This document shows positions 1 to 64,000 of a DNA stretch of 64,000 bases, one piece after another. The translations under genes were made by a program, and so were the position numbers. Numbering within the stretch: the stretch's first letter is position 1; each line of letters opens with the position of its first letter. Source of the DNA: a bacterium. GTDB taxonomy: Bacteria; Arandabacterota; Arandabacteria; Arandabacterales; Arandabacteraceae. Below the pieces are notes generated by a model. It did no database searches and had not been told where the DNA came from. It saw only the letters and a list, made by a program, of their open reading frames with translations. The DNA lies in contig JAOZOU010000002.1 in the NCBI GenBank assembly GCA_029933125.1, forward strand, positions 234,281 through 298,280, given 5' to 3'.

Positions 1-1
1 G

Positions 2-787
2 GCACTAGAGGTGATGCGAGAGATCTACCGTCCGCTGATTCTGCAAGATATACCTGTTGTTGAGACGGATGTGAAGACTTCCGAGATGATCAAATATGCC
101 TCCAACGCCTTCCTGGCCACGAAGATTTCCTTCATAAATGAGATTGCTAACATTTGTGAAAGAATTGGTGCAGATGTTTCTGTTGTGGCTCGTGCAATGG
201 GCCTTGACAATAGGATCGGCCCACGATTCCTGAGGGCTGGAGCCGGCTATGGTGGCTCGTGCTTCCCTAAGGACACCCGTGCTCTAGTTAAAACAGCAGA
301 AGCCGTTGGCTACGATCTTAAGATAGTAAAAGCCGCTATTCGGGTTAACGGTGAACAACGCCTTCACATGGTTGAGCTCATTGAGAAAGCGATGGGCTCA
401 GTCGGGGGAAAGACAATCGCCATACTCGGGCTTGCTTTCAAACCAGATACCGATGATCTTAGGGAGGCACCAGCGCTGGATATAGCTTCTGCCCTTCAGA
501 GCAAGGGAGCAAAACTTAAGGCCTATGACCCAGTTGCCATGGATCAGGCAAAGGCGTTGCTTAAGGATGTTGAATTTTCAAGGGACGTCTTTGAGGCTGT
601 CAGGGATGCTGATGCAGCAGTCTTCGTAACCGAATGGAATGAATTCAGGGATCTTGATTTAGTCAAGGTGAGGGGCTTGATGAAATCACCAACCGTCATC
701 GACTGCCGCAATATCTATGAGCCCTTGAGGATGAGAGGGTTGGGATTCAGATACTATAGTGTGGGACGGCCATCAACGGAGGGTTGA
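2..787 (+). CDS. ugd: UDP-glucose 6-dehydrogenase, 3' part (cut by window start)
   Basis: This enzyme oxidises UDP-glucose to UDP-glucuronate with two NAD+ in the cytoplasm. Only the last ~261 codons are present; the frame is open to the first base, so the N-terminal Rossmann domain lies outside. The catalytic-cysteine motif GYGGSCFPKD sits near base 260, followed by the central helix and the C-terminal UDP-binding domain (GLAFKPDTDD near base 430). The SCFPKD form is typical of UDP-glucose dehydrogenases rather than of the WbpA/WecC enzymes that act on UDP-N-acetyl sugars. It leads a tightly packed sugar operon, and the UDP-xylose synthase at 2270 would use its product. Family assignment is firm; substrate is inferred from the motif. 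Confidence 0.93.
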   Translation, partial: ALEVMREIYRPLILQDIPVVETDVKTSEMIKYASNAFLATKISFINEIANICERIGADVSVVARAMGLDNRIGPRFLRAGAGYGGSCFPKDTRALVKTAEAVGYDLKIVKAAIRVNGEQRLHMVELIEKAMGSVGGKTIAILGLAFKPDTDDLREAPALDIASALQSKGAKLKAYDPVAMDQAKALLKDVEFSRDVFEAVRDADAAVFVTEWNEFRDLDLVKVRGLMKSPTVIDCRNIYEPLRMRGLGFRYYSVGRPSTEG

Positions 788-788
788 G

Positions 789-1250
789 ATGGATCTTATA
801 GAAGGCGTTGCTGTCAAGAAACTAAGGGTGATCCCCGATGAACGGGGTTTTGTAATGGAGATGCTCCGCTGTGATGATGAGATATTCCAGAAATTCGGAC
901 AGGTCTATCTTTCAGTGGCGTACCCTGGAGTCGTGAAGGGATGGCACTATCATAAGAAGCAAACTGACAACTTTGTCGTTGTAAAGGGCATGCTTAAAGT
1001 TGTGCTTTACGATCAGCGTCAAGGTTCACCAACCCATGGCGTGATAAATGAGTTCTTCATGGGTGAGAAGAATCCCATTCTCGTTGTCATTCCGCCCATG
1101 GTTGTTCACGGTGTAAAAGCTATAGGAACCGAACCTGGCTATCTTGTAAATTGCCCGACTGAGCCTTACAACCACGAAAGTCCCGATGAGTACAGGATAT
1201 CCCCTCACAGTGGGGAGATTCCTTATGATTGGAGCAGAAAGGATGGTTAG
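789..1250 (+). CDS. dTDP-4-dehydrorhamnose 3,5-epimerase-like cupin (RmlC family)
   Basis: A 153-residue RmlC-type cupin expected to epimerise a keto-deoxy nucleotide sugar. Visible family marks are DERGFVMEM near the N terminus, GWHYHKKQ holding the catalytic-type histidine, PPMVVHG, and the late YNHESPDEYRI segment. It is a little shorter than the ~180-residue RmlC enzymes. I chose the ATG at 789 because a GGAGGG lies just upstream and it starts two bases after the previous stop; an in-frame ATG at 759 would overlap ugd. It is followed three bases later by rfbB, which supplies the 4-keto-6-deoxy substrate. No RmlA or RmlD is in view, so the final sugar is unknown. Confidence 0.85.
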   Translation: MDLIEGVAVKKLRVIPDERGFVMEMLRCDDEIFQKFGQVYLSVAYPGVVKGWHYHKKQTDNFVVVKGMLKVVLYDQRQGSPTHGVINEFFMGEKNPILVVIPPMVVHGVKAIGTEPGYLVNCPTEPYNHESPDEYRISPHSGEIPYDWSRKDG

Positions 1251-1253
1251 CCA

Positions 1254-2273
1254 ATGGTAAGGAAACTTCTGGTCACAGGCGGCGCCGGTTTTATAGGTAG
1301 CAATTTTACGAGATACCTTCTTCGTAAGTATGAAAATATAGAGGTTATTGTGCTTGATAAGCTCACATATGCTGGCAATCTTGACAACCTCAAGGAGGTT
1401 GAAAACGATCCACGCTACACTTTCGTGCGTGGCGATATCTGTGATGCCAAGATCGTTGAAGAGGTGATGAAGGGTTGTGACTGCGTAATAAACTTTGCTG
1501 CCGAGACCCATGTAGATAGATCCATTGGTGACCCTTCTAGCTTCATTATGACAGATGTCTATGGTACCTACATTCTCCTCGAGGCAACCCGCAAGCTCAG
1601 GATACCCAAGTTCATCCAGATTTCCACTGATGAGGTCTATGGTGATGCGCGAGGTGAGCCGTCACGTGAGGATTCACCCCTTATGCCTCAGAGTCCATAT
1701 GCGGCAAGCAAGGCAGGTGCAGATCGCCTAGCCTATTCCTACTATGTGACCTATGGTACCCCTGTTGTAATCACGCGTTGCAGCAACAACTATGGTCCCA
1801 ATCAGTATCCTGAGAAGATGGTCTCACTTTTCATCACCAATGCCATAGAGGATAAACCCTTGCCTGTCTATGGCACAGGAGAGAATACAAGGGACTGGAT
1901 ATATGTGCTCGATCATGTAAAGGCACTCGATCTCATAATGAATTCAGAGGGGCTTGAGGGGGAAGTGCTCAACATTGGCAGTGGTATTGAACTTAGCATC
2001 CTTCAGGTTGCCGATAGAATCCTGAAACTGCTTGGCAAGCCGAGGACCCTCATAAAACGGGTTAAGGATCGACCAGGTCATGTGCGACGTCATGCAGTAA
2101 ACACCGAAAAAATAGCCTCCCTGCTGGGCTGGCATGCCGAGACGGATTTTGATCAAGGCTTGAGGATGACGATCGACTGGTATCTCAACAACCGCTGGTG
2201 GTGGGAGAAGATAAAGAGCGGCGAGTTCAAGGAATACTACCGAAAGATGTATGCGGAGTTGCATAACGAATGA
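1254..2273 (+). CDS. rfbB: dTDP-glucose 4,6-dehydratase
   Basis: A 339-residue extended short-chain dehydrogenase that converts dTDP-glucose to dTDP-4-keto-6-deoxyglucose. The NAD-binding motif [10 protein letters not shown] is at residues ~8-17, STDEVYG gives the active-site Asp-Glu pair, and YAASK is the Tyr-x-x-x-Lys pair. [14 protein letters not shown] and the TRDWIYV segment are characteristic of RmlB/RfbB. The length matches the family. It lies between the RmlC-like gene and the UDP-xylose synthase, overlapping the latter by four bases (ATGA), so translation is probably coupled. Confidence 0.95.
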
Positions 2274-3205
2274 GAATTGTTGTAACCGGTGCAGCTGGTT
2301 TTCTTGGTTCACATCTTTGTGACTTCCTCATTGAGAAGGGACATGTTGTAATAGGTCTGGATAACCTCATCACCGGCACGACGAGGAACATTGAACATCT
2401 TGCAGGCAATCATCGATTCAAGTTCATAAAGCATGACGTCACGGAATACATTTACATTTCAGGACCTGTTGATGCGATACTTCATTTCGCCTCACCTGCA
2501 AGCCCAGTGGACTATCTTGAATATCCGATCCAGACGCTTAAGGTTGGGGCCCTGGGAACACACAAAGCACTTGGTCTTGCACGTGAGAAGAAGGCTCGCT
2601 TCCTGCTTGCCTCTTCATCAGAGGTCTATGGTGATCCCCTTGTTCATCCCCAGCGTGAAGACTATTGGGGTAATGTTAATCCCATAGGTCCGCGGGGAGT
2701 CTATGATGAAGCAAAGCGTTTTGCCGAAGCTTTAACCTTCGCCTACCACAGAACACACGGAATAGATACCAAGATTGCAAGAATTTTCAATACGTATGGG
2801 CCAAGGATGAGATCAGGCGATGGTCGTGTTGTGCCCAATTTCATAACGCAGGCTCTGGCTGGGAAACCTCTGACAGTCTATGGTGATGGTACCCAGACAC
2901 GAAGTTTCTGTTATGTGAGCGATCTCATAGAAGGTATCTACAAGCTCCTTGTTTCTGAGGTGAATGATCCTGTCAACCTCGGCAATCCTCACGAGATGCG
3001 CATAATCGATTTCGCTCGCAAGATAATCGAGCTGACGGGGAGTAAGAGCGATATTGTCTTTGAAAAGCTTCCTGTTGATGATCCCAAGGTGCGCCAGCCT
3101 GACATAACGAGGGCAAAGGACCTCCTAGGCTGGCAACCCAGGGTCAAACTTGAGGATGGGTTGGCCAAAGCAATCGAATACTTCAAGGAAATTGAACACG
3201 CCTAG
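2270..3205 (+). CDS. UDP-glucuronate decarboxylase (UDP-xylose synthase)
   Basis: A 311-residue extended short-chain dehydrogenase. The NAD motif [11 protein letters not shown] is at the N terminus. The segment [14 protein letters not shown] followed by [17 protein letters not shown] is the hallmark of UDP-glucuronate decarboxylases (UXS), which make UDP-xylose. YDEAK supplies the catalytic Tyr and Lys. The start overlaps the rfbB stop by four bases. With the UDP-glucose dehydrogenase at the window edge this completes UDP-glucose to UDP-glucuronate to UDP-xylose, so a xylose-containing surface glycan is likely. Function is inferred from motifs and context. Confidence 0.92.
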
Positions 3206-3225
3206 CTAAGGGATTGGAGGATTCC

Positions 3226-4236
3226 ATGGTTCGACTTGCTGTCATTGGGGTTGGCTACTGGGGACCCAACTTTGTGAGAATAATGGATGAGCTGCCTGAT
3301 GCAGAGATCGCCTATGTTTGTGATAAGGAAGCCAAGAGATTTGAGCGACTCTCTGCCCTTTATCCCCACTTGACCTTCACAAGCGATCTTGAGAGCGTTG
3401 TCAGGGATGAATCGGTTGAGGCAGTCGTAATCGCAACTGGCTCGGACAGCCATTTCAAGATCGCTCTGGATTGCCTTGAGCATGGTAAGCATGTACTTGT
3501 TGAGAAACCACTTGCTCTCAACTCGGCGGATGCTGCTCGCCTTGTCGAAGAGGCTGAGCGCCGCAAACGCGTTCTTTTGGTAGGCCATCTTCTAAGATAT
3601 CACAGAGGAGTTGAGAAGCTCAAATCTTACATCGACGAAGGCTATCTTGGCAAAATCCTCTACGTTTACACCACACGAGTCAATCTTGGAAGGATCAGGA
3701 AGGAAGAAAGTGCTCTGTGGAGCTTTGCCACTCATGACGTATCCGTTGTGAATTTTCTCATCGGTTCGCAGCCACACCTCGTTACAGCCACGGGTCAGGC
3801 CTACCTGAGAAAAGAGGTTCACGATGTGGTCTTCGTGACACTTCACTATGCCGATGATATCATGGCGCATCTTCACGTGAGCTGGCTTGATCCTCACAAG
3901 ATAAGGAAGATTACGATTGTGGGTGATAGAAGGATGGCAGTTCTTGATGACATGGAGACAACCGAAAAGCTTCGCATCTATGACAAGGGTGTCGACTTTA
4001 CACCATCCTATGGGGACTATGCTGAGTCGCTTTCGGTTAGGATAGGTGATATCTACATTCCAAAGATTGATATGGTCGAACCCCTTAAGGTTGAGTGTCA
4101 ACACTTCCTCGATTGTGTGACAAAAGGGACAGAGCCTCTAACAGATGGGCGCCACGGGCTTGAGGTGCTCAAAGTACTTGAGGCTGCTGAGAAGTCACTT
4201 AAGGAGGATAGTCGAGCAATACCTGTGGAGGGTTAA
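3226..4236 (+). CDS. Gfo/Idh/MocA-family nucleotide-sugar oxidoreductase (WbpB/WlbA-like)
   Basis: A 336-residue NAD-dependent oxidoreductase. The N-terminal Rossmann motif is VIGVGYWGPN; the family's EKPLALN signature is at residue ~95, and a GHLLRYH segment follows. The neighbours, an acetyltransferase and an aminotransferase, match the WbpB-WbpD-WbpE or WlbA set that converts UDP-GlcNAcA to a 2,3-diacetamido uronic acid, so this enzyme probably oxidises C3 of such a sugar. The ATG at 3226 is preferred because GGAGG lies at 3216-3220; an in-frame TTG at 3214 falls before that site. A UDP-GlcNAc dehydrogenase (WbpA) is not visible in the window. Confidence 0.86.
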   Translation: MVRLAVIGVGYWGPNFVRIMDELPDAEIAYVCDKEAKRFERLSALYPHLTFTSDLESVVRDESVEAVVIATGSDSHFKIALDCLEHGKHVLVEKPLALNSADAARLVEEAERRKRVLLVGHLLRYHRGVEKLKSYIDEGYLGKILYVYTTRVNLGRIRKEESALWSFATHDVSVVNFLIGSQPHLVTATGQAYLRKEVHDVVFVTLHYADDIMAHLHVSWLDPHKIRKITIVGDRRMAVLDDMETTEKLRIYDKGVDFTPSYGDYAESLSVRIGDIYIPKIDMVEPLKVECQHFLDCVTKGTEPLTDGRHGLEVLKVLEAAEKSLKEDSRAIPVEG

Positions 4237-4239
4237 GCG

Positions 4240-4995
4240 GTGGCAAGAATAGTTGATCCGAGTGCGAAAATTGCTGAGGATGTGAGCCTCGGTGACAATG
4301 TCAAAATAGGACCTGGTGTAGTGATTGGAAAGGGATGCCGCATTGGCGACTTTGTAGTGATCTACGCGGACACAAGAATTGGTGAGAATGTCACAATTGG
4401 TGATGCAGCAGTGATAGGCAAGACCCCAATGAAGGCGGCCATAAGTACGCTTAAGCCTGTTGAACTCCCTCCCGCTGAGATAGATGCGGGATGTATGATA
4501 GGAAGCCTTGTTTCAATCTATCGGGGATCGCGGTTGGGGGAAGGCGTACTCGTCGCTGACCTGGCTTCCGTAAGAGAGGATGTTGAAGTCGGCAAGAACA
4601 CCATAGTTGGCCGAGGCGTTGCAATTGAAAATGACACTCGCATCGGCAAGTACGTCAAGATTGAAACAAATGCATATGTGACGGCTCATACTGTAGTGGA
4701 GGACAGGTGCTTCATTGCTCCTATGGTCACCATGACAAATGATAATTTCCTTGGTAGAACCGAGGAGCGCTTCAAGTATACGAAGGGTCCCCATCTTAGG
4801 AAGGGGGCAAGGGTGGGTGCTAACGCCATCCTTATGCCGGGCGTTGTGATTGGCGAGGATGCTGTTGTTGGAGCCGGTTCGGTCGTGAAGCACGACGTCC
4901 CGCCTCGAAAGGTCGTTGCTGGAGTTCCAGCTGGCATAATCAAAGACACACCTCAGGAACAACTTCTCGAGAATCAGGGCTACCCTGAGGACTGA
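4240..4995 (+). CDS. left-handed beta-helix N-acetyltransferase (WbpD-like)
   Basis: A 251-residue hexapeptide-repeat acyltransferase. Repeats such as IGPGVV-IGKGCR-IGDFVV and the C-terminal GANAILMPGVVIGEDAVVGAGSVV block form the beta-helix that binds acetyl-CoA. MTNDNFLGRTEERF in the middle resembles the active-site loop of WbpD/WlbB enzymes that acetylate the 3-amino group of UDP-linked sugars. The start is GTG at 4240, with GGAGGG upstream at 4227-4232 and a three-base gap after the previous stop. Its position between the dehydrogenase and the DegT aminotransferase supports the diacetamido-sugar pathway, although the exact substrate cannot be read from sequence. Confidence 0.86.
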   Translation: MARIVDPSAKIAEDVSLGDNVKIGPGVVIGKGCRIGDFVVIYADTRIGENVTIGDAAVIGKTPMKAAISTLKPVELPPAEIDAGCMIGSLVSIYRGSRLGEGVLVADLASVREDVEVGKNTIVGRGVAIENDTRIGKYVKIETNAYVTAHTVVEDRCFIAPMVTMTNDNFLGRTEERFKYTKGPHLRKGARVGANAILMPGVVIGEDAVVGAGSVVKHDVPPRKVVAGVPAGIIKDTPQEQLLENQGYPED

Positions 4996-6116
4996 TGGAG
5001 GTAAATGCATTGAGGGTCCCTCAGATTGATCTTGTGAGACAATACAGTGAACTCAAACCGAGGATTGATGAAGCAGTAAGTGAAGTTCTAAGAAGTGGTC
5101 AGTTTATCATGGGCAGATGGGTGAGTGAGATTGAAGAAAGGGTGGCAGAACTTTGCGGAGCCAAGTATGCAATTGGGGTTGCAAGTGGTACTGATGCTCT
5201 CAAACTTGCTCTCTCGGCATGTGGCTTAGAATCCGGCGATGAAGTGATCACATCTCCGTTTTCTTTTGTTTCAGTAGCTGAAGTTGCCGTTGTCTTAGGT
5301 GCCAAGCCTGTCTTTGTGGACATCGATGAGAAAACATTCAATATCGACCCTGGTCTTATTGAAGCAAAGATAACGGATAGGACGCGAGCCATTGTCCCTG
5401 TCCATCTCTATGGGCAAGCTGCCGATATGGACCCCATTCTGAAGATTGCAAAAGCACACTCGATAGTAGTCATAGAGGATGCTGCACAGGCAATAGGGGC
5501 AAAATATAAGAACAGGCCTGTCGGTTGCCTTAGTGATATGGCATGCCTGAGTTTTTATCCCACTAAGAATCTTGGATGCTACGGTGATGGAGGCATGGTG
5601 CTAACCAATGACGGAGAGCTTGCTGAGCGTCTGAGGGCTCTAAGGAAGCATGGGCAGGTGGGTAAGTATTTGTATAAGTTCACTGGCTTCAACAGCCGCT
5701 TGGACTCCATTCAGGCAGCCATTCTTCTTGCAAAGATCGATCATCTTGAGTCATGGAATGAAACACGTCGTAAGATTGCCAGAGCCTATGATGAGATGCT
5801 GGGCGAGCTCGATGTTGAGATTCCACACGTGGCTGATTACGCATATCATGTATATCACCAATATACGATAAAGACACCAAGGCGTGATGGGTTGAGATCC
5901 TTCCTTTCTGAGAAAGGAATCGGAACAGCAATTCACTATCCGCTTGGATTGCATCTTCAGGAAGCCTACAGCAGTCTTGGCTACAGGCATGGAGATTTGC
6001 CAAAGTGTGAAGATGTGTCCCGCAAGGTACTCTCACTGCCCATGTTTCCAGAGATGAAGTCCGATGAAATCGAATACGTTGTTGCTGCGATAAAGGAGTT
6101 CTTTGCCAATGGCTAA
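4995..6116 (+). CDS. DegT/DnrJ/EryC1/StrS sugar aminotransferase (WbpE-like)
   Basis: A ~370-residue PLP-dependent aminotransferase that puts an amino group on a keto nucleotide sugar, using glutamate as donor. The family start V-P-x-I-D-L, the GSGT-like loop (ASGTDALKLAL), EDAAQAIGA with the PLP-ring aspartate and SFYPTKNLG with the Schiff-base lysine are all present. An ATG at 4995 overlaps the previous stop by one base. However, GGAGG at 4997-5001 is better placed for a TTG at 5010, which would give a start MRVPQIDL typical of the family. The aminotransferase follows the dehydrogenase and acetyltransferase expected in the same pathway. Confidence 0.9.
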   Translation: MEVNALRVPQIDLVRQYSELKPRIDEAVSEVLRSGQFIMGRWVSEIEERVAELCGAKYAIGVASGTDALKLALSACGLESGDEVITSPFSFVSVAEVAVVLGAKPVFVDIDEKTFNIDPGLIEAKITDRTRAIVPVHLYGQAADMDPILKIAKAHSIVVIEDAAQAIGAKYKNRPVGCLSDMACLSFYPTKNLGCYGDGGMVLTNDGELAERLRALRKHGQVGKYLYKFTGFNSRLDSIQAAILLAKIDHLESWNETRRKIARAYDEMLGELDVEIPHVADYAYHVYHQYTIKTPRRDGLRSFLSEKGIGTAIHYPLGLHLQEAYSSLGYRHGDLPKCEDVSRKVLSLPMFPEMKSDEIEYVVAAIKEFFANG

Positions 6117-7077
6117 ACCGAGGGCTTTGGTCACCGGCGGGGCAGGATTCATCGGTTCACACCTTGCTGAGGCTCTCATAGCAAAAGACTACCATGTGCA
6201 TGTGATCGATGATCTTTCAACTGGAAGTTTTGATAACATTGCCCATCTTGAGAAGGATGATTGCTTCGAATATACAATCGACACCGTTCTTGATACTCGG
6301 GTAATGGATAAGCTGATAAAGGACTGTGATGTTATCTTCCATCTGGCTGCAGCAGTTGGAGTCAATTACGTGATCGAGAATCAACTGCGTTCGATTCAGG
6401 TAAATGTTAAGGGTACAGAGATCGTGCTGGAGGCTGCCAATCGCTGGAAGAGGAAGGTTGTCCTTTTCTCGACATCGGAAATCTACGGAAAAAGTGAGGA
6501 CGTTCCTTTTAAAGAGGAAGATGACCGCATCCTTGGACCAACGACTGTGACAAGGTGGAGCTATGCCGTTACCAAGGCAATTGATGAAATAATGGCTCTC
6601 GCTTACTGGCGGGAGAAGAAGTTACCTATCGTCATTGTACGTTGCTTCAACACATGCGGTCCTCGTCAAACTGGTCAGTACGGGATGGTATTACCTCGCT
6701 TTGTGAAGCAGGCTTTACTTGGAAATCCCATAACTGTTTATGGAGATGGGAGCCAGACAAGGTGTTTCGCATCTGTCTATGATGTAGTAGGTGGGGTTAT
6801 TGGATTGGCTGAATGCAATCGTGCGATTGGTGAAATCTTTAACATAGGAAGTGATGTCGAGATCACGATAAAGGAGCTGGCTGAGAAGGTTAAGCACCTG
6901 AGTGGCAGCTCCTCGAAGATAGAGTTCATCCCTTACGAGAAAGCCTACGGCAGGGGTTTCGAGGATATGAGGAGGCGTGTACCTGACCTTTCAAAAATAC
7001 GCGCTTACATAGGATATGAGCCTCGAATGAGCCTTGATGATATCGTTATGAGTGTCATCGAGCACATGAGAGCTTAG
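6109..7077 (+). CDS. NAD-dependent nucleotide-sugar epimerase/dehydratase
   Basis: A 322-residue extended short-chain dehydrogenase, with [11 protein letters not shown] at the N terminus, STSEIYG as the Ser/Thr-containing active-site strand and YAVTK as the Tyr-Lys pair. The C-terminal GRGFEDMRRRVPDLSKI segment recurs in a broad group of bacterial GalE/UXS-like epimerases, so I cannot name the sugar. The ATG at 6109 has AAGGAG at 6093-6098 and overlaps the upstream aminotransferase by eight bases; a TTG at 6103 is less likely. It is the last gene of the sugar operon before a new promoter. Confidence 0.88.
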   Translation: MAKPRALVTGGAGFIGSHLAEALIAKDYHVHVIDDLSTGSFDNIAHLEKDDCFEYTIDTVLDTRVMDKLIKDCDVIFHLAAAVGVNYVIENQLRSIQVNVKGTEIVLEAANRWKRKVVLFSTSEIYGKSEDVPFKEEDDRILGPTTVTRWSYAVTKAIDEIMALAYWREKKLPIVIVRCFNTCGPRQTGQYGMVLPRFVKQALLGNPITVYGDGSQTRCFASVYDVVGGVIGLAECNRAIGEIFNIGSDVEITIKELAEKVKHLSGSSSKIEFIPYEKAYGRGFEDMRRRVPDLSKIRAYIGYEPRMSLDDIVMSVIEHMRA

Positions 7078-7095
7078 GTGCCTGCCCAAAATGTC

Positions 7096-7124
7096 TTGAC
7101 AACTGTGCTGACCGTTCCTATGAT
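7096..7124 (+). promoter_or_regulatory. near-consensus sigma-70 promoter for the WecA-like gene
   Basis: TTGACA at 7096-7101 and TATGAT at 7119-7124 are separated by exactly 17 bases. The expected start of transcription, about 7131, is ~30 bases before the WecA-like start codon. The gene can therefore be transcribed independently of the upstream sugar operon. Confidence 0.8.
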
Positions 7125-7159
7125 AGCCACAGGTTGCCAAATGGGGAGTATTGCCTGCG

Positions 7160-8320
7160 ATGGATATGGTGCTATTCGGTGGCATCGGCTTGTTGGGGTT
7201 TAGCCTCTCCTTGCTCTGTGTTCCTCTGAGCAGGAAGATTTCGGAACTCCTTAGAGCCGTTGACATACCCAAGCCAGAGAAAGTGCATAGTGTACCCATG
7301 CCTAGGCTTGGGGGTCTTGCAATTTTTTGCGGTTTCTGGCTTAGCATGCTTTTCTTAAGACTGATTTATGGTGACTCTCTGGCAGGTTTTGACAGGGAGC
7401 TCATAGGGCTCTTGCTTGCAAGTGGTCTTATCCTCGGCGTTGGCGTTCTTGATGATATCTTTGGCCTTGCTGCCGTTGTGAAGCTCATCGTTGAGATTGG
7501 TGCCTCGGTTCTGGTTGTGAGCTTCGGTTTCAGAGTGTTACCCCATGGCAGCCTTGCTTTCCTCGGCTCTGTTGGTGACAGCCTTGTCATCTTCGGTAGC
7601 GTTCTTTGGCTTGTTTGGGTCACCAATGTTTTCAATCTGGCTGACGGCTTGGATGGCTTGGCAGCTGGCATAGGTGGAATTGTAAGCCTGAGTATATTCG
7701 TCATTGGCATAAGCCTTGGTATTCCCTGGGTTGGCGTTGTGAGCATGATACTTTTCGGGGTTTGCAGTGGCTTCCTCGTTCATAACTTCCCGCCTGCAAG
7801 GATCTTCATGGGCGACAGTGGAAGCCTCTTCCTTGGCTTCATGTTTGCAACTGTCATCATGGGTTTTAGTGGTGCTGATGGGGGGCACAACCTTTCTTTA
7901 CTCGGGATACTTGTGCTTGGTGTACCTATGATTGATGGTGCTGGGGCTGTGCTTCGCAGGCTGGTCAATGGTACAAGCATTTTCAAGGGGGACAGGGATC
8001 ATCTGCACTACAAGCTTCTCCTCAGGAACGGAAGTCGAAGGAAGGTTGCTCTGATCATTTACTTGATGACAGTTGCTTTTAGCGGTCTTGCCCTGCTCAT
8101 CTATTTCAAGCTCAATGGGCAGGGACCGCTTCTGGCCTTTGGTGGGACCTGTGTGGCAGCTGTACTTGTAGTCAAGCGCTTCAGGCTACTCGAGCTTTAC
8201 ATCAGCAAATATCATCTTCTTCCGGGACGCAGCATTTCGGGGTTTCTGCTTGACGAAGGTAAGCCCGAGCAGGTTTGCAAAGAAGAAGCTCCTGTGACAG
8301 TTAGTCAGACATCATCCTGA
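7160..8320 (+). CDS. undecaprenyl-phosphate sugar-1-phosphate transferase (WecA/TagO family)
   Basis: A 386-residue polytopic inner-membrane enzyme of glycosyltransferase family 4. It transfers an (N-acetyl)hexosamine-1-phosphate from UDP to undecaprenyl phosphate and starts O-antigen or similar glycan assembly. It shows the acidic motif VLDDIFG, the NLADGLDGLA loop, FMGDSGSLFLG and the cytoplasmic GDRDHLHYKL motif. About ten hydrophobic helices are visible. The ATG at 7160 is preferred over a TTG at 7151, which would be only two bases from the GGGGAG site. It follows its own promoter and closes the surface-sugar region, so it probably starts the glycan built from the upstream sugars. Confidence 0.9.
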   Translation: MDMVLFGGIGLLGFSLSLLCVPLSRKISELLRAVDIPKPEKVHSVPMPRLGGLAIFCGFWLSMLFLRLIYGDSLAGFDRELIGLLLASGLILGVGVLDDIFGLAAVVKLIVEIGASVLVVSFGFRVLPHGSLAFLGSVGDSLVIFGSVLWLVWVTNVFNLADGLDGLAAGIGGIVSLSIFVIGISLGIPWVGVVSMILFGVCSGFLVHNFPPARIFMGDSGSLFLGFMFATVIMGFSGADGGHNLSLLGILVLGVPMIDGAGAVLRRLVNGTSIFKGDRDHLHYKLLLRNGSRRKVALIIYLMTVAFSGLALLIYFKLNGQGPLLAFGGTCVAAVLVVKRFRLLELYISKYHLLPGRSISGFLLDEGKPEQVCKEEAPVTVSQTSS

Positions 8321-8339
8321 GTAGCCTGCCTTGAAACCC

Positions 8340-8891
8340 CTATCTGTAAAGAGCCTTAATGCTTCCCCACGTAGCATTGCCAGCCTCGATGCCAGAGTTA
8401 GCGAGCTCACCAAGATAGATGCAATCCAATCTTGTTCTCCCACCAGCTATAAGTTCAACCCTGACAGTGTGACTTCCAGACATTAGACTGAGAGTGTCGC
8501 TCCCGGCGACCTCAGTGTAGTTTGCATCACTTCAGCCAATACCGAAGCCGACGGTGTGGAAACTTGAGGTAAGATCGCTTCCCTCTGGACCAGCACCTAC
8601 GTAGGTTATCCTTACATCATTTTCTGCTTCGAGAAGTCCAGCCGATCTGAGGGTATCAACGAAAGAGCCAGGCTGGCTTAAGTTGAGTGAAAGTTCTATC
8701 CAGTCGCCCACAAAATCAAACCCTTCGACTGCGAGCCCGCCACTGGCACCGGAACAGGAGGTTACGTATATTGAAACACCTCCCTCATCATGTGAGGCGA
8801 CGAAATCCTCAGCTTCGAGTGCGAAAGCCAAAGCCAGTGCCGGCGCAAGAATAGCAATGAACACCACTGGTAAAGTTAGCAATTTCTTCAA
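8340..8891 (-). CDS. secreted CBM6-like protein with an in-frame TGA
   Basis: The reading frame starts at a TTG (8891) behind a perfect GAGGAGGTGA site. It begins with a clear signal peptide (MKKLLTLPVVFIAIL, cleavage near ALAFA). The mature part resembles a beta-sandwich carbohydrate-binding module: LEAEDF at the mature N terminus, GASGG, then GDWIELSLNL. A TGA at codon 120 (8532-8534) ends the first part, but the same frame continues for 63 more codons and completes the fold (TLSLMSGSHTVRVEL) before TAG at 8340. A hairpin follows the TGA at the distance expected of a bacterial SECIS. It is a selenoprotein, a gene with a fresh nonsense mutation, or a truncated protein; the sequence alone does not decide. 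Confidence 0.6.
8492..8513 (-). promoter_or_regulatory. hairpin 19-40 bases after the in-frame TGA (possible SECIS)
   Basis: Read on the minus strand, GAG-GTCGC pairs with GCGAC-CTC around the loop CGGGA, with one bulged A. The loop starts 27 bases after the TGA and has a G in its second position. Published bacterial SECIS criteria place the apical loop 16-37 bases from the UGA with a G in the first two loop bases, so the geometry fits. It could still be a chance hairpin in coding DNA. Confidence 0.35.
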
Positions 8892-8924
8892 TGATTCACC
8901 TCCTCTCTAGAATAGTCACTTTTT

Positions 8925-8953
8925 ATATTACCATTTTCCCTTCAACTGTTCAA
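8925..8953 (-). promoter_or_regulatory. sigma-70-type promoter of the CBM6-like gene
   Basis: On the minus strand TTGAAC (8953-8948) is followed after 17 bases by TAATAT (8930-8925). The predicted transcript starts ~30 bases before the TTG start codon and includes its strong ribosome site. An intact promoter and ribosome site argue against an old, decaying pseudogene. Confidence 0.6.
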
Positions 8954-9026
8954 GCTCCAAAGTTGGAATTGCGCGGGAGCTCAAACAATGGTGGGAAGGT
9001 CTCATAACGATCGTGGCTTTCGTTGC

Positions 9027-9055
9027 TTGACTGCGTTGCGGTGGGTGTGTTAACT
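9027..9055 (+). promoter_or_regulatory. weak candidate promoter for serS and the genes after it
   Basis: TTGACT at 9027-9032 and TTAACT at 9050-9055 have a 17-base spacer. The -35 element is good but the -10 matches only three of six consensus bases. It sits ~28 bases before the serS start in the gap between two divergent genes, which is where a promoter is needed. I see no T-box leader here. Confidence 0.35.
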
Positions 9056-9082
9056 TGACCAAAACATTGGGAGCAAGGAGTC

Positions 9083-10354
9083 ATGCTGGACCTTAAATTT
9101 GTACGTGCCAACCCCGGGAAAGTAGAACAGGCAATCCAGGCAAAGGGGGAAGGTGCAAGTGTTGAGCACTTCCTGGAATTAGATGAGAAGAGACGATCTA
9201 TTCTCAAGGAGGTTGACGCGCTCAAGGCAGAGCGGAATAGAGTATCCAAGGAGATCGCTGAGGAGAAAAAGGCCGGTGGTAATCCGAGTGAGAAGATCGC
9301 TCAGATGCGTGAGGTCTCACGACGAATCAAGGAGATGGATGATAGCCTGCGCCAGATTGAGGATGAGCTCTATCGGAGCCTCATGTGGTTTCCGAACATA
9401 CCCCATCCCTCTGTTCCCATTGGTTCTGGACCCGAGGATAATGTTGTTGTTCGTAAGTGGGGAGAGAAGCCAGAGTTTGGCTTCAAACCTCTTGCGCATT
9501 GGGACATCGCCGACTCTCTCGGGATAGTTGATTTCAAAAGAGCATCCTCAATTGCGGGAAGCAATTTTGCCCTCTTTAAGGGGCTGGGTGCGCGGCTGGT
9601 GAGGGCACTGATAGATTTCATGCTCGATTTTCATACGAAGCGCCATGGCTACAAGGAAATCTGGCCACCTTCGCTTGCAAACAGAGAATGCATGACCGGG
9701 ACGGGACAGCTCCCGAAGCTTGAAGATGACATGTACAAGTGCGAAGTGGATGATTTCTTTCTGATTCCCACAGCTGAGGTTCCATTGACCAATCTCCATC
9801 GCAACGAAATCCTTGATGGATCTCAGCTTCCTCTCTATTACACTGCCTACAGCCCATGCTTCAGACGCGAGGCTGGCTCATATGGTAAGGAGACCCGGGG
9901 TCTTAACCGTGTGCATCAATTCGACAAGGTTGAGCTTGTTAAGTTTGTCACACCTGAGACGAGCTATGATGAGCTTGAATCCCTCGTGCGAGATGCAGAG
10001 GACATACTTCAGGCTCTTGGGCTTCACTACAGAGTCAATCTCCTTTGCACTGGCGAACTCAGTTTTGCGGCAGCGAAGTGTTATGACTTAGATGTTTGGA
10101 GTCCTGGTCAGCAAAAGTGGCTTGAGGTTTCATCGTGCAGCAACTTTGAAGACTTCCAGGCGAGGAGATCGGGTATCCGCTACAGGCCTGGTGCTGGTGA
10201 AAAGGCCAGATTTGTTCATACACTTAATGGGTCAGGTGTGGCACTCCCCAGAACAATAGTTGCTATCCTCGAGACCTATCAGACCAAAGATGGTAAGGTG
10301 AAGGTTCCGCCGGCACTGGTACCATTCATGGATGGGATTGAAGTCATCGAGTGA
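9083..10354 (+). CDS. serS: seryl-tRNA synthetase
   Basis: A 423-residue class II aminoacyl-tRNA synthetase that charges tRNA-Ser in the cytoplasm. The N-terminal coiled-coil arm (residues ~25-105, rich in Lys, Glu and Leu) contacts the tRNA. Class II motif 2 (FRREAGSYGKETRGLNRVHQF) and motif 3 (NGSGVALPRTIVAILE) are intact, and the TAEVPL segment of the serine site is present. Length is typical. The ATG at 9083 has AAGGAG upstream. It heads a run of closely spaced plus-strand genes reaching to folC. Confidence 0.97.
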   Translation: MLDLKFVRANPGKVEQAIQAKGEGASVEHFLELDEKRRSILKEVDALKAERNRVSKEIAEEKKAGGNPSEKIAQMREVSRRIKEMDDSLRQIEDELYRSLMWFPNIPHPSVPIGSGPEDNVVVRKWGEKPEFGFKPLAHWDIADSLGIVDFKRASSIAGSNFALFKGLGARLVRALIDFMLDFHTKRHGYKEIWPPSLANRECMTGTGQLPKLEDDMYKCEVDDFFLIPTAEVPLTNLHRNEILDGSQLPLYYTAYSPCFRREAGSYGKETRGLNRVHQFDKVELVKFVTPETSYDELESLVRDAEDILQALGLHYRVNLLCTGELSFAAAKCYDLDVWSPGQQKWLEVSSCSNFEDFQARRSGIRYRPGAGEKARFVHTLNGSGVALPRTIVAILETYQTKDGKVKVPPALVPFMDGIEVIE

Positions 10355-10363
10355 CGTTCCTCT

Positions 10364-10843
10364 ATGGGGGAAGGGATTGCCATCAAACTTCTTGTCGATC
10401 GCACTGCTGGTAGGCTTGGGCGCTGGCTACGTATTCTTGGCTTTGATGTCGAATATGTTGCCACGTGCGATGTCTCCGTAATAGCGAGGATCGCCAGGCA
10501 AACTGGGAGGAAAGCTGTTACCAGGACAAGGAGCCTTGCAGAGAGACTCGGAACAGATAGCATCCTGCTCGAGAGTGAACATCTCGAAGATCAGATACGT
10601 CAAGTAGTTGAGATCTTTGGTAGGGATGCCTGCGAGCCTTTCTCGAGATGCAACATCTGCAATGCTGTGCTTGAGGATATAGCAAAGGAAGAGGTCAAGG
10701 GAAGAGTACCCCAGTACGTTTATGATACCCATGATGAATTTGCTGTATGTCCTGTTTGCGGTCGGTATTATTGGCGAGGGACTCATTGGCAAGAGATGAC
10801 GAAACGTATAGATGAGATCCTAGGAGGGTGCCAAGATGCATGA
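10364..10843 (+). CDS. Mut7-C RNase-domain protein with zinc ribbon
   Basis: A 159-residue protein of the Mut7-C (COG1656) family: a PIN-like fold predicted to have RNase activity, followed by a zinc ribbon. The N-terminal LLVDRTAGRLGRWLRILGFD motif is diagnostic, with acidic residues expected to bind metal. Two pairs, CNIC and CPVC, form the C-terminal ribbon. The first ATG (10364) has no clear ribosome site; a GGGGGAAGGG stretch just inside it could serve a rarer start a few codons later. It ends inside the next gene by eight bases. Cellular role is not established for the family. Confidence 0.82.
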   Translation: MGEGIAIKLLVDRTAGRLGRWLRILGFDVEYVATCDVSVIARIARQTGRKAVTRTRSLAERLGTDSILLESEHLEDQIRQVVEIFGRDACEPFSRCNICNAVLEDIAKEEVKGRVPQYVYDTHDEFAVCPVCGRYYWRGTHWQEMTKRIDEILGGCQDA

Positions 10844-11663
10844 TAATGTCTCAACAGCAGTTTCAATTCCCGTTCTTATGGTCGAGGGCGATACGATCCC
10901 GGAGGTTTGGGAGAAAGCCGTAATCCTCTGCTGGGAGAAAGGCTGTCCCATGCGAACTGAATATGATAGGGAGACGGATCCGCCCAGTAGGGATTGTTCA
11001 ATGATAATGGTTATAAGAAAGCCAATGGCTGAGCCACGCATCCATAGAGCTTTTCCAGGAGGGCTTGAAGATCTTGAAATCTATCGTCAGGAGGTGGTTG
11101 ATGGTATCCATGATCACTGGATAGACCCTGAACACGGCAAATGGAGCTACACCTATCACCAGCGCCTCTTCTCCTACGATTATGCGGGTGAGAAGATCAA
11201 CCAGATTGAATACGCACTCTCAAAACTTTCTCAGGCTACTTACACTCGCCGGGCGCAGGCAATAACGTGGAATGTTAAGCTTGATCCTACAGTTACGGAT
11301 CCACCATGTTTGCAGCGCCTGTGGTGGCGCATTACCCAGAATGACTCAGAACTCATACTTCACATGAATGCTCATTGGCGTTCTCGCGATGCATACAAGG
11401 CTGCCTTTATGAATCTTTTTGCTTTGACCAATCTCATGCACAGAATCGCTGGGCAGCTCTCCGAGAGGCTTGGACAGCCTGTCAAGGTTGGTCGCTATGC
11501 CGAATTTATCGACAGTTTCCATATCTACGGTTCCTACTTCAAGGAGTTCCAGGGATTTCTGAACACTGTTAAGAAGCGCAGGTTTGAGGATAGGGTGTGG
11601 GAGACAAAGTTCGCTGAACCCTTCTTTGAGGAAGCAAGGAAAAAGTTGAGTCATGATGCTTGA
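10836..11663 (+). CDS. thymidylate synthase-family protein (archaeal-type ThyA-like)
   Basis: A 275-residue protein resembling the divergent thymidylate synthases best known from archaea. Aligning motifs by eye gives DPPCLQRLWWRI for the catalytic-cysteine region, HWRSRDAYKAAFMNL for the Arg-Ser-x-Asp and Asn that bind dUMP, and DSFHIYGSYF for the His-x-Tyr motif. RAQAITWNVKLD precedes the cysteine, as in the family. ThyA would methylate dUMP to dTMP with methylenetetrahydrofolate; a dUMP or dCMP hydroxymethylase role is also possible. The start overlaps the Mut7-C gene by eight bases, and GGAGG lies just ahead at 10823-10827. Function is inferred; the core motifs are recognisable. Confidence 0.72.
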   Translation: MHDNVSTAVSIPVLMVEGDTIPEVWEKAVILCWEKGCPMRTEYDRETDPPSRDCSMIMVIRKPMAEPRIHRAFPGGLEDLEIYRQEVVDGIHDHWIDPEHGKWSYTYHQRLFSYDYAGEKINQIEYALSKLSQATYTRRAQAITWNVKLDPTVTDPPCLQRLWWRITQNDSELILHMNAHWRSRDAYKAAFMNLFALTNLMHRIAGQLSERLGQPVKVGRYAEFIDSFHIYGSYFKEFQGFLNTVKKRRFEDRVWETKFAEPFFEEARKKLSHDA

Positions 11664-11707
11664 CTTCGGCGTCGCCTTGGTTAGGTTGTGATGGGGAAGG
11701 GGATTTT

Positions 11708-12967
11708 ATGCGAACGAGCTCAGCTCGGCAATCAGTAAAGATACGAACATATGCTTTCATTGGTGCCCTTATAGTGGTTGCCGGGATATTTCTCTATACC
11801 TATTCCCTGGTTAGGAGCTTTGAACGCCAGACCGAGGTCCTCACCCGTCTCATCGCAAATTTCTGTGCTGTGGCTACCTTCCCGGCAGCCCAGGACGAGG
11901 AAGTCCGCAAGATTTTCGATCAAGTCATCGAAGATATAAACTTTCCGATTGTCATAACGGACCAGAGAGGCGTTCCCTATACGTGGAAAAACCTTCGTCC
12001 AGAGCTTGACCCCGATAGTGTGAGCTGGGAGGACTTCGTTGAGACTGACCCCGTGAATCCTAAGCCAGGGATTTTGGCAGAAGTGATAAAAATAGTGCGC
12101 AAGATGGGGGATCAGGGCAATATTGTCCTCATGATTGATCCTTCAAGCGGAAGATATCTTGGAAGGGTCTACTATGCGAGGCCATCCATCACTAGCGGAC
12201 TCACCTGGCTACCATTTGCCAGCGCAGCAGCTCTTGGCCTTTTCATCATCATGGGCTATCTCGGCATAAGGAGCATAATAGTTGGAGAGCGCAGGGCGAT
12301 ATGGGTTGGCATGGCTAAGGAAACTGCTCACCAACTGGGAACTCCCCTGTCCTCCTTGATGGGCTGGTTGCAGCACCTTAAGGAGGGTTGCAGCGACGAG
12401 CGTACGCGCCGCATAGTCAAGGAGATGGAACAAGACATCTTGCGTCTGAGCAAGATATCTTCAAGATTTGGTAAGGTTGGATCGCAGCCACGCCTTGACC
12501 TTCATGATGTTGTTGAGATTGTTAGAGACGCGATTGACTATCAGAGAAGGCGTTTGCCTTCCCTTGGTCACCAGATTGAAATAAAGGAGCACTTTGGTAA
12601 TCTGCCAAAGGCAATGGTCAACCCAGATTTGCTCGAGTGGGCAATCGAGAATCTAATAAAGAATGCTATTGACGCCATTGACAAGAAGACAGGACTCATA
12701 GAGGTTAGAACAGCCTACATACCCGGTGAACACAAGATAAGCATTGAGATAGAGGATAATGGAAAAGGGATTGACCAGAAACTTGCTAAACGTATTTTCG
12801 AGCCTGGCTACAGCACACGGAGGGGTGGGTGGGGACTCGGACTTCCCCTCGCCAGGCGCATTGTCGAGGAATACCATCATGGTAAAATAGCACTGGTGAG
12901 GAGCTCACCCGGGAAGGGTTCTCTCTTCGTTATAGAGCTCCCTGTCCCCGGTAGAGAGAAGGAATAG
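11708..12967 (+). CDS. membrane sensor histidine kinase (PorY-like partner)
   Basis: A 419-residue kinase with one N-terminal transmembrane helix (residues ~15-33), an extracytoplasmic sensor region, a second helix (~175-200) and a cytoplasmic kinase core. The H-box is GMAKETAHQLGTPLSSL with the phospho-accepting His; the N-box ENLIKNAIDAI and the G-boxes DNGKGID and GGWGLGL follow. I chose the ATG at 11708 behind GGGGAAGGGGA instead of the earlier in-frame TTG at 11660. It ends three bases before a PorX-like regulator, the arrangement expected of a cognate pair. The signal sensed is unknown. Confidence 0.9.
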   Translation: MRTSSARQSVKIRTYAFIGALIVVAGIFLYTYSLVRSFERQTEVLTRLIANFCAVATFPAAQDEEVRKIFDQVIEDINFPIVITDQRGVPYTWKNLRPELDPDSVSWEDFVETDPVNPKPGILAEVIKIVRKMGDQGNIVLMIDPSSGRYLGRVYYARPSITSGLTWLPFASAAALGLFIIMGYLGIRSIIVGERRAIWVGMAKETAHQLGTPLSSLMGWLQHLKEGCSDERTRRIVKEMEQDILRLSKISSRFGKVGSQPRLDLHDVVEIVRDAIDYQRRRLPSLGHQIEIKEHFGNLPKAMVNPDLLEWAIENLIKNAIDAIDKKTGLIEVRTAYIPGEHKISIEIEDNGKGIDQKLAKRIFEPGYSTRRGGWGLGLPLARRIVEEYHHGKIALVRSSPGKGSLFVIELPVPGREKE

Positions 12968-12970
12968 ATT

Positions 12971-14533
12971 ATGGCGGAAAAGAAAGCATCTATCCTCTGG
13001 GTTGATGATGAGATCGACCTCCTGAAGTCACAGATAATGTTTCTTGAGGAAAGAGGCTACAGGGTAAAACCTGTCGCCAACGGGGAGGACGCAGTCAGCA
13101 TGATCGGCAGGGAGAGCTTCGATCTTGTTTTCCTTGACCAGATGATGCCTGGCATGGATGGACTTACTACTCTGGTAAGAATAAAGCAGGTTAGACCATC
13201 GGTGCCAGTTGTCATGATAACCAAGGTTGAGGAGGAAGATCTCATTGATGAGGCGCTCAGGAAACGTATAGATGATTTCCTCCTGAAACCTGTCAATCCC
13301 GTTCAGATTCTATCTGTTACACGCAGAATTCTTGAGAGTCGTCAGATCCGTGAGCGTGAGCTATCGCGTGAATATGCTGAGGACTTTCAGGCGATCGAGG
13401 CGATGAAAGCCAGTGCAAACCACTGGAAAGACTGGTTAGAGATACATCTTAAGCTCAGCGAGTGGGACACCCTGCTTGATGAATTTCCTGACAGCGGTCT
13501 CATGCAGAGCCATCTCGATCAGCGCAGACAGTGCAATGTGGAATTTGCCATGTACATCGAGAAGGTTTATCCCGAGTGGATGAGAGATTACGACAGGCCC
13601 ACAATGTCAGTGGATGTGTTTTCAAAATTTGTTGCTCCCCATCTTGCAGCTCGACGACGCGTCTACTTCATAATCATAGATTGTCTGCGGCTTGATCAAT
13701 GGCTTGCAATCGAACCCATGCTGGAGCCCTATTTTGCCCTTAAGCGAGACCACTACTATTCAATCCTTCCTACCGCAACGCCATATTCACGCAACGCCAT
13801 ATTTGCGGGACTTTTCCCCAGCGAGATCGCCGAGAAATATCCGGAATACTGGAGTGAAACAGGTGCGGATGAGATGGGTAAGAACAGGTTTGAGCGCCAG
13901 CTTCTTGAGAAGCAGCTCGAACGTATGAAATTGAAAATCAGTCCTGGGTTTAAGTATCTCAAGATCTATAGCGCCGATGATGCTCATCTTGCCAAGAAAC
14001 AGATCCCGACCCTTCGCAATCTCCCCCTCGTCGCTCTTGTATTTAATTTCGTCGATATAGTCGCACATAGCCGCAGTGAATCCGTGGTTTTGCAGGAGAT
14101 GCTCCCCAATGAGTCCGCTTACAGGAGCTTCACAAAATCCTGGTTTCTCCATTCCCCCCTTTTCGAGAGTTTGAAGATGATAGCTGAGCAAGATGCCATT
14201 GTAGTCATCACGACAGACCATGGGTCGGTTCTTGGTCGCAGATCTGCAATGGCACTCGGGGATAGAGAAACATCCACCAATGTGAGATACAAGTTTGGAA
14301 ACAATCTTAACTGTGACCCTCGCCAGGCGATAAGGGTAAAGAATCCTGCTGACTTTAAGCTTCCCCACGGTGGCGTCAATAAGAACTACTTGATAGCAAA
14401 AGAAGACTTCTACTTCGTCTATCCCACGAAGTTTCACGAGTACGAGAGGCATTACAAGGATAGTTTCCAGCATGGCGGCATCTCCATGGAGGAAATGATT
14501 CTTCCGTGTATCACGATGCAGCCTAAGGGGTAG
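12971..14533 (+). CDS. response regulator with PglZ/alkaline-phosphatase effector domain (PorX-like)
   Basis: A 520-residue protein. Residues 1-125 are a receiver domain with acidic pocket Asp12-Asp13, phospho-acceptor Asp56 (VFLDQMMPG) and the conserved Lys in FLLKPVN. The remainder is a PglZ-type phosphatase-superfamily domain: FIIIDCLRLDQW is the nucleophile-side metal site, ATPYSRNAIFAG follows, and TTDHGS and FQHGGISMEEM are further metal-ligand motifs. This is the architecture of PorX, which in Bacteroidetes controls type IX secretion and is a metal-dependent oligonucleotide phosphodiesterase. The adjacent kinase is probably its partner. Type IX control here is inference; the window contains no core porin genes. 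Confidence 0.9.
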   Translation: MAEKKASILWVDDEIDLLKSQIMFLEERGYRVKPVANGEDAVSMIGRESFDLVFLDQMMPGMDGLTTLVRIKQVRPSVPVVMITKVEEEDLIDEALRKRIDDFLLKPVNPVQILSVTRRILESRQIRERELSREYAEDFQAIEAMKASANHWKDWLEIHLKLSEWDTLLDEFPDSGLMQSHLDQRRQCNVEFAMYIEKVYPEWMRDYDRPTMSVDVFSKFVAPHLAARRRVYFIIIDCLRLDQWLAIEPMLEPYFALKRDHYYSILPTATPYSRNAIFAGLFPSEIAEKYPEYWSETGADEMGKNRFERQLLEKQLERMKLKISPGFKYLKIYSADDAHLAKKQIPTLRNLPLVALVFNFVDIVAHSRSESVVLQEMLPNESAYRSFTKSWFLHSPLFESLKMIAEQDAIVVITTDHGSVLGRRSAMALGDRETSTNVRYKFGNNLNCDPRQAIRVKNPADFKLPHGGVNKNYLIAKEDFYFVYPTKFHEYERHYKDSFQHGGISMEEMILPCITMQPKG

Positions 14534-14538
14534 TACCT

Positions 14539-15039
14539 GTGGTTCACCTTATCAAGTTTGTCTCCAGATCTGAAGATGACACATTCAAGTTTGGATGCCT
14601 GCTTGCAGGCTGCCTGATGGGTGGCGATGTGGTTGCTCTGAAAGGCAAATTGGGTTCGGGAAAGAGCGTTCTCGCGCGAGGCATAATGCGCGGGCTTGCT
14701 GTCTCAGGCCCGATCCCGAGTCCAAGCTTCATCACTGTTGCAAATTATAGAGGAAGGTTTGACGTCAATCACATTGACCTCTATCGCATCGAATCTGGGC
14801 GTGAGATTGCAGGACTTGGTATCGAGGATACGATTTTCTCTGATGCCATTAGCATCATCGAATGGGCTGAAAAGATTGAGGAACTCCTACCCGGTAACAC
14901 GATTTTTATCCATATTAAACCTTGCGAGGAGCGTGATCATCGCTTAATCACCTTAGAAAGTTTTGATCCTGATGTTAAGTATCGATTAGTTACTGTTGCA
15001 GTGGATCTCTTGAAGGAGCATGTCAGTGCAACTTCTTAG
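14539..15039 (+). CDS. tsaE: tRNA threonylcarbamoyladenosine ATPase TsaE
   Basis: A 166-residue P-loop ATPase needed for t6A modification of ANN-decoding tRNAs, working with TsaB and TsaD. The Walker A motif is GKLGSGKS (residues ~35-42). SPSFITVANYRGRFDVNHIDLYRI and the ISIIEWAEKIEELLP tail are typical. The start is GTG at 14539, five bases after the PorX-like stop. It overlaps tsaB by about 20 bases, consistent with coupled expression of the two partners. Confidence 0.94.
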   Translation: MVHLIKFVSRSEDDTFKFGCLLAGCLMGGDVVALKGKLGSGKSVLARGIMRGLAVSGPIPSPSFITVANYRGRFDVNHIDLYRIESGREIAGLGIEDTIFSDAISIIEWAEKIEELLPGNTIFIHIKPCEERDHRLITLESFDPDVKYRLVTVAVDLLKEHVSATS

Positions 15040-15742
15040 CATTGAGACATCCGGCCGTAAGGGTGGTTTTGCAATTGTGGACGAAACCGGTGTTGTCTGT
15101 GAAATATTTACTGACATGCAGGGTGCCCATGTTGAGAAGGGCTCCAAACTCATCGAAATGATTATGGAAACGGCATCAGTGAGTGTCCAAGACATCGACG
15201 CAGTCGCCGTCTCCCTCGGTCCGGGTTCCTTCACGGGTTTAAGGGTTGGATTGGCTCTTGCAAAGGGAATATGCTTTGCAGCTCGTAAGCAACTCGCCGG
15301 AGTGCCAACGCTTGACTCAGTTGCCGAGATGGTCAGGATGTGTGACAGTGTGCTCGTGCCGATGCTCGACGCAAGGCGGGGCGAAATATATTTCTCCATC
15401 TACAGATCATCTCATGGAAAGATGCAAAGGATTGCCGATTACCTGGCACTTGAACCCTCTCAAGCAGCGTGCATGATTCGTGATGTTGCCGACGGTGAGC
15501 CAATCCTTGTCCTGGGTGATGCACTGGCGAGATACGGTGACTTGCTTAGGAAAGAACTCCCTAGCAGCTGTATTTTTGCTCCGACTGACTTCTGGAGTCC
15601 AAGGCCTGGTGTGATTGGCGAGATTGGTATTCGTATGCTCCGCAATGGGGAGACGCTGGATGTGGACACCGCTCAACCTCTTTATGTGAGGCCATCTGAG
15701 GCAGAGCGAAATCTCCGCAGGCAGAAGCATGGCGGCAATTGA
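15020..15742 (+). CDS. tsaB: tRNA threonylcarbamoyladenosine protein TsaB
   Basis: A ~240-residue ASKHA-fold protein that scaffolds the TsaD catalytic subunit in t6A synthesis. Family marks are LLSIETSGRKGG at the N terminus, AVSLGPGSFTGLRVGLALAKG in the middle and LDARRGEIYF. An ATG at 15020 is almost on top of the AAGGAG site (15013-15018). A GTG at 15026 is spaced seven bases from it and gives the usual M-x-L-L-S-I-E-T-S start, so 15026 may be the true start. It overlaps tsaE upstream and rimI downstream. Confidence 0.94.
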   Translation: MSVQLLSIETSGRKGGFAIVDETGVVCEIFTDMQGAHVEKGSKLIEMIMETASVSVQDIDAVAVSLGPGSFTGLRVGLALAKGICFAARKQLAGVPTLDSVAEMVRMCDSVLVPMLDARRGEIYFSIYRSSHGKMQRIADYLALEPSQAACMIRDVADGEPILVLGDALARYGDLLRKELPSSCIFAPTDFWSPRPGVIGEIGIRMLRNGETLDVDTAQPLYVRPSEAERNLRRQKHGGN

Positions 15743-16202
15743 GATAACTAGGATGGAGGCACATCACATCGACAAGGTAGTTGCGATCGAAAAGGAGCTC
15801 TTTAGTATGCCCTGGTCACGGGCAAGCTTTCTATATGAGGTTAGTGACAGGCAGAGAAGCTACGCTATTGTTGCAATACTTGATGGTAAAGTAATAGGCT
15901 ATGCGGTTGGATGGTTTGTTAGTGAGGAATTACATGTCGGCAATATTGCAGTAACGAGAAGTGAACAGGGAAAGGGTTACGGCAAAGCTCTGCTTGAGAA
16001 TCTCCTGGCCGAGGCTGACAGGCGCGGTGTGCGAATCGTTACTCTTGAGGTACGCATCAGCAACGCGAGAGCGATAAATCTTTACAGAAGGTATGGCTTC
16101 AAAGGCGTTGCCATCAGAAAGAACTATTATGTGGACAACGCTGAAGATGCCCTTGTTATGATACTCGAAACTAGGTCCGCCACAGGTGGGAGCAAGTCTT
16201 GA
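15729..16202 (+). CDS. rimI: ribosomal protein alanine N-acetyltransferase (RimI family)
   Basis: A 157-residue GNAT acetyltransferase. Motif B/A features are clear: LHVGNIAVTRSEQGKGYGKALLE binds acetyl-CoA, and NARAINLYRRYGFKG is the typical C-terminal half. RimI acetylates the N-terminal alanine of ribosomal protein S18. The common tsaB-rimI pairing in bacteria supports this, although related GNATs can have other substrates. The gene overlaps tsaB by 14 bases and the phosphorylase gene by four. Confidence 0.87.
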   Translation: MAAIEITRMEAHHIDKVVAIEKELFSMPWSRASFLYEVSDRQRSYAIVAILDGKVIGYAVGWFVSEELHVGNIAVTRSEQGKGYGKALLENLLAEADRRGVRIVTLEVRISNARAINLYRRYGFKGVAIRKNYYVDNAEDALVMILETRSATGGSKS

Positions 16203-16990
16203 TACAGGACGAAAAGCTTAGCCAGGCGCATAATTTTCTGAGACGCAGGATACCATATCGCCTGCGCATAGGTATCATTCTGGGATCAGGGCTTGGTGTT
16301 GTGCGTGACGCTTTCCACTCCGAGATAGCTTTTCCATACAAGGAGATTCCGTACTTCCCGATCTCAACCGTTCCTGGCCACAGAGGAAGATTGCTTATTG
16401 CCCGAAGAGGAAGAACCAGAGTTCTTATTATGGATGGGCGTGTGCATCGTTATGAGGGCTATTCCTTTGAACAAGTTACTTTCCCGATAAAAGTGATGCA
16501 CAGGCTTGGCATAAGATCACTCGTGATAACCAATGCGGCTGGGTCGCTGACGGAATGGCTTGTTCCCGGCGATCTCATGCTGATTGAGGATCATGTTGAT
16601 CTCATGTTCAACGTGTCTCCAGAACTATCCGGATCTCTTGTCTTTCACAAGTCGTATTACTCTAAGAGATTGATTGATCTGGCTGAGAGCATTGCCCTCT
16701 CGCAGAAGGTACGTATTAGAAGAGGTGTGCTCGTTGCTTCGACTGGCCCGACCTATGAAACCCCTGCTGAGGTTGAGGTCGCTCGAAAAGCTGGGGGACA
16801 TGCCGTTACAATGTCCACTATACCCGAGGTAACCATGTGCCATGCTCTCGGAATCTCAGTACTAGGAATTTCCTTGATTACCAACATGGCTGCATGGCAT
16901 GGTGGAGGTCACAGAGAGGTAATCGAGCTTGCCAGGAAAGGAAGCAGCAACTTAAAGAGATTGATCACAGGTGTCATAGATGCGATGTGA
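16199..16990 (+). CDS. purine nucleoside phosphorylase
   Basis: A 263-residue trimeric-type purine nucleoside phosphorylase. It splits purine nucleosides with phosphate to base and ribose-1-phosphate. The GSGLG loop (ILGSGLGVV) and a PGHRGRL segment bind phosphate, with TNAAGSL downstream; GPTYETPAEVEVARKAGG and MSTIPEV hold purine-site residues including the conserved Glu; ITNMA is the C-terminal Asn motif. The start is TTG at 16199 (TTGA overlap with the rimI stop) behind GTGGGAG. The Asn in ITNMA suggests inosine/guanosine preference over methylthioadenosine. Confidence 0.92.
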   Translation: MIQDEKLSQAHNFLRRRIPYRLRIGIILGSGLGVVRDAFHSEIAFPYKEIPYFPISTVPGHRGRLLIARRGRTRVLIMDGRVHRYEGYSFEQVTFPIKVMHRLGIRSLVITNAAGSLTEWLVPGDLMLIEDHVDLMFNVSPELSGSLVFHKSYYSKRLIDLAESIALSQKVRIRRGVLVASTGPTYETPAEVEVARKAGGHAVTMSTIPEVTMCHALGISVLGISLITNMAAWHGGGHREVIELARKGSSNLKRLITGVIDAM

Positions 16991-16999
16991 GGTCGACTT

Positions 17000-17938
17000 A
17001 TGAGCTGGTTCAGGCGGATCGAGAGAGGTTTGAAAGGAAGTATCAAGCGTGAAATGCCTGATGGGCTATGGCGCAAGTGTGACGGATGCGGGGAAATAGT
17101 TTACGAGCGTGTTATTCAGCGCAATTACTGGACATGTAACAAATGCGGCCATCACTTCATGATTTCCGCACGCGACTATATCACCATGCTTGTAGATGAG
17201 GATACTTTTGAGGAGAGTGATGCCAATCTCACCTCGGTTGATCCCCTTGAATTTAAGGACTCAAAGCGCTATCCCGATCGTCTTAAGGCTGCCATCAAGA
17301 AAACAGCTCTAAGGGAGGCTATCCTTACGGGTAAGGGTGAGATTGGCGGACATCCTTCAGTGCTAGGTGCCCTTGATTTCAGATTTCTTGGTGGGAGCAT
17401 GGCTTCAGTTGTTGGAGAGAAGGTTGCCAGAGCTACGCGAAGAGCACTTGAGGAAAACCGCTTTCTTGTCCTTATTTCAAGCTCTGGTGGAGCCCGCATG
17501 CAAGAAGGTATCCTCTCCCTCATGCAGATGGCTAAGACAAGCGCCTGGCTTGCGCGATTCTCTGAAGCTGGTGGACTCTATATCTCCATCTTGACTCATC
17601 CAACAACTGGAGGGGTCACAGCCAGTTTCGCAATGCTGGGTGATATCGTTATTGCTGAGCCCGGAGCTTTGATAGGTTTTGCAGGTCCACGTGTTATTGA
17701 GCAGACAATAAATCAGGAATTACCCCCTGGTTTTCAGCGTTCAGAATTCCTGCTTGACCATGGTATGCTGGATATGGTTGTGTCAAGACCTCAGATAAAG
17801 AAGACACTTGTTGGTATTTTTGACTTCTTCAGTGAAAAACGCCGACCCGCCGAAGAGGCTCGCAAGCCAGCTGTGCTCAAAACTCCACCTCACATAGAGG
17901 TGAAAGCAGATAAGGACAAACTCCCGCCAAAGGCATGA
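17000..17938 (+). CDS. accD: acetyl-CoA carboxylase carboxyltransferase beta subunit
   Basis: A 312-residue subunit that transfers carboxyl from carboxybiotin to acetyl-CoA in fatty-acid synthesis. The N-terminal zinc ribbon is CDGCGEIVYE...CNKCGHHF (residues ~29-54). The crotonase-like core includes SSSGGARMQEGILSLMQM and THPTTGGVTASFAMLGD, which form the oxyanion and CoA sites. Length is slightly above E. coli AccD. The accD-folC order is a common bacterial pairing; here the two overlap by four bases. AccA is not in this window. Confidence 0.96.
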   Translation: MSWFRRIERGLKGSIKREMPDGLWRKCDGCGEIVYERVIQRNYWTCNKCGHHFMISARDYITMLVDEDTFEESDANLTSVDPLEFKDSKRYPDRLKAAIKKTALREAILTGKGEIGGHPSVLGALDFRFLGGSMASVVGEKVARATRRALEENRFLVLISSSGGARMQEGILSLMQMAKTSAWLARFSEAGGLYISILTHPTTGGVTASFAMLGDIVIAEPGALIGFAGPRVIEQTINQELPPGFQRSEFLLDHGMLDMVVSRPQIKKTLVGIFDFFSEKRRPAEEARKPAVLKTPPHIEVKADKDKLPPKA

Positions 17939-19233
17939 GACCACTCTCCTATCGAGCCAGCATTGACTTTCTATATGGATTGGAGAAATCCGGCATAAAA
18001 CTGGGGCTTGATAGGACCATCAATCTCCTATCGTGGGCTGGAAATCCTGAGAAAAGCTTCAAAAGTATCCACATAGCTGGCACAAATGGGAAGGGCTCGG
18101 TGGCTTGCTTCCTGAATTCTATACTTGTGCACGGTGGCTTCAGAACAGGACTTTTCACTTCCCCACATCTGGTATCCTACCGTGAGCGCATGAGGGTAAA
18201 CGGAAATGTGATCGGGCGAGGTGAGCTTTCTGAGCTCACAACTTATCTTAGGGAAGGAATAATCCATTCTGGTGCGAGCTTCTTCGAAGCAACAACGGCC
18301 CTTGCCTTCGAATACTTCAGACGCAGGCGTGTCGATGTAGCTGTTGTTGAGGTTGGAATGGGGGGGAGATTGGATTCAACAAATGTGCTGCTTCCAGAGG
18401 TTACATGCATCACAACCATTGACTACGACCATACACTCTATCTTGGCAAAACACTTCCCAAAATAGCTCGTGAGAAAGCAGGTATCATAAAGGAACGTGT
18501 CCCGGTTGTTTGCGGTAAGACATCCTCTTCCGCCACAAGGGTGATAACGAAGATTGCAGCAAGAAAGAAAGCGCCATGCTATCTCCTAGGAAAAGACGCA
18601 AGCTACACGGTGATATCAAGTGACATCAACGGCTCAGTTTTTGAATATAAGGGCCTGGCGAATAGCCTCAAGCTTAAGGTGGGTATTCCAGGCCTACATC
18701 AGGTCGGAAATGCCGCGCTTGCTGTACTTACCGCGGAAGTGCTTAATGAATGTGGTTTCAGCATCGCAAGGCGGGCTATTGAAGAAGGTCTCTCGAATGC
18801 CTTTTGGCCCGGAAGGCTTCAGGTTCTGCGTCAAAGACCTTTTGTGATATGCGATGCAGCACATAATATTTCAGGTGTTAGGAGTCTCGCAGATTCGCTT
18901 GTCGCTTTCGGATTTGAGCCTGACGTTATCGTCTTCGGAGTTCTACGTGACAAACGCTACGATCAGATGCTGAGGATTCTTGCAAAACTCTCTCGTGTCT
19001 TTATCCTTACGAAACCTCAGTCCCCGCGTGCTTTGGGTGTGGGCGAGCTCAGGGAGGCAGCAAAAGGCATAGGTCTTAGGTGCTTTACCTGCGCGAAAAG
19101 CTCTCATGCTCTTGATAAGGCGCTTGAAATTTGCAAAGATAATGGCAAGATTCTTGTGTGTGGTTCTATCTATCTTTTGGGTGAGGTGATGCAGAAGTTT
19201 GGGTACAAACCTTGGCACGTCCTTTGCCAATAA
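17935..19233 (+). CDS. folC: folylpolyglutamate/dihydrofolate synthase
   Basis: A 432-residue Mur-ligase-family enzyme that adds glutamate to folates. The ATP P-loop is GTNGKGSVACF (residues ~48-58). FTSPHLVSYRERMRVNG and EVGMGGRLDSTNV are signatures, and IDYDHTLYLGKTLPKIAREKAGI contains the His-x-x-x-Leu-Gly region. The C-terminal domain begins at the CDAAHN motif. The start ATG overlaps the accD stop. The last codons contain a sigma-54-like element and the gene is followed by a strong promoter for the transporter ATPase. Confidence 0.95.
   Translation: MRPLSYRASIDFLYGLEKSGIKLGLDRTINLLSWAGNPEKSFKSIHIAGTNGKGSVACFLNSILVHGGFRTGLFTSPHLVSYRERMRVNGNVIGRGELSELTTYLREGIIHSGASFFEATTALAFEYFRRRRVDVAVVEVGMGGRLDSTNVLLPEVTCITTIDYDHTLYLGKTLPKIAREKAGIIKERVPVVCGKTSSSATRVITKIAARKKAPCYLLGKDASYTVISSDINGSVFEYKGLANSLKLKVGIPGLHQVGNAALAVLTAEVLNECGFSIARRAIEEGLSNAFWPGRLQVLRQRPFVICDAAHNISGVRSLADSLVAFGFEPDVIVFGVLRDKRYDQMLRILAKLSRVFILTKPQSPRALGVGELREAAKGIGLRCFTCAKSSHALDKALEICKDNGKILVCGSIYLLGEVMQKFGYKPWHVLCQ
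19213..19227 (+). promoter_or_regulatory. sigma-54-like -24/-12 element inside the folC end
   Basis: TGGCACG, four bases, then TTGC match the sigma-54 consensus (TGGCACG-N4-TTGC) completely, with GG and GC correctly spaced. It lies in the last codons of folC, ~60 bases before the ABC ATPase gene. It could be a coding coincidence; the sigma-70 site just after it is sufficient for expression. Confidence 0.4.
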
Positions 19234-19237
19234 CGGC

Positions 19238-19266
19238 TTGACATGCCCAGAGATGCTTTCTATACT
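19238..19266 (+). promoter_or_regulatory. near-consensus sigma-70 promoter for the ABC ATPase
   Basis: TTGACA at 19238-19243, 17 bases, then TATACT at 19261-19266. The predicted transcript start near 19273 leaves a short leader of ~14 bases that contains the GGGGGAGGG ribosome site of the ATPase gene. This is one of the best promoters in the window. Confidence 0.82.
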
Positions 19267-19286
19267 CACTGAGCTCGGGGGAGGGT

Positions 19287-20384
19287 ATGGCTAACGTAGT
19301 ACTGAAAAATGTCACAAAGATTTTCCCAGGTGGGGTGGTTGCTATAAAGGATGCGACGATTGAGGTCGCAGATCGTGAGTTCCTCGTAATTGTCGGACCT
19401 TCCGGCTGTGGGAAGTCAACCTTCCTGAGAGTGATTGCTGGGCTTGAGGAGTTGACGGCCGGCGAGATCTACATAGACGGGAAATTGGTGAATGATGTTC
19501 CTCCTAAGGACCGTGATATAGCTATGGTCTTTCAGAACTATGCTCTTTATCCTCATATGACTGTCTTTGACAACATGGCTTTTGGGCTCAAGCTTCGCAA
19601 GTTTCCCAAGGAGGAGATAAGGCAGCGTGTCCATGAGGCAGCTCGTATTCTTGGTATTGAGCAGCTTCTCGATAGGAAACCCAAGGCGCTTTCAGGAGGA
19701 CAGCGGCAGCGAGTTGCCGTTGGCAGAGCAATTGTGCGCAAGCCCAAGGTCTTCCTTTTTGATGAGCCTCTCTCCAACCTTGATGCGAAGATGCGGGTTC
19801 AAATGCGTGCTGAGCTTTCCAAACTCCATAATCGGCTTAAGGCGACGATAATCTATGTTACCCACGACCAGATAGAGGCAATGACCATGGGCGATCGTAT
19901 TGTCGTACTGAAGGATGGCATGATCCAGCAGGTTGCGGACCCTATGACACTCTATGACTCACCTGTCAATAAGTTTGTTGCTGGCTTCATTGGAAGCCCG
20001 GCTATGAACTTTATCGATGGCAAGCTTTTGCGGGACGGTGCCCTTTACTTTGACGAGGGAACATTTAAGGCAAAGGTGCCAGACGAGATAGCTTCCCATC
20101 TCCAGGCTTTCGAAGGAAAAGAGATAACGCTTGGGGTGCGACCTGAGGTCATCCAGGAAAAGACCGATAAGATTGGTCTGGAAATTGTTCCGTTTAAGGC
20201 AAAGGTGGAAGTTGTTGAACCCATGGGGAATGAGACCATAGTGTATGTGACAACTGGGAAGACGCCAATTGTCGCAAGGCTTATAGCGCGTAAGGATCTC
20301 AAACCCGATAGCGATGTCGAATTTGTCATCGACATGACAAGGGTTCACTTTTTTGATCCTTCGAACGAGAAGACAATCGTTTGA
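19287..20384 (+). CDS. sugar ABC transporter ATP-binding protein (MalK/UgpC family)
   Basis: A 365-residue ATPase of the CUT1 carbohydrate importers. Walker A is GPSGCGKST, the ABC signature LSGGQRQR, Walker B VFLFDEP, and the switch histidine lies in VTHDQIEAM. The C-terminal ~130 residues form the MalK-type regulatory OB domain (GVRPEVI and HFFDP). Such ATPases often serve several permease sets, so it may power the permeases at 61068-62823, but no permease adjoins it here. It has its own promoter, and the next gene (lptD) follows without a gap. Confidence 0.94.
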   Translation: MANVVLKNVTKIFPGGVVAIKDATIEVADREFLVIVGPSGCGKSTFLRVIAGLEELTAGEIYIDGKLVNDVPPKDRDIAMVFQNYALYPHMTVFDNMAFGLKLRKFPKEEIRQRVHEAARILGIEQLLDRKPKALSGGQRQRVAVGRAIVRKPKVFLFDEPLSNLDAKMRVQMRAELSKLHNRLKATIIYVTHDQIEAMTMGDRIVVLKDGMIQQVADPMTLYDSPVNKFVAGFIGSPAMNFIDGKLLRDGALYFDEGTFKAKVPDEIASHLQAFEGKEITLGVRPEVIQEKTDKIGLEIVPFKAKVEVVEPMGNETIVYVTTGKTPIVARLIARKDLKPDSDVEFVIDMTRVHFFDPSNEKTIV

Positions 20385-20440
20385 GGTTTGCCCAAAGTAG
20401 CAGCGCTTTCCGCAAAAGATCTTACCCTGGTCTAGACTTC

Positions 20441-23400
20441 ATGATGAAGAGTTTAGCGAAACTGGCTACCTGCATTGTGCTGCTAGCACCTACCCTCTTT
20501 GCCCAGGGGATTTTCAACATCTCAGCCGACCGACTGACCGGTAAGAGAACTCCAGAGAAAGAACTCGTCTTGCTTGAGGGTAATGTCAAGATACTTCACG
20601 GAGAGACCAGGGCTCAAGCCGACACAGGTTACTATGATAAGACAGCTGAGGTTGTAGAGCTCAAGGGAAATGTAGTCATAACCCGGAGCGGTGTTGAAAT
20701 AAAGGCTCCAAAGGCGGAGTATATGAGGCTGGCCCGCATCGCTCTCTTCCCCAACGGACTTGATGCAAGTGAGGATGGTATTGCACTGTTTGCTGACTGG
20801 GGAAGATACAACCTTGGAGACGAGATCGTCGAAGTCAAGGGTCATGTTCTATATAGGGAGCGTCAAAGAGAGATTCTTGCTGACAGTGCCAGATATGATC
20901 GCGCGGGAGGCAGCATCTATGCTGAGGGTGGGGTTGTGATGCGAGATCGATCCCGTGGGGGTGTGCTACGTGCTGCTGCAATTCGCTACGACCGCAAGAC
21001 AGGGCATGGGATTGCAACAGGACAGCCATTGCTTGAAATCAAACAGGACAAAGAGGAAATCCTTACCCTGATTGCTGCTGACTCGATGGAAGTCTTTGCC
21101 AATGACAGAAGAGCACTTGCTCTGGGTAATGTTGAGATAATTCGAGGTTCAGCTGTTGCTACCTGCCGGCGTGCAATTTTTCTTGATGCTGAGAATCGCA
21201 CTGTGCTCACCGATGGACCGATTATCGTGGATGATAGGAGCTCTTTGTCGGGAGAAACCATAAGCATTTTTTCCCATGATGGTGAAATTTCCAGAATCCT
21301 GGTTTCCGGTAATGCAAGGAGCATATATCAACCTTCCGGCGAGCCGCGCACAGATCTTACAGGAGATGAGATAGATCTGCAATTTGACGGAGGCGAGCTC
21401 CGGCATGTGGAAGTGAAGGGAAATGCCAAAGGCATCTTCGGCTCGGAAGCTTCGGAAGGAATTGGCAACGAAGTCGAGGGTGCGACCATCACGATTAACT
21501 TTGACCAGACAAGAGCCCGCGAGGCAGCCGTTGGTGGAGGTGTTACTGGTACATACCATCTTAAAGAAGCTTCAGGCAAGATAGGCGTCGTCAACTATGC
21601 TTGTGACAGCCTCCACTACGATGTTCCTGTATCACTCATGCATCTTAAAGGCAATGCGAGGATTGAATATGCTGGAATGAGGTTGCTAGCCGATCTCATC
21701 GAATATAACTCAAGCACTAGCAATCTCTATGCTCCTGTAAACCCTGTTCTCTGGGAAGGGGATGATAAGATCACAGGTGCAGCCCTGAGCTATAATCTTA
21801 AGACCAAGCGTGGAGCAATAGTTGCTGGGCGCACAGCATATGAACGCGGTCTTTACACAGGGAAGCTTATAAGAAAAACGGGGCTTCGAACGCTCAACGT
21901 TGAAGGCGGAACCTATACGAGCTGTAACCTCCGTGATCCCCACTATACCTTCACAAGCTCCCAGATGAAGATGTATGTCAATGATAAGGTTATAACCAAG
22001 CCCCTGGTTCTCAGAGTAAGAGGGGTACCGATTTTTGCCTTACCTTTCTTTATCTTTCCCATACGCAGGGGACGCCACTCGGGTATCTTGATTCCCAAAA
22101 TTGAGTTTGGCTTTGATGAAAACAGAGGACGTTTTGTTCGTAATGCCGGCTATTACTGGGCACCTAACGATTACTTCGATCTGACGCTCTGGGCAGACTA
22201 CTATGAAAGATCTCGTTGGATTGCTCATGGTGAGGCACGTTATAAAGTGCGCTATCTTCTGACGGGTTCGTTTAAGGGATCATTTTTGAAAGATATCAAC
22301 ACAGGCGCTTCCCGCTGGGATCTTGGTGGAAACCACATCCAAGAAGTCGGCGATGATGGTAGACTCATTGTGCATGCCGATTTCGTCAGCGATAAAACTT
22401 ATCGCAAGGAAACAAGTGATATCCTTGAGGAGCAGCTAAGGAGAACACTTGAGTCTGATGTCTCATATTCGGGCAGGTGGCGAAGTGGCAGCTTTACAAT
22501 TGCAGCCGAGAGGCGCGAGAATCTTGACACCGATCAGGTTACCCAATCACTACCTCGTTTCAATTTCTTTCTGAGCAAGCTTACACTTATCGAACCCTCA
22601 AAGGATGGCTGGCACAGGGGGACTTATCTTACCGCTACGACAAGCGGCTCTAGCACTTTGAGTAAGACAGCCTCGGATCGTAAAACCCAGCAGCAGGCTC
22701 GCATCAATGTCAAGATAGATTCGGATCTGAGATTTGGCGGAAGGTCTCAGAGTGTAAGGAGCTCAATGATTGTCTCATCTGTTCGCAAGGATTTAAGCGA
22801 ATGGTGCACAGGATGTACTGGTGGGAAGGTTGTTAATTCTGCTCTCTCAGACCAGATCAATTTCATAGCTAAATTTCTTCCCTTTGGCTGGTTGAATTTC
22901 GATCCATCACTGGCAATGTCAGTTACCCTCTATGATGACGACAAGCAGGGTAGGCATTTTCCGTTGCGTTTCATGTATTGGGGGGGCTTTTCAACGACAG
23001 CATCAATCTACCGAACCTTCTTTCCTCGCCTTGGAGCGCTCGAGGCTTTGCGGCATGTAATAACGCCAAGAATTTCCTTCACCCATCGGCCAGATTTTTC
23101 AAAATACAAAGGGCGCTTCTTCAGTCTTCCAGGCATATCGGGAGAAGTCAGCAAGGCAACATCAGCAACAATCAGCCTCACAAACCGACTTCAGGCAAAG
23201 GTGAGGCATGGGGAGCAGGTGAGAAGAATTGATAATCTTCTAAGTCTGGAGACCTCAACATCCTACGATTTCCTTTACAAGGACAAGGGGCGAAAAACGC
23301 CTTTCTCGATCATCACCAATCACCTTCGAATCTATCCGTCGAATCATGTGACACTTGATGTGGCATTCTCCAACAATCCTATTGATCTTTCTTTCGAATC

Positions 23401-23854
23401 GCTCAATGCGACTGCGAATTTTTCCTATTCCGGTTCCGGTCCTTTCCCTCCCGGTTTCTCCAAGCCCGAGATTGAGCAACCCGAGGTTGTACCTGAAGAG
23501 GGTGTGGGAGGATCGGACATCACGTCTCCAACTCAGAAGCCCTGGCACGCAGGTGCAATTTTTCGTTATACAAAAGCTTACACTGGAGGCAAGGATAGCT
23601 ACTGGCTGGATCTGACGGCTGGATTCAACCTCTCAACGAACTGGCGAATCGAGTATAGCGGCAGATTTGATCTTGCAAATCGCGAGACAGCCTACCAGGA
23701 GTATTCGATTTACAGAGATCTGCATTGCTGGGAAGCTCAGTTCGTCAGGCGCTACTCAGGAGGGGAGTGGCAATACTACTTCCGCATAAACATAAAGGCT
23801 CATCCTGAGGTCTATACAGAGCGTGGTCTAAGAGCTCTTTATCGAAGCTACTGA
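20441..23854 (+). CDS. lptD: LPS-assembly outer membrane protein LptD
   Basis: A 1137-residue OstA/LptD-type protein that inserts lipopolysaccharide in the outer leaflet of the outer membrane. A signal peptide (MMKSLAKLATCIVLLAPTLF) precedes a long periplasmic region with repeated OstA beta-taco strands (residues ~25-480: LEGNVKILHGETRAQAD, VEVKGHVLY, LKGNARIEYAG). A C-terminal beta-barrel follows, entered at VRGVPIFALPFFIFPIRRGRHSGIL, the classic LptD motif. It is longer than the ~780-residue E. coli protein because the periplasmic part is expanded. ATGs at 20441/20444 suit the signal peptide; a TTG at 20381 overlapping the ATPase stop would add 20 residues. No strong ribosome site is seen. 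Confidence 0.92.
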   Translation: MMKSLAKLATCIVLLAPTLFAQGIFNISADRLTGKRTPEKELVLLEGNVKILHGETRAQADTGYYDKTAEVVELKGNVVITRSGVEIKAPKAEYMRLARIALFPNGLDASEDGIALFADWGRYNLGDEIVEVKGHVLYRERQREILADSARYDRAGGSIYAEGGVVMRDRSRGGVLRAAAIRYDRKTGHGIATGQPLLEIKQDKEEILTLIAADSMEVFANDRRALALGNVEIIRGSAVATCRRAIFLDAENRTVLTDGPIIVDDRSSLSGETISIFSHDGEISRILVSGNARSIYQPSGEPRTDLTGDEIDLQFDGGELRHVEVKGNAKGIFGSEASEGIGNEVEGATITINFDQTRAREAAVGGGVTGTYHLKEASGKIGVVNYACDSLHYDVPVSLMHLKGNARIEYAGMRLLADLIEYNSSTSNLYAPVNPVLWEGDDKITGAALSYNLKTKRGAIVAGRTAYERGLYTGKLIRKTGLRTLNVEGGTYTSCNLRDPHYTFTSSQMKMYVNDKVITKPLVLRVRGVPIFALPFFIFPIRRGRHSGILIPKIEFGFDENRGRFVRNAGYYWAPNDYFDLTLWADYYERSRWIAHGEARYKVRYLLTGSFKGSFLKDINTGASRWDLGGNHIQEVGDDGRLIVHADFVSDKTYRKETSDILEEQLRRTLESDVSYSGRWRSGSFTIAAERRENLDTDQVTQSLPRFNFFLSKLTLIEPSKDGWHRGTYLTATTSGSSTLSKTASDRKTQQQARINVKIDSDLRFGGRSQSVRSSMIVSSVRKDLSEWCTGCTGGKVVNSALSDQINFIAKFLPFGWLNFDPSLAMSVTLYDDDKQGRHFPLRFMYWGGFSTTASIYRTFFPRLGALEALRHVITPRISFTHRPDFSKYKGRFFSLPGISGEVSKATSATISLTNRLQAKVRHGEQVRRIDNLLSLETSTSYDFLYKDKGRKTPFSIITNHLRIYPSNHVTLDVAFSNNPIDLSFESLNATANFSYSGSGPFPPGFSKPEIEQPEVVPEEGVGGSDITSPTQKPWHAGAIFRYTKAYTGGKDSYWLDLTAGFNLSTNWRIEYSGRFDLANRETAYQEYSIYRDLHCWEAQFVRRYSGGEWQYYFRINIKAHPEVYTERGLRALYRSY

Positions 23855-23953
23855 GATTCACCTGTCTCGTTAGATCCTATCTCTGCATATTGACGATCTA
23901 CCCGAGGCGTACTATGGGTAGGATTCAGCGTTTTGCTGCCGAGATTTGATGCG

Positions 23954-24433
23954 ATGGAGACTAACCCCCTTACGAAAGCCCTCGAGATCTGGAGTCTCGA
24001 GACTCTGCTCAATACCTCAATTGCTCTGGGGTTAGTAGCTTTTGGCCTCATGCTTGTGCAAAGATATTTACAATCCCTTCGAGAAGAGTTCAGCCTGCGC
24101 GTGTCGATTGAGGTCTGGAATCTTGCGATTGGTGTCGCGGTCGATGTAATACTTGCTTTCATTGTGCTTGGTGGTTTTCTTGTTTTGAATCCAGACACAA
24201 TGGCAGACATGAGGATGGCGATTCCTTTTGTGCCAGTCGCTACCATTCTTTTCGCGATTGCTCTCATTGTCCGGCTTTTCTATGGTGGGCATCGAGCTTT
24301 GACCAGGGGTTTCATCAAGTCGCTTTGGCTCATGCTCTTTGCCAACGTTATAAACATTCTTGGTTATTCCATAGGGTATGCCCTGAGCGAGAAATCGTGC
24401 ATTCCTCTCAAATGCCTTATCGTGAAGCGGTGA
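23954..24433 (+). CDS. small polytopic membrane protein, function unknown
   Basis: A 159-residue protein with about four hydrophobic segments (near LLNTSIALGLVAFGLML, LAIGVAVDVILAFIVLGGFL, FVPVATILFAIALIVRLF and LWLMLFANVINILGYSIG). I recognise no family. The ATG at 23954 is preferred to an upstream TTG. A weak promoter-like pair (TTGACG at 23890, TATGGG at 23913) lies ahead. Its last 22 bases overlap, in another frame, the start of a mini-ferredoxin gene, which suggests coupled translation and a shared role, perhaps electron delivery at the membrane. That link is inference. Confidence 0.6.
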   Translation: METNPLTKALEIWSLETLLNTSIALGLVAFGLMLVQRYLQSLREEFSLRVSIEVWNLAIGVAVDVILAFIVLGGFLVLNPDTMADMRMAIPFVPVATILFAIALIVRLFYGGHRALTRGFIKSLWLMLFANVINILGYSIGYALSEKSCIPLKCLIVKR

Positions 24434-24519
24434 AAGGTAAGTGCACTGGTTGCCATATTTGTGACTATAAGTGCCCTTTTAACGCAATAGCGCTAAGAGA
24501 ATTGCCGATTGGAAGGTGA
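24412..24519 (+). CDS. 35-residue single-cluster mini-ferredoxin
   Basis: A tiny open frame, ATG at 24412 to TGA at 24519, contains GKCTGCHICDYKCPFNAIAL: four cysteines spaced Cys-x2-Cys-x2-Cys-x3-Cys-Pro, the pattern that binds one [4Fe-4S] cluster in bacterial ferredoxins. It looks like half of a 2[4Fe-4S] ferredoxin. No ribosome site precedes the ATG, so it probably depends on translation of the overlapping membrane-protein gene. An alternative is that both are pieces of one frameshifted membrane protein with a C-terminal ferredoxin domain. Confidence 0.6.
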   Translation: MPYREAVKGKCTGCHICDYKCPFNAIALRELPIGR

Positions 24520-24744
24520 GGCTTGAATCTATCTCCTGGTCGTAAGATTAGTCTTGAATAAGACACAGTCACGTGATTGTATCAAGCGTTGGGATGACGA
24601 GGAACAAAGCAGGAATTTTTGGTTTTAATAAATGTGGCCAGAGGAGTGTCGAGAAAAATCTTGTATTGAGTTGTAAAGGAATCCCTCGGCATTGGGTCGA
24701 AGCAGTGAGCAGTTGACCGCATTCAGGTAGAGGACCTTGAGATC

Positions 24745-26430
24745 GTGGATCTAAGAATCAAGGCCGCGCTGATTTCAATCTTTGTCAATATCTTCCTTAT
24801 AGCCCTAAAGTTCCTCCTTGCGCGCATCTCAGGCAGCGCAGCTATTCATGCTGATGCCTGGCATTCACTTTCAGATCTTGTTGTCTCTTTCCTTGTCCTG
24901 GGAGGGTTGAAGGTTACCTCCACACAGGAACGGAGAAGCATAGTGAATTGGCGCGGGCTTGAGCATGTGATAGCGATCGGCGTTGGAGCGTTTATCATAT
25001 ATACAGCCTGGCGCATCTTTGCAGGAGCTCTACGTCCACCCACGGTGAGTCTTCGCAATGTTGGCTGGGTGATTCTTGGAGCGCTTGTCTGCGCACTCGT
25101 ATCCTACGTTATAGCTGTCATGAAAATAAGGGTGGGAAAGATCAAGGGCTCACCAAGCTTGGTTGCTGATGGTTATCACTCAAAGATGGATGTCTATTCA
25201 ACTGTTGCGGTCATCATTGGGCTCTTTGGTGTAACGATGGGGATAGATCTTGACAGAGCTGCAGCCGGGCTTGTTTCGATTCTTATCGCTATGACGGGCA
25301 TTGAAATAATGATAGCCTCCATCAGGGCTATAACCGCTGGCGCCTCGCTTTCTGAGTATCTCCTCTGGTTTGTCTTTGAGAGGGGCCGGAAGGATACGAG
25401 ATTTTCGCGTTTCCTCAGGCGTATCAGGGTTGTTGTGGATTGGCTTTCAGCTGATAGGAGATATGTCTACATAATCGCCTGCCTCGTAGTAATCCTCTGG
25501 GTCTTCTCAGGCTTCTTTATTATCAGGGAAGGTGAGGAAGGACTTGTCTATAGATTCGGAAGTCTCATAGAGAGCGGGATAGAACCTGGACTTCACTTCC
25601 ATGCTCCTTTCCCCATTGAGACTGTTCAGAAAATCGAGGTCGCTAAGATTCGGCGGGTCGAGCTTGGTTTCAGAAGTGTTGGTCCACTGGTCGGGACTGC
25701 CCGTGCCTATGAGTGGGAAAGCAGGCACCAGGGTGGTGGCTATCAGAAGCGCCTCGATGAATCCCTCATCTTCACAGGTGATGAGAACATAATCGATGTA
25801 AATACCGTTGTTCAATACCGCATAAGAGATGCCATCAAGTATGCCTTAAATGTGGAAGCACCCAAGGCTCTGGTATCATCTTATGCACTTGCATGTTTAC
25901 GCTGGGTCATCAGTTTGACCCACATCGAAAGCCTTCTTACGACAGACAGGTCGAAGATTGAACAAGATGTTGCCAATGAACTTCAGAAGCTCCTCGATGA
26001 GAGCAAGTCGGGAATTGAAGTCGTTGGCGTAAAGCTTCAAGATGTTCATCCTCCAATCGAGGTTGTGAGCGCTTTTAGAGAAGTTGCAAGTGCAAGGGAG
26101 GATAAGAACAGATTTATAAATCAGGCTCTGGCCTATCAGGATAGCCTCATACCCGAAGCCAGGGGGGCAGCAGTAAGACTTCTCGAGGAGGCACATGCCG
26201 AGAGCACCGAGATGGTCGAGCATGCCTATGGCGAAGCCAAGCGCTTCCTTTACGTGGTTAAGGAGTATGAACGCCATCGCGATGTAACAGCCCTGAGGAT
26301 GTATCTTGAGACAATGGAAAATGTGCTTCCAGGTCTGGATAAGTTCCTTGTTGAGCCTGATATAGGCGCTGAGCCGCTGGACTTGCGTTTCTTTGACGAG
26401 AATGTTATTGGACAGCCCGGGGGATGGTAG
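24745..26430 (+). CDS. fusion of a cation-diffusion-facilitator membrane domain and an HflK/SPFH domain
   Basis: A 561-residue protein. Residues ~1-210 are a cation efflux (CDF) transmembrane unit with both metal-site helices: HADAWHSLSDL in the second helix and ADGYHSKMDVYSTV in the fifth. After a basic linker, a further helix (~245-262) leads to an HflK-type SPFH domain (REGEEGLVYRFGSLIESGIEPGLHFHAPFP, then AREDKNRFINQALAYQDSLIPEARG). The usual cytoplasmic CDF domain is absent and the SPFH domain takes its place. The start is GTG at 24745. hflC and a second hflK-like gene follow directly, so the three probably form a membrane complex. Metal export coupled to a band-7 assembly is inference. 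Confidence 0.85.
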   Translation: MDLRIKAALISIFVNIFLIALKFLLARISGSAAIHADAWHSLSDLVVSFLVLGGLKVTSTQERRSIVNWRGLEHVIAIGVGAFIIYTAWRIFAGALRPPTVSLRNVGWVILGALVCALVSYVIAVMKIRVGKIKGSPSLVADGYHSKMDVYSTVAVIIGLFGVTMGIDLDRAAAGLVSILIAMTGIEIMIASIRAITAGASLSEYLLWFVFERGRKDTRFSRFLRRIRVVVDWLSADRRYVYIIACLVVILWVFSGFFIIREGEEGLVYRFGSLIESGIEPGLHFHAPFPIETVQKIEVAKIRRVELGFRSVGPLVGTARAYEWESRHQGGGYQKRLDESLIFTGDENIIDVNTVVQYRIRDAIKYALNVEAPKALVSSYALACLRWVISLTHIESLLTTDRSKIEQDVANELQKLLDESKSGIEVVGVKLQDVHPPIEVVSAFREVASAREDKNRFINQALAYQDSLIPEARGAAVRLLEEAHAESTEMVEHAYGEAKRFLYVVKEYERHRDVTALRMYLETMENVLPGLDKFLVEPDIGAEPLDLRFFDENVIGQPGGW

Positions 26431-26432
26431 CC

Positions 26433-27320
26433 ATGCAGAGGTCAACCGTGATTCTGATTGTTGTAATTGCTATTGGGCTTATGATGTTGAATTCAGCCCT
26501 CTTCGAAGTTCGCGAGACAGAGCAGGTTGTCATAACGCAATTTGGTAAACCCGTTCGTGTCATAAGCGATGCGGGGCTCTATGTGAAGCTACCTGATCCC
26601 ATCCAGGCTGTTAGAAGGTTTGACAAGCGTCTTCTTGTCTATGATGTAAAGCCAAGTGAATTCCTGACGGCTGACAAGAAGAATCTTATTCTCAATGTCT
26701 ATGTGACCTGGCGAATCGTTGATCCCAGGAAATTCCTTGCATCCGTCAGAGAGCGTTCTATAGCTGAGATACTGCTTGCGGATGTGGCAATCGCCGAGGT
26801 TGGTGCAGCAATAGGAAACATTCCACTTTCAGCTCTGGTCTCAACCGAAGCTGAAAGTGTTGTCGTGGATAGCGTAATGGCGGGGGTTACGAGGAACTGC
26901 AGGAGCAGAGCTCTTAACAACTATGGGATAGATGTGCTTGATGTGCGAGTGAAGCAGCTTCGTCTACCAGAGCAGAATCTCGAGAGTGTTTTCGAAAGGA
27001 TGAGAGCTGAGCGCCAGCGAATGGCGAAGAAGTATAGGTCTGAAGGTCAGGAACAGGCTATCAAGATTCGAGCAGAGGCTGACAAGCAGAAGCGTACGAT
27101 CCTCGCTCAAGCCTATCGGGAATCGGAGAAGATAAAAGGTGAAGGCGAAGCCAAGGCTGCAAAGATCTATGCAGATGCCTTTAGCAAAGATCCACGTTTC
27201 TACAAGCTTGTCCGAACACTGCAGGCATACGAGAAGTTCCTTAATGAGAAGACGACTGTTGTACTTTCTACTGATTCGGAGCTTCTCAAGCTGCTTAAAC
27301 AAGGGAAGCCTGCCAAGTAG
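26433..27320 (+). CDS. hflC: HflC-like SPFH protein
   Basis: A 295-residue membrane-anchored prohibitin-like protein. One N-terminal helix (residues ~5-22) is followed by the SPFH domain (VRETEQVVITQFGKPVRVI, then KLPDPIQAVRRFDKR) and a long charged coiled coil ending with the HflC-typical FERMRAERQRMAKKYRSEGQ and EGEAKAAKIYADAFSKDPRFY. HflC pairs with HflK to control the FtsH protease. The ATG at 26433 is well spaced from GGGGGA; one at 26424 overlaps the upstream stop. It sits between two HflK-type genes, so it may form two different heteromers. Confidence 0.9.
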   Translation: MQRSTVILIVVIAIGLMMLNSALFEVRETEQVVITQFGKPVRVISDAGLYVKLPDPIQAVRRFDKRLLVYDVKPSEFLTADKKNLILNVYVTWRIVDPRKFLASVRERSIAEILLADVAIAEVGAAIGNIPLSALVSTEAESVVVDSVMAGVTRNCRSRALNNYGIDVLDVRVKQLRLPEQNLESVFERMRAERQRMAKKYRSEGQEQAIKIRAEADKQKRTILAQAYRESEKIKGEGEAKAAKIYADAFSKDPRFYKLVRTLQAYEKFLNEKTTVVLSTDSELLKLLKQGKPAK

Positions 27321-27329
27321 GTGGGTGAA

Positions 27330-28313
27330 ATGGATGAAATGAGAGAAACTGCCTGGAGAGATCTTCTATTCTCAGGATTTCATGCAATTCCCTTTAGAAG
27401 CAGGCGCTTCATTTCACTCGTCGTACTCATCGCCGTAGCTGCCTACGTTCTCTCGGGAATTTACGCTGTTGGCCCTCAGCAACTCGGTGTAGTTGTACGC
27501 TTTGGAAAGGTTGTTGCTGATGGAGTGGCTCCAGGTATCCATTACCACTTTCCCTTCCCAATTGAGAAGGTCTATAAGCCCAAGACAGCTGAGATCAAGA
27601 AAATCTTCCTCGGTGTTAGGAGAAAACGAACAGGGGGGCTTTCCCAATCAAAGGGCCTACAAATGCTCACGGGTGATACCAACGTCATCCTGGTTCAGGC
27701 TGTTATCCAGTATGCTATTAGTGACCCTGTCAAGTATCTATTTACAACTGAGGATCCCAATATCGTCATTCAGGCCGCTGCTGAAGAGGCACTAACCCGA
27801 ATCGTTGGTTCAATGGGTGTTGATTCACTTCTCACAACTGAGAAGCTTCGAGCTCAAGCGCTCGTCAAGCAGAGAATGCAGGAAGTGCTTGACTCCTACA
27901 ATGTTGGAGTCAAAGCAATCGGAGCATACTTTCAGGAGATTGGTCCACCTGTTGAGGTCGCCTATGCTTTCAGGGATGTCGCAAGTGCACGAGAGGACAG
28001 AAACAGACTCGTCAATGAGGCTGAAGGCTACCGTAATCAGGTGATCCCAATGACACGTGGCGAAGCGGAGAGAGCACTGCTGGATGCACAGGCATATAGT
28101 AAGGAAAGGGTTGAGCGAGCAACCGGAGAGGCCGAACGCTTCCTGGCATTGCTTGAAGAGTATAAGAAGAGTGAGGACCTTACGGCCTCACGACTCTACC
28201 TTGAAAGGATGGAGAAGATTTTACCCAAGCTCAAGATATATGTTGTGGATCGTGGTGGTAAAGGTGGTATTTCAAATCTTCGCCTTTTACTTCCCAAGAC
28301 TTCCAAGAAGTGA
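27330..28313 (+). CDS. hflK: HflK-like SPFH protein
   Basis: A 327-residue HflK-type protein with one membrane helix (residues ~28-47), then VGPQQLGVVVRFGKVVADGV and GIHYHFPFPIEKVYKPK of the SPFH domain. The coiled-coil part has REDRNRLVNEAEGYRNQVIP, typical of HflK. It lacks the CDF domain of the first HflK in the operon. The ATG at 27330 follows a GGTGGG; a GTG at 27321 is possible. It ends 27 bases from the convergent end of the minus-strand cluster, with no obvious terminator hairpin between. Confidence 0.9.
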   Translation: MDEMRETAWRDLLFSGFHAIPFRSRRFISLVVLIAVAAYVLSGIYAVGPQQLGVVVRFGKVVADGVAPGIHYHFPFPIEKVYKPKTAEIKKIFLGVRRKRTGGLSQSKGLQMLTGDTNVILVQAVIQYAISDPVKYLFTTEDPNIVIQAAAEEALTRIVGSMGVDSLLTTEKLRAQALVKQRMQEVLDSYNVGVKAIGAYFQEIGPPVEVAYAFRDVASAREDRNRLVNEAEGYRNQVIPMTRGEAERALLDAQAYSKERVERATGEAERFLALLEEYKKSEDLTASRLYLERMEKILPKLKIYVVDRGGKGGISNLRLLLPKTSKK

Positions 28314-28340
28314 AGATTGCTTGGCTCGACGCAACCCACC

Positions 28341-29174
28341 TCAAAAGTGATATTCCATACCAGCAAGGCATGGTTTTACACGGTCGCCAAGGCTTTGTCT
28401 AAGGATGGTAACGGCTCGCTTACCAGTGCAATGGCAGGGTATGATGATTTGAGGTGAAAGTTCCTCAAGACTCCCGAGGCTCTCCTTGAGTCTTTCGTTA
28501 TCAGCATTGATGAGGTGGAAGCCCCCCATTATCGCATGTACTCTATCTGTGAAGCTCCTCAAGTAATTGAGGATATTTATGAGGCCAGCATGACTGCAGC
28601 CGACAAAGACAACAAGGCCATGGGGTGTATCGATGAAGAGCGAAAGATCATCTGCGATGGGGTCTTTGCGGAAGCCCTCAGGATCAAGGTAGAAGTTTCC
28701 GCCGGTGTCTTCGAAGGAAGTCTTACGAGGAATATCTGTGGCAACTCCAATATGTTCACCTATCAAAATGCGACCTGTTGCCCATATTATCCTTTCTTCG
28801 TCAAGCCCAGCGATTGCACCTCTAGCCTGGGTTGGCATTCCGATCTCTCTCACCTTGCCATGGGTGGATATGCCATACTTGGGAGTTACAGCATCGGGAT
28901 GCAGTACGACCTTTGCGCTGGTAGCTATCTTGAGGACCCGACTGAGGCCACCCGTATGATCATAGTGACCATGACTTAACACGATGAAGTCAACCTGACT
29001 AAGATCTATATTGAGCTTGATCGCATTCTCGATAACAGCTTCTCCTGCCGCTGTATCGAAAAGTAGCCTATGCCCATAGGCTTCTATCCAGATTGCCAAG
29101 CCGTGCTCACTTTGGAGGTTACCTCGTGCCTGGTTATTCACAACAAGGGTTGCCCTGCATTTGGCTCTACTCAT
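28341..29174 (-). CDS. metallo-beta-lactamase-fold hydrolase (COG1237 type)
   Basis: A 277-residue MBL-fold protein. The metal motif SHGHYDHTGG is at residue ~65, GCSHAGLIN supplies the next ligands, and a late PCHCTGK is in place of the usual last His. This is the pattern of the COG1237 family, which includes the methanopterin-related ribofuranosylaminobenzene phosphate synthase homologues, but the bacterial role is unsettled. The ATG at 29174 overlaps the thioesterase stop (ATGA) and has GGAG upstream; a GTG at 29183 is an alternative. It is the last gene of the orp-like cluster. Confidence 0.82.
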   Translation of the reverse strand: MSRAKCRATLVVNNQARGNLQSEHGLAIWIEAYGHRLLFDTAAGEAVIENAIKLNIDLSQVDFIVLSHGHYDHTGGLSRVLKIATSAKVVLHPDAVTPKYGISTHGKVREIGMPTQARGAIAGLDEERIIWATGRILIGEHIGVATDIPRKTSFEDTGGNFYLDPEGFRKDPIADDLSLFIDTPHGLVVFVGCSHAGLINILNYLRSFTDRVHAIMGGFHLINADNERLKESLGSLEELSPQIIIPCHCTGKRAVTILRQSLGDRVKPCLAGMEYHF

Positions 29175-29617
29175 GGCAGCCACTCCATGAACTTAGCATC
29201 TGCCTCAGCCACAAGGTCGTCCCCGAGGGTAATTTCAGCATGAACGGTGAAGAGGGGAGGATGGACTTTCCTGAGACTTGCCCTGAGTTCAAGCTCAGCC
29301 TCGCAGGGAATAGGCTTTAGGTATCGGATGTGAATTTCTGCAGTCACAGCTTGGATACCATGGTGGAAAAGGCAGTGGGTCATTGCTGAGTCGAGAAGTG
29401 CGGCAGTTACACCACCGTGAAGTATGCCATCGTAGCCCTGAAGAAATCTCCTACCTTTGAACTTGGAATAGACGCCGTCCTTATCTTCGCTGAAATGCAA
29501 GCGGAGTGAGAGAGGATTGTGGTTGCCACAAAGAAGACAATGGGCATGCGTTTTTTTGCGGTGACGATGTGACTTCTTAGTGGTCACAAATGTTTTGGCC
29601 GAGCTCGAGTTTTCCAT
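29171..29617 (-). CDS. hotdog-fold thioesterase (PaaI/YigI-like)
   Basis: A 148-residue hotdog protein expected to hydrolyse acyl-CoA or a related thioester. The core helix with GYDGILHGGVTAALLDSAMTH, including the Asp and the HGG turn, is typical of PaaI-like thioesterases. An N-terminal CLLCG pair preceded by a Lys/His-rich segment (KKSHRHRKKTHAHC) might bind metal and is unusual. The ATG at 29617 has GAGGA upstream and overlaps the end of the Mrp-NifX gene by 41 bases. Its role beside the MinD/NifX proteins is unclear. Confidence 0.8.
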   Translation of the reverse strand: MENSSSAKTFVTTKKSHRHRKKTHAHCLLCGNHNPLSLRLHFSEDKDGVYSKFKGRRFLQGYDGILHGGVTAALLDSAMTHCLFHHGIQAVTAEIHIRYLKPIPCEAELELRASLRKVHPPLFTVHAEITLGDDLVAEADAKFMEWLP

Positions 29618-30878
29618 TAAGATAGTCCTCTACGATTTCTTCGGGTGTACCTCCCTTGGCACCAACAACTACCTGTATTCCGTGTTCAGCAAAAAGACCC
29701 AGAGCCCTGCGCCCCATCCCCCCAGCTATTATGATGTCAACTTTCTTCTGAGAAAGCCAGGGGGGTAGGAGTCCGGGTTGATGGGGAGGTGCATCGACAT
29801 CTTCACGCTTAATGATAGACCTTTTCTCAGGATCTACGTCAACAAGAGCGAAATGCTCACAGTGACCGAAGTGAGGTGAAAGCTGTCCACTCGCTAATGG
29901 AATTGCAATTTTCATGGTCTTTTTCTCCTCAGGACTTGGTGAATTGGTTTTTGTGATAGGTCTTCCCGTAACTTTGGAGACTATCTTGGCAATTATCTCA
30001 TGCATCTTCTTGGCAGTTTCCGATGAAGCATAATTGGTTACGAAGACCTCGCCTGTGTCGCAGGCTTCTACGATCTTGGGATCTATTGGAATTGAGCCAA
30101 GGAAGGGAACATTCATGTCGGTTGCAATTCGAAGGCCACCACCTGTTTGGAAGATCGGCGTTATCTTGCCGCAATGACCACATACAAAGCCACTCATGTT
30201 CTCGATCACTCCGAGCACACGAACACCGAGCTGGCGGCAGAACGTCACACATTTACGAACATCTATTCCTGCAATTTTTTGAGGAGTTGTAACTATTACT
30301 GCACCATCCACCTTGCCGAGAAGCTGACAGATTGAAAGCGGCTCATCCCCAGTTCCAGGTGGTGAATCAACGATGAGAAAATCAAGTTCACCCCAGGCGA
30401 CATCGCTTAGAAACTGTCTCAGGATTCCTGCCTTGAGTGGGCCACGCCATATCACAGCATCTTGTTGGCTGCGCAATAGAAATCCGAGGGAAACCACCTT
30501 GAGCCCTTGCACTTCAACTGGATAGAGCTCACCACCTTCAACATGACCGGTTGTTGCTTCGAGACCAAGCATAGTTGGTATGCTCGGTCCGTGAATATCT
30601 GCATCGAGAAGGCCAACCTTCCAGCCTTCAAGCACCAGACTTACAGCAAGGTTAACCGCAACCGTACTCTTGCCAACACCGCCCTTGCCCGAGAGAACAA
30701 CGAGCCGATAGCGGATGTGCTTGAGGCGTTCCTGGAGCTTGCGTTCTTGCTCAAGCTGCCTCTGATGGCGGTCATTTGGTGTTTGGTGTGTGGAGGCGTT
30801 ACCATCTTTGGTCTGTTTGGTTTCGTGCTCCTCTTCAGAGGACGAAATGAAAGTTTCCTGGGTCGATCTCTCTGCCAT
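29577..30878 (-). CDS. Mrp/NBP35-type iron-sulphur carrier ATPase fused to a NifX/NifB-type domain
   Basis: A 433-residue protein. Residues ~45-310 are an Mrp (ApbC) P-loop ATPase: deviant Walker A GKGGVGKST, LDADIHGPS, VDSPPGTGDE and the MSGFVCGHCG pair of cysteines for cluster binding. Residues ~322-433 are a dinitrogenase iron-molybdenum cofactor domain (KIAIPLASGQLSPHFGHCEHF). The ATG at 30878 has AGGAGG upstream. The same architecture is known for DVU2109 of the Desulfovibrio orange-protein complex. An internal ATG at 29915 with GAGGAG nine bases ahead could also produce the NifX domain alone. Confidence 0.92.
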   Translation of the reverse strand: MAERSTQETFISSSEEEHETKQTKDGNASTHQTPNDRHQRQLEQERKLQERLKHIRYRLVVLSGKGGVGKSTVAVNLAVSLVLEGWKVGLLDADIHGPSIPTMLGLEATTGHVEGGELYPVEVQGLKVVSLGFLLRSQQDAVIWRGPLKAGILRQFLSDVAWGELDFLIVDSPPGTGDEPLSICQLLGKVDGAVIVTTPQKIAGIDVRKCVTFCRQLGVRVLGVIENMSGFVCGHCGKITPIFQTGGGLRIATDMNVPFLGSIPIDPKIVEACDTGEVFVTNYASSETAKKMHEIIAKIVSKVTGRPITKTNSPSPEEKKTMKIAIPLASGQLSPHFGHCEHFALVDVDPEKRSIIKREDVDAPPHQPGLLPPWLSQKKVDIIIAGGMGRRALGLFAEHGIQVVVGAKGGTPEEIVEDYLNGKLELGQNICDH

Positions 30879-31765
30879 CACAATCCTCCTGAACTTACGT
30901 ACTCCCAAAGCTTGGCTATTTCCTTACCAGCCACACTTTCTATCTCAACAGGTGTTTTGCCATCTATCTGCGCTTGCGTCACAGTGCTATCATACCTAAT
31001 GCGAGGTGCAACCCTTGCACCGAGCCTGACTGCCTTGCCTTCGATGCGCTCACTTATATCCGGATTGAGATCCCATTTGTTGATGGAAACCATCGAGGGG
31101 ATACCGAAATGGTTTACGAGACCGAGCACACGCTCAAGATCGTGTTCGCCTGAAACGGTTGGTTCTGTGATGATCACAGCAAGAGATGTTCCGGTAATTG
31201 ATGCAATTACTGGACATCCTACTCCTGGAGGTCCATCAATAAGGACGAGCTTGAGTTGCCTGTCAATTGCAATCCGCCTCGCCTCTGCCCTGACGATGGA
31301 GACGAGCTTACCTGAATTTTCTGAAGCTATGCCAAGACGCGCATGAACCATAGGACCAATCCGTGTCTCTGACTTCATCCACTCACCACAGGTGCGTTCA
31401 GGGAAATCAATTGCTTGTGCAGGGCAAAAGCGAACACAAACTCCGCATCCATCACAAGCGACGCTATCAACCGAATATGTAACTGTACTTGTCGGATTGT
31501 TGTGCACCTCAATAGCATCAAAGCGACAGAGTTGCTCACATCTTCCACAACCTGTGCAGTCTTCCTGGCGAATTACTGCTTCATGACCGCTCTTGAATTC
31601 ATGAGTTTCGATTGGGGTTGGGGAAAGTAGCAAGTGGAGATCCGCAGCATCGACATCGCAATCGGCAATAACGGCATTGCCAGCAAGAATTGCAAAGCTA
31701 GCGGTTATCGTTGTCTTGCCTGTTCCCCCCTTACCACTTATCAAGACTATCTCGCTTGGTTTCAT
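30878..31765 (-). CDS. MinD-family ATPase with inserted 2[4Fe-4S] ferredoxin domain
   Basis: A 295-residue P-loop ATPase. The Walker A is [10 protein letters not shown]; after the first ~60 residues a ferredoxin domain is inserted, with CTGCGRCEQLCRFDAIEV and CDGCGVCVRFCPAQAIDF, and the ATPase then resumes (LIDGPPGVGCPVIAS). These paired MinD-ferredoxin proteins are hallmark members of orp-like clusters in anaerobes. The ATG at 31765 follows GAGGA; an upstream GTG at 31786 would overlap the zinc-ribbon gene. It is followed by the Mrp-NifX gene, whose ATG overlaps its stop. Confidence 0.93.
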   Translation of the reverse strand: MKPSEIVLISGKGGTGKTTITASFAILAGNAVIADCDVDAADLHLLLSPTPIETHEFKSGHEAVIRQEDCTGCGRCEQLCRFDAIEVHNNPTSTVTYSVDSVACDGCGVCVRFCPAQAIDFPERTCGEWMKSETRIGPMVHARLGIASENSGKLVSIVRAEARRIAIDRQLKLVLIDGPPGVGCPVIASITGTSLAVIITEPTVSGEHDLERVLGLVNHFGIPSMVSINKWDLNPDISERIEGKAVRLGARVAPRIRYDSTVTQAQIDGKTPVEIESVAGKEIAKLWEYVSSGGL

Positions 31766-31773
31766 GTGGTTCC

Positions 31774-32028
31774 TCAGTCGCCGCACGGAGGCCTGTCACA
31801 GGGTTCGTTCCTGCCACAGCATGTCCTGCGGGATTGCTCAAAGGAGCAACTGCTTTGCCCAAGGGCTCGTTCAGATGAGCCCTTGACGATAAAGCCTGAG
31901 CCACCGCTTATCAGACGATGTACCTTTCCACCACATCTTGGGCACTCCTTTATTGGTGGCTCAGTTATTGATTGCTGCCTCTCAAACCTGCAGCCACACT
32001 TTTCGCACTCATACTCGTACGTTGGCAT
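31774..32028 (-). CDS. FmdB-like small zinc-ribbon protein
   Basis: An 84-residue protein beginning [12 protein letters not shown], the standard FmdB/CxxC_CxxC ribbon, with CPRCGG as the second knuckle, then [15 protein letters not shown]. The C-terminal tail carries extra cysteines ([15 protein letters not shown] and CDRPPCGD). The family is named after a putative regulator of formamidase, but a biochemical role is not established. The gene lies between the two MinD-ferredoxin ATPases, four bases after the upstream one. Confidence 0.85.
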
Positions 32029-32032
32029 ATCG

Positions 32033-32881
32033 CTATTCACCTCTGTTAAGAAGCATGCCTCGAATTGATGAGGCCAGACCCTCGAAGGCCCTTCTATAAT
32101 GAGGCAAAGCCTCAACAACAGATTCACCGCGTGAATATGCCTCAGCTATCTCTCTATCGTCAGGTATCTCAAGTAGGATGGAAATCCCATTAGCCTTGCA
32201 GAAATCATGAATCCTGTTGTCGCCGATTCCGTGGCGATTAACTATGACACCGAAGTTCACACCCAAGTTCCTGACCATATCAACTGCGAGTTTGAGGTCG
32301 TTGAGCCCGAAAGGTGTTGGTTCGGTAACGAGGAGAACAAAGTCGCATCCTCTAATCGCAGTTATTACCGGGCATGATGTACCAGGTGGTGAATCAATGA
32401 TGCTCACATCATGGCTATTGAGATGTGCCTTGACGGATCTGATAAGGGGGGGCGCCATTGCAACTCCTATGTCTAGCTTCCCCTGTATGAGAGTGATATC
32501 ATCGCCCTCAGAAATCTCGATTGTCCCGATCCGTTTCTGGGTCTCGCTTATGGCTTTCTTAGGACACACCAAGGCACACCCTCCGCAGCCATGGCAAAGC
32601 TCCGCAAAGACTACAGGTTTTGGACCCGGGGTGATTATAGCATTATACTGGCAAAAACTTGAGCACTCTCCACATCCATTGCAAAGTTCTTCATCCACCT
32701 TGGGAATCATCACCTTGACGATCTTGGATTCCTTGTGTTGGGTTTTGAGGAAAAGGTGAGCATTCGGTTCCTCCACGTCACAATCGAGGAGATTCACTTT
32801 CTCTCCCATCGCCGCTGCCAGACTGACCGCCACCGTTGTTTTGCCGGTACCACCCTTCCCTGATGCAATCCCCATAATCAT
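32033..32881 (-). CDS. MinD-family ATPase with inserted 2[4Fe-4S] ferredoxin domain (second copy)
   Basis: A 282-residue paralogue of the ATPase at 30878. It begins [19 protein letters not shown], carries [16 protein letters not shown] and [16 protein letters not shown] in the inserted ferredoxin, and has [12 protein letters not shown] and [11 protein letters not shown] in the ATPase. The two copies are tandem in most orp-like clusters and probably form a heterodimer; that is inference from the family. The start overlaps the NifX-like stop by four bases. Confidence 0.93.
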
Positions 32882-33240
32882 GACCAGTGACCTTCTACAT
32901 CAGGACTGTTTGCCTCAGTGAGTTTGTCCTGGAGATAAAGATCGAGTGCTTCCTTAACAGTAGGGGCTTGGGTGTTATAGACCTTGATTCCAGCAGCCGA
33001 GAGTGCCTGGAATGCCTTGGGGCCACAATGTCCTGTAATGAGGATGTCAGCGCCAAGCTTGGCTACCTTTTCAGCTGCCTGGACGCCTGCTCCTTGTGCT
33101 GCGCTAACATTCTGAGAGTTATCGAAGGATTCGAACTGCTTTGTCTCTGTATCGTAGACGATGAAGTATTGTGAGCGTCCAAAGCGCTCATCAAGTTGCG
33201 ATTCAAGATCAGTTCCCTTAGCAGTCAGAGCCACTTTCAT
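32878..33240 (-). CDS. NifX/NifB-type (dinitrogenase Fe-Mo cofactor) domain protein
   Basis: A 120-residue single-domain protein: MKVALTAKG, LDERFGRSQYFIVYD and ADILITGHCGPKAFQAL are typical of the domain that in the Desulfovibrio orange protein binds a copper-molybdenum-sulphur cluster. This makes it the best candidate here for the orange protein itself, although other family members bind other clusters. The ATG at 33240 has AAGGAG nine bases upstream, so an upstream in-frame codon at 33258 is not needed. A long-stem hairpin lies just before it. Confidence 0.88.
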   Translation of the reverse strand: MKVALTAKGTDLESQLDERFGRSQYFIVYDTETKQFESFDNSQNVSAAQGAGVQAAEKVAKLGADILITGHCGPKAFQALSAAGIKVYNTQAPTVKEALDLYLQDKLTEANSPDVEGHWS

Positions 33241-33266
33241 CTTCTTCTCCTTTTGCAAGCCGACCA

Positions 33267-33306
33267 GCAGGGCGACCCAGGAGCCAGTCAGCCCAGGCCG
33301 CCCTGC
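33267..33306 (-). other. inverted repeat in the gap before the NifX-like gene
   Basis: GCAGGGCG (33267-33274) and CGCCCTGC (33299-33306) are perfect complements, eight base pairs, with a 24-base loop. It sits between the DUF5320 gene and the NifX-like gene. No run of T follows on the minus strand, so it may be an mRNA stability or processing hairpin rather than a terminator. Confidence 0.5.
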
Positions 33307-33317
33307 GGGGGCAGGAA

Positions 33318-33722
33318 TTATTGACCCTCCTCACCAGCTGCCTCAATCTCCGAGAGCCGCTTCTTGATCTCCTCTAGCTCGGACTGAAGAGCTTCTGCCT
33401 GGCTCCTCAGTATCTCCTTCTCGGCTTCGGGATCAGGCTTGGCATAGCCCCACGGAGCCAACCAAGGTGCAGCCCATCCGAAGCGAGCCCAGCCTGGCAG
33501 CCCCGTAGCGTAGTACCAGTGTCGCCAACCACGTCCACCTCCACCGAAACCCCTTCCCCAGAATCCCCAACCGCGTCCGAAGCCTCTTCCGAAGCCTCTT
33601 CCGAACCCACGGCCAGGGATAGGGTTAGCGTATCCTGGAACACCATAGCCGGCGCAATAGCCAGCTGCTCGTCCAGTCATTGGACCCATTCCCAGAGGGC
33701 CCGTTCTGTCTCCTCCTGGCAT
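33318..33722 (-). CDS. DUF5320 protein with coiled-coil tail
   Basis: A 134-residue protein. It begins MPGGDRTGPLGMGPMTGRAAG, the start of the DUF5320 family, and has a Gly/Arg/Trp-rich centre with repeated GFGRG units. The C-terminal ~35 residues (EKEILRSQAEALQSELEEIK onward) form a coiled coil. These proteins occur repeatedly beside NifX and MinD-ferredoxin genes in anaerobes, but no function is known. The ATG at 33722 was chosen because the motif starts there; an upstream GTG-type start at 33752 overlaps the preceding gene. Confidence 0.82.
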   Translation of the reverse strand: MPGGDRTGPLGMGPMTGRAAGYCAGYGVPGYANPIPGRGFGRGFGRGFGRGWGFWGRGFGGGGRGWRHWYYATGLPGWARFGWAAPWLAPWGYAKPDPEAEKEILRSQAEALQSELEEIKKRLSEIEAAGEEGQ

Positions 33723-33744
33723 CTTCCATCCCTCCTTTCTTTGG

Positions 33745-34341
33745 CTATTCACGTACCAGACCAGTGCCGCACTTGGGGCACTTAAGGTTTATGCACGGAA
33801 CGCCTCGCTTGTGAGGTTCACGATATCCGCACTGAGGGCAGACACACGAACCACCTGGGCCTGCCCCTGAAGGTCCGCCCATTCTTCCTCGACCACCCCT
33901 CGATCCCCGACCTCTGCCAGTCCCTCCACCCTGACCTCGACCTTGCATCACATACTCCTCCTTTCCGAGATGGCGAAAGCCACGAAACCACAATCGTTTT
34001 CCCCGTCTCCAGCAGCCCGGCATGAGATAGGACTTGTGATCAAATTCCCCACTAAGCCAGGCTTCAACTATTCGATCCACCTCACCGGCAACAAAAGGAA
34101 CAACATCGATTCCGTAGGCAGCTATCAAAGCATAAAGTGGACGTGAAATTGCGCCACAGACAAGGAGATCGATATTCCATTCAAGGAGCTCATCAACCCT
34201 GTGCATAAGCGTATCAGTCGGTAGTTCCACCTTATTTTCCTTGATTATCTTACCATCCTCAGCCTTCACGATTCGCAGATGCTTTGCCACATCGAAAACT
34301 GGAGCAATACGGTTCTGCCATACCGAGAACGCCGCTACCAT
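33745..34341 (-). CDS. NifX-type domain fused to a glycine/arginine-rich zinc-binding tail
   Basis: A 198-residue protein. Residues 1-~125 are a NifX-like domain (MVAAFSVWQNRIAPVFDVAK and LLVCGAISRPLYALIAAYG). The tail is Gly/Arg-rich and ends in CVCPQCGYREPHKRGVPC and CPKCGTGL, a zinc-ribbon-like pattern. The ATG at 34341 has GGAGGG upstream and lies shortly after the sigma-54 promoter, so it is the first gene of the cluster. In-frame, ATG 33948 has AAAGGAGG correctly spaced ahead, so the 67-residue tail may also be made as a separate protein. Confidence 0.82.
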   Translation of the reverse strand: MVAAFSVWQNRIAPVFDVAKHLRIVKAEDGKIIKENKVELPTDTLMHRVDELLEWNIDLLVCGAISRPLYALIAAYGIDVVPFVAGEVDRIVEAWLSGEFDHKSYLMPGCWRRGKRLWFRGFRHLGKEEYVMQGRGQGGGTGRGRGSRGGRGRMGGPSGAGPGGSCVCPQCGYREPHKRGVPCINLKCPKCGTGLVRE

Positions 34342-34365
34342 TGTTTCCCTCCGCTCCCCCTGCCA

Positions 34366-34381
34366 TGCACATAGCGTGCCA
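34366..34381 (-). promoter_or_regulatory. sigma-54 promoter of the orp-like cluster
   Basis: On the minus strand the site reads TGGCACG-CTAT-GTGCA, one base from the consensus TGGCACG-N4-TTGCA, with the invariant GG and GC at the correct spacing. Transcription would start near 34355, giving a ~14-base leader with the GGAGGG of the first gene. A sigma-54 activator is encoded next door, and the Desulfovibrio orp operons are known to be sigma-54 dependent. Confidence 0.78.
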
Positions 34382-34489
34382 GGAAAGCTCAAACCATGAA
34401 TGACATAAGTCTTTGGTATTATGTGAGATAAATTCTGATGATTGAGCAAGAATTAGACTTGGTTGCGAGTCTGCGACTTCGAGCGGGTG

Positions 34490-35890
34490 CTATGTTGCAG
34501 ATTGGCCACTCTTCTTGCGGGCTTTCGGAGGCTTTATCCCGAGGCGTTTAAGCTTGCGAAAGAGTGTGCTCCTGTGGATTCCGAGGTCTCTTGCAGCCAA
34601 GGTTCTATCAAAGTTGTGACGCTCAAGAGCCTGCTTGATTGCCTGGGCTTCGAGAAGATCGCGGGCTGTCCTTATATCCACCTGAATATCCACCTGGCGA
34701 TGGCCGGATGTGGTGTGCATCGTAAGCTCCTCGGGCAGGTGGGTTATATCAATGGTATCCTCGGTGCACAGAACGAAAGCTCTCTCTATGACGTTTTCAA
34801 GCTCCCTTACGTTACCGGGCCAATCATATGCCATGAGTAGAGAAAGTGCCTCAGGAGAGATTCCCTCGATGTTTCTCTTGTGCAAGCGATTGAATCTCGT
34901 GATGAATTGATCGACGAGCAAGGGGATATCTTCTTTTCTTCGCCTCAGGGGAGGGAGTTCTATTCGCACAACATTGATGCGATAGTAGAGATCTTCACGA
35001 AAGCTACCGTTCTTGACAAGTTGGGCAAGGTCCTTGTTTGTGGCGACAATGATACGCGCATCTGCGACCTCCGTCTTGGTTGACCCAAGTGGCTCATAGG
35101 TGTGATCTTGTAAAACACGGAGCAGGCGAACCTGAAGTGCGGTACTTATCTCAGCGATCTCGTCAAGGAATAGCGTTCCACCTTTTGCCAGGGCAAAGCG
35201 GCCAGGTTTATCCTTATTAGCTCCAGTGAATGCCCCGGCCTTGTAGCCGAAAAGCTCTGATTCGAGAAGCGTATCAGGCAGAGCGCCGCAGTTTACGGCA
35301 ACAAAAGGTCCATTGCTTCTCGGGCTGAGACTATGGATTGTTCTTGCGACAATCTCCTTGCCTGTTCCCGTTTCGCCGAGAATGAGGACTGTGCTCGGAC
35401 TGGCTGCGATCGCTGGAAGGATCTCAAAGATCCTCTGCATAAGGGGGCTGTGACTTACAAGGTCGCCGATTCGGAAACGCCCCTGGAGTTCACTCCGCAA
35501 CGCCTCTATCTCACTCAGATCCCGGAAGGTCTCTGCGGCTCCAACAACTTTGCCATCCTTGTCTCTGAGGACTGCGGTTGAGACGCTAATCGGTATGCGA
35601 TTTCCGTCGGAGTCGATTATGTAGCATGACTTACCGATAATCGGTTTGCCTGTCTCAATAGTCTTCCTCAGAGCACAATCGCTTTCACACATGCTTGAGC
35701 GGAATACCTCGGAACAACGCCTGCCTATGGCTTCCTCCCTCGGAATCCCTGTTATCTCCTCAGCTGCTCGATTGAATGAGGTGATGTGCCAGTCGAGGTC
35801 AACCGTGAAAACGCCATCGGAGATACTCTCGAGGATAGCCTCCGTAAGGGTGCTCACCTCACGCGTTCGATCACGTTTGCTCACAGTCAT
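34490..35890 (-). CDS. PAS-domain sigma-54-dependent transcriptional activator
   Basis: A 466-residue enhancer-binding protein. An N-terminal PAS domain (residues ~15-130, ILESISDGVFTVDLDWHITSFN; it contains two nearby cysteines, SSMCESDC, that could hold a cluster or sense redox) precedes the AAA+ domain: Walker A GETGTGKE, the sigma-54 contact loop GAFTGA, Walker B GGTLFLDEIAE and the arginine-finger region. The C terminus is a Fis-type helix-turn-helix (NFDRTLAARDLGIHRSTLFRK). It lies just upstream of, and in the same direction as, the sigma-54 promoter at 34366, and is therefore the likely activator of the cluster. Confidence 0.94.
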   Translation of the reverse strand: MTVSKRDRTREVSTLTEAILESISDGVFTVDLDWHITSFNRAAEEITGIPREEAIGRRCSEVFRSSMCESDCALRKTIETGKPIIGKSCYIIDSDGNRIPISVSTAVLRDKDGKVVGAAETFRDLSEIEALRSELQGRFRIGDLVSHSPLMQRIFEILPAIAASPSTVLILGETGTGKEIVARTIHSLSPRSNGPFVAVNCGALPDTLLESELFGYKAGAFTGANKDKPGRFALAKGGTLFLDEIAEISTALQVRLLRVLQDHTYEPLGSTKTEVADARIIVATNKDLAQLVKNGSFREDLYYRINVVRIELPPLRRRKEDIPLLVDQFITRFNRLHKRNIEGISPEALSLLMAYDWPGNVRELENVIERAFVLCTEDTIDITHLPEELTMHTTSGHRQVDIQVDIRTARDLLEAQAIKQALERHNFDRTLAARDLGIHRSTLFRKLKRLGIKPPKARKKSGQSAT

Positions 35891-35949
35891 CCACTCCAGG
35901 GATGATCAAGTGTTGTGCTTTTTAGGTGGTTTTGCTGCCTGCACTTAGT

Positions 35950-36273
35950 TTAGTCGAGAAGATGCTCGGGCGCAAGTGAGACCTTCTGTTGATCTGTGAG
36001 GATGGGATCGAGCTTGGGTCTCAGCGAATCCATAAGGGCTGTGATCTCGTTCCGTTGTCGCTCGAAGATGCCTTCGAAACGTTCGCCGTATGTTACGAGG
36101 ATGATTCTGGGGCTGTCTTGCTGAGCATCGGTCGGCTCGATCAGCTCGTCAAGTCCACGTATGATTCCCTCACGGTGGCGCATTTTGGCTATCTTTCGGA
36201 TACGTTTTCTGGCAATCAGGGGTGCTACCAGGAATGTGCCAATCAGGATTCCGATAACCTTTGGTAGCAACAT
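35950..36273 (-). CDS. small single-helix protein with charged C-terminal region, function unknown
   Basis: A 107-residue protein with an N-terminal hydrophobic helix (VIGILIGTFLVAPLIA) and a soluble, charged remainder. The C-terminal RFEGIFERQRNEITALMDSLRP followed by ILTDQQK recalls the helical repeats of Spy/CpxP-type periplasmic proteins, where a similar helix precedes an L-T-x-x-Q element. The resemblance is by eye only. It lies upstream of the sigma-54 activator on the same strand, with 59 bases between. Confidence 0.6.
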   Translation of the reverse strand: MLLPKVIGILIGTFLVAPLIARKRIRKIAKMRHREGIIRGLDELIEPTDAQQDSPRIILVTYGERFEGIFERQRNEITALMDSLRPKLDPILTDQQKVSLAPEHLLD

Positions 36274-36344
36274 CTATTCCAACCCGGTCTTATCCAGGAG
36301 GCAGGCGTTGGAAGCCTGAGGCTAAGGAGTTTGCTACCGTGATC

Positions 36345-37901
36345 TCAGCGGTAGAGTACGACCTTGGAGACAAGGTGAGGCTCATCAACGGTTGCCACGA
36401 AGTAGATGCCGGGTGCGAGATTGCTCGTCTTGATTGATTGCCAATCACCCTGACAGCAGGCTCGACTCAGCCTTCGACCACGAACATCGAAAAGGGCAAC
36501 AGGCCGGGCACATCTCACTGCAATGGCTTCGCCCACATTGAGAATGTTTCTGGAGAGGGTGAGTCCAAGCGTTCTATTGTCACTGGATCTTAAGCCTGCC
36601 TCATTCGGGATATGCATGAGCTCAGGCATGCATGCCAGGAGGGTGTCGCCTTCAGCGGGTCTTATCGCGAATCTTATCCTGTCAACGTCCGGGTCGACAG
36701 CGATGATGAAATTCCGGCTGACGGAGGAATCGATGTAACACCAATTGGTGTCGATAGTCACCATTGTCCAGATCTCCTCGAGAATATCCCAATCGAAGCC
36801 TATCTCCACGGCAATGATCTGAACTTGACTTATGTCGCGAGAGAGCAACTTGAGCCAGATGGAGAAGGCATTTTCTCCCAGCTCAGGTCCATAACAGTAG
36901 AATTCGGTTTGCCCCACCATTTTGATGGAATAGCAGGTGTCAACCGGTGTCGAGCAAGTGGTGTCCCAGACACAATCCCCAAGGAAGCCGTCGGGCTTGC
37001 CGTTACCGTCTATGTCATGGAGCATCCTTGCCTGAGGGAACTGATTCTCGAGGGGATTGGGTTTGCCGTAGTAGATACGTTGCCACCCATCGACACATCT
37101 CAGCACCTCCACATTGTTGGTATCAAGCCATTCGACCAGGGATTCGATCTTGGCTACTTCTGCCAGATCTTTAGCATGGGTTGCAGCAACATACCATATG
37201 CCAGCGGTAACAGCATCTGCTATGCTGGTCTTTATCTCGTCAAAACTCATTTTCTCGATATTCCAGTGAGGGACATTGAAGAGTGGAAATCGCTTGGGGA
37301 AATTGTTGCCATGAGTGTTGACATGGGCTGTCCAGGGGGAGACACCAGCCCCGAGCATGTAGCAGAAGCGAGAGTTTATCACATTGTACAGATCGAAATT
37401 GACAAGCCCCCGCCATTCCCAGGTTGGGTGTCCCGGCAATGCCCCTGTGCCGCTTGTTCCACCTGGCTGGTTCCAGCCAATTGTGCTGATTCCGAGGTCT
37501 CTGAGAATTGCGAGACTCGCACTTGTCAGACTATGCCAGGTTGGTGGATCGGCAAAGGTGTAAGGGATCCACTCGTAGACGCTATCGGGCACGGTATCAA
37601 CATGGGTAGCCCAAAGATAGTTGTGATGCATTGTATGATCCTGAATCTCGTGTCCGGCTTCATAGAGCTCGACCATCCGCCAGGGTTCGTTCTCAACCCC
37701 CATCTCAGATGAGTCGGTGATAACCCCGAAACTGGCCTTCATGCCATGGGCTTCAAGGATGGGTGCGATGTGGGTATGATGAAGCCTGTAGCCATCGTCA
37801 AATTGCAGGGTAACGAAGCCTTTGCGTGGCACATATTCGTCAGCCAGAAGCATGCTCATTGCCAGCAAAGTGGCGACTGCAAACGTCACAAAAGATTTCA
37901 C
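36345..37901 (-). CDS. secreted polysaccharide deacetylase with C-terminal sorting-type domain
   Basis: A 518-residue protein. A signal peptide (MKSFVTFAVATLLAMSMLLA) leads to a NodB-type carbohydrate esterase domain (residues ~25-250): FDDGY with the catalytic and metal Asp, and HEIQDHTMHHNYLW with the metal histidines. A beta-rich middle follows. The last ~75 residues (VALFDVRGRRL, then LAPGIYFVATVDE) match the C-terminal sorting or FlgD-like domain used by type IX secretion in the FCB group. It probably removes acetyl groups from an extracellular or wall polysaccharide. It is a single gene with its own promoter. Confidence 0.85.
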   Translation of the reverse strand: MKSFVTFAVATLLAMSMLLADEYVPRKGFVTLQFDDGYRLHHTHIAPILEAHGMKASFGVITDSSEMGVENEPWRMVELYEAGHEIQDHTMHHNYLWATHVDTVPDSVYEWIPYTFADPPTWHSLTSASLAILRDLGISTIGWNQPGGTSGTGALPGHPTWEWRGLVNFDLYNVINSRFCYMLGAGVSPWTAHVNTHGNNFPKRFPLFNVPHWNIEKMSFDEIKTSIADAVTAGIWYVAATHAKDLAEVAKIESLVEWLDTNNVEVLRCVDGWQRIYYGKPNPLENQFPQARMLHDIDGNGKPDGFLGDCVWDTTCSTPVDTCYSIKMVGQTEFYCYGPELGENAFSIWLKLLSRDISQVQIIAVEIGFDWDILEEIWTMVTIDTNWCYIDSSVSRNFIIAVDPDVDRIRFAIRPAEGDTLLACMPELMHIPNEAGLRSSDNRTLGLTLSRNILNVGEAIAVRCARPVALFDVRGRRLSRACCQGDWQSIKTSNLAPGIYFVATVDEPHLVSKVVLYR

Positions 37902-37943
37902 ACGACAGCTCCTTGAGTGGCATCCCTTGCCCGGACACCTTCA

Positions 37944-37973
37944 ATTTTACCCTATCCGATCCCTCCGCGTCAA
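37944..37973 (-). promoter_or_regulatory. sigma-70-type promoter of the polysaccharide deacetylase
   Basis: On the minus strand TTGACG (37973-37968) is followed after 18 bases by TAAAAT (37949-37944), five of six consensus matches in each box. The transcript would start ~35 bases before the gene's start codon, ahead of an AAGGAG site. Confidence 0.7.
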
Positions 37974-38266
37974 CCCGGCCTACGTTCGGGTAGGGGAATG
38001 GGTGGGGAGATGGTGACCCACCTGCGGTGGTAAGAATGGGTGTCTCAGGGACAACGGTTGGAGGGTACTACAGAAGGCAGCAATGCTCATTCCAAGGCTA
38101 CTTGAACCTGCCCTCCCAAAGCCAGACCACGACGCTCACGAGAGAACCTACTCTGGAGCGAAACTTACTGCTGTCTGCTCCGCTTCAACTTCTCCTTTCG
38201 CAAAGGATTGCATCTGCGTCAGGTGGTGTTGAACCTACTTGTTTCCTCTACAATGGACCTCCTTTC
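37974..38266. other. intergenic region with overlapping inverted repeats
   Basis: I find no supported gene in this 293-base gap. GGTGGG (38001-38006) can pair with CCCACC (38017-38022), and CCACC (38018-38022) can alternatively pair with GGTGG (38026-38030) around TGC. Neither hairpin is followed by a T run. The gap separates the deacetylase promoter from the 3' end of the glutamate-synthase-like gene; a transcript terminator of the latter may lie here but is not obvious. Confidence 0.4.
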
Positions 38267-39847
38267 TTAACTGCTCAGTATCTTCTCTGCCTCTTCCTTA
38301 TCCGCGTCCATTATGTAGGCAATGCCCGATATCTCCGCTGCCTCTTTTGTCAAGGCGGCTATGTCATCCCTGGTTATATACTCTAAGGCAAACTTGCGAC
38401 TTCCTGTCATTAACTGACGCAGGCCCTGAGCGATTCTCTGCATATAGGTATAAACTCCTAAAGCACCAGTAGGAATACGCTCAAAGTCGTTGCCGAATTT
38501 CTGTCGCAGTTCAGTCGCAGTAACGAATATGGCGTCCGGAGTATTGCCAAACCTTTCTACGTATACAGGCACCCGTCCTTCTGCGATCCGTTTCCCGATG
38601 GTCTTTCCCACCATAGCTGCTGTAAGAGGAGCCCTTGCCATTCCGATGAGTTTGAAATAAGGGGCGCCAAGAGCAAGCCCTTTGAAAACTTGGTCCTCAA
38701 AGGCAAATCCGCCAGCTATAGCAATATCCGGGACATACTGCCCTCTTTTTGCCAGCTTATCCGCATACTGATACAGCAGGGACCAGAGCTCTATACCTGG
38801 GACACCCCACTCATTCATCATTCTCCAGGGGCTCATCCCCGTTCCACCGCCAGCAGCGTCTACGGTCAATAGGTCAATCTTTGCAAGGGATGCGTATTTT
38901 ACCGCTCTTGCTAAATCTTGAGGCCTGTATGCCCCAGTCTTTAGGAATACATACTTTGCACCAGCCTTACGTAGCTCTTCTGCTCTTTTGACAAAGCTCT
39001 CCTCTTCAACCATCCCAACTCTTGAGTGCCGCTCAAACTCTTTGAAGATACCATGTTCAAAGGCCTTTATAACCTCTGGATTGTAAGGGTCGGGGAGAAC
39101 TACATACCCCCTATCTTTAAGAAGTTGTGCCCGCTTTATGTCCTTTATCTTGACCTCTCCACCAATGTCTTTTGCACCCTGTCCCCATTTCAATTCAACC
39201 ACCTCAACACCCAGTTTCTCTATGACATACTCATGAACTCCCAGTCTTGTATCTTCTACATTTGCCTGAACTATGGTAGCACCGTATCCATCCTGCTGCC
39301 ATTCCTTATACAGGTTTACCCTTATCTCCATATCTTTAGAATGGACTATCCTTCCGTTTTCTATCTTACATTCTGGGTCCATTCCACACACATTCTCACC
39401 AATAGTAAGGGGTACGCCTGAAAGAGCTGCACCTATGGCGAGACCTTCCCAGTTATTCTTGGCAACAGCTGTTGAGCCCATTCCCGGGATAACGATAGGG
39501 AGCCTAACCTTTATGCCCTTGTCCCGCCCAATCCTGGTCTCAAGATTCACGTTGGGGAAGATAGCCTTATCAGGGTCAGGATCTACCCCATGCGCACCCA
39601 CACACGTTCCCAAGATTGTAAAGTGAGATAGGTCGACAGGATAGTCTTTTTCAGCAGCGGTTGTAATTATCCCAAAGGGTTGAGGGTATATAACCTCTGC
39701 ACCCCTGTAAGCAGATTTGCCGACCTCGCACATCCCTATACAGCCGTCGACACAGGTGGCGCAAAGACCACTGATGGGAACAATAGAGTCTTCGGTCCTA
39801 TTCTTTGTTAATGTGGCTGCTGTTGCATTTAGTCTTGAAAAAGACAT
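38267..39847 (-). CDS. glutamate synthase FMN/central domain protein (GltB domain 2 type)
   Basis: A 526-residue protein corresponding to the FMN and iron-sulphur-binding central part of glutamate synthase (COG0069), a TIM barrel that makes glutamate from 2-oxoglutarate and ammonia. LLTVDAAGGGTGMSPWRMMNEWG and AIAGGFAFEDQVFKGLALGA form the FMN and substrate sites. The N terminus has a Cys cluster (CATCVDGCIGMC), likely for an iron-sulphur cluster. The glutaminase domain of full GltB is absent. It follows NuoEFG-like genes, which could feed it electrons from NADH, and is divergent from gdhA. Nitrogen assimilation is inferred; related proteins in anaerobes are uncharacterised. Confidence 0.86.
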   Translation of the reverse strand: MSFSRLNATAATLTKNRTEDSIVPISGLCATCVDGCIGMCEVGKSAYRGAEVIYPQPFGIITTAAEKDYPVDLSHFTILGTCVGAHGVDPDPDKAIFPNVNLETRIGRDKGIKVRLPIVIPGMGSTAVAKNNWEGLAIGAALSGVPLTIGENVCGMDPECKIENGRIVHSKDMEIRVNLYKEWQQDGYGATIVQANVEDTRLGVHEYVIEKLGVEVVELKWGQGAKDIGGEVKIKDIKRAQLLKDRGYVVLPDPYNPEVIKAFEHGIFKEFERHSRVGMVEEESFVKRAEELRKAGAKYVFLKTGAYRPQDLARAVKYASLAKIDLLTVDAAGGGTGMSPWRMMNEWGVPGIELWSLLYQYADKLAKRGQYVPDIAIAGGFAFEDQVFKGLALGAPYFKLIGMARAPLTAAMVGKTIGKRIAEGRVPVYVERFGNTPDAIFVTATELRQKFGNDFERIPTGALGVYTYMQRIAQGLRQLMTGSRKFALEYITRDDIAALTKEAAEISGIAYIMDADKEEAEKILSS

Positions 39848-39950
39848 CTTACCTCCTTTGTTTAACTAGCCTGAAGTCCAGAAAGGTTCTTGACTTTTCT
39901 ATACATTCCTCTGGCCCTACTCCTTGTCTTTTGACACTGATCTATATCTC

Positions 39951-40667
39951 TCATTCTTTGCTATCTGCTTTCTTGCTGTGAACTTCTGGCTTCTCTCTTA
40001 TGCACGTTCCACATTCTTCTTTCAATCCCATATAGCATTTATAGTCATCGTAATAATCAATACAGGTGGGCTGTAGGGTGTTATAGCACCTGCCGCATAC
40101 AACAGAAAGGGGATCTGGACCTTCGCACCTGAGCGCGCAGGCAGGACAGATATACATGCACGCTCCACACCTTCGGCAGACTTCAGAGGTTTTATCAAAG
40201 GGAGTGGTTATCTTCAAGCCAGCTCCACGGTTTGTAAAGCCTATAGCTTTCGCGTCCATCTGCTCTTCACATATCCGAACACAGAGTCCGCAGTATACAC
40301 AATCCTCCCAATCGGGCTTAAACCTTGTTCGCTGGACACCGAATTTCGCTGCCAGGTCCTGAATAGTCCTTGATGTGGGACAGCTGGCAAGCAGAAGTTC
40401 AATTAACACCTTTCTTGCCTGAATCACCCTTTTTGTGGCAGTTCTGACAACAAGCCCTTCCTGAACCGGGTAGGTGCAGGAAGTAACGAGCTTTGTATTT
40501 TCACCATCACCAATCTCAACCACACAAAGTCTACACCCGCCCCATTCACTAAGCCCATCATGGTAGCACAAAGTGGGAATCTCTATCCCCAGGAATCTCG
40601 CTGCCTCGAGGACTGTCCAACCATCAGGTGCTTCAAAATCTATACCATCGATCCTTATGTTTGGCAT
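39951..40667 (-). CDS. NuoG/HoxU-like iron-sulphur subunit
   Basis: A 238-residue electron carrier. An N-terminal [2Fe-2S] domain (CYHDGLSEWGGCRLCVVE and a later CTYP) is followed by a NuoG-type region and a 2[4Fe-4S] domain (CVYCGLCVRIC, CRRCGACMYICP). The C-terminal part adds several more cysteines (CGRC, CIDYYDDYKC, CGTC). It corresponds to the short NuoG-like subunits that join NuoE and NuoF modules to other reductases. It lies ten bases after the NuoF gene, and the glutamate synthase domain gene follows. Confidence 0.9.
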   Translation of the reverse strand: MPNIRIDGIDFEAPDGWTVLEAARFLGIEIPTLCYHDGLSEWGGCRLCVVEIGDGENTKLVTSCTYPVQEGLVVRTATKRVIQARKVLIELLLASCPTSRTIQDLAAKFGVQRTRFKPDWEDCVYCGLCVRICEEQMDAKAIGFTNRGAGLKITTPFDKTSEVCRRCGACMYICPACALRCEGPDPLSVVCGRCYNTLQPTCIDYYDDYKCYMGLKEECGTCIREKPEVHSKKADSKE

Positions 40668-40676
40668 CTTACCTCC

Positions 40677-42506
40677 TTAAGTTATGACAACAGCATCATA
40701 TTTGCATACGTCATAACACATTCCACATTTGATACACTTATCCTCAATTATCGAGTGTGGCTCTTTAGCTTTTCCTACTATTGCTTCTTGGGGGCAAACC
40801 TTCTTACAAGCTAGACAGCCTGTGCACCTTTCAGGGTCTATTGTATACTTGACAAGTGTCTTACATACGCCTGCGGGACACTTCTTGTCCCTTATATGTG
40901 CAAGATATTCATCCCTAAAATACCTGAGGGTTGAGAGGACAGGATTAGGTGCCGTCTGTCCCAATCCACAGAGCGAAGCATCCTTTACAACTTGAGCAAG
41001 CTCTTCCAGAGTCTCAAGGTCCTCTTCTTTCCCCTTGCCTTCAGTTATATCTGTAACTATCTCGTGCATCTTCTGGATACCCTTTCGACAGGATAAACAC
41101 TTACCGCAGGATTCATCCTGAAGGAAATTCAGGAAGTATTTTGCCACATCCACCATACAGGTACGCTCATCCATCGCAATCATACCGCCAGAGCCCATTA
41201 TTGAGCCCGCCTGGGCTAGGGACTCATAGTCTACAGGTAAATCTAAGAGCTCCTTGGGAATGCATCCTCCGGATGGACCACCTGTCTGAACAGCCTTGAA
41301 TCCTTTGCGATCAACGGGACCACCGCCAATATCAAAGATAACTTCCTTGAGAGTTATGCCCATAGGAACCTCAACAAGTCCAGTATTTTTGACCTTTCCA
41401 ACCAGAGAGAAAATCTTGGTTCCCTTACTGGTTTCCGTCCCTATTTTCGAGAACCATTCTGCTCCCTTCTCTATCACTTTTGGCACATTTGCCCAGGTCT
41501 CGACATTGTTTATATCTGTGGGTTTGCCAAACAGGCCCTTCTCAACAGGGAATGGGGGTCTCTGTCTTGGGACTCCCCTCTTCCCTTCAATGGAAAGCAT
41601 AAGAGCGGTCTCTTCACCACAGACAAAGGCACCTGCTCCTCTTGCTATTTTGATGTCAAAGCTGAAACCTGACCCTAGTATGTTGTCACCCAGTAATCCA
41701 ATCTCTCGTGCCTGTTCAATCGCAATTGTTACATGTTTAATTGCAAGGGGATACTCGTTTCGCACATAAATCCAGCCTTCGTTTGCGCCAATCGCATAGG
41801 CACCAATGATCATTCCCTCAATAACAGAATGGGGATTTCCTTCAAGAAGACTCCTGTCCATATAGGCACCAGGATCACCCTCATCCGCGTTACAGATTAT
41901 ATACTTGAGATCACTCTTTTGCTTTCTTGCCAAGTCCCATTTCTTTCCTGTGGGGAAACCGGCGCCACCCCTTCCGCGTAGTCCTGAAGCCTCTATCATC
42001 CCAATTATCTCTTCAGGTGACATCTTCAGGGCTTTTGCAAGTGATAGGTATCCACCTCTCGCGATGTAGTCCTCAATGTTTGTTGGGTCTATGAAGGGAT
42101 TATTCCCCAAAAGGAGCCTCATCTGTTTCTTATAGAAAGGAATATCTTTCTGATAGGGAAAAGTCTCACCTGTTGCAGTATCCTTATAGAGCAATCTATC
42201 AATTATCTCTCCTTTTAATACGGTCCTTTCAATAATTTCCTTTGCATCCTCTGGCTTAAGGTGCTGGTAAAAGATCCCATCGGGGAAGATGATTACATTC
42301 GGTTCAGCCTCGCAGAAACCATGGCATCCTGTGACTTTAATATCAATGTTTCCCTTTGCCTCTTTTTTGAAGGCTTCTACAAGTTTTATTGAACCCCTTG
42401 CCTGACCACACGTGCCTGATGATATGGAGATGAACCTCTCCTTGAACTTATCTTTCAGCTGCGAGCTGAGTGCAAACAACTCATCTGGGTTTTCTATTCT
42501 CTTCAA
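40677..42506 (-). CDS. NuoF/HndC-like NADH-binding flavoprotein subunit
   Basis: A 609-residue subunit. An N-terminal thioredoxin-like [2Fe-2S] domain (SSGTCGQARGS and TGCHGFCEAEP) precedes the NuoF core with the FMN/NADH motif GRGGAGFPTGKKWDLAR and the [4Fe-4S] motif ESCGKCLSCRKG. A C-terminal 2[4Fe-4S] ferredoxin (CTGCLACKKVCP and CIKCGMCYDVCK) ends the protein. It oxidises NADH or NADPH and passes electrons through its clusters; similar modules serve bifurcating hydrogenases. There is no hydrogenase here, so glutamate synthesis is the likely partner. The start overlaps nuoE by four bases. Confidence 0.93.
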   Translation of the reverse strand: MKRIENPDELFALSSQLKDKFKERFISISSGTCGQARGSIKLVEAFKKEAKGNIDIKVTGCHGFCEAEPNVIIFPDGIFYQHLKPEDAKEIIERTVLKGEIIDRLLYKDTATGETFPYQKDIPFYKKQMRLLLGNNPFIDPTNIEDYIARGGYLSLAKALKMSPEEIIGMIEASGLRGRGGAGFPTGKKWDLARKQKSDLKYIICNADEGDPGAYMDRSLLEGNPHSVIEGMIIGAYAIGANEGWIYVRNEYPLAIKHVTIAIEQAREIGLLGDNILGSGFSFDIKIARGAGAFVCGEETALMLSIEGKRGVPRQRPPFPVEKGLFGKPTDINNVETWANVPKVIEKGAEWFSKIGTETSKGTKIFSLVGKVKNTGLVEVPMGITLKEVIFDIGGGPVDRKGFKAVQTGGPSGGCIPKELLDLPVDYESLAQAGSIMGSGGMIAMDERTCMVDVAKYFLNFLQDESCGKCLSCRKGIQKMHEIVTDITEGKGKEEDLETLEELAQVVKDASLCGLGQTAPNPVLSTLRYFRDEYLAHIRDKKCPAGVCKTLVKYTIDPERCTGCLACKKVCPQEAIVGKAKEPHSIIEDKCIKCGMCYDVCKYDAVVIT

Positions 42507-42973
42507 TGCTCCTCCTTTGCTATTCTTCTTATGAGTGAGAGAGCCTTCTGAGAAGTCATCCCTCCATAGTATTCACCATCTATCACTACAATTGGCCCTA
42601 TGGCACAGCATCCAAGGCAGTTAACAGTCTCTAAAGAAAACTTCAAGTCCTCAGTTGTCCCTCCAGGGCTTATCCCAAGCTCTCTTGTAATGGCTTCTAC
42701 GATTCGCTGACCCCCTCTCACGTGGCAGGCAGTTCCAAGACAAACCGTTACAAGATGGTCTCCCCTGGGCGTAAGGCTAAAAGACTTATAGAAAGTAACA
42801 ATACCGTAGAGATCTATGAGAGGAATTTCGAATTTTTGGGCAACTGCTATAAGTACTTCTTGCGGCAGCCAATTGAGACGAGACTGAATATCCTGGAGCA
42901 CAGGTATCAGGGCTTCCCTCCTTGCGCCGTACTTGTCAATTAGGGAATCAAGCGCTTCTGTGTCGACTTGCAT
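42503..42973 (-). CDS. NuoE/HndA-like [2Fe-2S] subunit
   Basis: A 156-residue thioredoxin-like [2Fe-2S] protein with CLGTACHVRGG and CLGCCAIGP supplying the four cysteine ligands, and the N-terminal helical region (LIPVLQDIQSRLNWLPQEVL) typical of NuoE. It is the first gene of the operon; the ATG at 42973 has a strong GGAGGT site. The long upstream gap carries a duplicated block with a minus-strand TTGACA. Confidence 0.93.
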   Translation of the reverse strand: MQVDTEALDSLIDKYGARREALIPVLQDIQSRLNWLPQEVLIAVAQKFEIPLIDLYGIVTFYKSFSLTPRGDHLVTVCLGTACHVRGGQRIVEAITRELGISPGGTTEDLKFSLETVNCLGCCAIGPIVVIDGEYYGGMTSQKALSLIRRIAKEEH

Positions 42974-43110
42974 GATTTACCTCCATTGACTCTGGCAAAA
43001 AAAATTTGCATGCCAACTCTCGAGTTCAGCTGTGGTCATCAACTTCTTTTCGGACTTAAACTTTGCACTGATATGTCGTGCTACCGTTGCTCCAGCAATT
43101 GTCCCAGTCC

Positions 43111-43153
43111 AGCATCTAGAATTAGAACAAGATTCCGCCTTGTCAATCCGTTT
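43111..43153 (-). repeat. upstream-region repeat, copy 1 (contains minus-strand TTGACA)
   Basis: This block starts AGCATCTAGAATTAGAACAA and contains AACAAGATTCC then TGTCAA (43141-43146), which is TTGACA on the minus strand. It recurs 77 bases further at about four-fifths identity by eye. The -10 position opposite this TTGACA is poor in this copy, so it may be an old promoter duplication or a regulator site. Confidence 0.6.
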
Positions 43154-43187
43154 TTTTCCTATTCTGCTATGACCAGGGAAACATTCT

Positions 43188-43230
43188 AGCATCTAAAAAT
43201 AAAACAAGATTCCATTCTGTCAACCCCTTT
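43188..43230 (-). repeat. upstream-region repeat, copy 2 (candidate nuoE-operon promoter)
   Basis: The second copy starts AGCATCTAAAAATAAAACAA. On the minus strand TTGACA (43223-43218) is followed after 16 bases by TATTTT (43201-43196), four of six -10 matches. Just downstream the minus strand also reads TGCTAGAAT, an extended -10-like element. This copy is the better promoter candidate for the nuoE operon and would give a long leader of ~215 bases. Confidence 0.45.
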
Positions 43231-43477
43231 CTTATCCTTTTGAGGGGAATAGGTATGGATGCGATAACCCCTGGGGGATAAGAATTGGGTGCCTTAGCAG
43301 ACAGTGTGGTGGGATTAGCTGCAGACAGCCGGCTGACTGTACCTTCCTGGCAGATGTTGGCCTGATGGTTTGACAAGATTGAAAAAGGAGGCGAGTGGGT
43401 GGGGCTGAGAGGTGTCCTAAGAGCAGACCTGTTTGGATTAGCGTCCACTTCAACTTTAGACAGGAGGGAGGATAGCC

Positions 43478-44842
43478 ATGAGCGACTACATAAGCGATGT
43501 TCTTGAGCACGTCGAGCAGAAAAACCCGGCTCAGCCGAAGTTCATCCAGGCAGTTAAGGAAGTCTTTGAATCGCTCAAGCCTGTATTCGAGAAGCATCCG
43601 GAGTACCGAAAAGCCAAGATTCTCGAGCGCATAGTTGAACCTGAAAGAATCCTCATCTTCAGAGTCCCATGGGAGGATGATAAGGGCGAGTACCACGTCA
43701 ACCGTGGTTTCAGGGTTGAGATGAATAGTGCCATCGGTCCATACAAGGGTGGGCTCCGCTTCCATCCAACCGTTGATCTTGGCACGCTCAAGTTTCTTGC
43801 CTTTGAACAGATCTTCAAGAACGCCCTGACAACTCTACCGATGGGTGCGGGCAAGGGTGGCTCGGATTTCGATCCCAAAGGTAAGTCAGATGCTGAGGTG
43901 AGGCGCTTCTGTGAATCGTTCATGATGGAGCTTTTCCGACACATCGGTCCAAACACGGATGTGCCCGCTGGCGACATCGGTGTTGGGGCGCGGGAGATTG
44001 GTTACCTTCTTGGAATGTATAAGAAGCTCAGGAACGAGTTTACAGGGGTGCTGACGGGTAAAGGAATCAACTGGGGTGGCAGTCTCATTCGTCCCGAGGC
44101 CACAGGCTACGGTGCTGTCTACTTCGCCGCCGAGATGCTTCAGACCCGTGGCGAGACACTTGAGGGCAAGGTAGCTCTGGTCTCTGGATCCGGAAGTGTA
44201 GCCCAGTATACTGTTGAGAAGCTTCTCGAGTTCGGTGCCAAGGTGGTTACCCTTTCTGATTCCAATGGCTATATCTACGATGAGGAAGGCATAACTCGTG
44301 AGAAGCTCGACTGGGTAACGGAGCTTAAGAATGTCAGGCGTGGTCGCATAAGGGAGTATGCGGACAAGTTTAAGAGTGCCGTGTACACACCGAGAGATGC
44401 TTCACTGGATCACAATCCGCTCTGGAACCACAAGGCACAACTGGCATTCCCGAGCGCAACTGAGAATGAGATCAATGGCAAGGATGCGGCCAACCTGGTG
44501 AAGAATGGTGTCTACGTTGTCACAGAGGGAGCCAACATGCCAACCACACCCGAAGGCATCAGGGTATTCCTCGATGTCGGCATCCTCTTCGGTCCAAGTA
44601 AGGCTGCTAATGCTGGCGGCGTGGCTGTCTCCGGTCTTGAGATGACACAGAATGCACTACACTACAGCTGGACGCGTGAGGAAGTTGACAGGAAACTCCG
44701 GGAGATCATGAAGAGCATCCATCGGCAGTGCTATGAGACTGCAGAAGCCTACGGTACCCCTGGCAACTATGTCAACGGTGCCAACATAGCGAGCTTCAGG
44801 AAAGTTGCTGATGCCATGCTCGATCTCGGACTCGTTGCCTAA
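43478..44842 (+). CDS. gdhA: glutamate dehydrogenase, hexameric NADP-type
   Basis: A 454-residue enzyme that interconverts 2-oxoglutarate plus ammonia and glutamate. Substrate-site motifs are YKGGLRFHP, LPMGAGKGGSDFDPKGKS with the catalytic lysine, and PAGDIGVGAREIGY. The nucleotide domain has VSGSGSVAQYTVEKLLE. N- and C-terminal sequences (PEYRKAKILERIVEPER, YVNGANIASFRKVADAM) are those of the ~450-residue bacterial GdhA family, usually NADPH-linked. The ATG at 43478 follows GGAGGGAGG. It is divergent from the glutamate-synthase-like operon and ends at a strong terminator hairpin. Confidence 0.96.
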   Translation: MSDYISDVLEHVEQKNPAQPKFIQAVKEVFESLKPVFEKHPEYRKAKILERIVEPERILIFRVPWEDDKGEYHVNRGFRVEMNSAIGPYKGGLRFHPTVDLGTLKFLAFEQIFKNALTTLPMGAGKGGSDFDPKGKSDAEVRRFCESFMMELFRHIGPNTDVPAGDIGVGAREIGYLLGMYKKLRNEFTGVLTGKGINWGGSLIRPEATGYGAVYFAAEMLQTRGETLEGKVALVSGSGSVAQYTVEKLLEFGAKVVTLSDSNGYIYDEEGITREKLDWVTELKNVRRGRIREYADKFKSAVYTPRDASLDHNPLWNHKAQLAFPSATENEINGKDAANLVKNGVYVVTEGANMPTTPEGIRVFLDVGILFGPSKAANAGGVAVSGLEMTQNALHYSWTREEVDRKLREIMKSIHRQCYETAEAYGTPGNYVNGANIASFRKVADAMLDLGLVA

Positions 44843-44851
44843 GCCGACACT

Positions 44852-44883
44852 GGGGCGTGCTGGTCTCGAAGGCACGCCCCTTT
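44852..44883 (+). terminator. intrinsic terminator after gdhA
   Basis: GGGGCGTGC (44852-44860) and GCACGCCCC (44872-44880) form a perfect nine-pair GC-rich stem with an 11-base loop, followed by TTT. It begins ten bases after the gdhA stop codon. The T run is short, so termination may be partial. Confidence 0.75.
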
Positions 44884-44932
44884 GGTGTATCCAGCACCAG
44901 CACCTCCGAAAGGCGAAGCCCGTAGTTTTGTG

Positions 44933-44961
44933 TTGACATCGAGGAGAGGCACGGCTTAGGT
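44933..44961 (+). promoter_or_regulatory. candidate promoter of the HU gene
   Basis: TTGACA at 44933-44938 has a perfect -35 sequence; TTAGGT at 44956-44961, 17 bases on, is a poor -10. It is placed ~30 bases before the HU start codon, after the gdhA terminator. Confidence 0.45.
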
Positions 44962-44991
44962 TGGAATAAGCCAAGAAGGAGGTGAGAAGCC

Positions 44992-45285
44992 TTGAACAAG
45001 CAGGAACTTATCGAGGCTGTCCAGGCAAGAACCAAGCTTGGACCGACTCAGGCCAAACGAGTTGTTGATGCTATTTTCAGTCCATCGCCGGAGAAGGGGA
45101 TCATTGCCTCAGTGCTCAATAAGGGTGAGAAGGTCGCTCTGGCTGGATTCGGGACATTTGAGGTTCGCCAAAGAAAGGCTCGGACAGGTAGAAATCCGCA
45201 AACCGGTGAGATTATCCAGATAGCCGCACGGCGATCGCCGGCATTTCATCCCGGCAAGACGCTAAAGGAAGAGATAAACAGGTAA
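44992..45285 (+). CDS. HU/IHF-family DNA-binding protein
   Basis: A 97-residue nucleoid protein. It starts MNKQELIEAVQARTKLGPTQA, contains GEKVALAGFGTFEVRQRKAR and the DNA-contact arm TGRNPQTGEIIQIAARRSPAF, then HPGKTLKEEIN. The proline at the arm tip (RNPQTG) is conserved. A small insertion (FSPSPEKGIIASVL) lengthens the second helix region compared with E. coli HU. The start is TTG at 44992 behind the very strong AAGGAGGTGA site. It stands between its own promoter and the redox operon. Confidence 0.94.
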   Translation: MNKQELIEAVQARTKLGPTQAKRVVDAIFSPSPEKGIIASVLNKGEKVALAGFGTFEVRQRKARTGRNPQTGEIIQIAARRSPAFHPGKTLKEEINR

Positions 45286-45341
45286 GGACTGAGACGGCGA
45301 CAAAGGGGAACCTAACAGTCTCTGGAACGTTTAACATTGTG

Positions 45342-46328
45342 ATGAAGCGCTGGGGTATATTTGGCTCTTGCATAGCTACCTTTCTCCTTATGACAGCCGA
45401 GCTACAGGCTGCTGTCGTCTTTGACAGAGAGGAAGCTGACATGGGCGTCATCTATCGGGATGAGCCCCAGCAGCTGGTATTCGAATTTGAGAATGATTCC
45501 GACGACACGCTTTACTTCGTTGATATCGAACCGTCGTGCGATTGCACCACAGCCGAGATCATTCCGGAGACAGTACCCCCTCACGCTAAGGGGAAGGTTG
45601 TAGTCTTCTTCGACCCTATGGGCTATGAGAATCGAGGGCATTTCACTGAATTCGTGCGATTGACCACAACCGATATGGAGACCCCTGAGGTCATGCTTAC
45701 CTTTGGAGCGGAGGTAGAGGTGGGTCCTGAGCCGGAGCCTCGTTCGCTGGCGTTCGGTACCTTGTGCAGAGGAGAGAGTGATACACTTCGTCTGACCGTG
45801 CATCTACCGCATGAGAAGCGCATTGACGTTCTCGATGCCTATTCAGATACGGCATGCATAGTTGTGGTCGATGCTGGTGCCGTAAGTGACTTGACTCACG
45901 ACTTCCTTGTCATAGCCACTAATACCGAAAGTTGCGGCAAGTTTGCAGGTTTTGTAACAATCCTGACATCTGACTCCCTGAGGAATGAGGTCAGGGTACC
46001 GGTGAGTGCCAGCTTTGCCGGGCATATACTCGCTGAGCCTGATGTTGTTGCCTTCGGTCCGACATTACCGGGAGCCTATGTAAGACAAAAGGTTAGAGTC
46101 TACGCGGTTGACGGGAGGAAGTTCAGCTTGCCCAAGGCAACCTGCACAATTGAACACCTGAGTCCAGAGATCACAAGACTTGATGATGGCACGTGTGAGA
46201 TAAGGCTTAAGGTCAAAGGGGATGCTCCCCAGGGTAGAGTCTCTGGCAAGCTCATCCTCGAGGCGGACTGTCCTGACGAACCGCCAATTGAGGTTGATAT
46301 CACTGGATATATCCGAAAGGCGAAATGA
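45342..46328 (+). CDS. periplasmic DUF1573 protein with Ig-like repeats
   Basis: A 328-residue exported protein. After a signal peptide (MKRWGIFGSCIATFLLMTAE) come three ASPM/SPD-2/Hydin-like beta domains. The first carries the DUF1573 core: FDREEADMGVIYRDEP, then IEPSCDCTTAEI, with the cysteine pair of this family. The function of DUF1573 proteins is not established; they often stand beside redox or thiol-related exported proteins. A GTG at 45339 adjoins the ATG chosen. The gene overlaps the rhodanese-fold gene by four bases and begins a six-gene run of exported or membrane redox proteins. Confidence 0.83.
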   Translation: MKRWGIFGSCIATFLLMTAELQAAVVFDREEADMGVIYRDEPQQLVFEFENDSDDTLYFVDIEPSCDCTTAEIIPETVPPHAKGKVVVFFDPMGYENRGHFTEFVRLTTTDMETPEVMLTFGAEVEVGPEPEPRSLAFGTLCRGESDTLRLTVHLPHEKRIDVLDAYSDTACIVVVDAGAVSDLTHDFLVIATNTESCGKFAGFVTILTSDSLRNEVRVPVSASFAGHILAEPDVVAFGPTLPGAYVRQKVRVYAVDGRKFSLPKATCTIEHLSPEITRLDDGTCEIRLKVKGDAPQGRVSGKLILEADCPDEPPIEVDITGYIRKAK

Positions 46329-46795
46329 GGAGACATCTGGCGAATACAATTAGAGAAGCGCTCATAGTTACGGTTATCGCCGCTGTGGTTGGCATTGGGG
46401 TCAATGCTATCCGGGACGACGGTATCCCTCTGGTAGCCTCACCTGAAGATTTCAGGGTTTCGACCAAGGCAGAGTTGATGCACATCGAGGACGCCAAGAA
46501 ACTCTTTGATGAAGGTGCTGCTGTCTTTGTCGACGCACGCTCGGCGGAGGTTTTCTCACGCAAGCATATTGAGGGTGCAATCAACATTGAGCCTACTGGC
46601 AATCTTGATGATTTCAGATGGCTTGCAGAGACGGATGCCTACATCATTACCTATGCTTCACGTGAGACTCAGCGACAGGCTGGCGTTGTTGCCGATCGGC
46701 TGATTGATATGGGTTGCAGCAGGGTCTATGTGCTTCGGGGTGGACTTGAGGCATGGCTTGAAGCAGAACTACCAACTGGCGAACAGGAGAACTGA
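46325..46795 (+). CDS. membrane-anchored rhodanese-fold protein lacking the active-site cysteine
   Basis: A 156-residue protein: one N-terminal helix (ALIVTVIAAVVGIGVNAI) then a rhodanese domain (residues ~45-150). FVDARSAEVFSRKHIEGAINI and MGCSRVYVLRGGLEAWLEA are typical. At the active-site loop, where sulphurtransferases have Tyr-Cys-Arg, the sequence is ITYASRETQRQAG, so the sulphur-carrying cysteine is missing. It probably binds a partner or anion rather than transferring sulphur. It overlaps the DUF1573 gene and ends just before the MauE-like gene. Confidence 0.86.
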   Translation: MRRHLANTIREALIVTVIAAVVGIGVNAIRDDGIPLVASPEDFRVSTKAELMHIEDAKKLFDEGAAVFVDARSAEVFSRKHIEGAINIEPTGNLDDFRWLAETDAYIITYASRETQRQAGVVADRLIDMGCSRVYVLRGGLEAWLEAELPTGEQEN

Positions 46796-46796
46796 G

Positions 46797-47252
46797 ATGG
46801 ACCCTATCTCGAAGATCATCTCCAATCGCTTTGTCTTTCTGGCAATTCGGATTGTGCTTGGTGTTGTCTTCATCTGGGCTTCGATCGATAAGATTGCCCA
46901 TCCTGCTGGATTTGCCGAGGCGATTTACAACTACAGAATGCTCCCCTACTGGACGATCAATCTCATGGCGATTATGATGCCCTGGCTTGAGCTTTTCTGT
47001 GGCATCCTCTTGATAGTTGGGGTGCTGTGGCGGGGAAGTGCTTTTATGATAGGGGTGCTACTGGCGGTTTTCATCGTCGCCCTTTCGAGCGCGCTCATTC
47101 GGGGACTTGACATAAGCTGTGGTTGTTTTACGGTTGATGGTGGCCATGGAGTCGCTGTAGACCTACTCGTTCGCGACATACTGATGATCATTGGGGTGGG
47201 GATTCTACTTGCCAATCCAAAGGGACAATTGGTCTTAATAGACCGCGATTGA
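46797..47252 (+). CDS. MauE/DoxX-family membrane protein
   Basis: A 151-residue four-helix membrane protein: VFLAIRIVLGVVFIWASIDKIAHPAGFAE is the DoxX/MauE opening, with a second helix around MPWLELFCGILLIVGVL. A Cys pair, SCGCF, lies in a loop before the last helix; MauE and VKOR-like relatives use such cysteines in thiol oxidation, so disulphide exchange is possible. The ATG at 46797 was chosen by homology at the start; a longer frame from 46704 overlaps the rhodanese gene. The promoter of the selenoprotein gene begins at its stop codon. Confidence 0.85.
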   Translation: MDPISKIISNRFVFLAIRIVLGVVFIWASIDKIAHPAGFAEAIYNYRMLPYWTINLMAIMMPWLELFCGILLIVGVLWRGSAFMIGVLLAVFIVALSSALIRGLDISCGCFTVDGGHGVAVDLLVRDILMIIGVGILLANPKGQLVLIDRD

Positions 47253-47277
47253 CACAATGGGTTAGGCTTGCTACAAT
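47249..47277 (+). promoter_or_regulatory. near-consensus sigma-70 promoter of the selenoprotein gene
   Basis: TTGACA at 47249-47254, 17 bases, then TACAAT at 47272-47277. The transcript would start ~34 bases before the ATG at 47318, whose ribosome site is AGGAGGGG. The selenoprotein and following genes can thus be expressed more strongly than the upstream part of the operon. Confidence 0.8.
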
Positions 47278-47317
47278 AAAGTGCTAAGTGATGTTTTGAT
47301 CGAGCAGGAGGGGAACT

Positions 47318-48682
47318 ATGAGGTGGTTGAGTGTCGGCGTTGTGCTTGCCCTGCTTCTTATCTTACTTCTGGGAACAACGGCCAGTCAAGAGACCAAGCG
47401 CATCATGTTTGCTATAACGGCAAATACTGAGGGCGAGCTCAATCCATGTGGCTGACATGCCAAGGATAAGGGTGGTCTGGCCCGGCGGGCTGGCTTCATT
47501 GATTCGCTAAGAGAAGTTCATGATAACTTAGTCGTTGCGGACGTCGGTGACTTCTTCGGTAATCGTGTACCCAGGCAGGAGAGAACGCGAAGCAAAGTAG
47601 TCGTTGACTACATGCGAACGGTCAAGTATGACGTTGTCACGGTCGGTGAGCGTGAGCTTAACTATGGACTTGACTTTCTCCTCGAGGAGATCAAGCAGGG
47701 TAAGCTTAACGTTGTCTGTGCCAATCTATACAAGGGCAGTGATAGTACACTCCTCTTTAAGCCTTATCTGATTAAGGATGTGGGTGGTACACGCCTTGCT
47801 TTTATCGGGTTGCTGGATAATGACCCTAGGAAGGTTGGCGTGTTTCAGGAGTTGGAAAATCTCTACGTGACCAATTATGTTGAAGCTGCCAAGAAGTATC
47901 TTCCTGAGCTTGAGTCAAAAGCAGACCTTGTTGTTGCCTTGGCTCACATTGGTCTTGCCAATGCCCGCGAGCTTGCCAAGCAGGTGCCTGACCTGGATGT
48001 CATCCTTGTAGGTCATGGTGGTGATCGCACCTCAATGCCTCAGAAGGTTGGCGAGACCATCATCATGAAACCTGGAAGCAAGAGCAGTTCAATCGGAACT
48101 ATGGTTCTCGCTCTTGACGACGCTAACAACATAATAGCATTCGATGGTTCATCTCATACGCTCAAGAAGAAAGGCAGGACTAACAAGAAAGTTGATCGCT
48201 TTGTCACTGCCTGTGAAGAGCGCGAGAAACAGCGTGAGCGTCTGCTTGCCAAACGCAAGTACAAGTTCCCATCTATTCCAAAAAGACCTGAGGTTCTTGC
48301 AGCAAATGGTTATCTGGGCTGGGAAACCTGTAAGATCTGCCATCCCAAGATCTACGAGCGATGGCTTGAACTTCCTCATGCTAAGGCATTTGCAACCTTG
48401 GCTAAGGATGATAAGTGGAATGATCCTGCCTGCCTGCCATGTCATACGACTGGCTATGAGATAGAGGCTAAGAAGGATTCCACAGATGTAAGACCTGAGA
48501 TGTGGAATGTTCAGTGCGAGGCCTGCCATGGCATGGGAACAAAGCATCGCCGGGATGGCTCGATGCGCCTGGTGCCAGAGAGTGTTTGCCGAAGATGCCA
48601 TACGCCAAAGTGGAGTCCCAACTGGAACTATGAAGAAGCGCTCAAGAAGATTGATCACGGCAAGGACGAGGTCACAGATTGA
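47318..48682 (+). CDS. selenocysteine-containing phosphoesterase-like tetrahaem cytochrome c
   Basis: A 454-residue exported protein read through an in-frame TGA (47453-47455, residue 46). A signal helix (residues 4-22) precedes a 5'-nucleotidase/metallophosphatase-like domain (residues ~28-280). The TGA sits in NPCG-U-HAKDKGGLARRAG; relatives have CGC before GGLARR, so a cysteine is replaced by selenocysteine. The C-terminal ~130 residues carry four haem-c motifs, CKICH, CLPCH, CEACH and CRRCH. Without readthrough only a 45-residue peptide would be made, yet 409 well-conserved codons follow. The usual phosphatase Asp-x-His opening is altered (ITANTEGEL), so phosphatase activity is doubtful. 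I infer a periplasmic selenium-dependent oxidoreductase feeding or draining haems. Confidence 0.88.
47456..47494 (+). promoter_or_regulatory. probable SECIS element of the selenoprotein gene
   Basis: Immediately after the TGA, GGTCT (47474-47478) begins 18 bases downstream, exactly where GGUCU forms the SelB-binding apical loop of the E. coli fdhF SECIS. GGG (47470-47472) can pair with CCC (47481-47483) around it, and GCC near 47459 with GGC near 47492. The stem is short and bulged, but the loop sequence and position match well. Confidence 0.65.
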
Positions 48683-48789
48683 CAAGATTTAGGATCATCC
48701 TTCTCTTCGCCTTCTTTGCTGTACTCATTCTTATTGGCATCTACCTTGACGAGATCATGGATATTTACTCCAACGGGCGGTTCCTCTGA
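48679..48789 (+). CDS. 36-residue single-helix membrane peptide
   Basis: A short frame from TTG at 48679, overlapping the cytochrome stop codon (TTGA), to TGA at 48789. It encodes MTRFRIILLFAFFAVLILIG, then a short tail ending YSNGRFL. One transmembrane helix with a basic N terminus is evident. The coupled start, the good hydrophobic pattern and the position between a cytochrome and a membrane iron-sulphur protein suggest a small subunit or assembly peptide. I know of no named family, so confidence is moderate. Confidence 0.55.
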   Translation: MTRFRIILLFAFFAVLILIGIYLDEIMDIYSNGRFL

Positions 48790-48830
48790 CTATCTTGCAT
48801 AGGAATCGGGTGATTCCTCCGTGAGTGAGC

Positions 48831-49649
48831 ATGAAGCGAAGACTATGGCAAACAGCATCTACAATACTCAATAACGCCTTCCTGCCTGGCTACATAAACA
48901 TCACTATCTATCAGGGTTTTCTCAAAGGCTACTGCACTCCAACCCTAAATTGTTACGCATGTCCTGGTGCCTTTACCTCATGTCCGATTGGAACACTTCA
49001 GCATTTCGCAGGTCGGCATCAATTTCCTTTCTTCCTTTTAGGATTCCTGGGGCTTGTGGGAGCAGGAGTGGGAAGGATGGCATGTGGCTGGCTGTGCCCC
49101 TTCGGATTTCTCCAGGACATGATCAAGAAGATCTCGCGCAGGGTTGTTGGTCTTCCTCACTGGATGACCTATCTCAAGTATGTTTCACTGGTTGGTCTTG
49201 TCATCTTGTTGCCGTGGTTTCTCATGGATCCCTGGTTCTCAAAACTCTGTCCCGCCGGTGGAGTTGAAGGGGCGATCCCCTGGGCGGCAGCAGGCAGTTC
49301 GCGTTCACCTGATTTAGCAGGTCTGGATGTTCGATCGATGATAGGCTGGCTTTTCTGGACGAAGATGACAATTCTGGCAGCATTTCTTGGAGCAATGGTT
49401 GTCATCAAGCGACCTTTCTGCAGAACCTTCTGCCCGCTCGGCGCGATTTTTTCACTTTTCAATCGCATAAGCCTGGTCAGGATGCATTACGACAAGACCA
49501 AGTGTGACAACTGCGGTCTGTGCAATCGGCTTTGTCCTGTTGACCTCGATGTCGTAAGGCAACTCGATTCACCTGAGTGTATCAAGTGCCTTGAATGCAC
49601 TAAGTGTCCCAGACACGCGATTACGGTGACTGTAGGCTATGGTTCCTAA
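48831..49649 (+). CDS. NapH/MauN-like polyferredoxin membrane protein
   Basis: A 272-residue inner-membrane protein with about five helices. Two paired cysteine motifs, ACGWLCPFGFLQD and CRTFCPLGAIF, are those of the NapH/NosR/CcoG family, and an extra CTPTLNCYACPG near the N terminus marks the subgroup found with multihaem cytochromes. The C terminus holds two [4Fe-4S] motifs, CDNCGLCNRLCP and CIKCLECTKCP. It would carry electrons between the quinone pool or cytoplasmic side and periplasmic cytochromes, here most likely the selenocysteine cytochrome. The ATG at 48831 is preferred to the GTG at 48825. Confidence 0.92.
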   Translation: MKRRLWQTASTILNNAFLPGYINITIYQGFLKGYCTPTLNCYACPGAFTSCPIGTLQHFAGRHQFPFFLLGFLGLVGAGVGRMACGWLCPFGFLQDMIKKISRRVVGLPHWMTYLKYVSLVGLVILLPWFLMDPWFSKLCPAGGVEGAIPWAAAGSSRSPDLAGLDVRSMIGWLFWTKMTILAAFLGAMVVIKRPFCRTFCPLGAIFSLFNRISLVRMHYDKTKCDNCGLCNRLCPVDLDVVRQLDSPECIKCLECTKCPRHAITVTVGYGS

Positions 49650-49651
49650 CA

Positions 49652-50404
49652 ATGACATCGCTTGCCGATCGACTTAGCGATTTCAATCTCGATGTGGATT
49701 CTCTTGTTGTGGTTCTTACTGGCGCAGGTATTTCTGCTGAAAGCGGGGTTCCCACCTTCAGGGGCAAGGACGGACTATGGAAAACATACAGGGCTCAGGA
49801 TCTGGCAACACCTGAGGCTTTTGAACGCGATCCAAAGACAGTCTGGGAATGGTACGACTATCGCCGTCAGATAGTTGCTACCAAGCGACCCAATCCCGCT
49901 CACGTAGCCCTGGCTGAGCTTGATGAGAAAATCCCCCACTTTCAGCTTATCACTCAGAATGTTGACGGATTGCATCTTGAAGCCGGTGCGCGAAGGGTCA
50001 TTGAACTTCACGGAAATCTCTTCAGGGTTCGGTGCACGGCCGAAGGCACCGTCTTTGAAGATCGGGAAGTACCGCTTAAGGAGATTCCTCCTCACTGCAG
50101 ATGCGGAGCCCTTTTGAGACCCGATGTCGTCTGGTTCGGTGAACCAATACCACACGATCTTCTCGAAAGATCGTTTGAAGCCTGTCGCCACGCAAGTCTC
50201 ATGCTTGTTGTTGGAACCTCAGCAGTCGTTCAGCCAGCTGCCTCGATGCCACTTCTTGCCAGACAGGCTGGTGCGCCTGTTGTCGAGATAAACCCCGAGG
50301 AAACACCGATCACACCCTTTGCTGATATCTCTCTCCGTGGTAGGGCTGGCGAGATAGTTCCCGAGTTGGCGACCTCACTGCTTGATGTCCTAGGGGTTGG
50401 ATGA
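49652..50404 (+). CDS. cobB: NAD-dependent protein deacylase (sirtuin, CobB type)
   Basis: A 250-residue sirtuin that removes acyl groups from lysine using NAD+. GAGISAESGVPTFRG, TQNVDGLH and ELHGNL with the catalytic His are intact. A Tyr-x-x-Arg pair (WYDYRRQ) as in SIRT5 and E. coli CobB predicts activity on succinyl or malonyl lysine. The zinc knuckle is atypical: one Cys in the first half and HCRC in the second, as in E. coli CobB. The ATG at 49652 lies two bases after the iron-sulphur gene's stop. A terminator follows. Cotranscription with the redox operon is likely, but a functional link is not evident. Confidence 0.93.
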   Translation: MTSLADRLSDFNLDVDSLVVVLTGAGISAESGVPTFRGKDGLWKTYRAQDLATPEAFERDPKTVWEWYDYRRQIVATKRPNPAHVALAELDEKIPHFQLITQNVDGLHLEAGARRVIELHGNLFRVRCTAEGTVFEDREVPLKEIPPHCRCGALLRPDVVWFGEPIPHDLLERSFEACRHASLMLVVGTSAVVQPAASMPLLARQAGAPVVEINPEETPITPFADISLRGRAGEIVPELATSLLDVLGVG

Positions 50405-50412
50405 TCTTTTCC

Positions 50413-50434
50413 GAAGGCTTACCAAGCCTTCTTT
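50413..50434 (+). terminator. intrinsic terminator after the sirtuin gene
   Basis: GAAGGCTT (50413-50420) pairs perfectly with AAGCCTTC (50424-50431) around ACC, followed by TTT. It separates the redox/sirtuin operon from the glucan locus. Confidence 0.72.
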
Positions 50435-50453
50435 GAATCAACCTAAATGGTTG

Positions 50454-50482
50454 TTGACGCTGTCTTTCGACATTGTTAGACT
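50454..50482 (+). promoter_or_regulatory. sigma-70-type promoter of the glucan-binding locus
   Basis: TTGACG at 50454-50459 and TAGACT at 50477-50482 are 17 bases apart. Transcription would start near 50489, ~30 bases before the ATG at 50518. It directly follows the sirtuin terminator, and I see no other promoter before the window end, so one long operon is possible. Confidence 0.65.
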
Positions 50483-50517
50483 CCATGCAAGGAGGATACC
50501 TTCAAGGGAGTACATTG

Positions 50518-53500
50518 ATGAGGCGATATGCATTTGTTCTTTTTGCCATTCTGGTCGCTGGCTATGCGGGGGCAACCACCTATAATTCACCCCAGATCGA
50601 CGGTACGGTTAGTGTGAGTCCCAGTGATTGGGACGAGGATGAATTCCTGCTTGACGATGCCAACGAGGATTCGCGATACCACGAGGCTGATATCGACGAT
50701 ATCTATGTCACCTGGGACAGTACCAATTTCTATATCGGCGTAAAGACCAACCTCGCTCCTGGAGGCTACGGCAATGGCTATGTGGTTTTCATCGACACCG
50801 ATGCGCATCTTGCCTCGATAACAGGAGCAACCGACTTCACCAATGCCAACTTCTACCCACGCCACATAACCTTCTCAGGCATGGGAGCTGACATAGTAAT
50901 CGGTGGATGGTCCTTCCAGATGCCATTCGACGTAAGATACTGCAGTGATCCGACCAACGCTCAGTCTATTCCCGATTTCGTTTCAGCTTTTAATCCAGGG
51001 ATGCGAAGTTTCGAGGTGATGATTCCATGGTCAAGAATCTATCCAGATGCCGAGGGTGTTGTTGACGAAGGCGCAGCAATGAGAATCGTAGCGGTGAGTG
51101 TTGGAAATGACAATTCGGGTGCATATGACGCTGCTCCCAACTCAAGCCATGATGCTGATGGTGATGGTGTGCCTGATGAGAATGATACCGATCTTCACTG
51201 GGATGACTACACCGACCTCGATAGATTTCTCGAAATCACGATCGACGTTGACAATGACGGTATTCCTGATGAGAATTTTCCACCAAGCGGTTACATTGCG
51301 GGTACGATCTCCTTTGATGATCCTCACGATACCCAAACAGTTGCCACAATTGATGCATACCTGAGTGGCGATCTGGTCGCGAGTGTGACAGCACCTCCGG
51401 GTGGGGGGGCTTATAGACTTGAGCGGCTCGTTGATGGAAGCTATGACCTTGAGGTACATGCGTTCTCTTACAGGGCGCAGCGCCGCGAAGGAATTGTGAT
51501 CGATGAGGGCGTCGGGGTCGATAGTGTGGACTTCATTCTGAATAAGGTGCCTGGAGCTGTCATCGGCACGGTCACAGTTGAAGGTCCTCAAGCCGACGTT
51601 ACGGTCTATACGGTCGATGTGTCAACAGGGGCGATCAGTGGGGATGGGGTGCATAAGATCGAGGGTGGCAGTGGCAGCTTTGAGATACTGGCAATTGAGG
51701 ACGGTATTCATCATCTTATCGCCGAAGCAAGGGGCTATGTTAGGTTTGATTCGCTCATTACAATCGAGGCAGATACCGCTTGGGTTGACATACAGCTGAG
51801 AAAGGCGATTGCAACCAGGTATGTTTTCCTGGATTCAGCAGGAATAGCCATTAAGGCTGTGAGGATCTCCCGAAGTCTTCCTTCAGATGGTGGAACGGCT
51901 GGTTTCTCTGATTTTGCCGACTTACGATTTGAACCCCGTGATGACTACGATAACGCAGCTATCTTCGATGAGAGTGCAATCGATAGCGTGAAGGTTAGCG
52001 CAACCCTGCTTGACGTAACCGTGTTGCCAAGGGGCCATGTAGTCTTCGCCGATACCTCAGGGGAGAGCCTCGCTGACAGCCTCATTCTTCGTTCGATGTT
52101 TACCGATGGCATCGGTCGCTTCTTTGTAAGTGATGACAGTGTCGAGGTTTTGCGAGTCGAGGTTTTGCGAGGCGAGGTTCGTGGAGCCATCGAAGTCGGT
52201 GTTGGAGAGCTAAAGCCCGTCCGCGTTAGGCTGACTGCTGATACTACTGAAATAGCAGTGGGTGGGAGGGAGAAGATCGAGGTTGAGGTTCAGCTACTCG
52301 ATGCTAGCGGTAATCCAGCTCCGACGCCTGATGTAGCCATAAGACTCCTTGCAGTCGAGGGCAATCCCATCTTTGAACCCGAGCTCGATGTGACAAATGC
52401 CAACGGACTCTTCATAAGCTATCTCTCTGGTTTTGAGGCAGGTAGAGTTAGGTTTACAGCTTCAGTTGAACCCGGTGAATATGCGGGACTGCCAGCCGAT
52501 ACAGTTGAGGTTTACTTAAGACCCGGGCATCCTGACCGCATCAGATCAGAGCTTTCTCCAAGAACGGTTAAGCTCGGTGGTACAGCAATTGCTACGTTCC
52601 AGGTTGTGGATTCCTATGGGAATGCTGTGAAGCTCGAGAACCTCCGAATCGATCTTAGTGCTACACCTGCCGAATTGATCTCCTCGATCATGACCCCCAT
52701 CTTTACCGACACCTCCGGCTTTGCAGCTTCACAGGTAGCTGTCGATGACCGCTATGGCATCGTGAGAATCGAGCCCGCAGCGGATTATCCCGTTGACGCC
52801 CTTGATCTTGCGATTGATTCGAGGCTTGTTTCCACTGATGAGACTGCACCTGAAAGTGATACCGCCCATAACTCGAACCCTGATGTTGACCTTACGACAA
52901 TGTTTGCCTGGCTTGAACCAAATACAATGGTTGTCATGCTTGATTTCTCAAGCAGCTGGGACGGCGTCCACCTAATGGTCGCAATTGAGGTCAATGGGGA
53001 TGCTGATGGTGGTAACCAGGATCCTTTTCAGTTCCCGATCTATTATCGGCACCAGCTTAAACCGGACTATGTCTTCACCTACAAGTACAGCTCCAATGAT
53101 TACGCAGATCTGCGTAAATGGGAGGGAAATCGCTGGAAGTTCTGGCAGCTTGTTAATCGTGATTGGACCATAGATGAGTCTGACCCCGACAAGAATGCAG
53201 TCGGGTTGGTGGAAAAGAGCGATACGCAGGTGTTCTTCAAATTCCCACTGGCTGCAATAGGAGATCTTTCCCCTGGCGACACCTTAAGAATCCAGGCTTA
53301 TGTGACTCAGGAAGCTTTTGGCACCAAGTACAATGCTCTCGACTCCAATCCTCAGGATGCGACTCACGATATGGAACCAGATGAAGGAGAATGGTGGGAG
53401 ACGGCTACTAGACCGATGAATCTCTCAGGCTATGCGGAATACGTTTTCCCTTTACCAGGTAAAGCACCTGGAATTCGATCGGCCCAGGCTATGCCTGCAG

Positions 53501-55821
53501 TTGCTTCGACCAATGATAAGGTCATCTTCAGTGTTGAGGTCGTTGACTCAGGTGGCGGCATAGGAGATGTGCTCGTCGATCTGAGCCCTGTTGGAGGGGA
53601 ATCTTTTACAAGACTGTATGATGATGGAACAAATGGTGATGAGACTGCAGGTGACCGGGTCTATTCTGTAGAATTCAAGATACCGGATGTCGTCTCTCAG
53701 GGGATTCAAGTCATCAAATTCACAGCCAAGGATAGTCTCAATGTTTCCGAGGCAACCGCGGTGACCACCCTTGAAATAATAAACCCACCAGAAGTGATCA
53801 TATCAGTGGTGGACTCCATTGGTGATGACCACGGACCCAACATGACCGATCCATCTGGCAATCCTGTTGATGGACTGTATTACATCTATCCGACAAATGG
53901 AGTCTTTTCGCCTGGTGTCTTCGATATCGAGCAGGTTGATTTCATGATAGTTGGAGGCTTTCTGGTCATAAGGATCCATGTTGGTGACGTCCCCTCATCT
54001 GATGCTGTTGGATGGAACGCACCTTATCCAGATGCAACCTGCCTCAATCCCAACAAGGCAGATCTCAACCTGCAGAAGATTGACATTTACATCGATAGCA
54101 AGGAGGGCTCAGGTGCAACAGCTGGCCTGCCCTTCAGATACGTTGATATCGCTCGCAGTGACGCCTGGGAATATGCGGTTGCCATCGAAGGCTGGTGGCG
54201 TGGGTTGATTGTCTCAAACGGTGAAAATTCAATTTCGTTCTGGACAATCCTTCGGCAGACCAACCAGATCAACTTTTGCACAGATTACATCGAGGATTTC
54301 ATCGATGTGTGGATCGGACTTTCGGTCTTGGGTGATCCGACCCCTGAGGAAATAAAGAAGTGGGATTTCATAATAACCATGGCAAGTCACGATGGCAATA
54401 GTGACGATCAGAATCTGGGTGGCATTCGCTGGGTGAACAATGCTACCAGCGAGTGGCAGTTCGGAAATGGTCGTGATGGAGAAGCCGGGAGGGAGAGGGA
54501 TGCCAACATAATAGATGTGGTAGCTGTGCCAGGTGAGGGCAAGCAGCCGGGCAGGACCCAGGAGGAGATGCTCAATTACCTGGCGCCTGAAGCGATAAGG
54601 AGATTTGACAATGGGCTCACCGCTTGTATACTGGAAGCAACCTCCTCGCTCGATATCTCGCCTCCTGTGATTGAACCTTTCCCGACAAATGGTTTTGCCC
54701 ATGCTGTCTGGTATATCCTTGAACATGCCCCTGTTTCGTTCTGGACACTAATAACCGATGAGAACATGGTTGAAGAGGCAGAATTCAGGTGGCGACCGCT
54801 TGGGAGCTCCCAGTGGAACAGCACTGAGATGGTCAAGATAAGCGGGGACTACTGGATTGCTGATATCGATCCTGATGAGTTCCAGTCCGCCATCCAACCC
54901 ACTGAGCTTGTTGATGGTACACCAGCCCGACCCTTCGAGGCCAGGATAAGAGCTGTTGATGGAGATGGTAATGAAAGCCAAACTCCCCTTATTACATTCG
55001 CTGTTCCCGACGTACCCTTGCAGTATGATACAAGAGGAGGCCTCCGACCGGGCCAGAGTGTAATCTTCTATGATGGCACTATCGTTAGCCTGCCTGAGGA
55101 GATGTCGCCTGCCTCTTCAGACAGTTTCTCAGTCACCCTGATCCCACTGTCTGAGACTGGTCCGGAGGCGATCGATCTCACAAATCTGAGATCGACAATG
55201 ACCTATCTGGGAGTGGCAAGGGATATAGTGGTTACCTGCTGGAAAGATGACTTTGAAGAGTCCCTTGCCCAGCTTGGACAGCCTGTTTCTCTATCACTCC
55301 ACTATCCCACCTACCTCGCTGACCTGGATGAAAACAAGATCGGCATCTTCCGGTTCAATGAAGTTACCGACAGGTGGATTTCGATCTTTGGTTCGGTCAA
55401 TCGATTCGGCAATGCGGTAACCGCTGAAGTGGATGCGGTCGGAAGGTACGGACTTTTCGCCGACAATCGGCTTTCCTACGACACATCGGAGGGTCTTTCA
55501 GGAGTAAGAGCCGAGCCCAATCCCTTCTCGCCAAATGGTGATGGCGTTTATGATGAGACGCATATCAGTTTCTTCCTTTCTCGTGAAGCCGATTGGGTGA
55601 CAATTGAGATCTTTGACATCTCCGGCGAGGATGTTCGTACTATAAGATGGCAACGAGGGCTTACTTCGGTCGGCAGGAATGCTTTTGACATTGTCTGGGA
55701 TGGTCGGGATGACAACGGTGAGATTGTCCCGTATGGGATTTACATTTTGCGCGTCGAGGTACGATTCAAGGTTGCACCCTACAATGAACGGCAGAATATT
55801 GCAGTGGCGGTCATAAAGTAG
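50518..55821 (+). CDS. very large secreted multidomain glucan-associated surface protein
   Basis: A 1767-residue exported protein. After the signal peptide come a CBM9/DOMON-like sandwich (residues ~25-210), two calcium-type repeats (DADGDGVPDEN and DVDNDGIPDEN), carboxypeptidase-regulatory-like domains (~258-450) and bacterial Ig-like domains (~565-765). A second CBM9-like domain (~780-975) and an Ig domain follow. Next is a module (~1100-1375) resembling the C-terminal domain of glucodextranase and amylopullulanase, with VDGLYYIYPTNGVFSPGVFD. The last ~110 residues are a FlgD-type Ig domain (PNPFSPNGDGVYDETHISF, GIYILRVEV) like those on type IX substrates. No glycosidase domain is visible, so binding or scaffolding is more likely than hydrolysis. 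The ATG at 50518 follows AAGGGAG. Confidence 0.82.
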   Translation: MRRYAFVLFAILVAGYAGATTYNSPQIDGTVSVSPSDWDEDEFLLDDANEDSRYHEADIDDIYVTWDSTNFYIGVKTNLAPGGYGNGYVVFIDTDAHLASITGATDFTNANFYPRHITFSGMGADIVIGGWSFQMPFDVRYCSDPTNAQSIPDFVSAFNPGMRSFEVMIPWSRIYPDAEGVVDEGAAMRIVAVSVGNDNSGAYDAAPNSSHDADGDGVPDENDTDLHWDDYTDLDRFLEITIDVDNDGIPDENFPPSGYIAGTISFDDPHDTQTVATIDAYLSGDLVASVTAPPGGGAYRLERLVDGSYDLEVHAFSYRAQRREGIVIDEGVGVDSVDFILNKVPGAVIGTVTVEGPQADVTVYTVDVSTGAISGDGVHKIEGGSGSFEILAIEDGIHHLIAEARGYVRFDSLITIEADTAWVDIQLRKAIATRYVFLDSAGIAIKAVRISRSLPSDGGTAGFSDFADLRFEPRDDYDNAAIFDESAIDSVKVSATLLDVTVLPRGHVVFADTSGESLADSLILRSMFTDGIGRFFVSDDSVEVLRVEVLRGEVRGAIEVGVGELKPVRVRLTADTTEIAVGGREKIEVEVQLLDASGNPAPTPDVAIRLLAVEGNPIFEPELDVTNANGLFISYLSGFEAGRVRFTASVEPGEYAGLPADTVEVYLRPGHPDRIRSELSPRTVKLGGTAIATFQVVDSYGNAVKLENLRIDLSATPAELISSIMTPIFTDTSGFAASQVAVDDRYGIVRIEPAADYPVDALDLAIDSRLVSTDETAPESDTAHNSNPDVDLTTMFAWLEPNTMVVMLDFSSSWDGVHLMVAIEVNGDADGGNQDPFQFPIYYRHQLKPDYVFTYKYSSNDYADLRKWEGNRWKFWQLVNRDWTIDESDPDKNAVGLVEKSDTQVFFKFPLAAIGDLSPGDTLRIQAYVTQEAFGTKYNALDSNPQDATHDMEPDEGEWWETATRPMNLSGYAEYVFPLPGKAPGIRSAQAMPAVASTNDKVIFSVEVVDSGGGIGDVLVDLSPVGGESFTRLYDDGTNGDETAGDRVYSVEFKIPDVVSQGIQVIKFTAKDSLNVSEATAVTTLEIINPPEVIISVVDSIGDDHGPNMTDPSGNPVDGLYYIYPTNGVFSPGVFDIEQVDFMIVGGFLVIRIHVGDVPSSDAVGWNAPYPDATCLNPNKADLNLQKIDIYIDSKEGSGATAGLPFRYVDIARSDAWEYAVAIEGWWRGLIVSNGENSISFWTILRQTNQINFCTDYIEDFIDVWIGLSVLGDPTPEEIKKWDFIITMASHDGNSDDQNLGGIRWVNNATSEWQFGNGRDGEAGRERDANIIDVVAVPGEGKQPGRTQEEMLNYLAPEAIRRFDNGLTACILEATSSLDISPPVIEPFPTNGFAHAVWYILEHAPVSFWTLITDENMVEEAEFRWRPLGSSQWNSTEMVKISGDYWIADIDPDEFQSAIQPTELVDGTPARPFEARIRAVDGDGNESQTPLITFAVPDVPLQYDTRGGLRPGQSVIFYDGTIVSLPEEMSPASSDSFSVTLIPLSETGPEAIDLTNLRSTMTYLGVARDIVVTCWKDDFEESLAQLGQPVSLSLHYPTYLADLDENKIGIFRFNEVTDRWISIFGSVNRFGNAVTAEVDAVGRYGLFADNRLSYDTSEGLSGVRAEPNPFSPNGDGVYDETHISFFLSREADWVTIEIFDISGEDVRTIRWQRGLTSVGRNAFDIVWDGRDDNGEIVPYGIYILRVEVRFKVAPYNERQNIAVAVIK

Positions 55822-55830
55822 GAGAGAAAC

Positions 55831-56694
55831 ATGAGGCTTGCAGCATTTATGGTGATTGTGGCAATTCCATCAGTTGCCGCAAGTGGGTTCGTAAGCATGG
55901 AAGAGGGTGCAAGAGCAACCGGCATGGGTGGTGCCTTCGTTGCTGTGGCCGATGATGCGAGCACTGTCTTCTGGAATCCCGCTGGTGGAACGATGCTCGA
56001 TGGACTCGAACTCACCGGTATGAGAACAAGACTCTTCGGGGTCAGTGGACTTACTGAGGATTGCTTTGCTATCGGGTACGGGAGGGGGAGCAGTCTCGCT
56101 GGTGGATTCGGTTGGAGTCGGTCAGCAATTGAAGATATCTATAATGAGAATGCCTTTGTGATTTCGATAGCCAAGGGTTTTGCCGATGGCAGGCTTTCTT
56201 TTGGTAGCGCCCTGCGAATCTACAGGATCTCAGCTCCAGGCTATGATTACTATAACGATCCGGCCTTCAGGAGCAGCGATACCGGTTATGGTGCCGACCT
56301 CGGTGTCATATACAAGGTACCAAAGTGGTCAGTTGCGCTCGTCTGGCGTAACATTGGAGAGCCCGAGCTAAGCCTGTTGAGCACGACTGAAACCCCGGAT
56401 CCGATCTACTCGGAGATAAGGATCGGTGGAACGTATGTCTTTCGTGAGGTCATGTTGATAAGTGGCGAGATCAGACGAGTGCGTGAGGCTCCAGGTTACT
56501 ATGATGGTAAGACAAGTTTCCATCTCGGGACGGAGATCTGGTTTTTCAACGCTTTTGCCCTTCGTGCCGGTGTCAACAGAGACAGGGCAACAGCAGGTTT
56601 GGGATTGAGAGTTGACAGGCTCACGATAGATGCAGCGATCATCTCAGAGAGGCGTCCCGGCAACAAGTATCGCCTTTCGCTTTCGCTGGATTGA
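55831..56694 (+). CDS. PorV/PorQ-type outer-membrane beta-barrel protein
   Basis: A 287-residue protein with a signal peptide (MRLAAFMVIVAIPSVAA) and a FadL/PorV-like barrel. GARATGMGGAFVAVADDAST, then VFWNPAGG, is the diagnostic N-terminal hatch of the PorV/UPF0164 group; alternating strands follow and the last one ends in YRLSLSLD. In Bacteroidetes, PorV shuttles type IX substrates to the attachment complex. Lying nine bases after the large FlgD-tailed surface protein, it may export or anchor it. Whether this lineage has a full type IX system cannot be seen here. Confidence 0.85.
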   Translation: MRLAAFMVIVAIPSVAASGFVSMEEGARATGMGGAFVAVADDASTVFWNPAGGTMLDGLELTGMRTRLFGVSGLTEDCFAIGYGRGSSLAGGFGWSRSAIEDIYNENAFVISIAKGFADGRLSFGSALRIYRISAPGYDYYNDPAFRSSDTGYGADLGVIYKVPKWSVALVWRNIGEPELSLLSTTETPDPIYSEIRIGGTYVFREVMLISGEIRRVREAPGYYDGKTSFHLGTEIWFFNAFALRAGVNRDRATAGLGLRVDRLTIDAAIISERRPGNKYRLSLSLD

Positions 56695-56717
56695 GTTGGA
56701 GAAATGGGGGGGTTGGC

Positions 56718-58190
56718 TTGAAGCTTTCGATTGCACTTTTGATGATTTTGATTATGACAGGGATCTGCTGGGGTGCAACGAGGCTTGAGGGTTACACTGA
56801 GTTCTATGCTCAAATGAGTGGTGAATCTCGAGTGTGGCGCTTCGATAACCCGCAGCTCCTGACCGAATTCCGATTCATCAGCACTCCATGGCCGAATACC
56901 GAAGCTTTTCTCAAAGTCCAGGGCCTTTCCAACAAGTGGGATAACGAGAGATGGGAGAACTTCCTTTTCCTTAAAGAAGGGCACCTTAAGTTCAGAGGCA
57001 ACCACATCGAGACATATGTTTTCACAGGACAGGATCGCTTCTGGCTTAATGAACCCCTCTTAAATGTCGTTAGCAATGATATTGTTAAGGATGATGACTA
57101 CGGTCCAAAGGCACAGGGTATAAGGCTTGACTTCTGGGATGTATGGGGACTTGTCGGAACCTTCTTCTACAGCGACAAGAGCACTCCATATCCAACAGTC
57201 GTCTCACCACCTGTGAGTGCTGGTAATGTCTATGCAGTTCCAGATATTGTCAGCACAGATGACTTTAGAGGAGCTCGCCTAAAGAGGTCTTTCCTTAGGG
57301 ATCGTGTGATAGTTGGTGGGACCTATGCACGCAAGGATTATGCTACAGGCAAGCGTGACTTTGACGAGGTTGCAACTGGTGACTTCGAGCTCGCCCTTGG
57401 CGAGCTGATAAATCCCCTCCTGCGATTTGGCAGAGTAACCCTTATTGCCGAGGGGGGAGCCAATCTTTCTGGATGGCTTGGTAACCGTACCCCATCGGGG
57501 TGGAAGGTAGAGGTGAGAGATGTTGGAATAGGGCCTCTTACTCTCATTGCCAATGCCTATGATTTTGACAATGACTTCTATACTCTTGGGTTAGCTCGGG
57601 GCGACGTCTGGGATGACAACGACTACCATGGCCACTATCTCCAACTTGACTATCGCTTTCCTAAAAAGGCTATAAACCTCAAGGCATGGCGTTACAGAAA
57701 CAAACCCCATACCTTCACAAGTGAGCGACAACCATTTGAGGAAACCGGTGGAGAGATCTATGTTGAGTTTGTCCATGGCTTCAAGGGGAGAGTTGAATAC
57801 AAGCGACACATCAATAAGGATGGTATCTGGCCCAATCTGCTTTTTGAGGTCTCAGGTGAAAACAATCTTGTCAAGATCAAGACGCAATTCAGAATAAAGG
57901 ATCTTGATACTGAGTACCAGGTTCGGGTTTTTGGTTTTGAGGCAAATGCCAACCTTACGGAGCAATGGAAATTCTATACAAGATTGCTGCTTGTTGACGA
58001 AAAAACCGAGGCACGTGAAACCATCTTTGCCCAGCTTCAGTATAAAGGCTGGGATAGCGCTGAATTCTTCCTTGAATTTGGCGACTGGGGTCAGAGCAAC
58101 GACCTTGTGAATACGGAGTGGTTTATAAGCCATGAGAATAATGATACCACACGGCGAATTTTCAAAGCCTTTGTCAAGTTGTATTACTAA
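56718..58190 (+). CDS. predicted outer-membrane beta-barrel protein, family not recognised
   Basis: A 490-residue exported protein. The signal peptide is MKLSIALLMILIMTGICWGA when the start is TTG at 56718, just after a run of seven G; a TTG at 56691 overlapping the previous stop would precede it. The rest is a series of amphipathic strands rich in Tyr, Trp and Phe, with alternating charged turns (for example GHYLQLDYRFPKKAINLKAW), ending in FKAFVKLYY with a terminal aromatic, as in outer-membrane barrels. It may form a porin or sugar channel for the glucan locus; I know no specific family. Confidence 0.72.
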   Translation: MKLSIALLMILIMTGICWGATRLEGYTEFYAQMSGESRVWRFDNPQLLTEFRFISTPWPNTEAFLKVQGLSNKWDNERWENFLFLKEGHLKFRGNHIETYVFTGQDRFWLNEPLLNVVSNDIVKDDDYGPKAQGIRLDFWDVWGLVGTFFYSDKSTPYPTVVSPPVSAGNVYAVPDIVSTDDFRGARLKRSFLRDRVIVGGTYARKDYATGKRDFDEVATGDFELALGELINPLLRFGRVTLIAEGGANLSGWLGNRTPSGWKVEVRDVGIGPLTLIANAYDFDNDFYTLGLARGDVWDDNDYHGHYLQLDYRFPKKAINLKAWRYRNKPHTFTSERQPFEETGGEIYVEFVHGFKGRVEYKRHINKDGIWPNLLFEVSGENNLVKIKTQFRIKDLDTEYQVRVFGFEANANLTEQWKFYTRLLLVDEKTEARETIFAQLQYKGWDSAEFFLEFGDWGQSNDLVNTEWFISHENNDTTRRIFKAFVKLYY

Positions 58191-58204
58191 TGGGGGAAGT
58201 TGAG

Positions 58205-60310
58205 ATGAGGAAAACCTTGGCTTGTGTAGCGCTGATATTGCTCACATTTTCTCTTGCCTATGGGGGGACGAAGAAAGTGCCAGGTGGAATTGAATTCACC
58301 TATTATGACCCTGCTGCTTTTTCTGTCTCCCTTGCAGGCACCTTCAACAATTGGGACACCCGTGCCAACCCAATGACAAAGGATGAGGAAGGCACCTGGC
58401 ATGTGGTAATTCCACTGGCTCCAGGGAGATATGAGTACAAGTTTGTTGTCAATGGGTCGGATTGGATGGCTGATCCTGATAATCCCAAAGTTGTCGGCGC
58501 CTATGGTAATTCAGAGATAGAGATAGACGAAAATGGCAATCCAGTTGTCAGAGGCTTCATCCAGGCTATCTCCAATACACCTGCAAATGCGAGGGTCATG
58601 ATAACAGGCTGGTTCAGGGGAACTTACACGACTCGCAAAGACGCCCTTGGGGATGTGAGATGGAGACTCTCAAGACCTGCACACGAAATGTATATCAGTT
58701 TCAATCCAACGATTGGCGACGATGTCAAGGGCTCAGGAACAATTCGCATCGATAGTGGTGAAGGTGACATAAGGGAGATAACGGCGGACCTCTATGCAGG
58801 TTGGCTCAAGTACAAAAGCTCGTACTTTGACGTCACTGCCTATCACAACGAGGAGATCCTGAGCTTTGATGATCCACTTGGAGCACTTGGGCATGAAGAC
58901 CTCGATGGCACACCCTGGAAGGATGACATAGATTTTGGAAGAGGCACTCAAGGATTGATCACTGAGCTGCGTATTGCTGGTGCCACATTGAGAGCCCTTT
59001 ATGCAAACACCTACGATAGCGACATCTATAACAGTCCAACTCGCTGGCTGTACGATCCAGCCGATTCATCCTACAGCCAGTCCAACAGATATGACAATGT
59101 TGGCACCGATGTTCTGGCGGTGAGGGCGAAACGCAAGCTCGCTGGAGTGGATGTAGGCATGACATTCGTTTCCAGACGCAACGGCTGGTGGGTTGGTTTC
59201 GAATCCCAGCGTCGCCCCCCAGAACTTGAAAAGTATGAGCGCAGCTTCTGGTTTGAGATGGGAACCAGTGAGATCTTTGCCGGAGCCGACCTTGGTTATG
59301 ATCTCAGTCAGGGTATTCGAATTGCTGCTGAATATGCTCTGACCAGATATGATGCTGGATGGGATGCTGGCAATCGTGAGAGGAAGCAGGGTGATACCTA
59401 CGTTGACGGTAAGATTGATGAACCTGTCGGGGATGAAGATGGAAGGCAAGCCGAAGTAATGCTTGAGGCAAAACGTGGTCCGATCAGGCTCAACTTAAGC
59501 TTCGGCTATTCGAGTGCGGACGGCATGGACCCCGATGAAGTCTATGTGACTCACCACCAGCTTCCGATTGAAGATCCAGACAGCCCGCTTTTGAGCCTCT
59601 ACGGGTTTCCGCTCCACAGCAAGCAGGATTATGTGGATGCGTATACCAATGTCTTCAACATTGAGCAATTCTCTATCTACAAGCTCGAGCCTCTGCCCGA
59701 GCGCCGCACAACTGTCCTGAGGGCAGTGCTTGGAACCAAGGTTCGAGGTGTTGATGCTTCAATCGGATTCGACCTATCAAACCGCAAGTGGGATTATCGA
59801 GATAGTGTTTCGCCGCCACTTGGTGATTTCGAAGTTACCTATCTAAAGGTCTTTCCGTCGCTCAGTGGTAAGATTTTCGGAGAGCGACTGAGTTATCGTC
59901 TGGACTACGCTTTCGATCGAGACGATATGGCACCGAGGATGCCGTCGCTCTTTGACAGGCACGAAGTGGTTTTAAAGGGCACGCTTGATATCGTGAACAA
60001 GTGGGGGCTCTATTACAATCTCCGCAGGGTCACATACAAGTGGACAGAGGATGGAACTGAAATGGACGCTTCGTTCTTCAATCCTCACCTTGCACTGGTC
60101 TGGAATCCCGTTCCAAGGGTTGAGGTCAGGCTTGGCTACGGGCTCAACCCACTCTACTACAGGGATACACCGGTTGAGGGAAGGGAGATTGGCAGGGAAC
60201 GCTGGATATCCAGTGCTCTCTGGGATAATCCAACCGCAAAGCTTGTTGATGTTGAGCAACAGCTTAAGGACCTTAAAATGATATCGCTTATGGGTGTTAT
60301 AGCTTTCTAA
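58205..60310 (+). CDS. outer-membrane barrel with N-terminal glycogen-binding (CBM48/AMPK-type) domain
   Basis: A 701-residue exported protein. After the signal peptide (MRKTLACVALILLTFSLAYG), residues ~25-110 form an isoamylase-N/AMPK-beta glycogen-binding domain: FSVSLAGTFNNWDTRANPM, GTWHVVIPLAPGRYEYKFVV and WMADPDNP, the signature of alpha-glucan binding. The remaining ~580 residues are long amphipathic beta strands with Asp- and Gly-rich turns, consistent with a large barrel ending MISLMGVIAF. A barrel carrying such a domain would capture alpha-glucan at the channel. This combination is rare in my knowledge. The ATG at 58205 follows GGGGAAG. Confidence 0.75.
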   Translation: MRKTLACVALILLTFSLAYGGTKKVPGGIEFTYYDPAAFSVSLAGTFNNWDTRANPMTKDEEGTWHVVIPLAPGRYEYKFVVNGSDWMADPDNPKVVGAYGNSEIEIDENGNPVVRGFIQAISNTPANARVMITGWFRGTYTTRKDALGDVRWRLSRPAHEMYISFNPTIGDDVKGSGTIRIDSGEGDIREITADLYAGWLKYKSSYFDVTAYHNEEILSFDDPLGALGHEDLDGTPWKDDIDFGRGTQGLITELRIAGATLRALYANTYDSDIYNSPTRWLYDPADSSYSQSNRYDNVGTDVLAVRAKRKLAGVDVGMTFVSRRNGWWVGFESQRRPPELEKYERSFWFEMGTSEIFAGADLGYDLSQGIRIAAEYALTRYDAGWDAGNRERKQGDTYVDGKIDEPVGDEDGRQAEVMLEAKRGPIRLNLSFGYSSADGMDPDEVYVTHHQLPIEDPDSPLLSLYGFPLHSKQDYVDAYTNVFNIEQFSIYKLEPLPERRTTVLRAVLGTKVRGVDASIGFDLSNRKWDYRDSVSPPLGDFEVTYLKVFPSLSGKIFGERLSYRLDYAFDRDDMAPRMPSLFDRHEVVLKGTLDIVNKWGLYYNLRRVTYKWTEDGTEMDASFFNPHLALVWNPVPRVEVRLGYGLNPLYYRDTPVEGREIGRERWISSALWDNPTAKLVDVEQQLKDLKMISLMGVIAF

Positions 60311-60329
60311 GGTCTGGGGGTGCCTCGAG

Positions 60330-61061
60330 ATGAGATGGGCGATTGGTATCGTTCTAACATGTGTTCTGGCATTTTCGTGCTCTACGATTTCACATAGCGT
60401 AAGGGACAGGCTTCCACCTCCCCACGAGGTGGAAGGTGGAATACTCTTTCAGTATGAGGCGCCAGCTGCCAGGATGGTCAATCTTGCTGGGAACTTCAAC
60501 AACTGGGGTGGGACTGAAGGTGGTGGGAGGTTTGATCCAACGATTGATCCCATGAGTGACGATGATGGCGACGGCATATGGACAATAGTCAAACCACTGC
60601 CTCCGGGAAGGTATCAGTATAAATTTGTGATTGACAATGGAGTTCGATGGGAACTTGACCCCAGCAATCCCAACACAGGCGAGGAAGGCGGTTTTACCAA
60701 TTCACTCATAATCGTTCCGGAGTCGATCAAGTACAAATACGAAATTGTAACAGGTACCGAGCAGCCGGGTACCTATAGGGGATCTAAGCGGGCTGTCGGC
60801 AAAGAGAAGGAAGTCGAGTTCACCCTTGATGCTCCTGATGCCAAGAAGGTCTTTCTGGCTGGTGAGTTCAACGATTGGTCTCCAACTGCCACTCCCATGA
60901 AAAAGGGTGATGATGGGATTTGGCGTTTGAAGCTGAAGCTTAAGCCAGGCAAATACGAGTACAAGTTTGTAGTGGATGATGTCTGGATGGAGGATCCTGT
61001 AAATCCTGATAAAGTTCCCGACCCCTACGGGGGATATAACTCTGTTTTGACTGTTGAGTAG
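60330..61061 (+). CDS. lipoprotein with two glycogen-binding (CBM48/AMPK-type) domains
   Basis: A 243-residue predicted lipoprotein; LAFSCS at residues 13-18 is a lipobox. Two isoamylase-N-type domains follow: residues ~35-130 (MVNLAGNFNNWGG, GIWTIVKPLPPGRYQYKFVI) and ~155-243 (KVFLAGEFNDWSPTATPMKK, KPGKYEYKFVV, ending VLTVE). It has no catalytic domain, so it is probably a binding protein for glycogen, starch or maltodextrin at the outer membrane or in the periplasm. It lies between the barrel with the same domain and the ABC permeases. Confidence 0.86.
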   Translation: MRWAIGIVLTCVLAFSCSTISHSVRDRLPPPHEVEGGILFQYEAPAARMVNLAGNFNNWGGTEGGGRFDPTIDPMSDDDGDGIWTIVKPLPPGRYQYKFVIDNGVRWELDPSNPNTGEEGGFTNSLIIVPESIKYKYEIVTGTEQPGTYRGSKRAVGKEKEVEFTLDAPDAKKVFLAGEFNDWSPTATPMKKGDDGIWRLKLKLKPGKYEYKFVVDDVWMEDPVNPDKVPDPYGGYNSVLTVE

Positions 61062-61067
61062 AGGCAG

Positions 61068-61988
61068 ATGCGGAAGTCTTGCCTCGGCGAGAATCTTACG
61101 GCTTTCCTTTTCATCTCGCCGTTTCTTGCTATCTTTGTTCTCTTCTTGGGCTATCCCCTTATCTACTCCTTTTATCTCAGTCTTAACAAGGTCACCACGC
61201 TTGTAGATGTTTTCAACAATCTAACATTTGTTGGCCTTGATAATTTCAAGACACTCTTCCACGATGGTCTATTCGGGTGGTCACTTCTTATGACACTCTA
61301 TTATGCAGGGCTCATAGTTCCTCTGGGGATAGCGTCATCGCTTCTCTTGGCAGTGCTGCTAAACAACAAGCTTAAGTTTCACAGTCTTTTTCGGACGGCA
61401 TTCTTCCTTCCGTATGTTCTCGATCTTTTCGTAGTGGGAATTGTCTGGACATTTATCTACAGTCCGCATTTTGGCATTCTGAACCGCATCCTCGAAGCAC
61501 TCAACATCAGGTATTTCTCAGAACAGGGATTTCTTGGAAATCCTTTAACTGCAATGCCTGCAGTTGTTCTTGTCAATGTTCTTAAGGGTGCCGGCTTTGG
61601 GATGGTTCTCTATCTTGCAGCTTTACAAAACATACCCCAATCGATCTACGAATCTGCTGAGGTAGATGGCGCAGGTTGGTGGCAGAAGCTCACCAAGATA
61701 ACAATTCCTCTTCTTCGTCCTGTAACACTCTTCATGGTCATAGTAGGGGTTGTGGCGGCTCTCAACGCATTTGTCGAGATTTATGCGATGACGAGCGGAG
61801 GGCCGAGTGTAAACATTGGTGGTAAAGCCTATGGGGCTACATGGGTCACAGGTTACTATCTTTTCGATACCTTCTACGTGAGGCTTAAGCTTGGTTATGC
61901 CGCTGCGATGTCGTATGTCTTGCTTGCAATAGCCGTATGTGTGTCACTCATCAACATCCGCATCCTAAGGCCCAAGACGGAGTACTAA
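61068..61988 (+). CDS. sugar ABC transporter permease (MalF/UgpA type)
   Basis: A 306-residue inner-membrane permease with six helices. The cytoplasmic EAA loop (SIYESAEVDGAGWWQKLTKITIPLL) that contacts the ATPase is intact. It starts six bases after the lipoprotein gene and is followed by its partner permease. The family transports di- and oligosaccharides or glycerol phosphate. Upstream alpha-glucan-binding proteins suggest maltodextrin as substrate; this is inference. Confidence 0.93.
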   Translation: MRKSCLGENLTAFLFISPFLAIFVLFLGYPLIYSFYLSLNKVTTLVDVFNNLTFVGLDNFKTLFHDGLFGWSLLMTLYYAGLIVPLGIASSLLLAVLLNNKLKFHSLFRTAFFLPYVLDLFVVGIVWTFIYSPHFGILNRILEALNIRYFSEQGFLGNPLTAMPAVVLVNVLKGAGFGMVLYLAALQNIPQSIYESAEVDGAGWWQKLTKITIPLLRPVTLFMVIVGVVAALNAFVEIYAMTSGGPSVNIGGKAYGATWVTGYYLFDTFYVRLKLGYAAAMSYVLLAIAVCVSLINIRILRPKTEY

Positions 61989-61992
61989 AGGT

Positions 61993-62823
61993 ATGAGAGC
62001 AGCGAAGGTAAGCAGGTGCTTGAAAATGATTCTCCTGTACGTGGCTCTTACCTTTGCAGCATTTGTCGTTCTCTTCCCATTCATCTGGATGATAATTACC
62101 GCCTTTAAGCAACCGGGAACCGAATTCAGCTCACAGATTCTTCCTTCGAAACCTACACTTGAGAACTTCAAGCGTGTCTTTACTGAATTTGGTTTTGTTA
62201 GATACTTCCTCAACAGCACAATTGTTGCGGTGTCTTCGGGGGTACTTGCCACGCTTCTTGCTTCGCTTGCTGCCTATGCCTTCACTTTCAAGAATTTTGT
62301 ATTCAAGGAGAAGATGTATGGGTTGATAATTGCTTCAATGATGGTACCTGGTCTTATGTATGTTGTGCCTCAATTCGCTATTATCAACAAACTCGGCTGG
62401 ATGAATACATATAGGGCAATGATTGTACCTCATTTGGCAAATGTTTTCGGACTGTTCCTTCTGCGTCAATACATGGGAACAATCCCCAAGAGTTTGATTG
62501 ACGCAGCTAAGATGGATGGGGCAAATGATTTGCAGATATATGGGAGAATAGTGATTCCACTTTCGCTACCGATTGTTGCTACACTTTTTCTCCTCACGTT
62601 CCAATTCCACTGGAGTAATTTCCTGTGGCAGCTCATTGTTACCAATAAGGAAAATCTTTATACGGTGCCGGTTGGATTGGCCATGTTTAAGCAGCAGCAC
62701 GAGGAGCTATACACTCTCAAAATGGCAGCATCTGCAGTGTCAATAGTTCCGATATCGCTTATATTCGTATTCGCTCAACGCTACTTCATTGAGGGTATAA
62801 CACGTGGAGCGGTGAAAGAATAG
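61993..62823 (+). CDS. sugar ABC transporter permease (MalG/UgpE type)
   Basis: A 276-residue permease with six helices and the EAA loop SLIDAAKMDGANDLQIYGRIVIPLSLP. The C terminus GITRGAVKE is typical of MalG-type proteins. It starts four bases after the MalF-type gene and would form a heterodimer with it. No ATPase gene follows within view; the orphan ATPase at 19287 could be shared. The binding-protein gene follows. Confidence 0.93.
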   Translation: MRAAKVSRCLKMILLYVALTFAAFVVLFPFIWMIITAFKQPGTEFSSQILPSKPTLENFKRVFTEFGFVRYFLNSTIVAVSSGVLATLLASLAAYAFTFKNFVFKEKMYGLIIASMMVPGLMYVVPQFAIINKLGWMNTYRAMIVPHLANVFGLFLLRQYMGTIPKSLIDAAKMDGANDLQIYGRIVIPLSLPIVATLFLLTFQFHWSNFLWQLIVTNKENLYTVPVGLAMFKQQHEELYTLKMAASAVSIVPISLIFVFAQRYFIEGITRGAVKE

Positions 62824-62838
62824 AAAGGAGAGGGAAAG

Positions 62839-64000
62839 ATGCGCTACGTCTTGGCTTTGATGATTCTTGCCCTGATCCTGGGATGTGCAAAAGAGGCAAC
62901 CAGGGAGGGGATAGTGCTTAAGGTCTGGGAGACATACAATAGCGAGGAACGCCCAGTGTTTCTCTCGCTGGTAGAGGAATTTGAGAAACAGCATCCGGGT
63001 ATCAAAATTGAAGCGGTAAACATCCCCTTTGATGGTCTTGAGCCCAAGATCTTGACCGCCCTTGCGACTCAAACAGCTCCTGACATAGCTCGTGTTGATG
63101 TTGCCTTTCTGCCCAAGCTTGCAATTCGAGGAGCGCTCTATGCTCTCGATCAATTTCGGGTTGAAAGCATAAAGAGCGAGCTCAGACCCGTGGCTCTCAG
63201 TTCCTGCATAGTCGATGGTAAGACTTACGGAATACCAGATCAGGTAAATGGCCTGTGTCTTTTCTACAATAAGGAGCTCTTCAGAGAAGCCGGATTGGAT
63301 CCCAACAAGCCACCCTCTTCATGGGATGAGTTCATCGATTATGCAAAGAAGCTCACAAACAAGGAAAAGGGTGTTTATGGATTTGGAATGAAGAATTCCC
63401 TCTGGTGGACATTGCCATTTATCTATTCTTTTGGGGGAGATCTTCTTACTCCTGACAACAAACATTGTGCGCTTACAAGTGATGAGGCAATTGCAGGCTT
63501 CCAATTCAAAGTCGACCTCTACGCTAAGTATCGTGTGGAGGGGGGTGCCTGGAGAAGTGGTGGCATAAGGGACGATATGGGTTTTCAAAGTCAGGTCTAT
63601 GCGATGATTTTCAACGGTCCCTGGGCAGTGAAAGGACTGGAAAGGAGTGGCATTGACTTCGGTGTCGCGTTGATTCCCAAAGGTCCCAAGGGTTATGCAA
63701 CGAATGTAGGTGGTAATAACATGGTGGTGTTCAGCACCTCTAAGCATCCCAAAGAAGCTGCTCAATTTCTCATGTTCATCGCTTCAAAGGACTCCCAGGC
63801 AAAGTGGGCAAATAGCCTTGGGCAGGTGCCAGTGAATATGCTCGCTGATGGTCTGATAGATTTCAGCAGACATCCGTATCTCAAGATATTTATGGAGCAG
63901 ATGAAATATGCCAAACCGAGACCTCCCATTGCGAGCTATCCCGAAATTGAGAACGATGTGAATCCGGAGATGCAGGCAGCACTTGACGGCAAGAAATCAG
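62839..64000 (+). CDS. sugar ABC transporter substrate-binding lipoprotein (cut by window end)
   Basis: The first 387 codons of a binding protein; the frame is still open at the last base. The lipobox LILGCAK gives a lipid-anchored start, and KVWETYNSEERPVFLSLVEEFEKQHPG, PDIARVDVAFLPKLA and YGIPDQVNG are typical of cluster-B (MalE/UgpB-like) binding proteins. The ATG at 62839 has AGGAGAGGG upstream. It probably presents an oligosaccharide to the two permeases. A putative maltodextrin ligand rests only on the neighbouring glycogen-binding proteins. Confidence 0.92.
   Translation, partial: MRYVLALMILALILGCAKEATREGIVLKVWETYNSEERPVFLSLVEEFEKQHPGIKIEAVNIPFDGLEPKILTALATQTAPDIARVDVAFLPKLAIRGALYALDQFRVESIKSELRPVALSSCIVDGKTYGIPDQVNGLCLFYNKELFREAGLDPNKPPSSWDEFIDYAKKLTNKEKGVYGFGMKNSLWWTLPFIYSFGGDLLTPDNKHCALTSDEAIAGFQFKVDLYAKYRVEGGAWRSGGIRDDMGFQSQVYAMIFNGPWAVKGLERSGIDFGVALIPKGPKGYATNVGGNNMVVFSTSKHPKEAAQFLMFIASKDSQAKWANSLGQVPVNMLADGLIDFSRHPYLKIFMEQMKYAKPRPPIASYPEIENDVNPEMQAALDGKKS

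Follow-up and report, generated by a model that had tools for sequence, protein, structure and literature searches.

COG0737 UshA-like proteins with a CxU motif figured in a 2008 count made on the Global Ocean Sampling data (Zhang and Gladyshev, PMC2398784), and a 2026 review, citing that paper, enters the corresponding NCBIfam family NF041198, the 'UshA-like (seleno)protein', as CxU (PMC13188914). A further family, NF049981 (UshA-like (seleno)protein family 2), has its selenocysteine in a CxxU motif (PMC13188914). The combination of selenocysteine with several c-type haems is also on record: the same review gives ExtKL (NF040886) as a multihaem c-type selenoprotein (PMC13188914), and the PDB entries 9wt8 and 9wt9 are named 'Multiheme cytochrome c selenoprotein (MccSep)'.

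The gene considered here lies in a stretch of 64,000 nucleotides, called the window below, from a member of the Arandabacterota. Its whole product scores 279.7 bits against NF041198, for a curated cut-off of 275 and with a C replacing the U; the PCGU motif of the family is present at residues 43-46, and the haem region aligns to model positions ~346-519. Domain order, PCGU motif and Sec/Cys column are those of the family and nothing essential is different, the members from other phyla having ~20-35% identity to the window protein, whose own particularity among them is a SECIS hairpin in the downstream register described below. Judged by this profile match, the gene is an orthologue of a catalogued selenoprotein family and not a new one, and its product is almost certainly an NF041198 selenoprotein. 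A reading of the sequence alone had called it, with its haem fusion, new-looking; this view has to be given up, the family being already curated, with its CxU motif in both publications, and the haem region being part of the NF041198 model. The 'undescribed chemistry' that it proposed holds in that no substrate is known, but not as regards selenocysteine in a multihaem cytochrome, for which ExtKL and MccSep are precedents.

The other described systems share only a part of this architecture. NF049981 has in common a UshA-like region with a selenocysteine nearby, but at 62 bits the window protein stays well under the cut-off of 140. The similarity to MccSep is weak and limited to the haem part (E ~3e-4), the score against ExtKL is 10.8 bits for a cut-off of 250, and neither gives a match to the UshA-like domain. 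The cytochrome c554 of Nitrosomonas (PF13435; PDB 1bvb) has a similar tetrahaem domain, without the phosphoesterase-like fusion and without selenocysteine. The UshA and CD73 5'-nucleotidases and SoxB share the fold and sequence of the N-terminal part, but the window protein has lost their two-metal site and catalytic histidine, has gained the CGU motif and carries a haem domain where the C-terminal nucleotide-binding domain would stand; its score against SoxB TIGR04486 is 80.5 bits, the curated cut-off being 550.

Table 1. Features of the selenoprotein locus, in positions of the window.
Feature	Positions	Strand	Basis and remarks
DUF1573 protein, lineage-specific neighbour	45339..46328	+	Pfam; order same in relatives
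Rhodanese-domain membrane-anchored protein	46325..46795	+	Pfam; alignment: usual catalytic Cys position not Cys
MauE/DoxX-like membrane protein	46704..47252	+	Pfam; true start probably downstream of mechanical ORF start
Promoter-like TTGACA-17-TACAAT, extended -10 TG	47249..47277	+	Consensus scan, 11/12 matches; consensus match only
Ribosome-binding site AGGAGGGG	47306..47313	+	Sequence, 5' of ATG
Predicted UshA-like PCGU selenoprotein gene	47318..48682	+	454 residues, Sec at 46; read-through translation and NCBIfam NF041198
Probable signal peptide, residues 1-24	47318..47389	+	Hydrophobic N-terminus; predicted from sequence
UshA/5'-nucleotidase-like domain, ~residues 30-268, dismantled metal site	47405..48121	+	PDB profile, Foldseek, ligand columns
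C44-G45-Sec46 candidate redox motif	47447..47455	+	Homologue codons and alignment
Alternative weak hairpin GGGU-GGUCUG-GCCC	47470..47483	+	4 bp; includes GGTCT 47474-47478
Probable SECIS hairpin CUGGCCC/GGGCUGG, loop GGC 47484-47486	47477..47493	+	7 bp, 28 nt after UGA
Tetrahaem c-type domain, CxxCH 48329-48343, 48431-48445, 48515-48529, 48587-48601	48329..48601	+	Pfam, sequence
NapH-like membrane 4Fe-4S protein	48825..49649	+	Pfam and NCBIfam; conserved order

Translation agrees with the sequence-only reading on the limits of the open frame and on its internal TGA (Table 1): the frame begins with the ATG at 47318, its codon 46 is the TGA at 47453-47455, inside PCG-U-H, and the terminal TGA occupies 48680-48682. 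The '409 more codons' counted after the internal TGA are 408 sense codons and the stop; with equal codon use assumed, an open run of 408 codons has a chance of ~3e-9. The promoter and the ribosome site reported ahead of the frame were found again, the former as a strong sigma-70-like match with 11 of the 12 consensus positions, as were the four CxxCH motifs after the TGA, at residues 338-342, 372-376, 400-404 and 424-428.

The assignment of selenocysteine to TGA codon 46 is strongly supported by genomic and comparative evidence. The source genome (3.2 Mb, ~97% complete) contains SelA, a SelB scoring above cut-off, a tRNA-Sec (selC) of 76.6 bits with a UCA anticodon and two SelD genes, so that the machinery whose presence was to be checked is there in all its parts. 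An orthologue with exactly one in-frame TGA is found in 8/8 phylum genomes examined, representing six genera, and the best family members in a sample of 386 bacterial genomes have one in-frame TGA or none. The codon at the Sec column of 57 distinct homologues, drawn from one non-exhaustive search, is TGA in 37, distant phyla included, and TGC or TGT in the other 20; it is never one for Trp or Gly, although an extraction that looked for a C-G or T-G pair followed by Cys or Sec may have overlooked a rare different residue. The proposed check for Cys in the homologues at this column is thereby answered. Relative to the nearest relative, dN/dS is ~0.05 upstream of the TGA and 0.03 for codons 47-310, values of strong purifying selection, and the TGA is unchanged when synonymous sites are near saturation.

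If the TGA were a real stop, due to a nonsense mutation, an assembly error or gene decay, the product would be the ORF starting at the ATG 47612, or nothing. A mechanical ORF of 356 aa does start there, but a product begun there would lack part of the fold and also the signal peptide, on which haem attachment depends; the retention of the TGA throughout the phylum sample and in distant phyla, together with the purifying selection acting on both sides of it at near-saturated synonymous divergence, makes this explanation highly improbable. The insertion of another residue such as Trp or Gly, by an alternative code or a near-cognate tRNA, is still harder to credit: it has nothing beyond the open frame to recommend it, and is opposed by the set formed by tRNA-Sec(UCA), SelA, SelB and SelD, by the Cys codons of the relatives and by the fact that the same gene ends with TGA. 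Neither a broken gene nor a reassigned code fits, because the TGA persists despite near-saturated synonymous sites, the column holds only Sec or Cys, and the sel genes are present. The preference of the sequence-only reading for selenocysteine over a broken gene thus stands.

Other observations concern selenium genes in these genomes. One SelD gene (L029, G000:C171:209908-210825), directly upstream of selC, has its own in-frame TGA in SSCAGU; the other (L028, G000:C76:20148-21071) has no in-frame stop and is part of an open frame of 741 aa that may be a fusion. In a genome of another phylum (L141, G203:C229), the PCGU gene occurs in two tandem copies, each with one in-frame TGA. A selenocysteine formate dehydrogenase was looked for and not found.

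The rules for bacterial SECIS elements are a loop of 3-9 nt, a stem of 4-16 bp and a G in the first two loop positions, at 16-37 nt from the UGA and with an MFE of at most -7.5 (PMC13188914). Two mutually exclusive hairpins can form after codon 46 (47470..47483 and 47477..47493), and the downstream one, with its GGC loop, 7 bp, distance of 28 nt and energy of -9.0 kcal/mol, lies within all these bounds. The synonymous-codon identity of the phylum orthologues, with a mean of 0.44, peaks at 0.89 at codons 54-62, directly 3' of the TGA, and the best nine of 383 nine-codon windows all start at codons 48-56; on this comparative evidence, the peak marks an RNA element. The downstream stem has 7-8 bp in 7/7 phylum members with usable sequence, and its mean of 7.14 bp compares with 2.25±0.98 for a synonymous-codon null (0/2000, n=7), a result which is partly post hoc, the register having been picked after viewing the predicted folds. 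The GGTCT hairpin has 0-4 bp across the phylum, which is no better than the synonymous-codon null when small loop shifts are allowed and marginal in a stricter version of it.

As candidate SECIS of the phylum, the GGTCT hairpin was rejected, its stem not rising above the synonymous null. The sequence-only reading was right about the distance of 18 nt from the TGA to GGTCT, but the element that this phylum conserves is the downstream hairpin, whose GGC or GGA loop stands ~10 nt 3' of GGTCT, and it is in other lineages that the GGTCT type is conserved. The SECIS element of the window gene would thus probably be the 7-bp hairpin with the GGC loop, and not the one containing GGTCT.

Of the Sec members in the wider family, 14 have a hairpin of the GGTCT type, 21 the downstream one (the seven of the phylum included) and two neither; pairing-preserving changes occur on both strands of the stem in both types. 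The best stem of the Sec members outside the phylum has 7.00 bp against 3.02±0.34 for the null, whereas the Cys members, which show neither hairpin, do not differ from theirs (2.85 bp against 2.42±0.36). This behaviour of the Cys members and the synonymous profile, which presupposes no structure, argue against a hairpin arising by accident. Both registers form clusters on the protein tree, which requires a minimum of three or four changes of label. The mean fold energy separates Sec from Cys members weakly, a single-sequence fold of 48 nt counted from the TGA does no better than shuffles (z 0.86), and Rfam, scanned with the whole window and with 47200-47700, returned nothing relevant and no match to a bacterial SECIS.

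The phosphoesterase-like fold and the tetrahaem c-type domain, both announced by the sequence-only reading, are confirmed by profile matches to UshA/5'-nucleotidase and to Cytochrome_C554, respectively. For the former, the family profile finds PDB 5'-nucleotidases with E down to 6e-42, and the Foldseek search with the predicted N-terminal fold matches 3ive/3ivd, in agreement with the sequence evidence; the AlphaFold model itself, with four sequences as input, is poor (mean pLDDT 49.6). The two-metal site of UshA consists of D-x-H, D, N-H, H and H-x-H. At these columns, assigned by reading motifs in the alignment, the window protein has N-x-E, D, E-R, H and H-x-G, and so does not keep the two-metal site. 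The column of the catalytic His contains no His in 45 aligned members and an Arg in the window protein; the His of DxH and the Asn ligand are lost in nearly all 45, and the other Asp and His ligands vary from member to member. On the other hand, C44 is found in 44/45 and G45 in 45/45 of these members, position 46 holds Cys or Sec in every case, and the CGU/CGC motif is kept even in members without the remaining metal ligands.

Could the protein still be a hydrolase, 5'-nucleotidase-like or a SoxB-like thiosulfohydrolase, in which selenocysteine would act as a nucleophile or bind the metal, while the haems would do no more than drain electrons from the product? The fold is clearly UshA/SoxB-like and three metal-site residues (D78, H210 and H233) survive in the window protein, but the absence of the catalytic His in the whole alignment, the general loss of the Asn ligand and of the DxH His, and the persistence of CGU/CGC where the remaining ligands are gone make this an unlikely proposal. 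The conservation of CGU/CGC in a dismantled phosphoesterase site designates a haem-wired Cys-Sec redox centre as the likeliest function, and the simplest reading of the alignment is that the fold has lost hydrolysis and gained such a centre.

The C-terminal domain matches Pfam Cytochrome_C554 with an E-value of 1.5e-13, and a cytochrome c assembly protein was found in the genome. Since the four haem motifs are in the same chain as the Cys-Sec centre, an exchange of electrons between them is suggested. Four c-type haem motifs are present in 43 of the 54 complete family members; seven complete Cys members and four complete Sec members have no haem domain, so haem would be inessential to the core function of the family. 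Judging from the haem-less members, this centre can operate with a different electron partner.

The order DUF1573-rhodanese-MauE-PCGU-NapH-like is kept in the three relatives whose contigs are long enough, with Sir2 following the NapH-like gene in two of them, an arrangement suggestive of redox chemistry on sulfur or thiols. The selenoprotein might accordingly be imagined as the electron carrier or thiol-disulfide partner of the MauE-like protein (through its CGC), the rhodanese and the DUF1573 protein, all acting as one periplasmic sulfur-relay module; these last two neighbours do give hits, though below cut-off, to other (seleno)protein models, that of rhodanese-related (seleno)proteins for the former and OS_HP2 for the latter (40.9 bits, cut-off 100). 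However, neighbours of the DUF1573, rhodanese and MauE types are absent at 28 loci of other phyla and in the same-class genome L132, clustering of the neighbouring ORFs across phyla gave no conserved neighbours, and the rhodanese of the window lacks Cys at its usual position, so that we regard such a module as a doubtful alternative. As they are not conserved beyond the lineage, the neighbours tell little of the substrate.

These neighbours have some features of their own. The rhodanese-domain protein and its closest relative read ITYASRETQ at the usual catalytic position, where ICYAS or ICYAC stands in other members of the phylum. The DUF1573 protein has Cys in SCDCT and no in-frame TGA. A conserved CGC in the MauE/DoxX-like protein (DISCGCF) echoes the CGU of the selenoprotein. 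On the 3' side of the cluster, 50473-55821 encodes a predicted exported protein of 1782 aa, whose C-terminus resembles a FlgD-type or gliding/T9SS-type sorting region and whose alignments with L130 and L134 are broken into rearranged pieces.

The model we propose combines a recoded UGA with a converted phosphoesterase. UGA 46 would be decoded as selenocysteine by the SelA, SelB, SelC and SelD of the genome, guided by the hairpin 28 nt downstream, and the product, with its predicted signal sequence, would be exported. Four c-type haems would be loaded onto its C-terminal half, and the N-terminal half would represent a former two-metal phosphoesterase from which the metal and catalytic residues have largely gone. 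The Cys-Gly-Sec pair, for which nearly all relatives have either Cys-Gly-Sec or Cys-Gly-Cys, would be the likely new active site: Cys44/Sec46 would react in the periplasm with a thiol, a sulfane-sulfur compound or a related substrate and would exchange electrons with the haems. To this account as a whole, an NF041198 selenoprotein with hairpin-guided selenocysteine and a periplasmic Cys-Sec redox function involving haems, we assign a probability of about 0.88. The redox mechanism linking Cys44/Sec46 to the haems, taken separately, has in our opinion even odds, and a substrate of the sulfur type is improbable enough to be named only tentatively, a low weight given because the neighbourhood is absent elsewhere. 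That a single family joins two mutually exclusive SECIS registers to a dead phosphoesterase turned into a haem-wired Cys-Sec redox enzyme of undescribed chemistry is conceivable, at somewhat less than even odds.

In conclusion, our observations point to a genuine selenoprotein in a bacterial phylum of which little is known and extend a family which was catalogued but functionally blank. What evolution has kept in this family is the CGU/CGC pair and not the phosphoesterase site. The fusion of selenocysteine to a tetrahaem electron wire would make the redox activity directly assayable, and the presence of two SECIS registers in otherwise aligned genes offers a natural comparison of the recognition by SelB.
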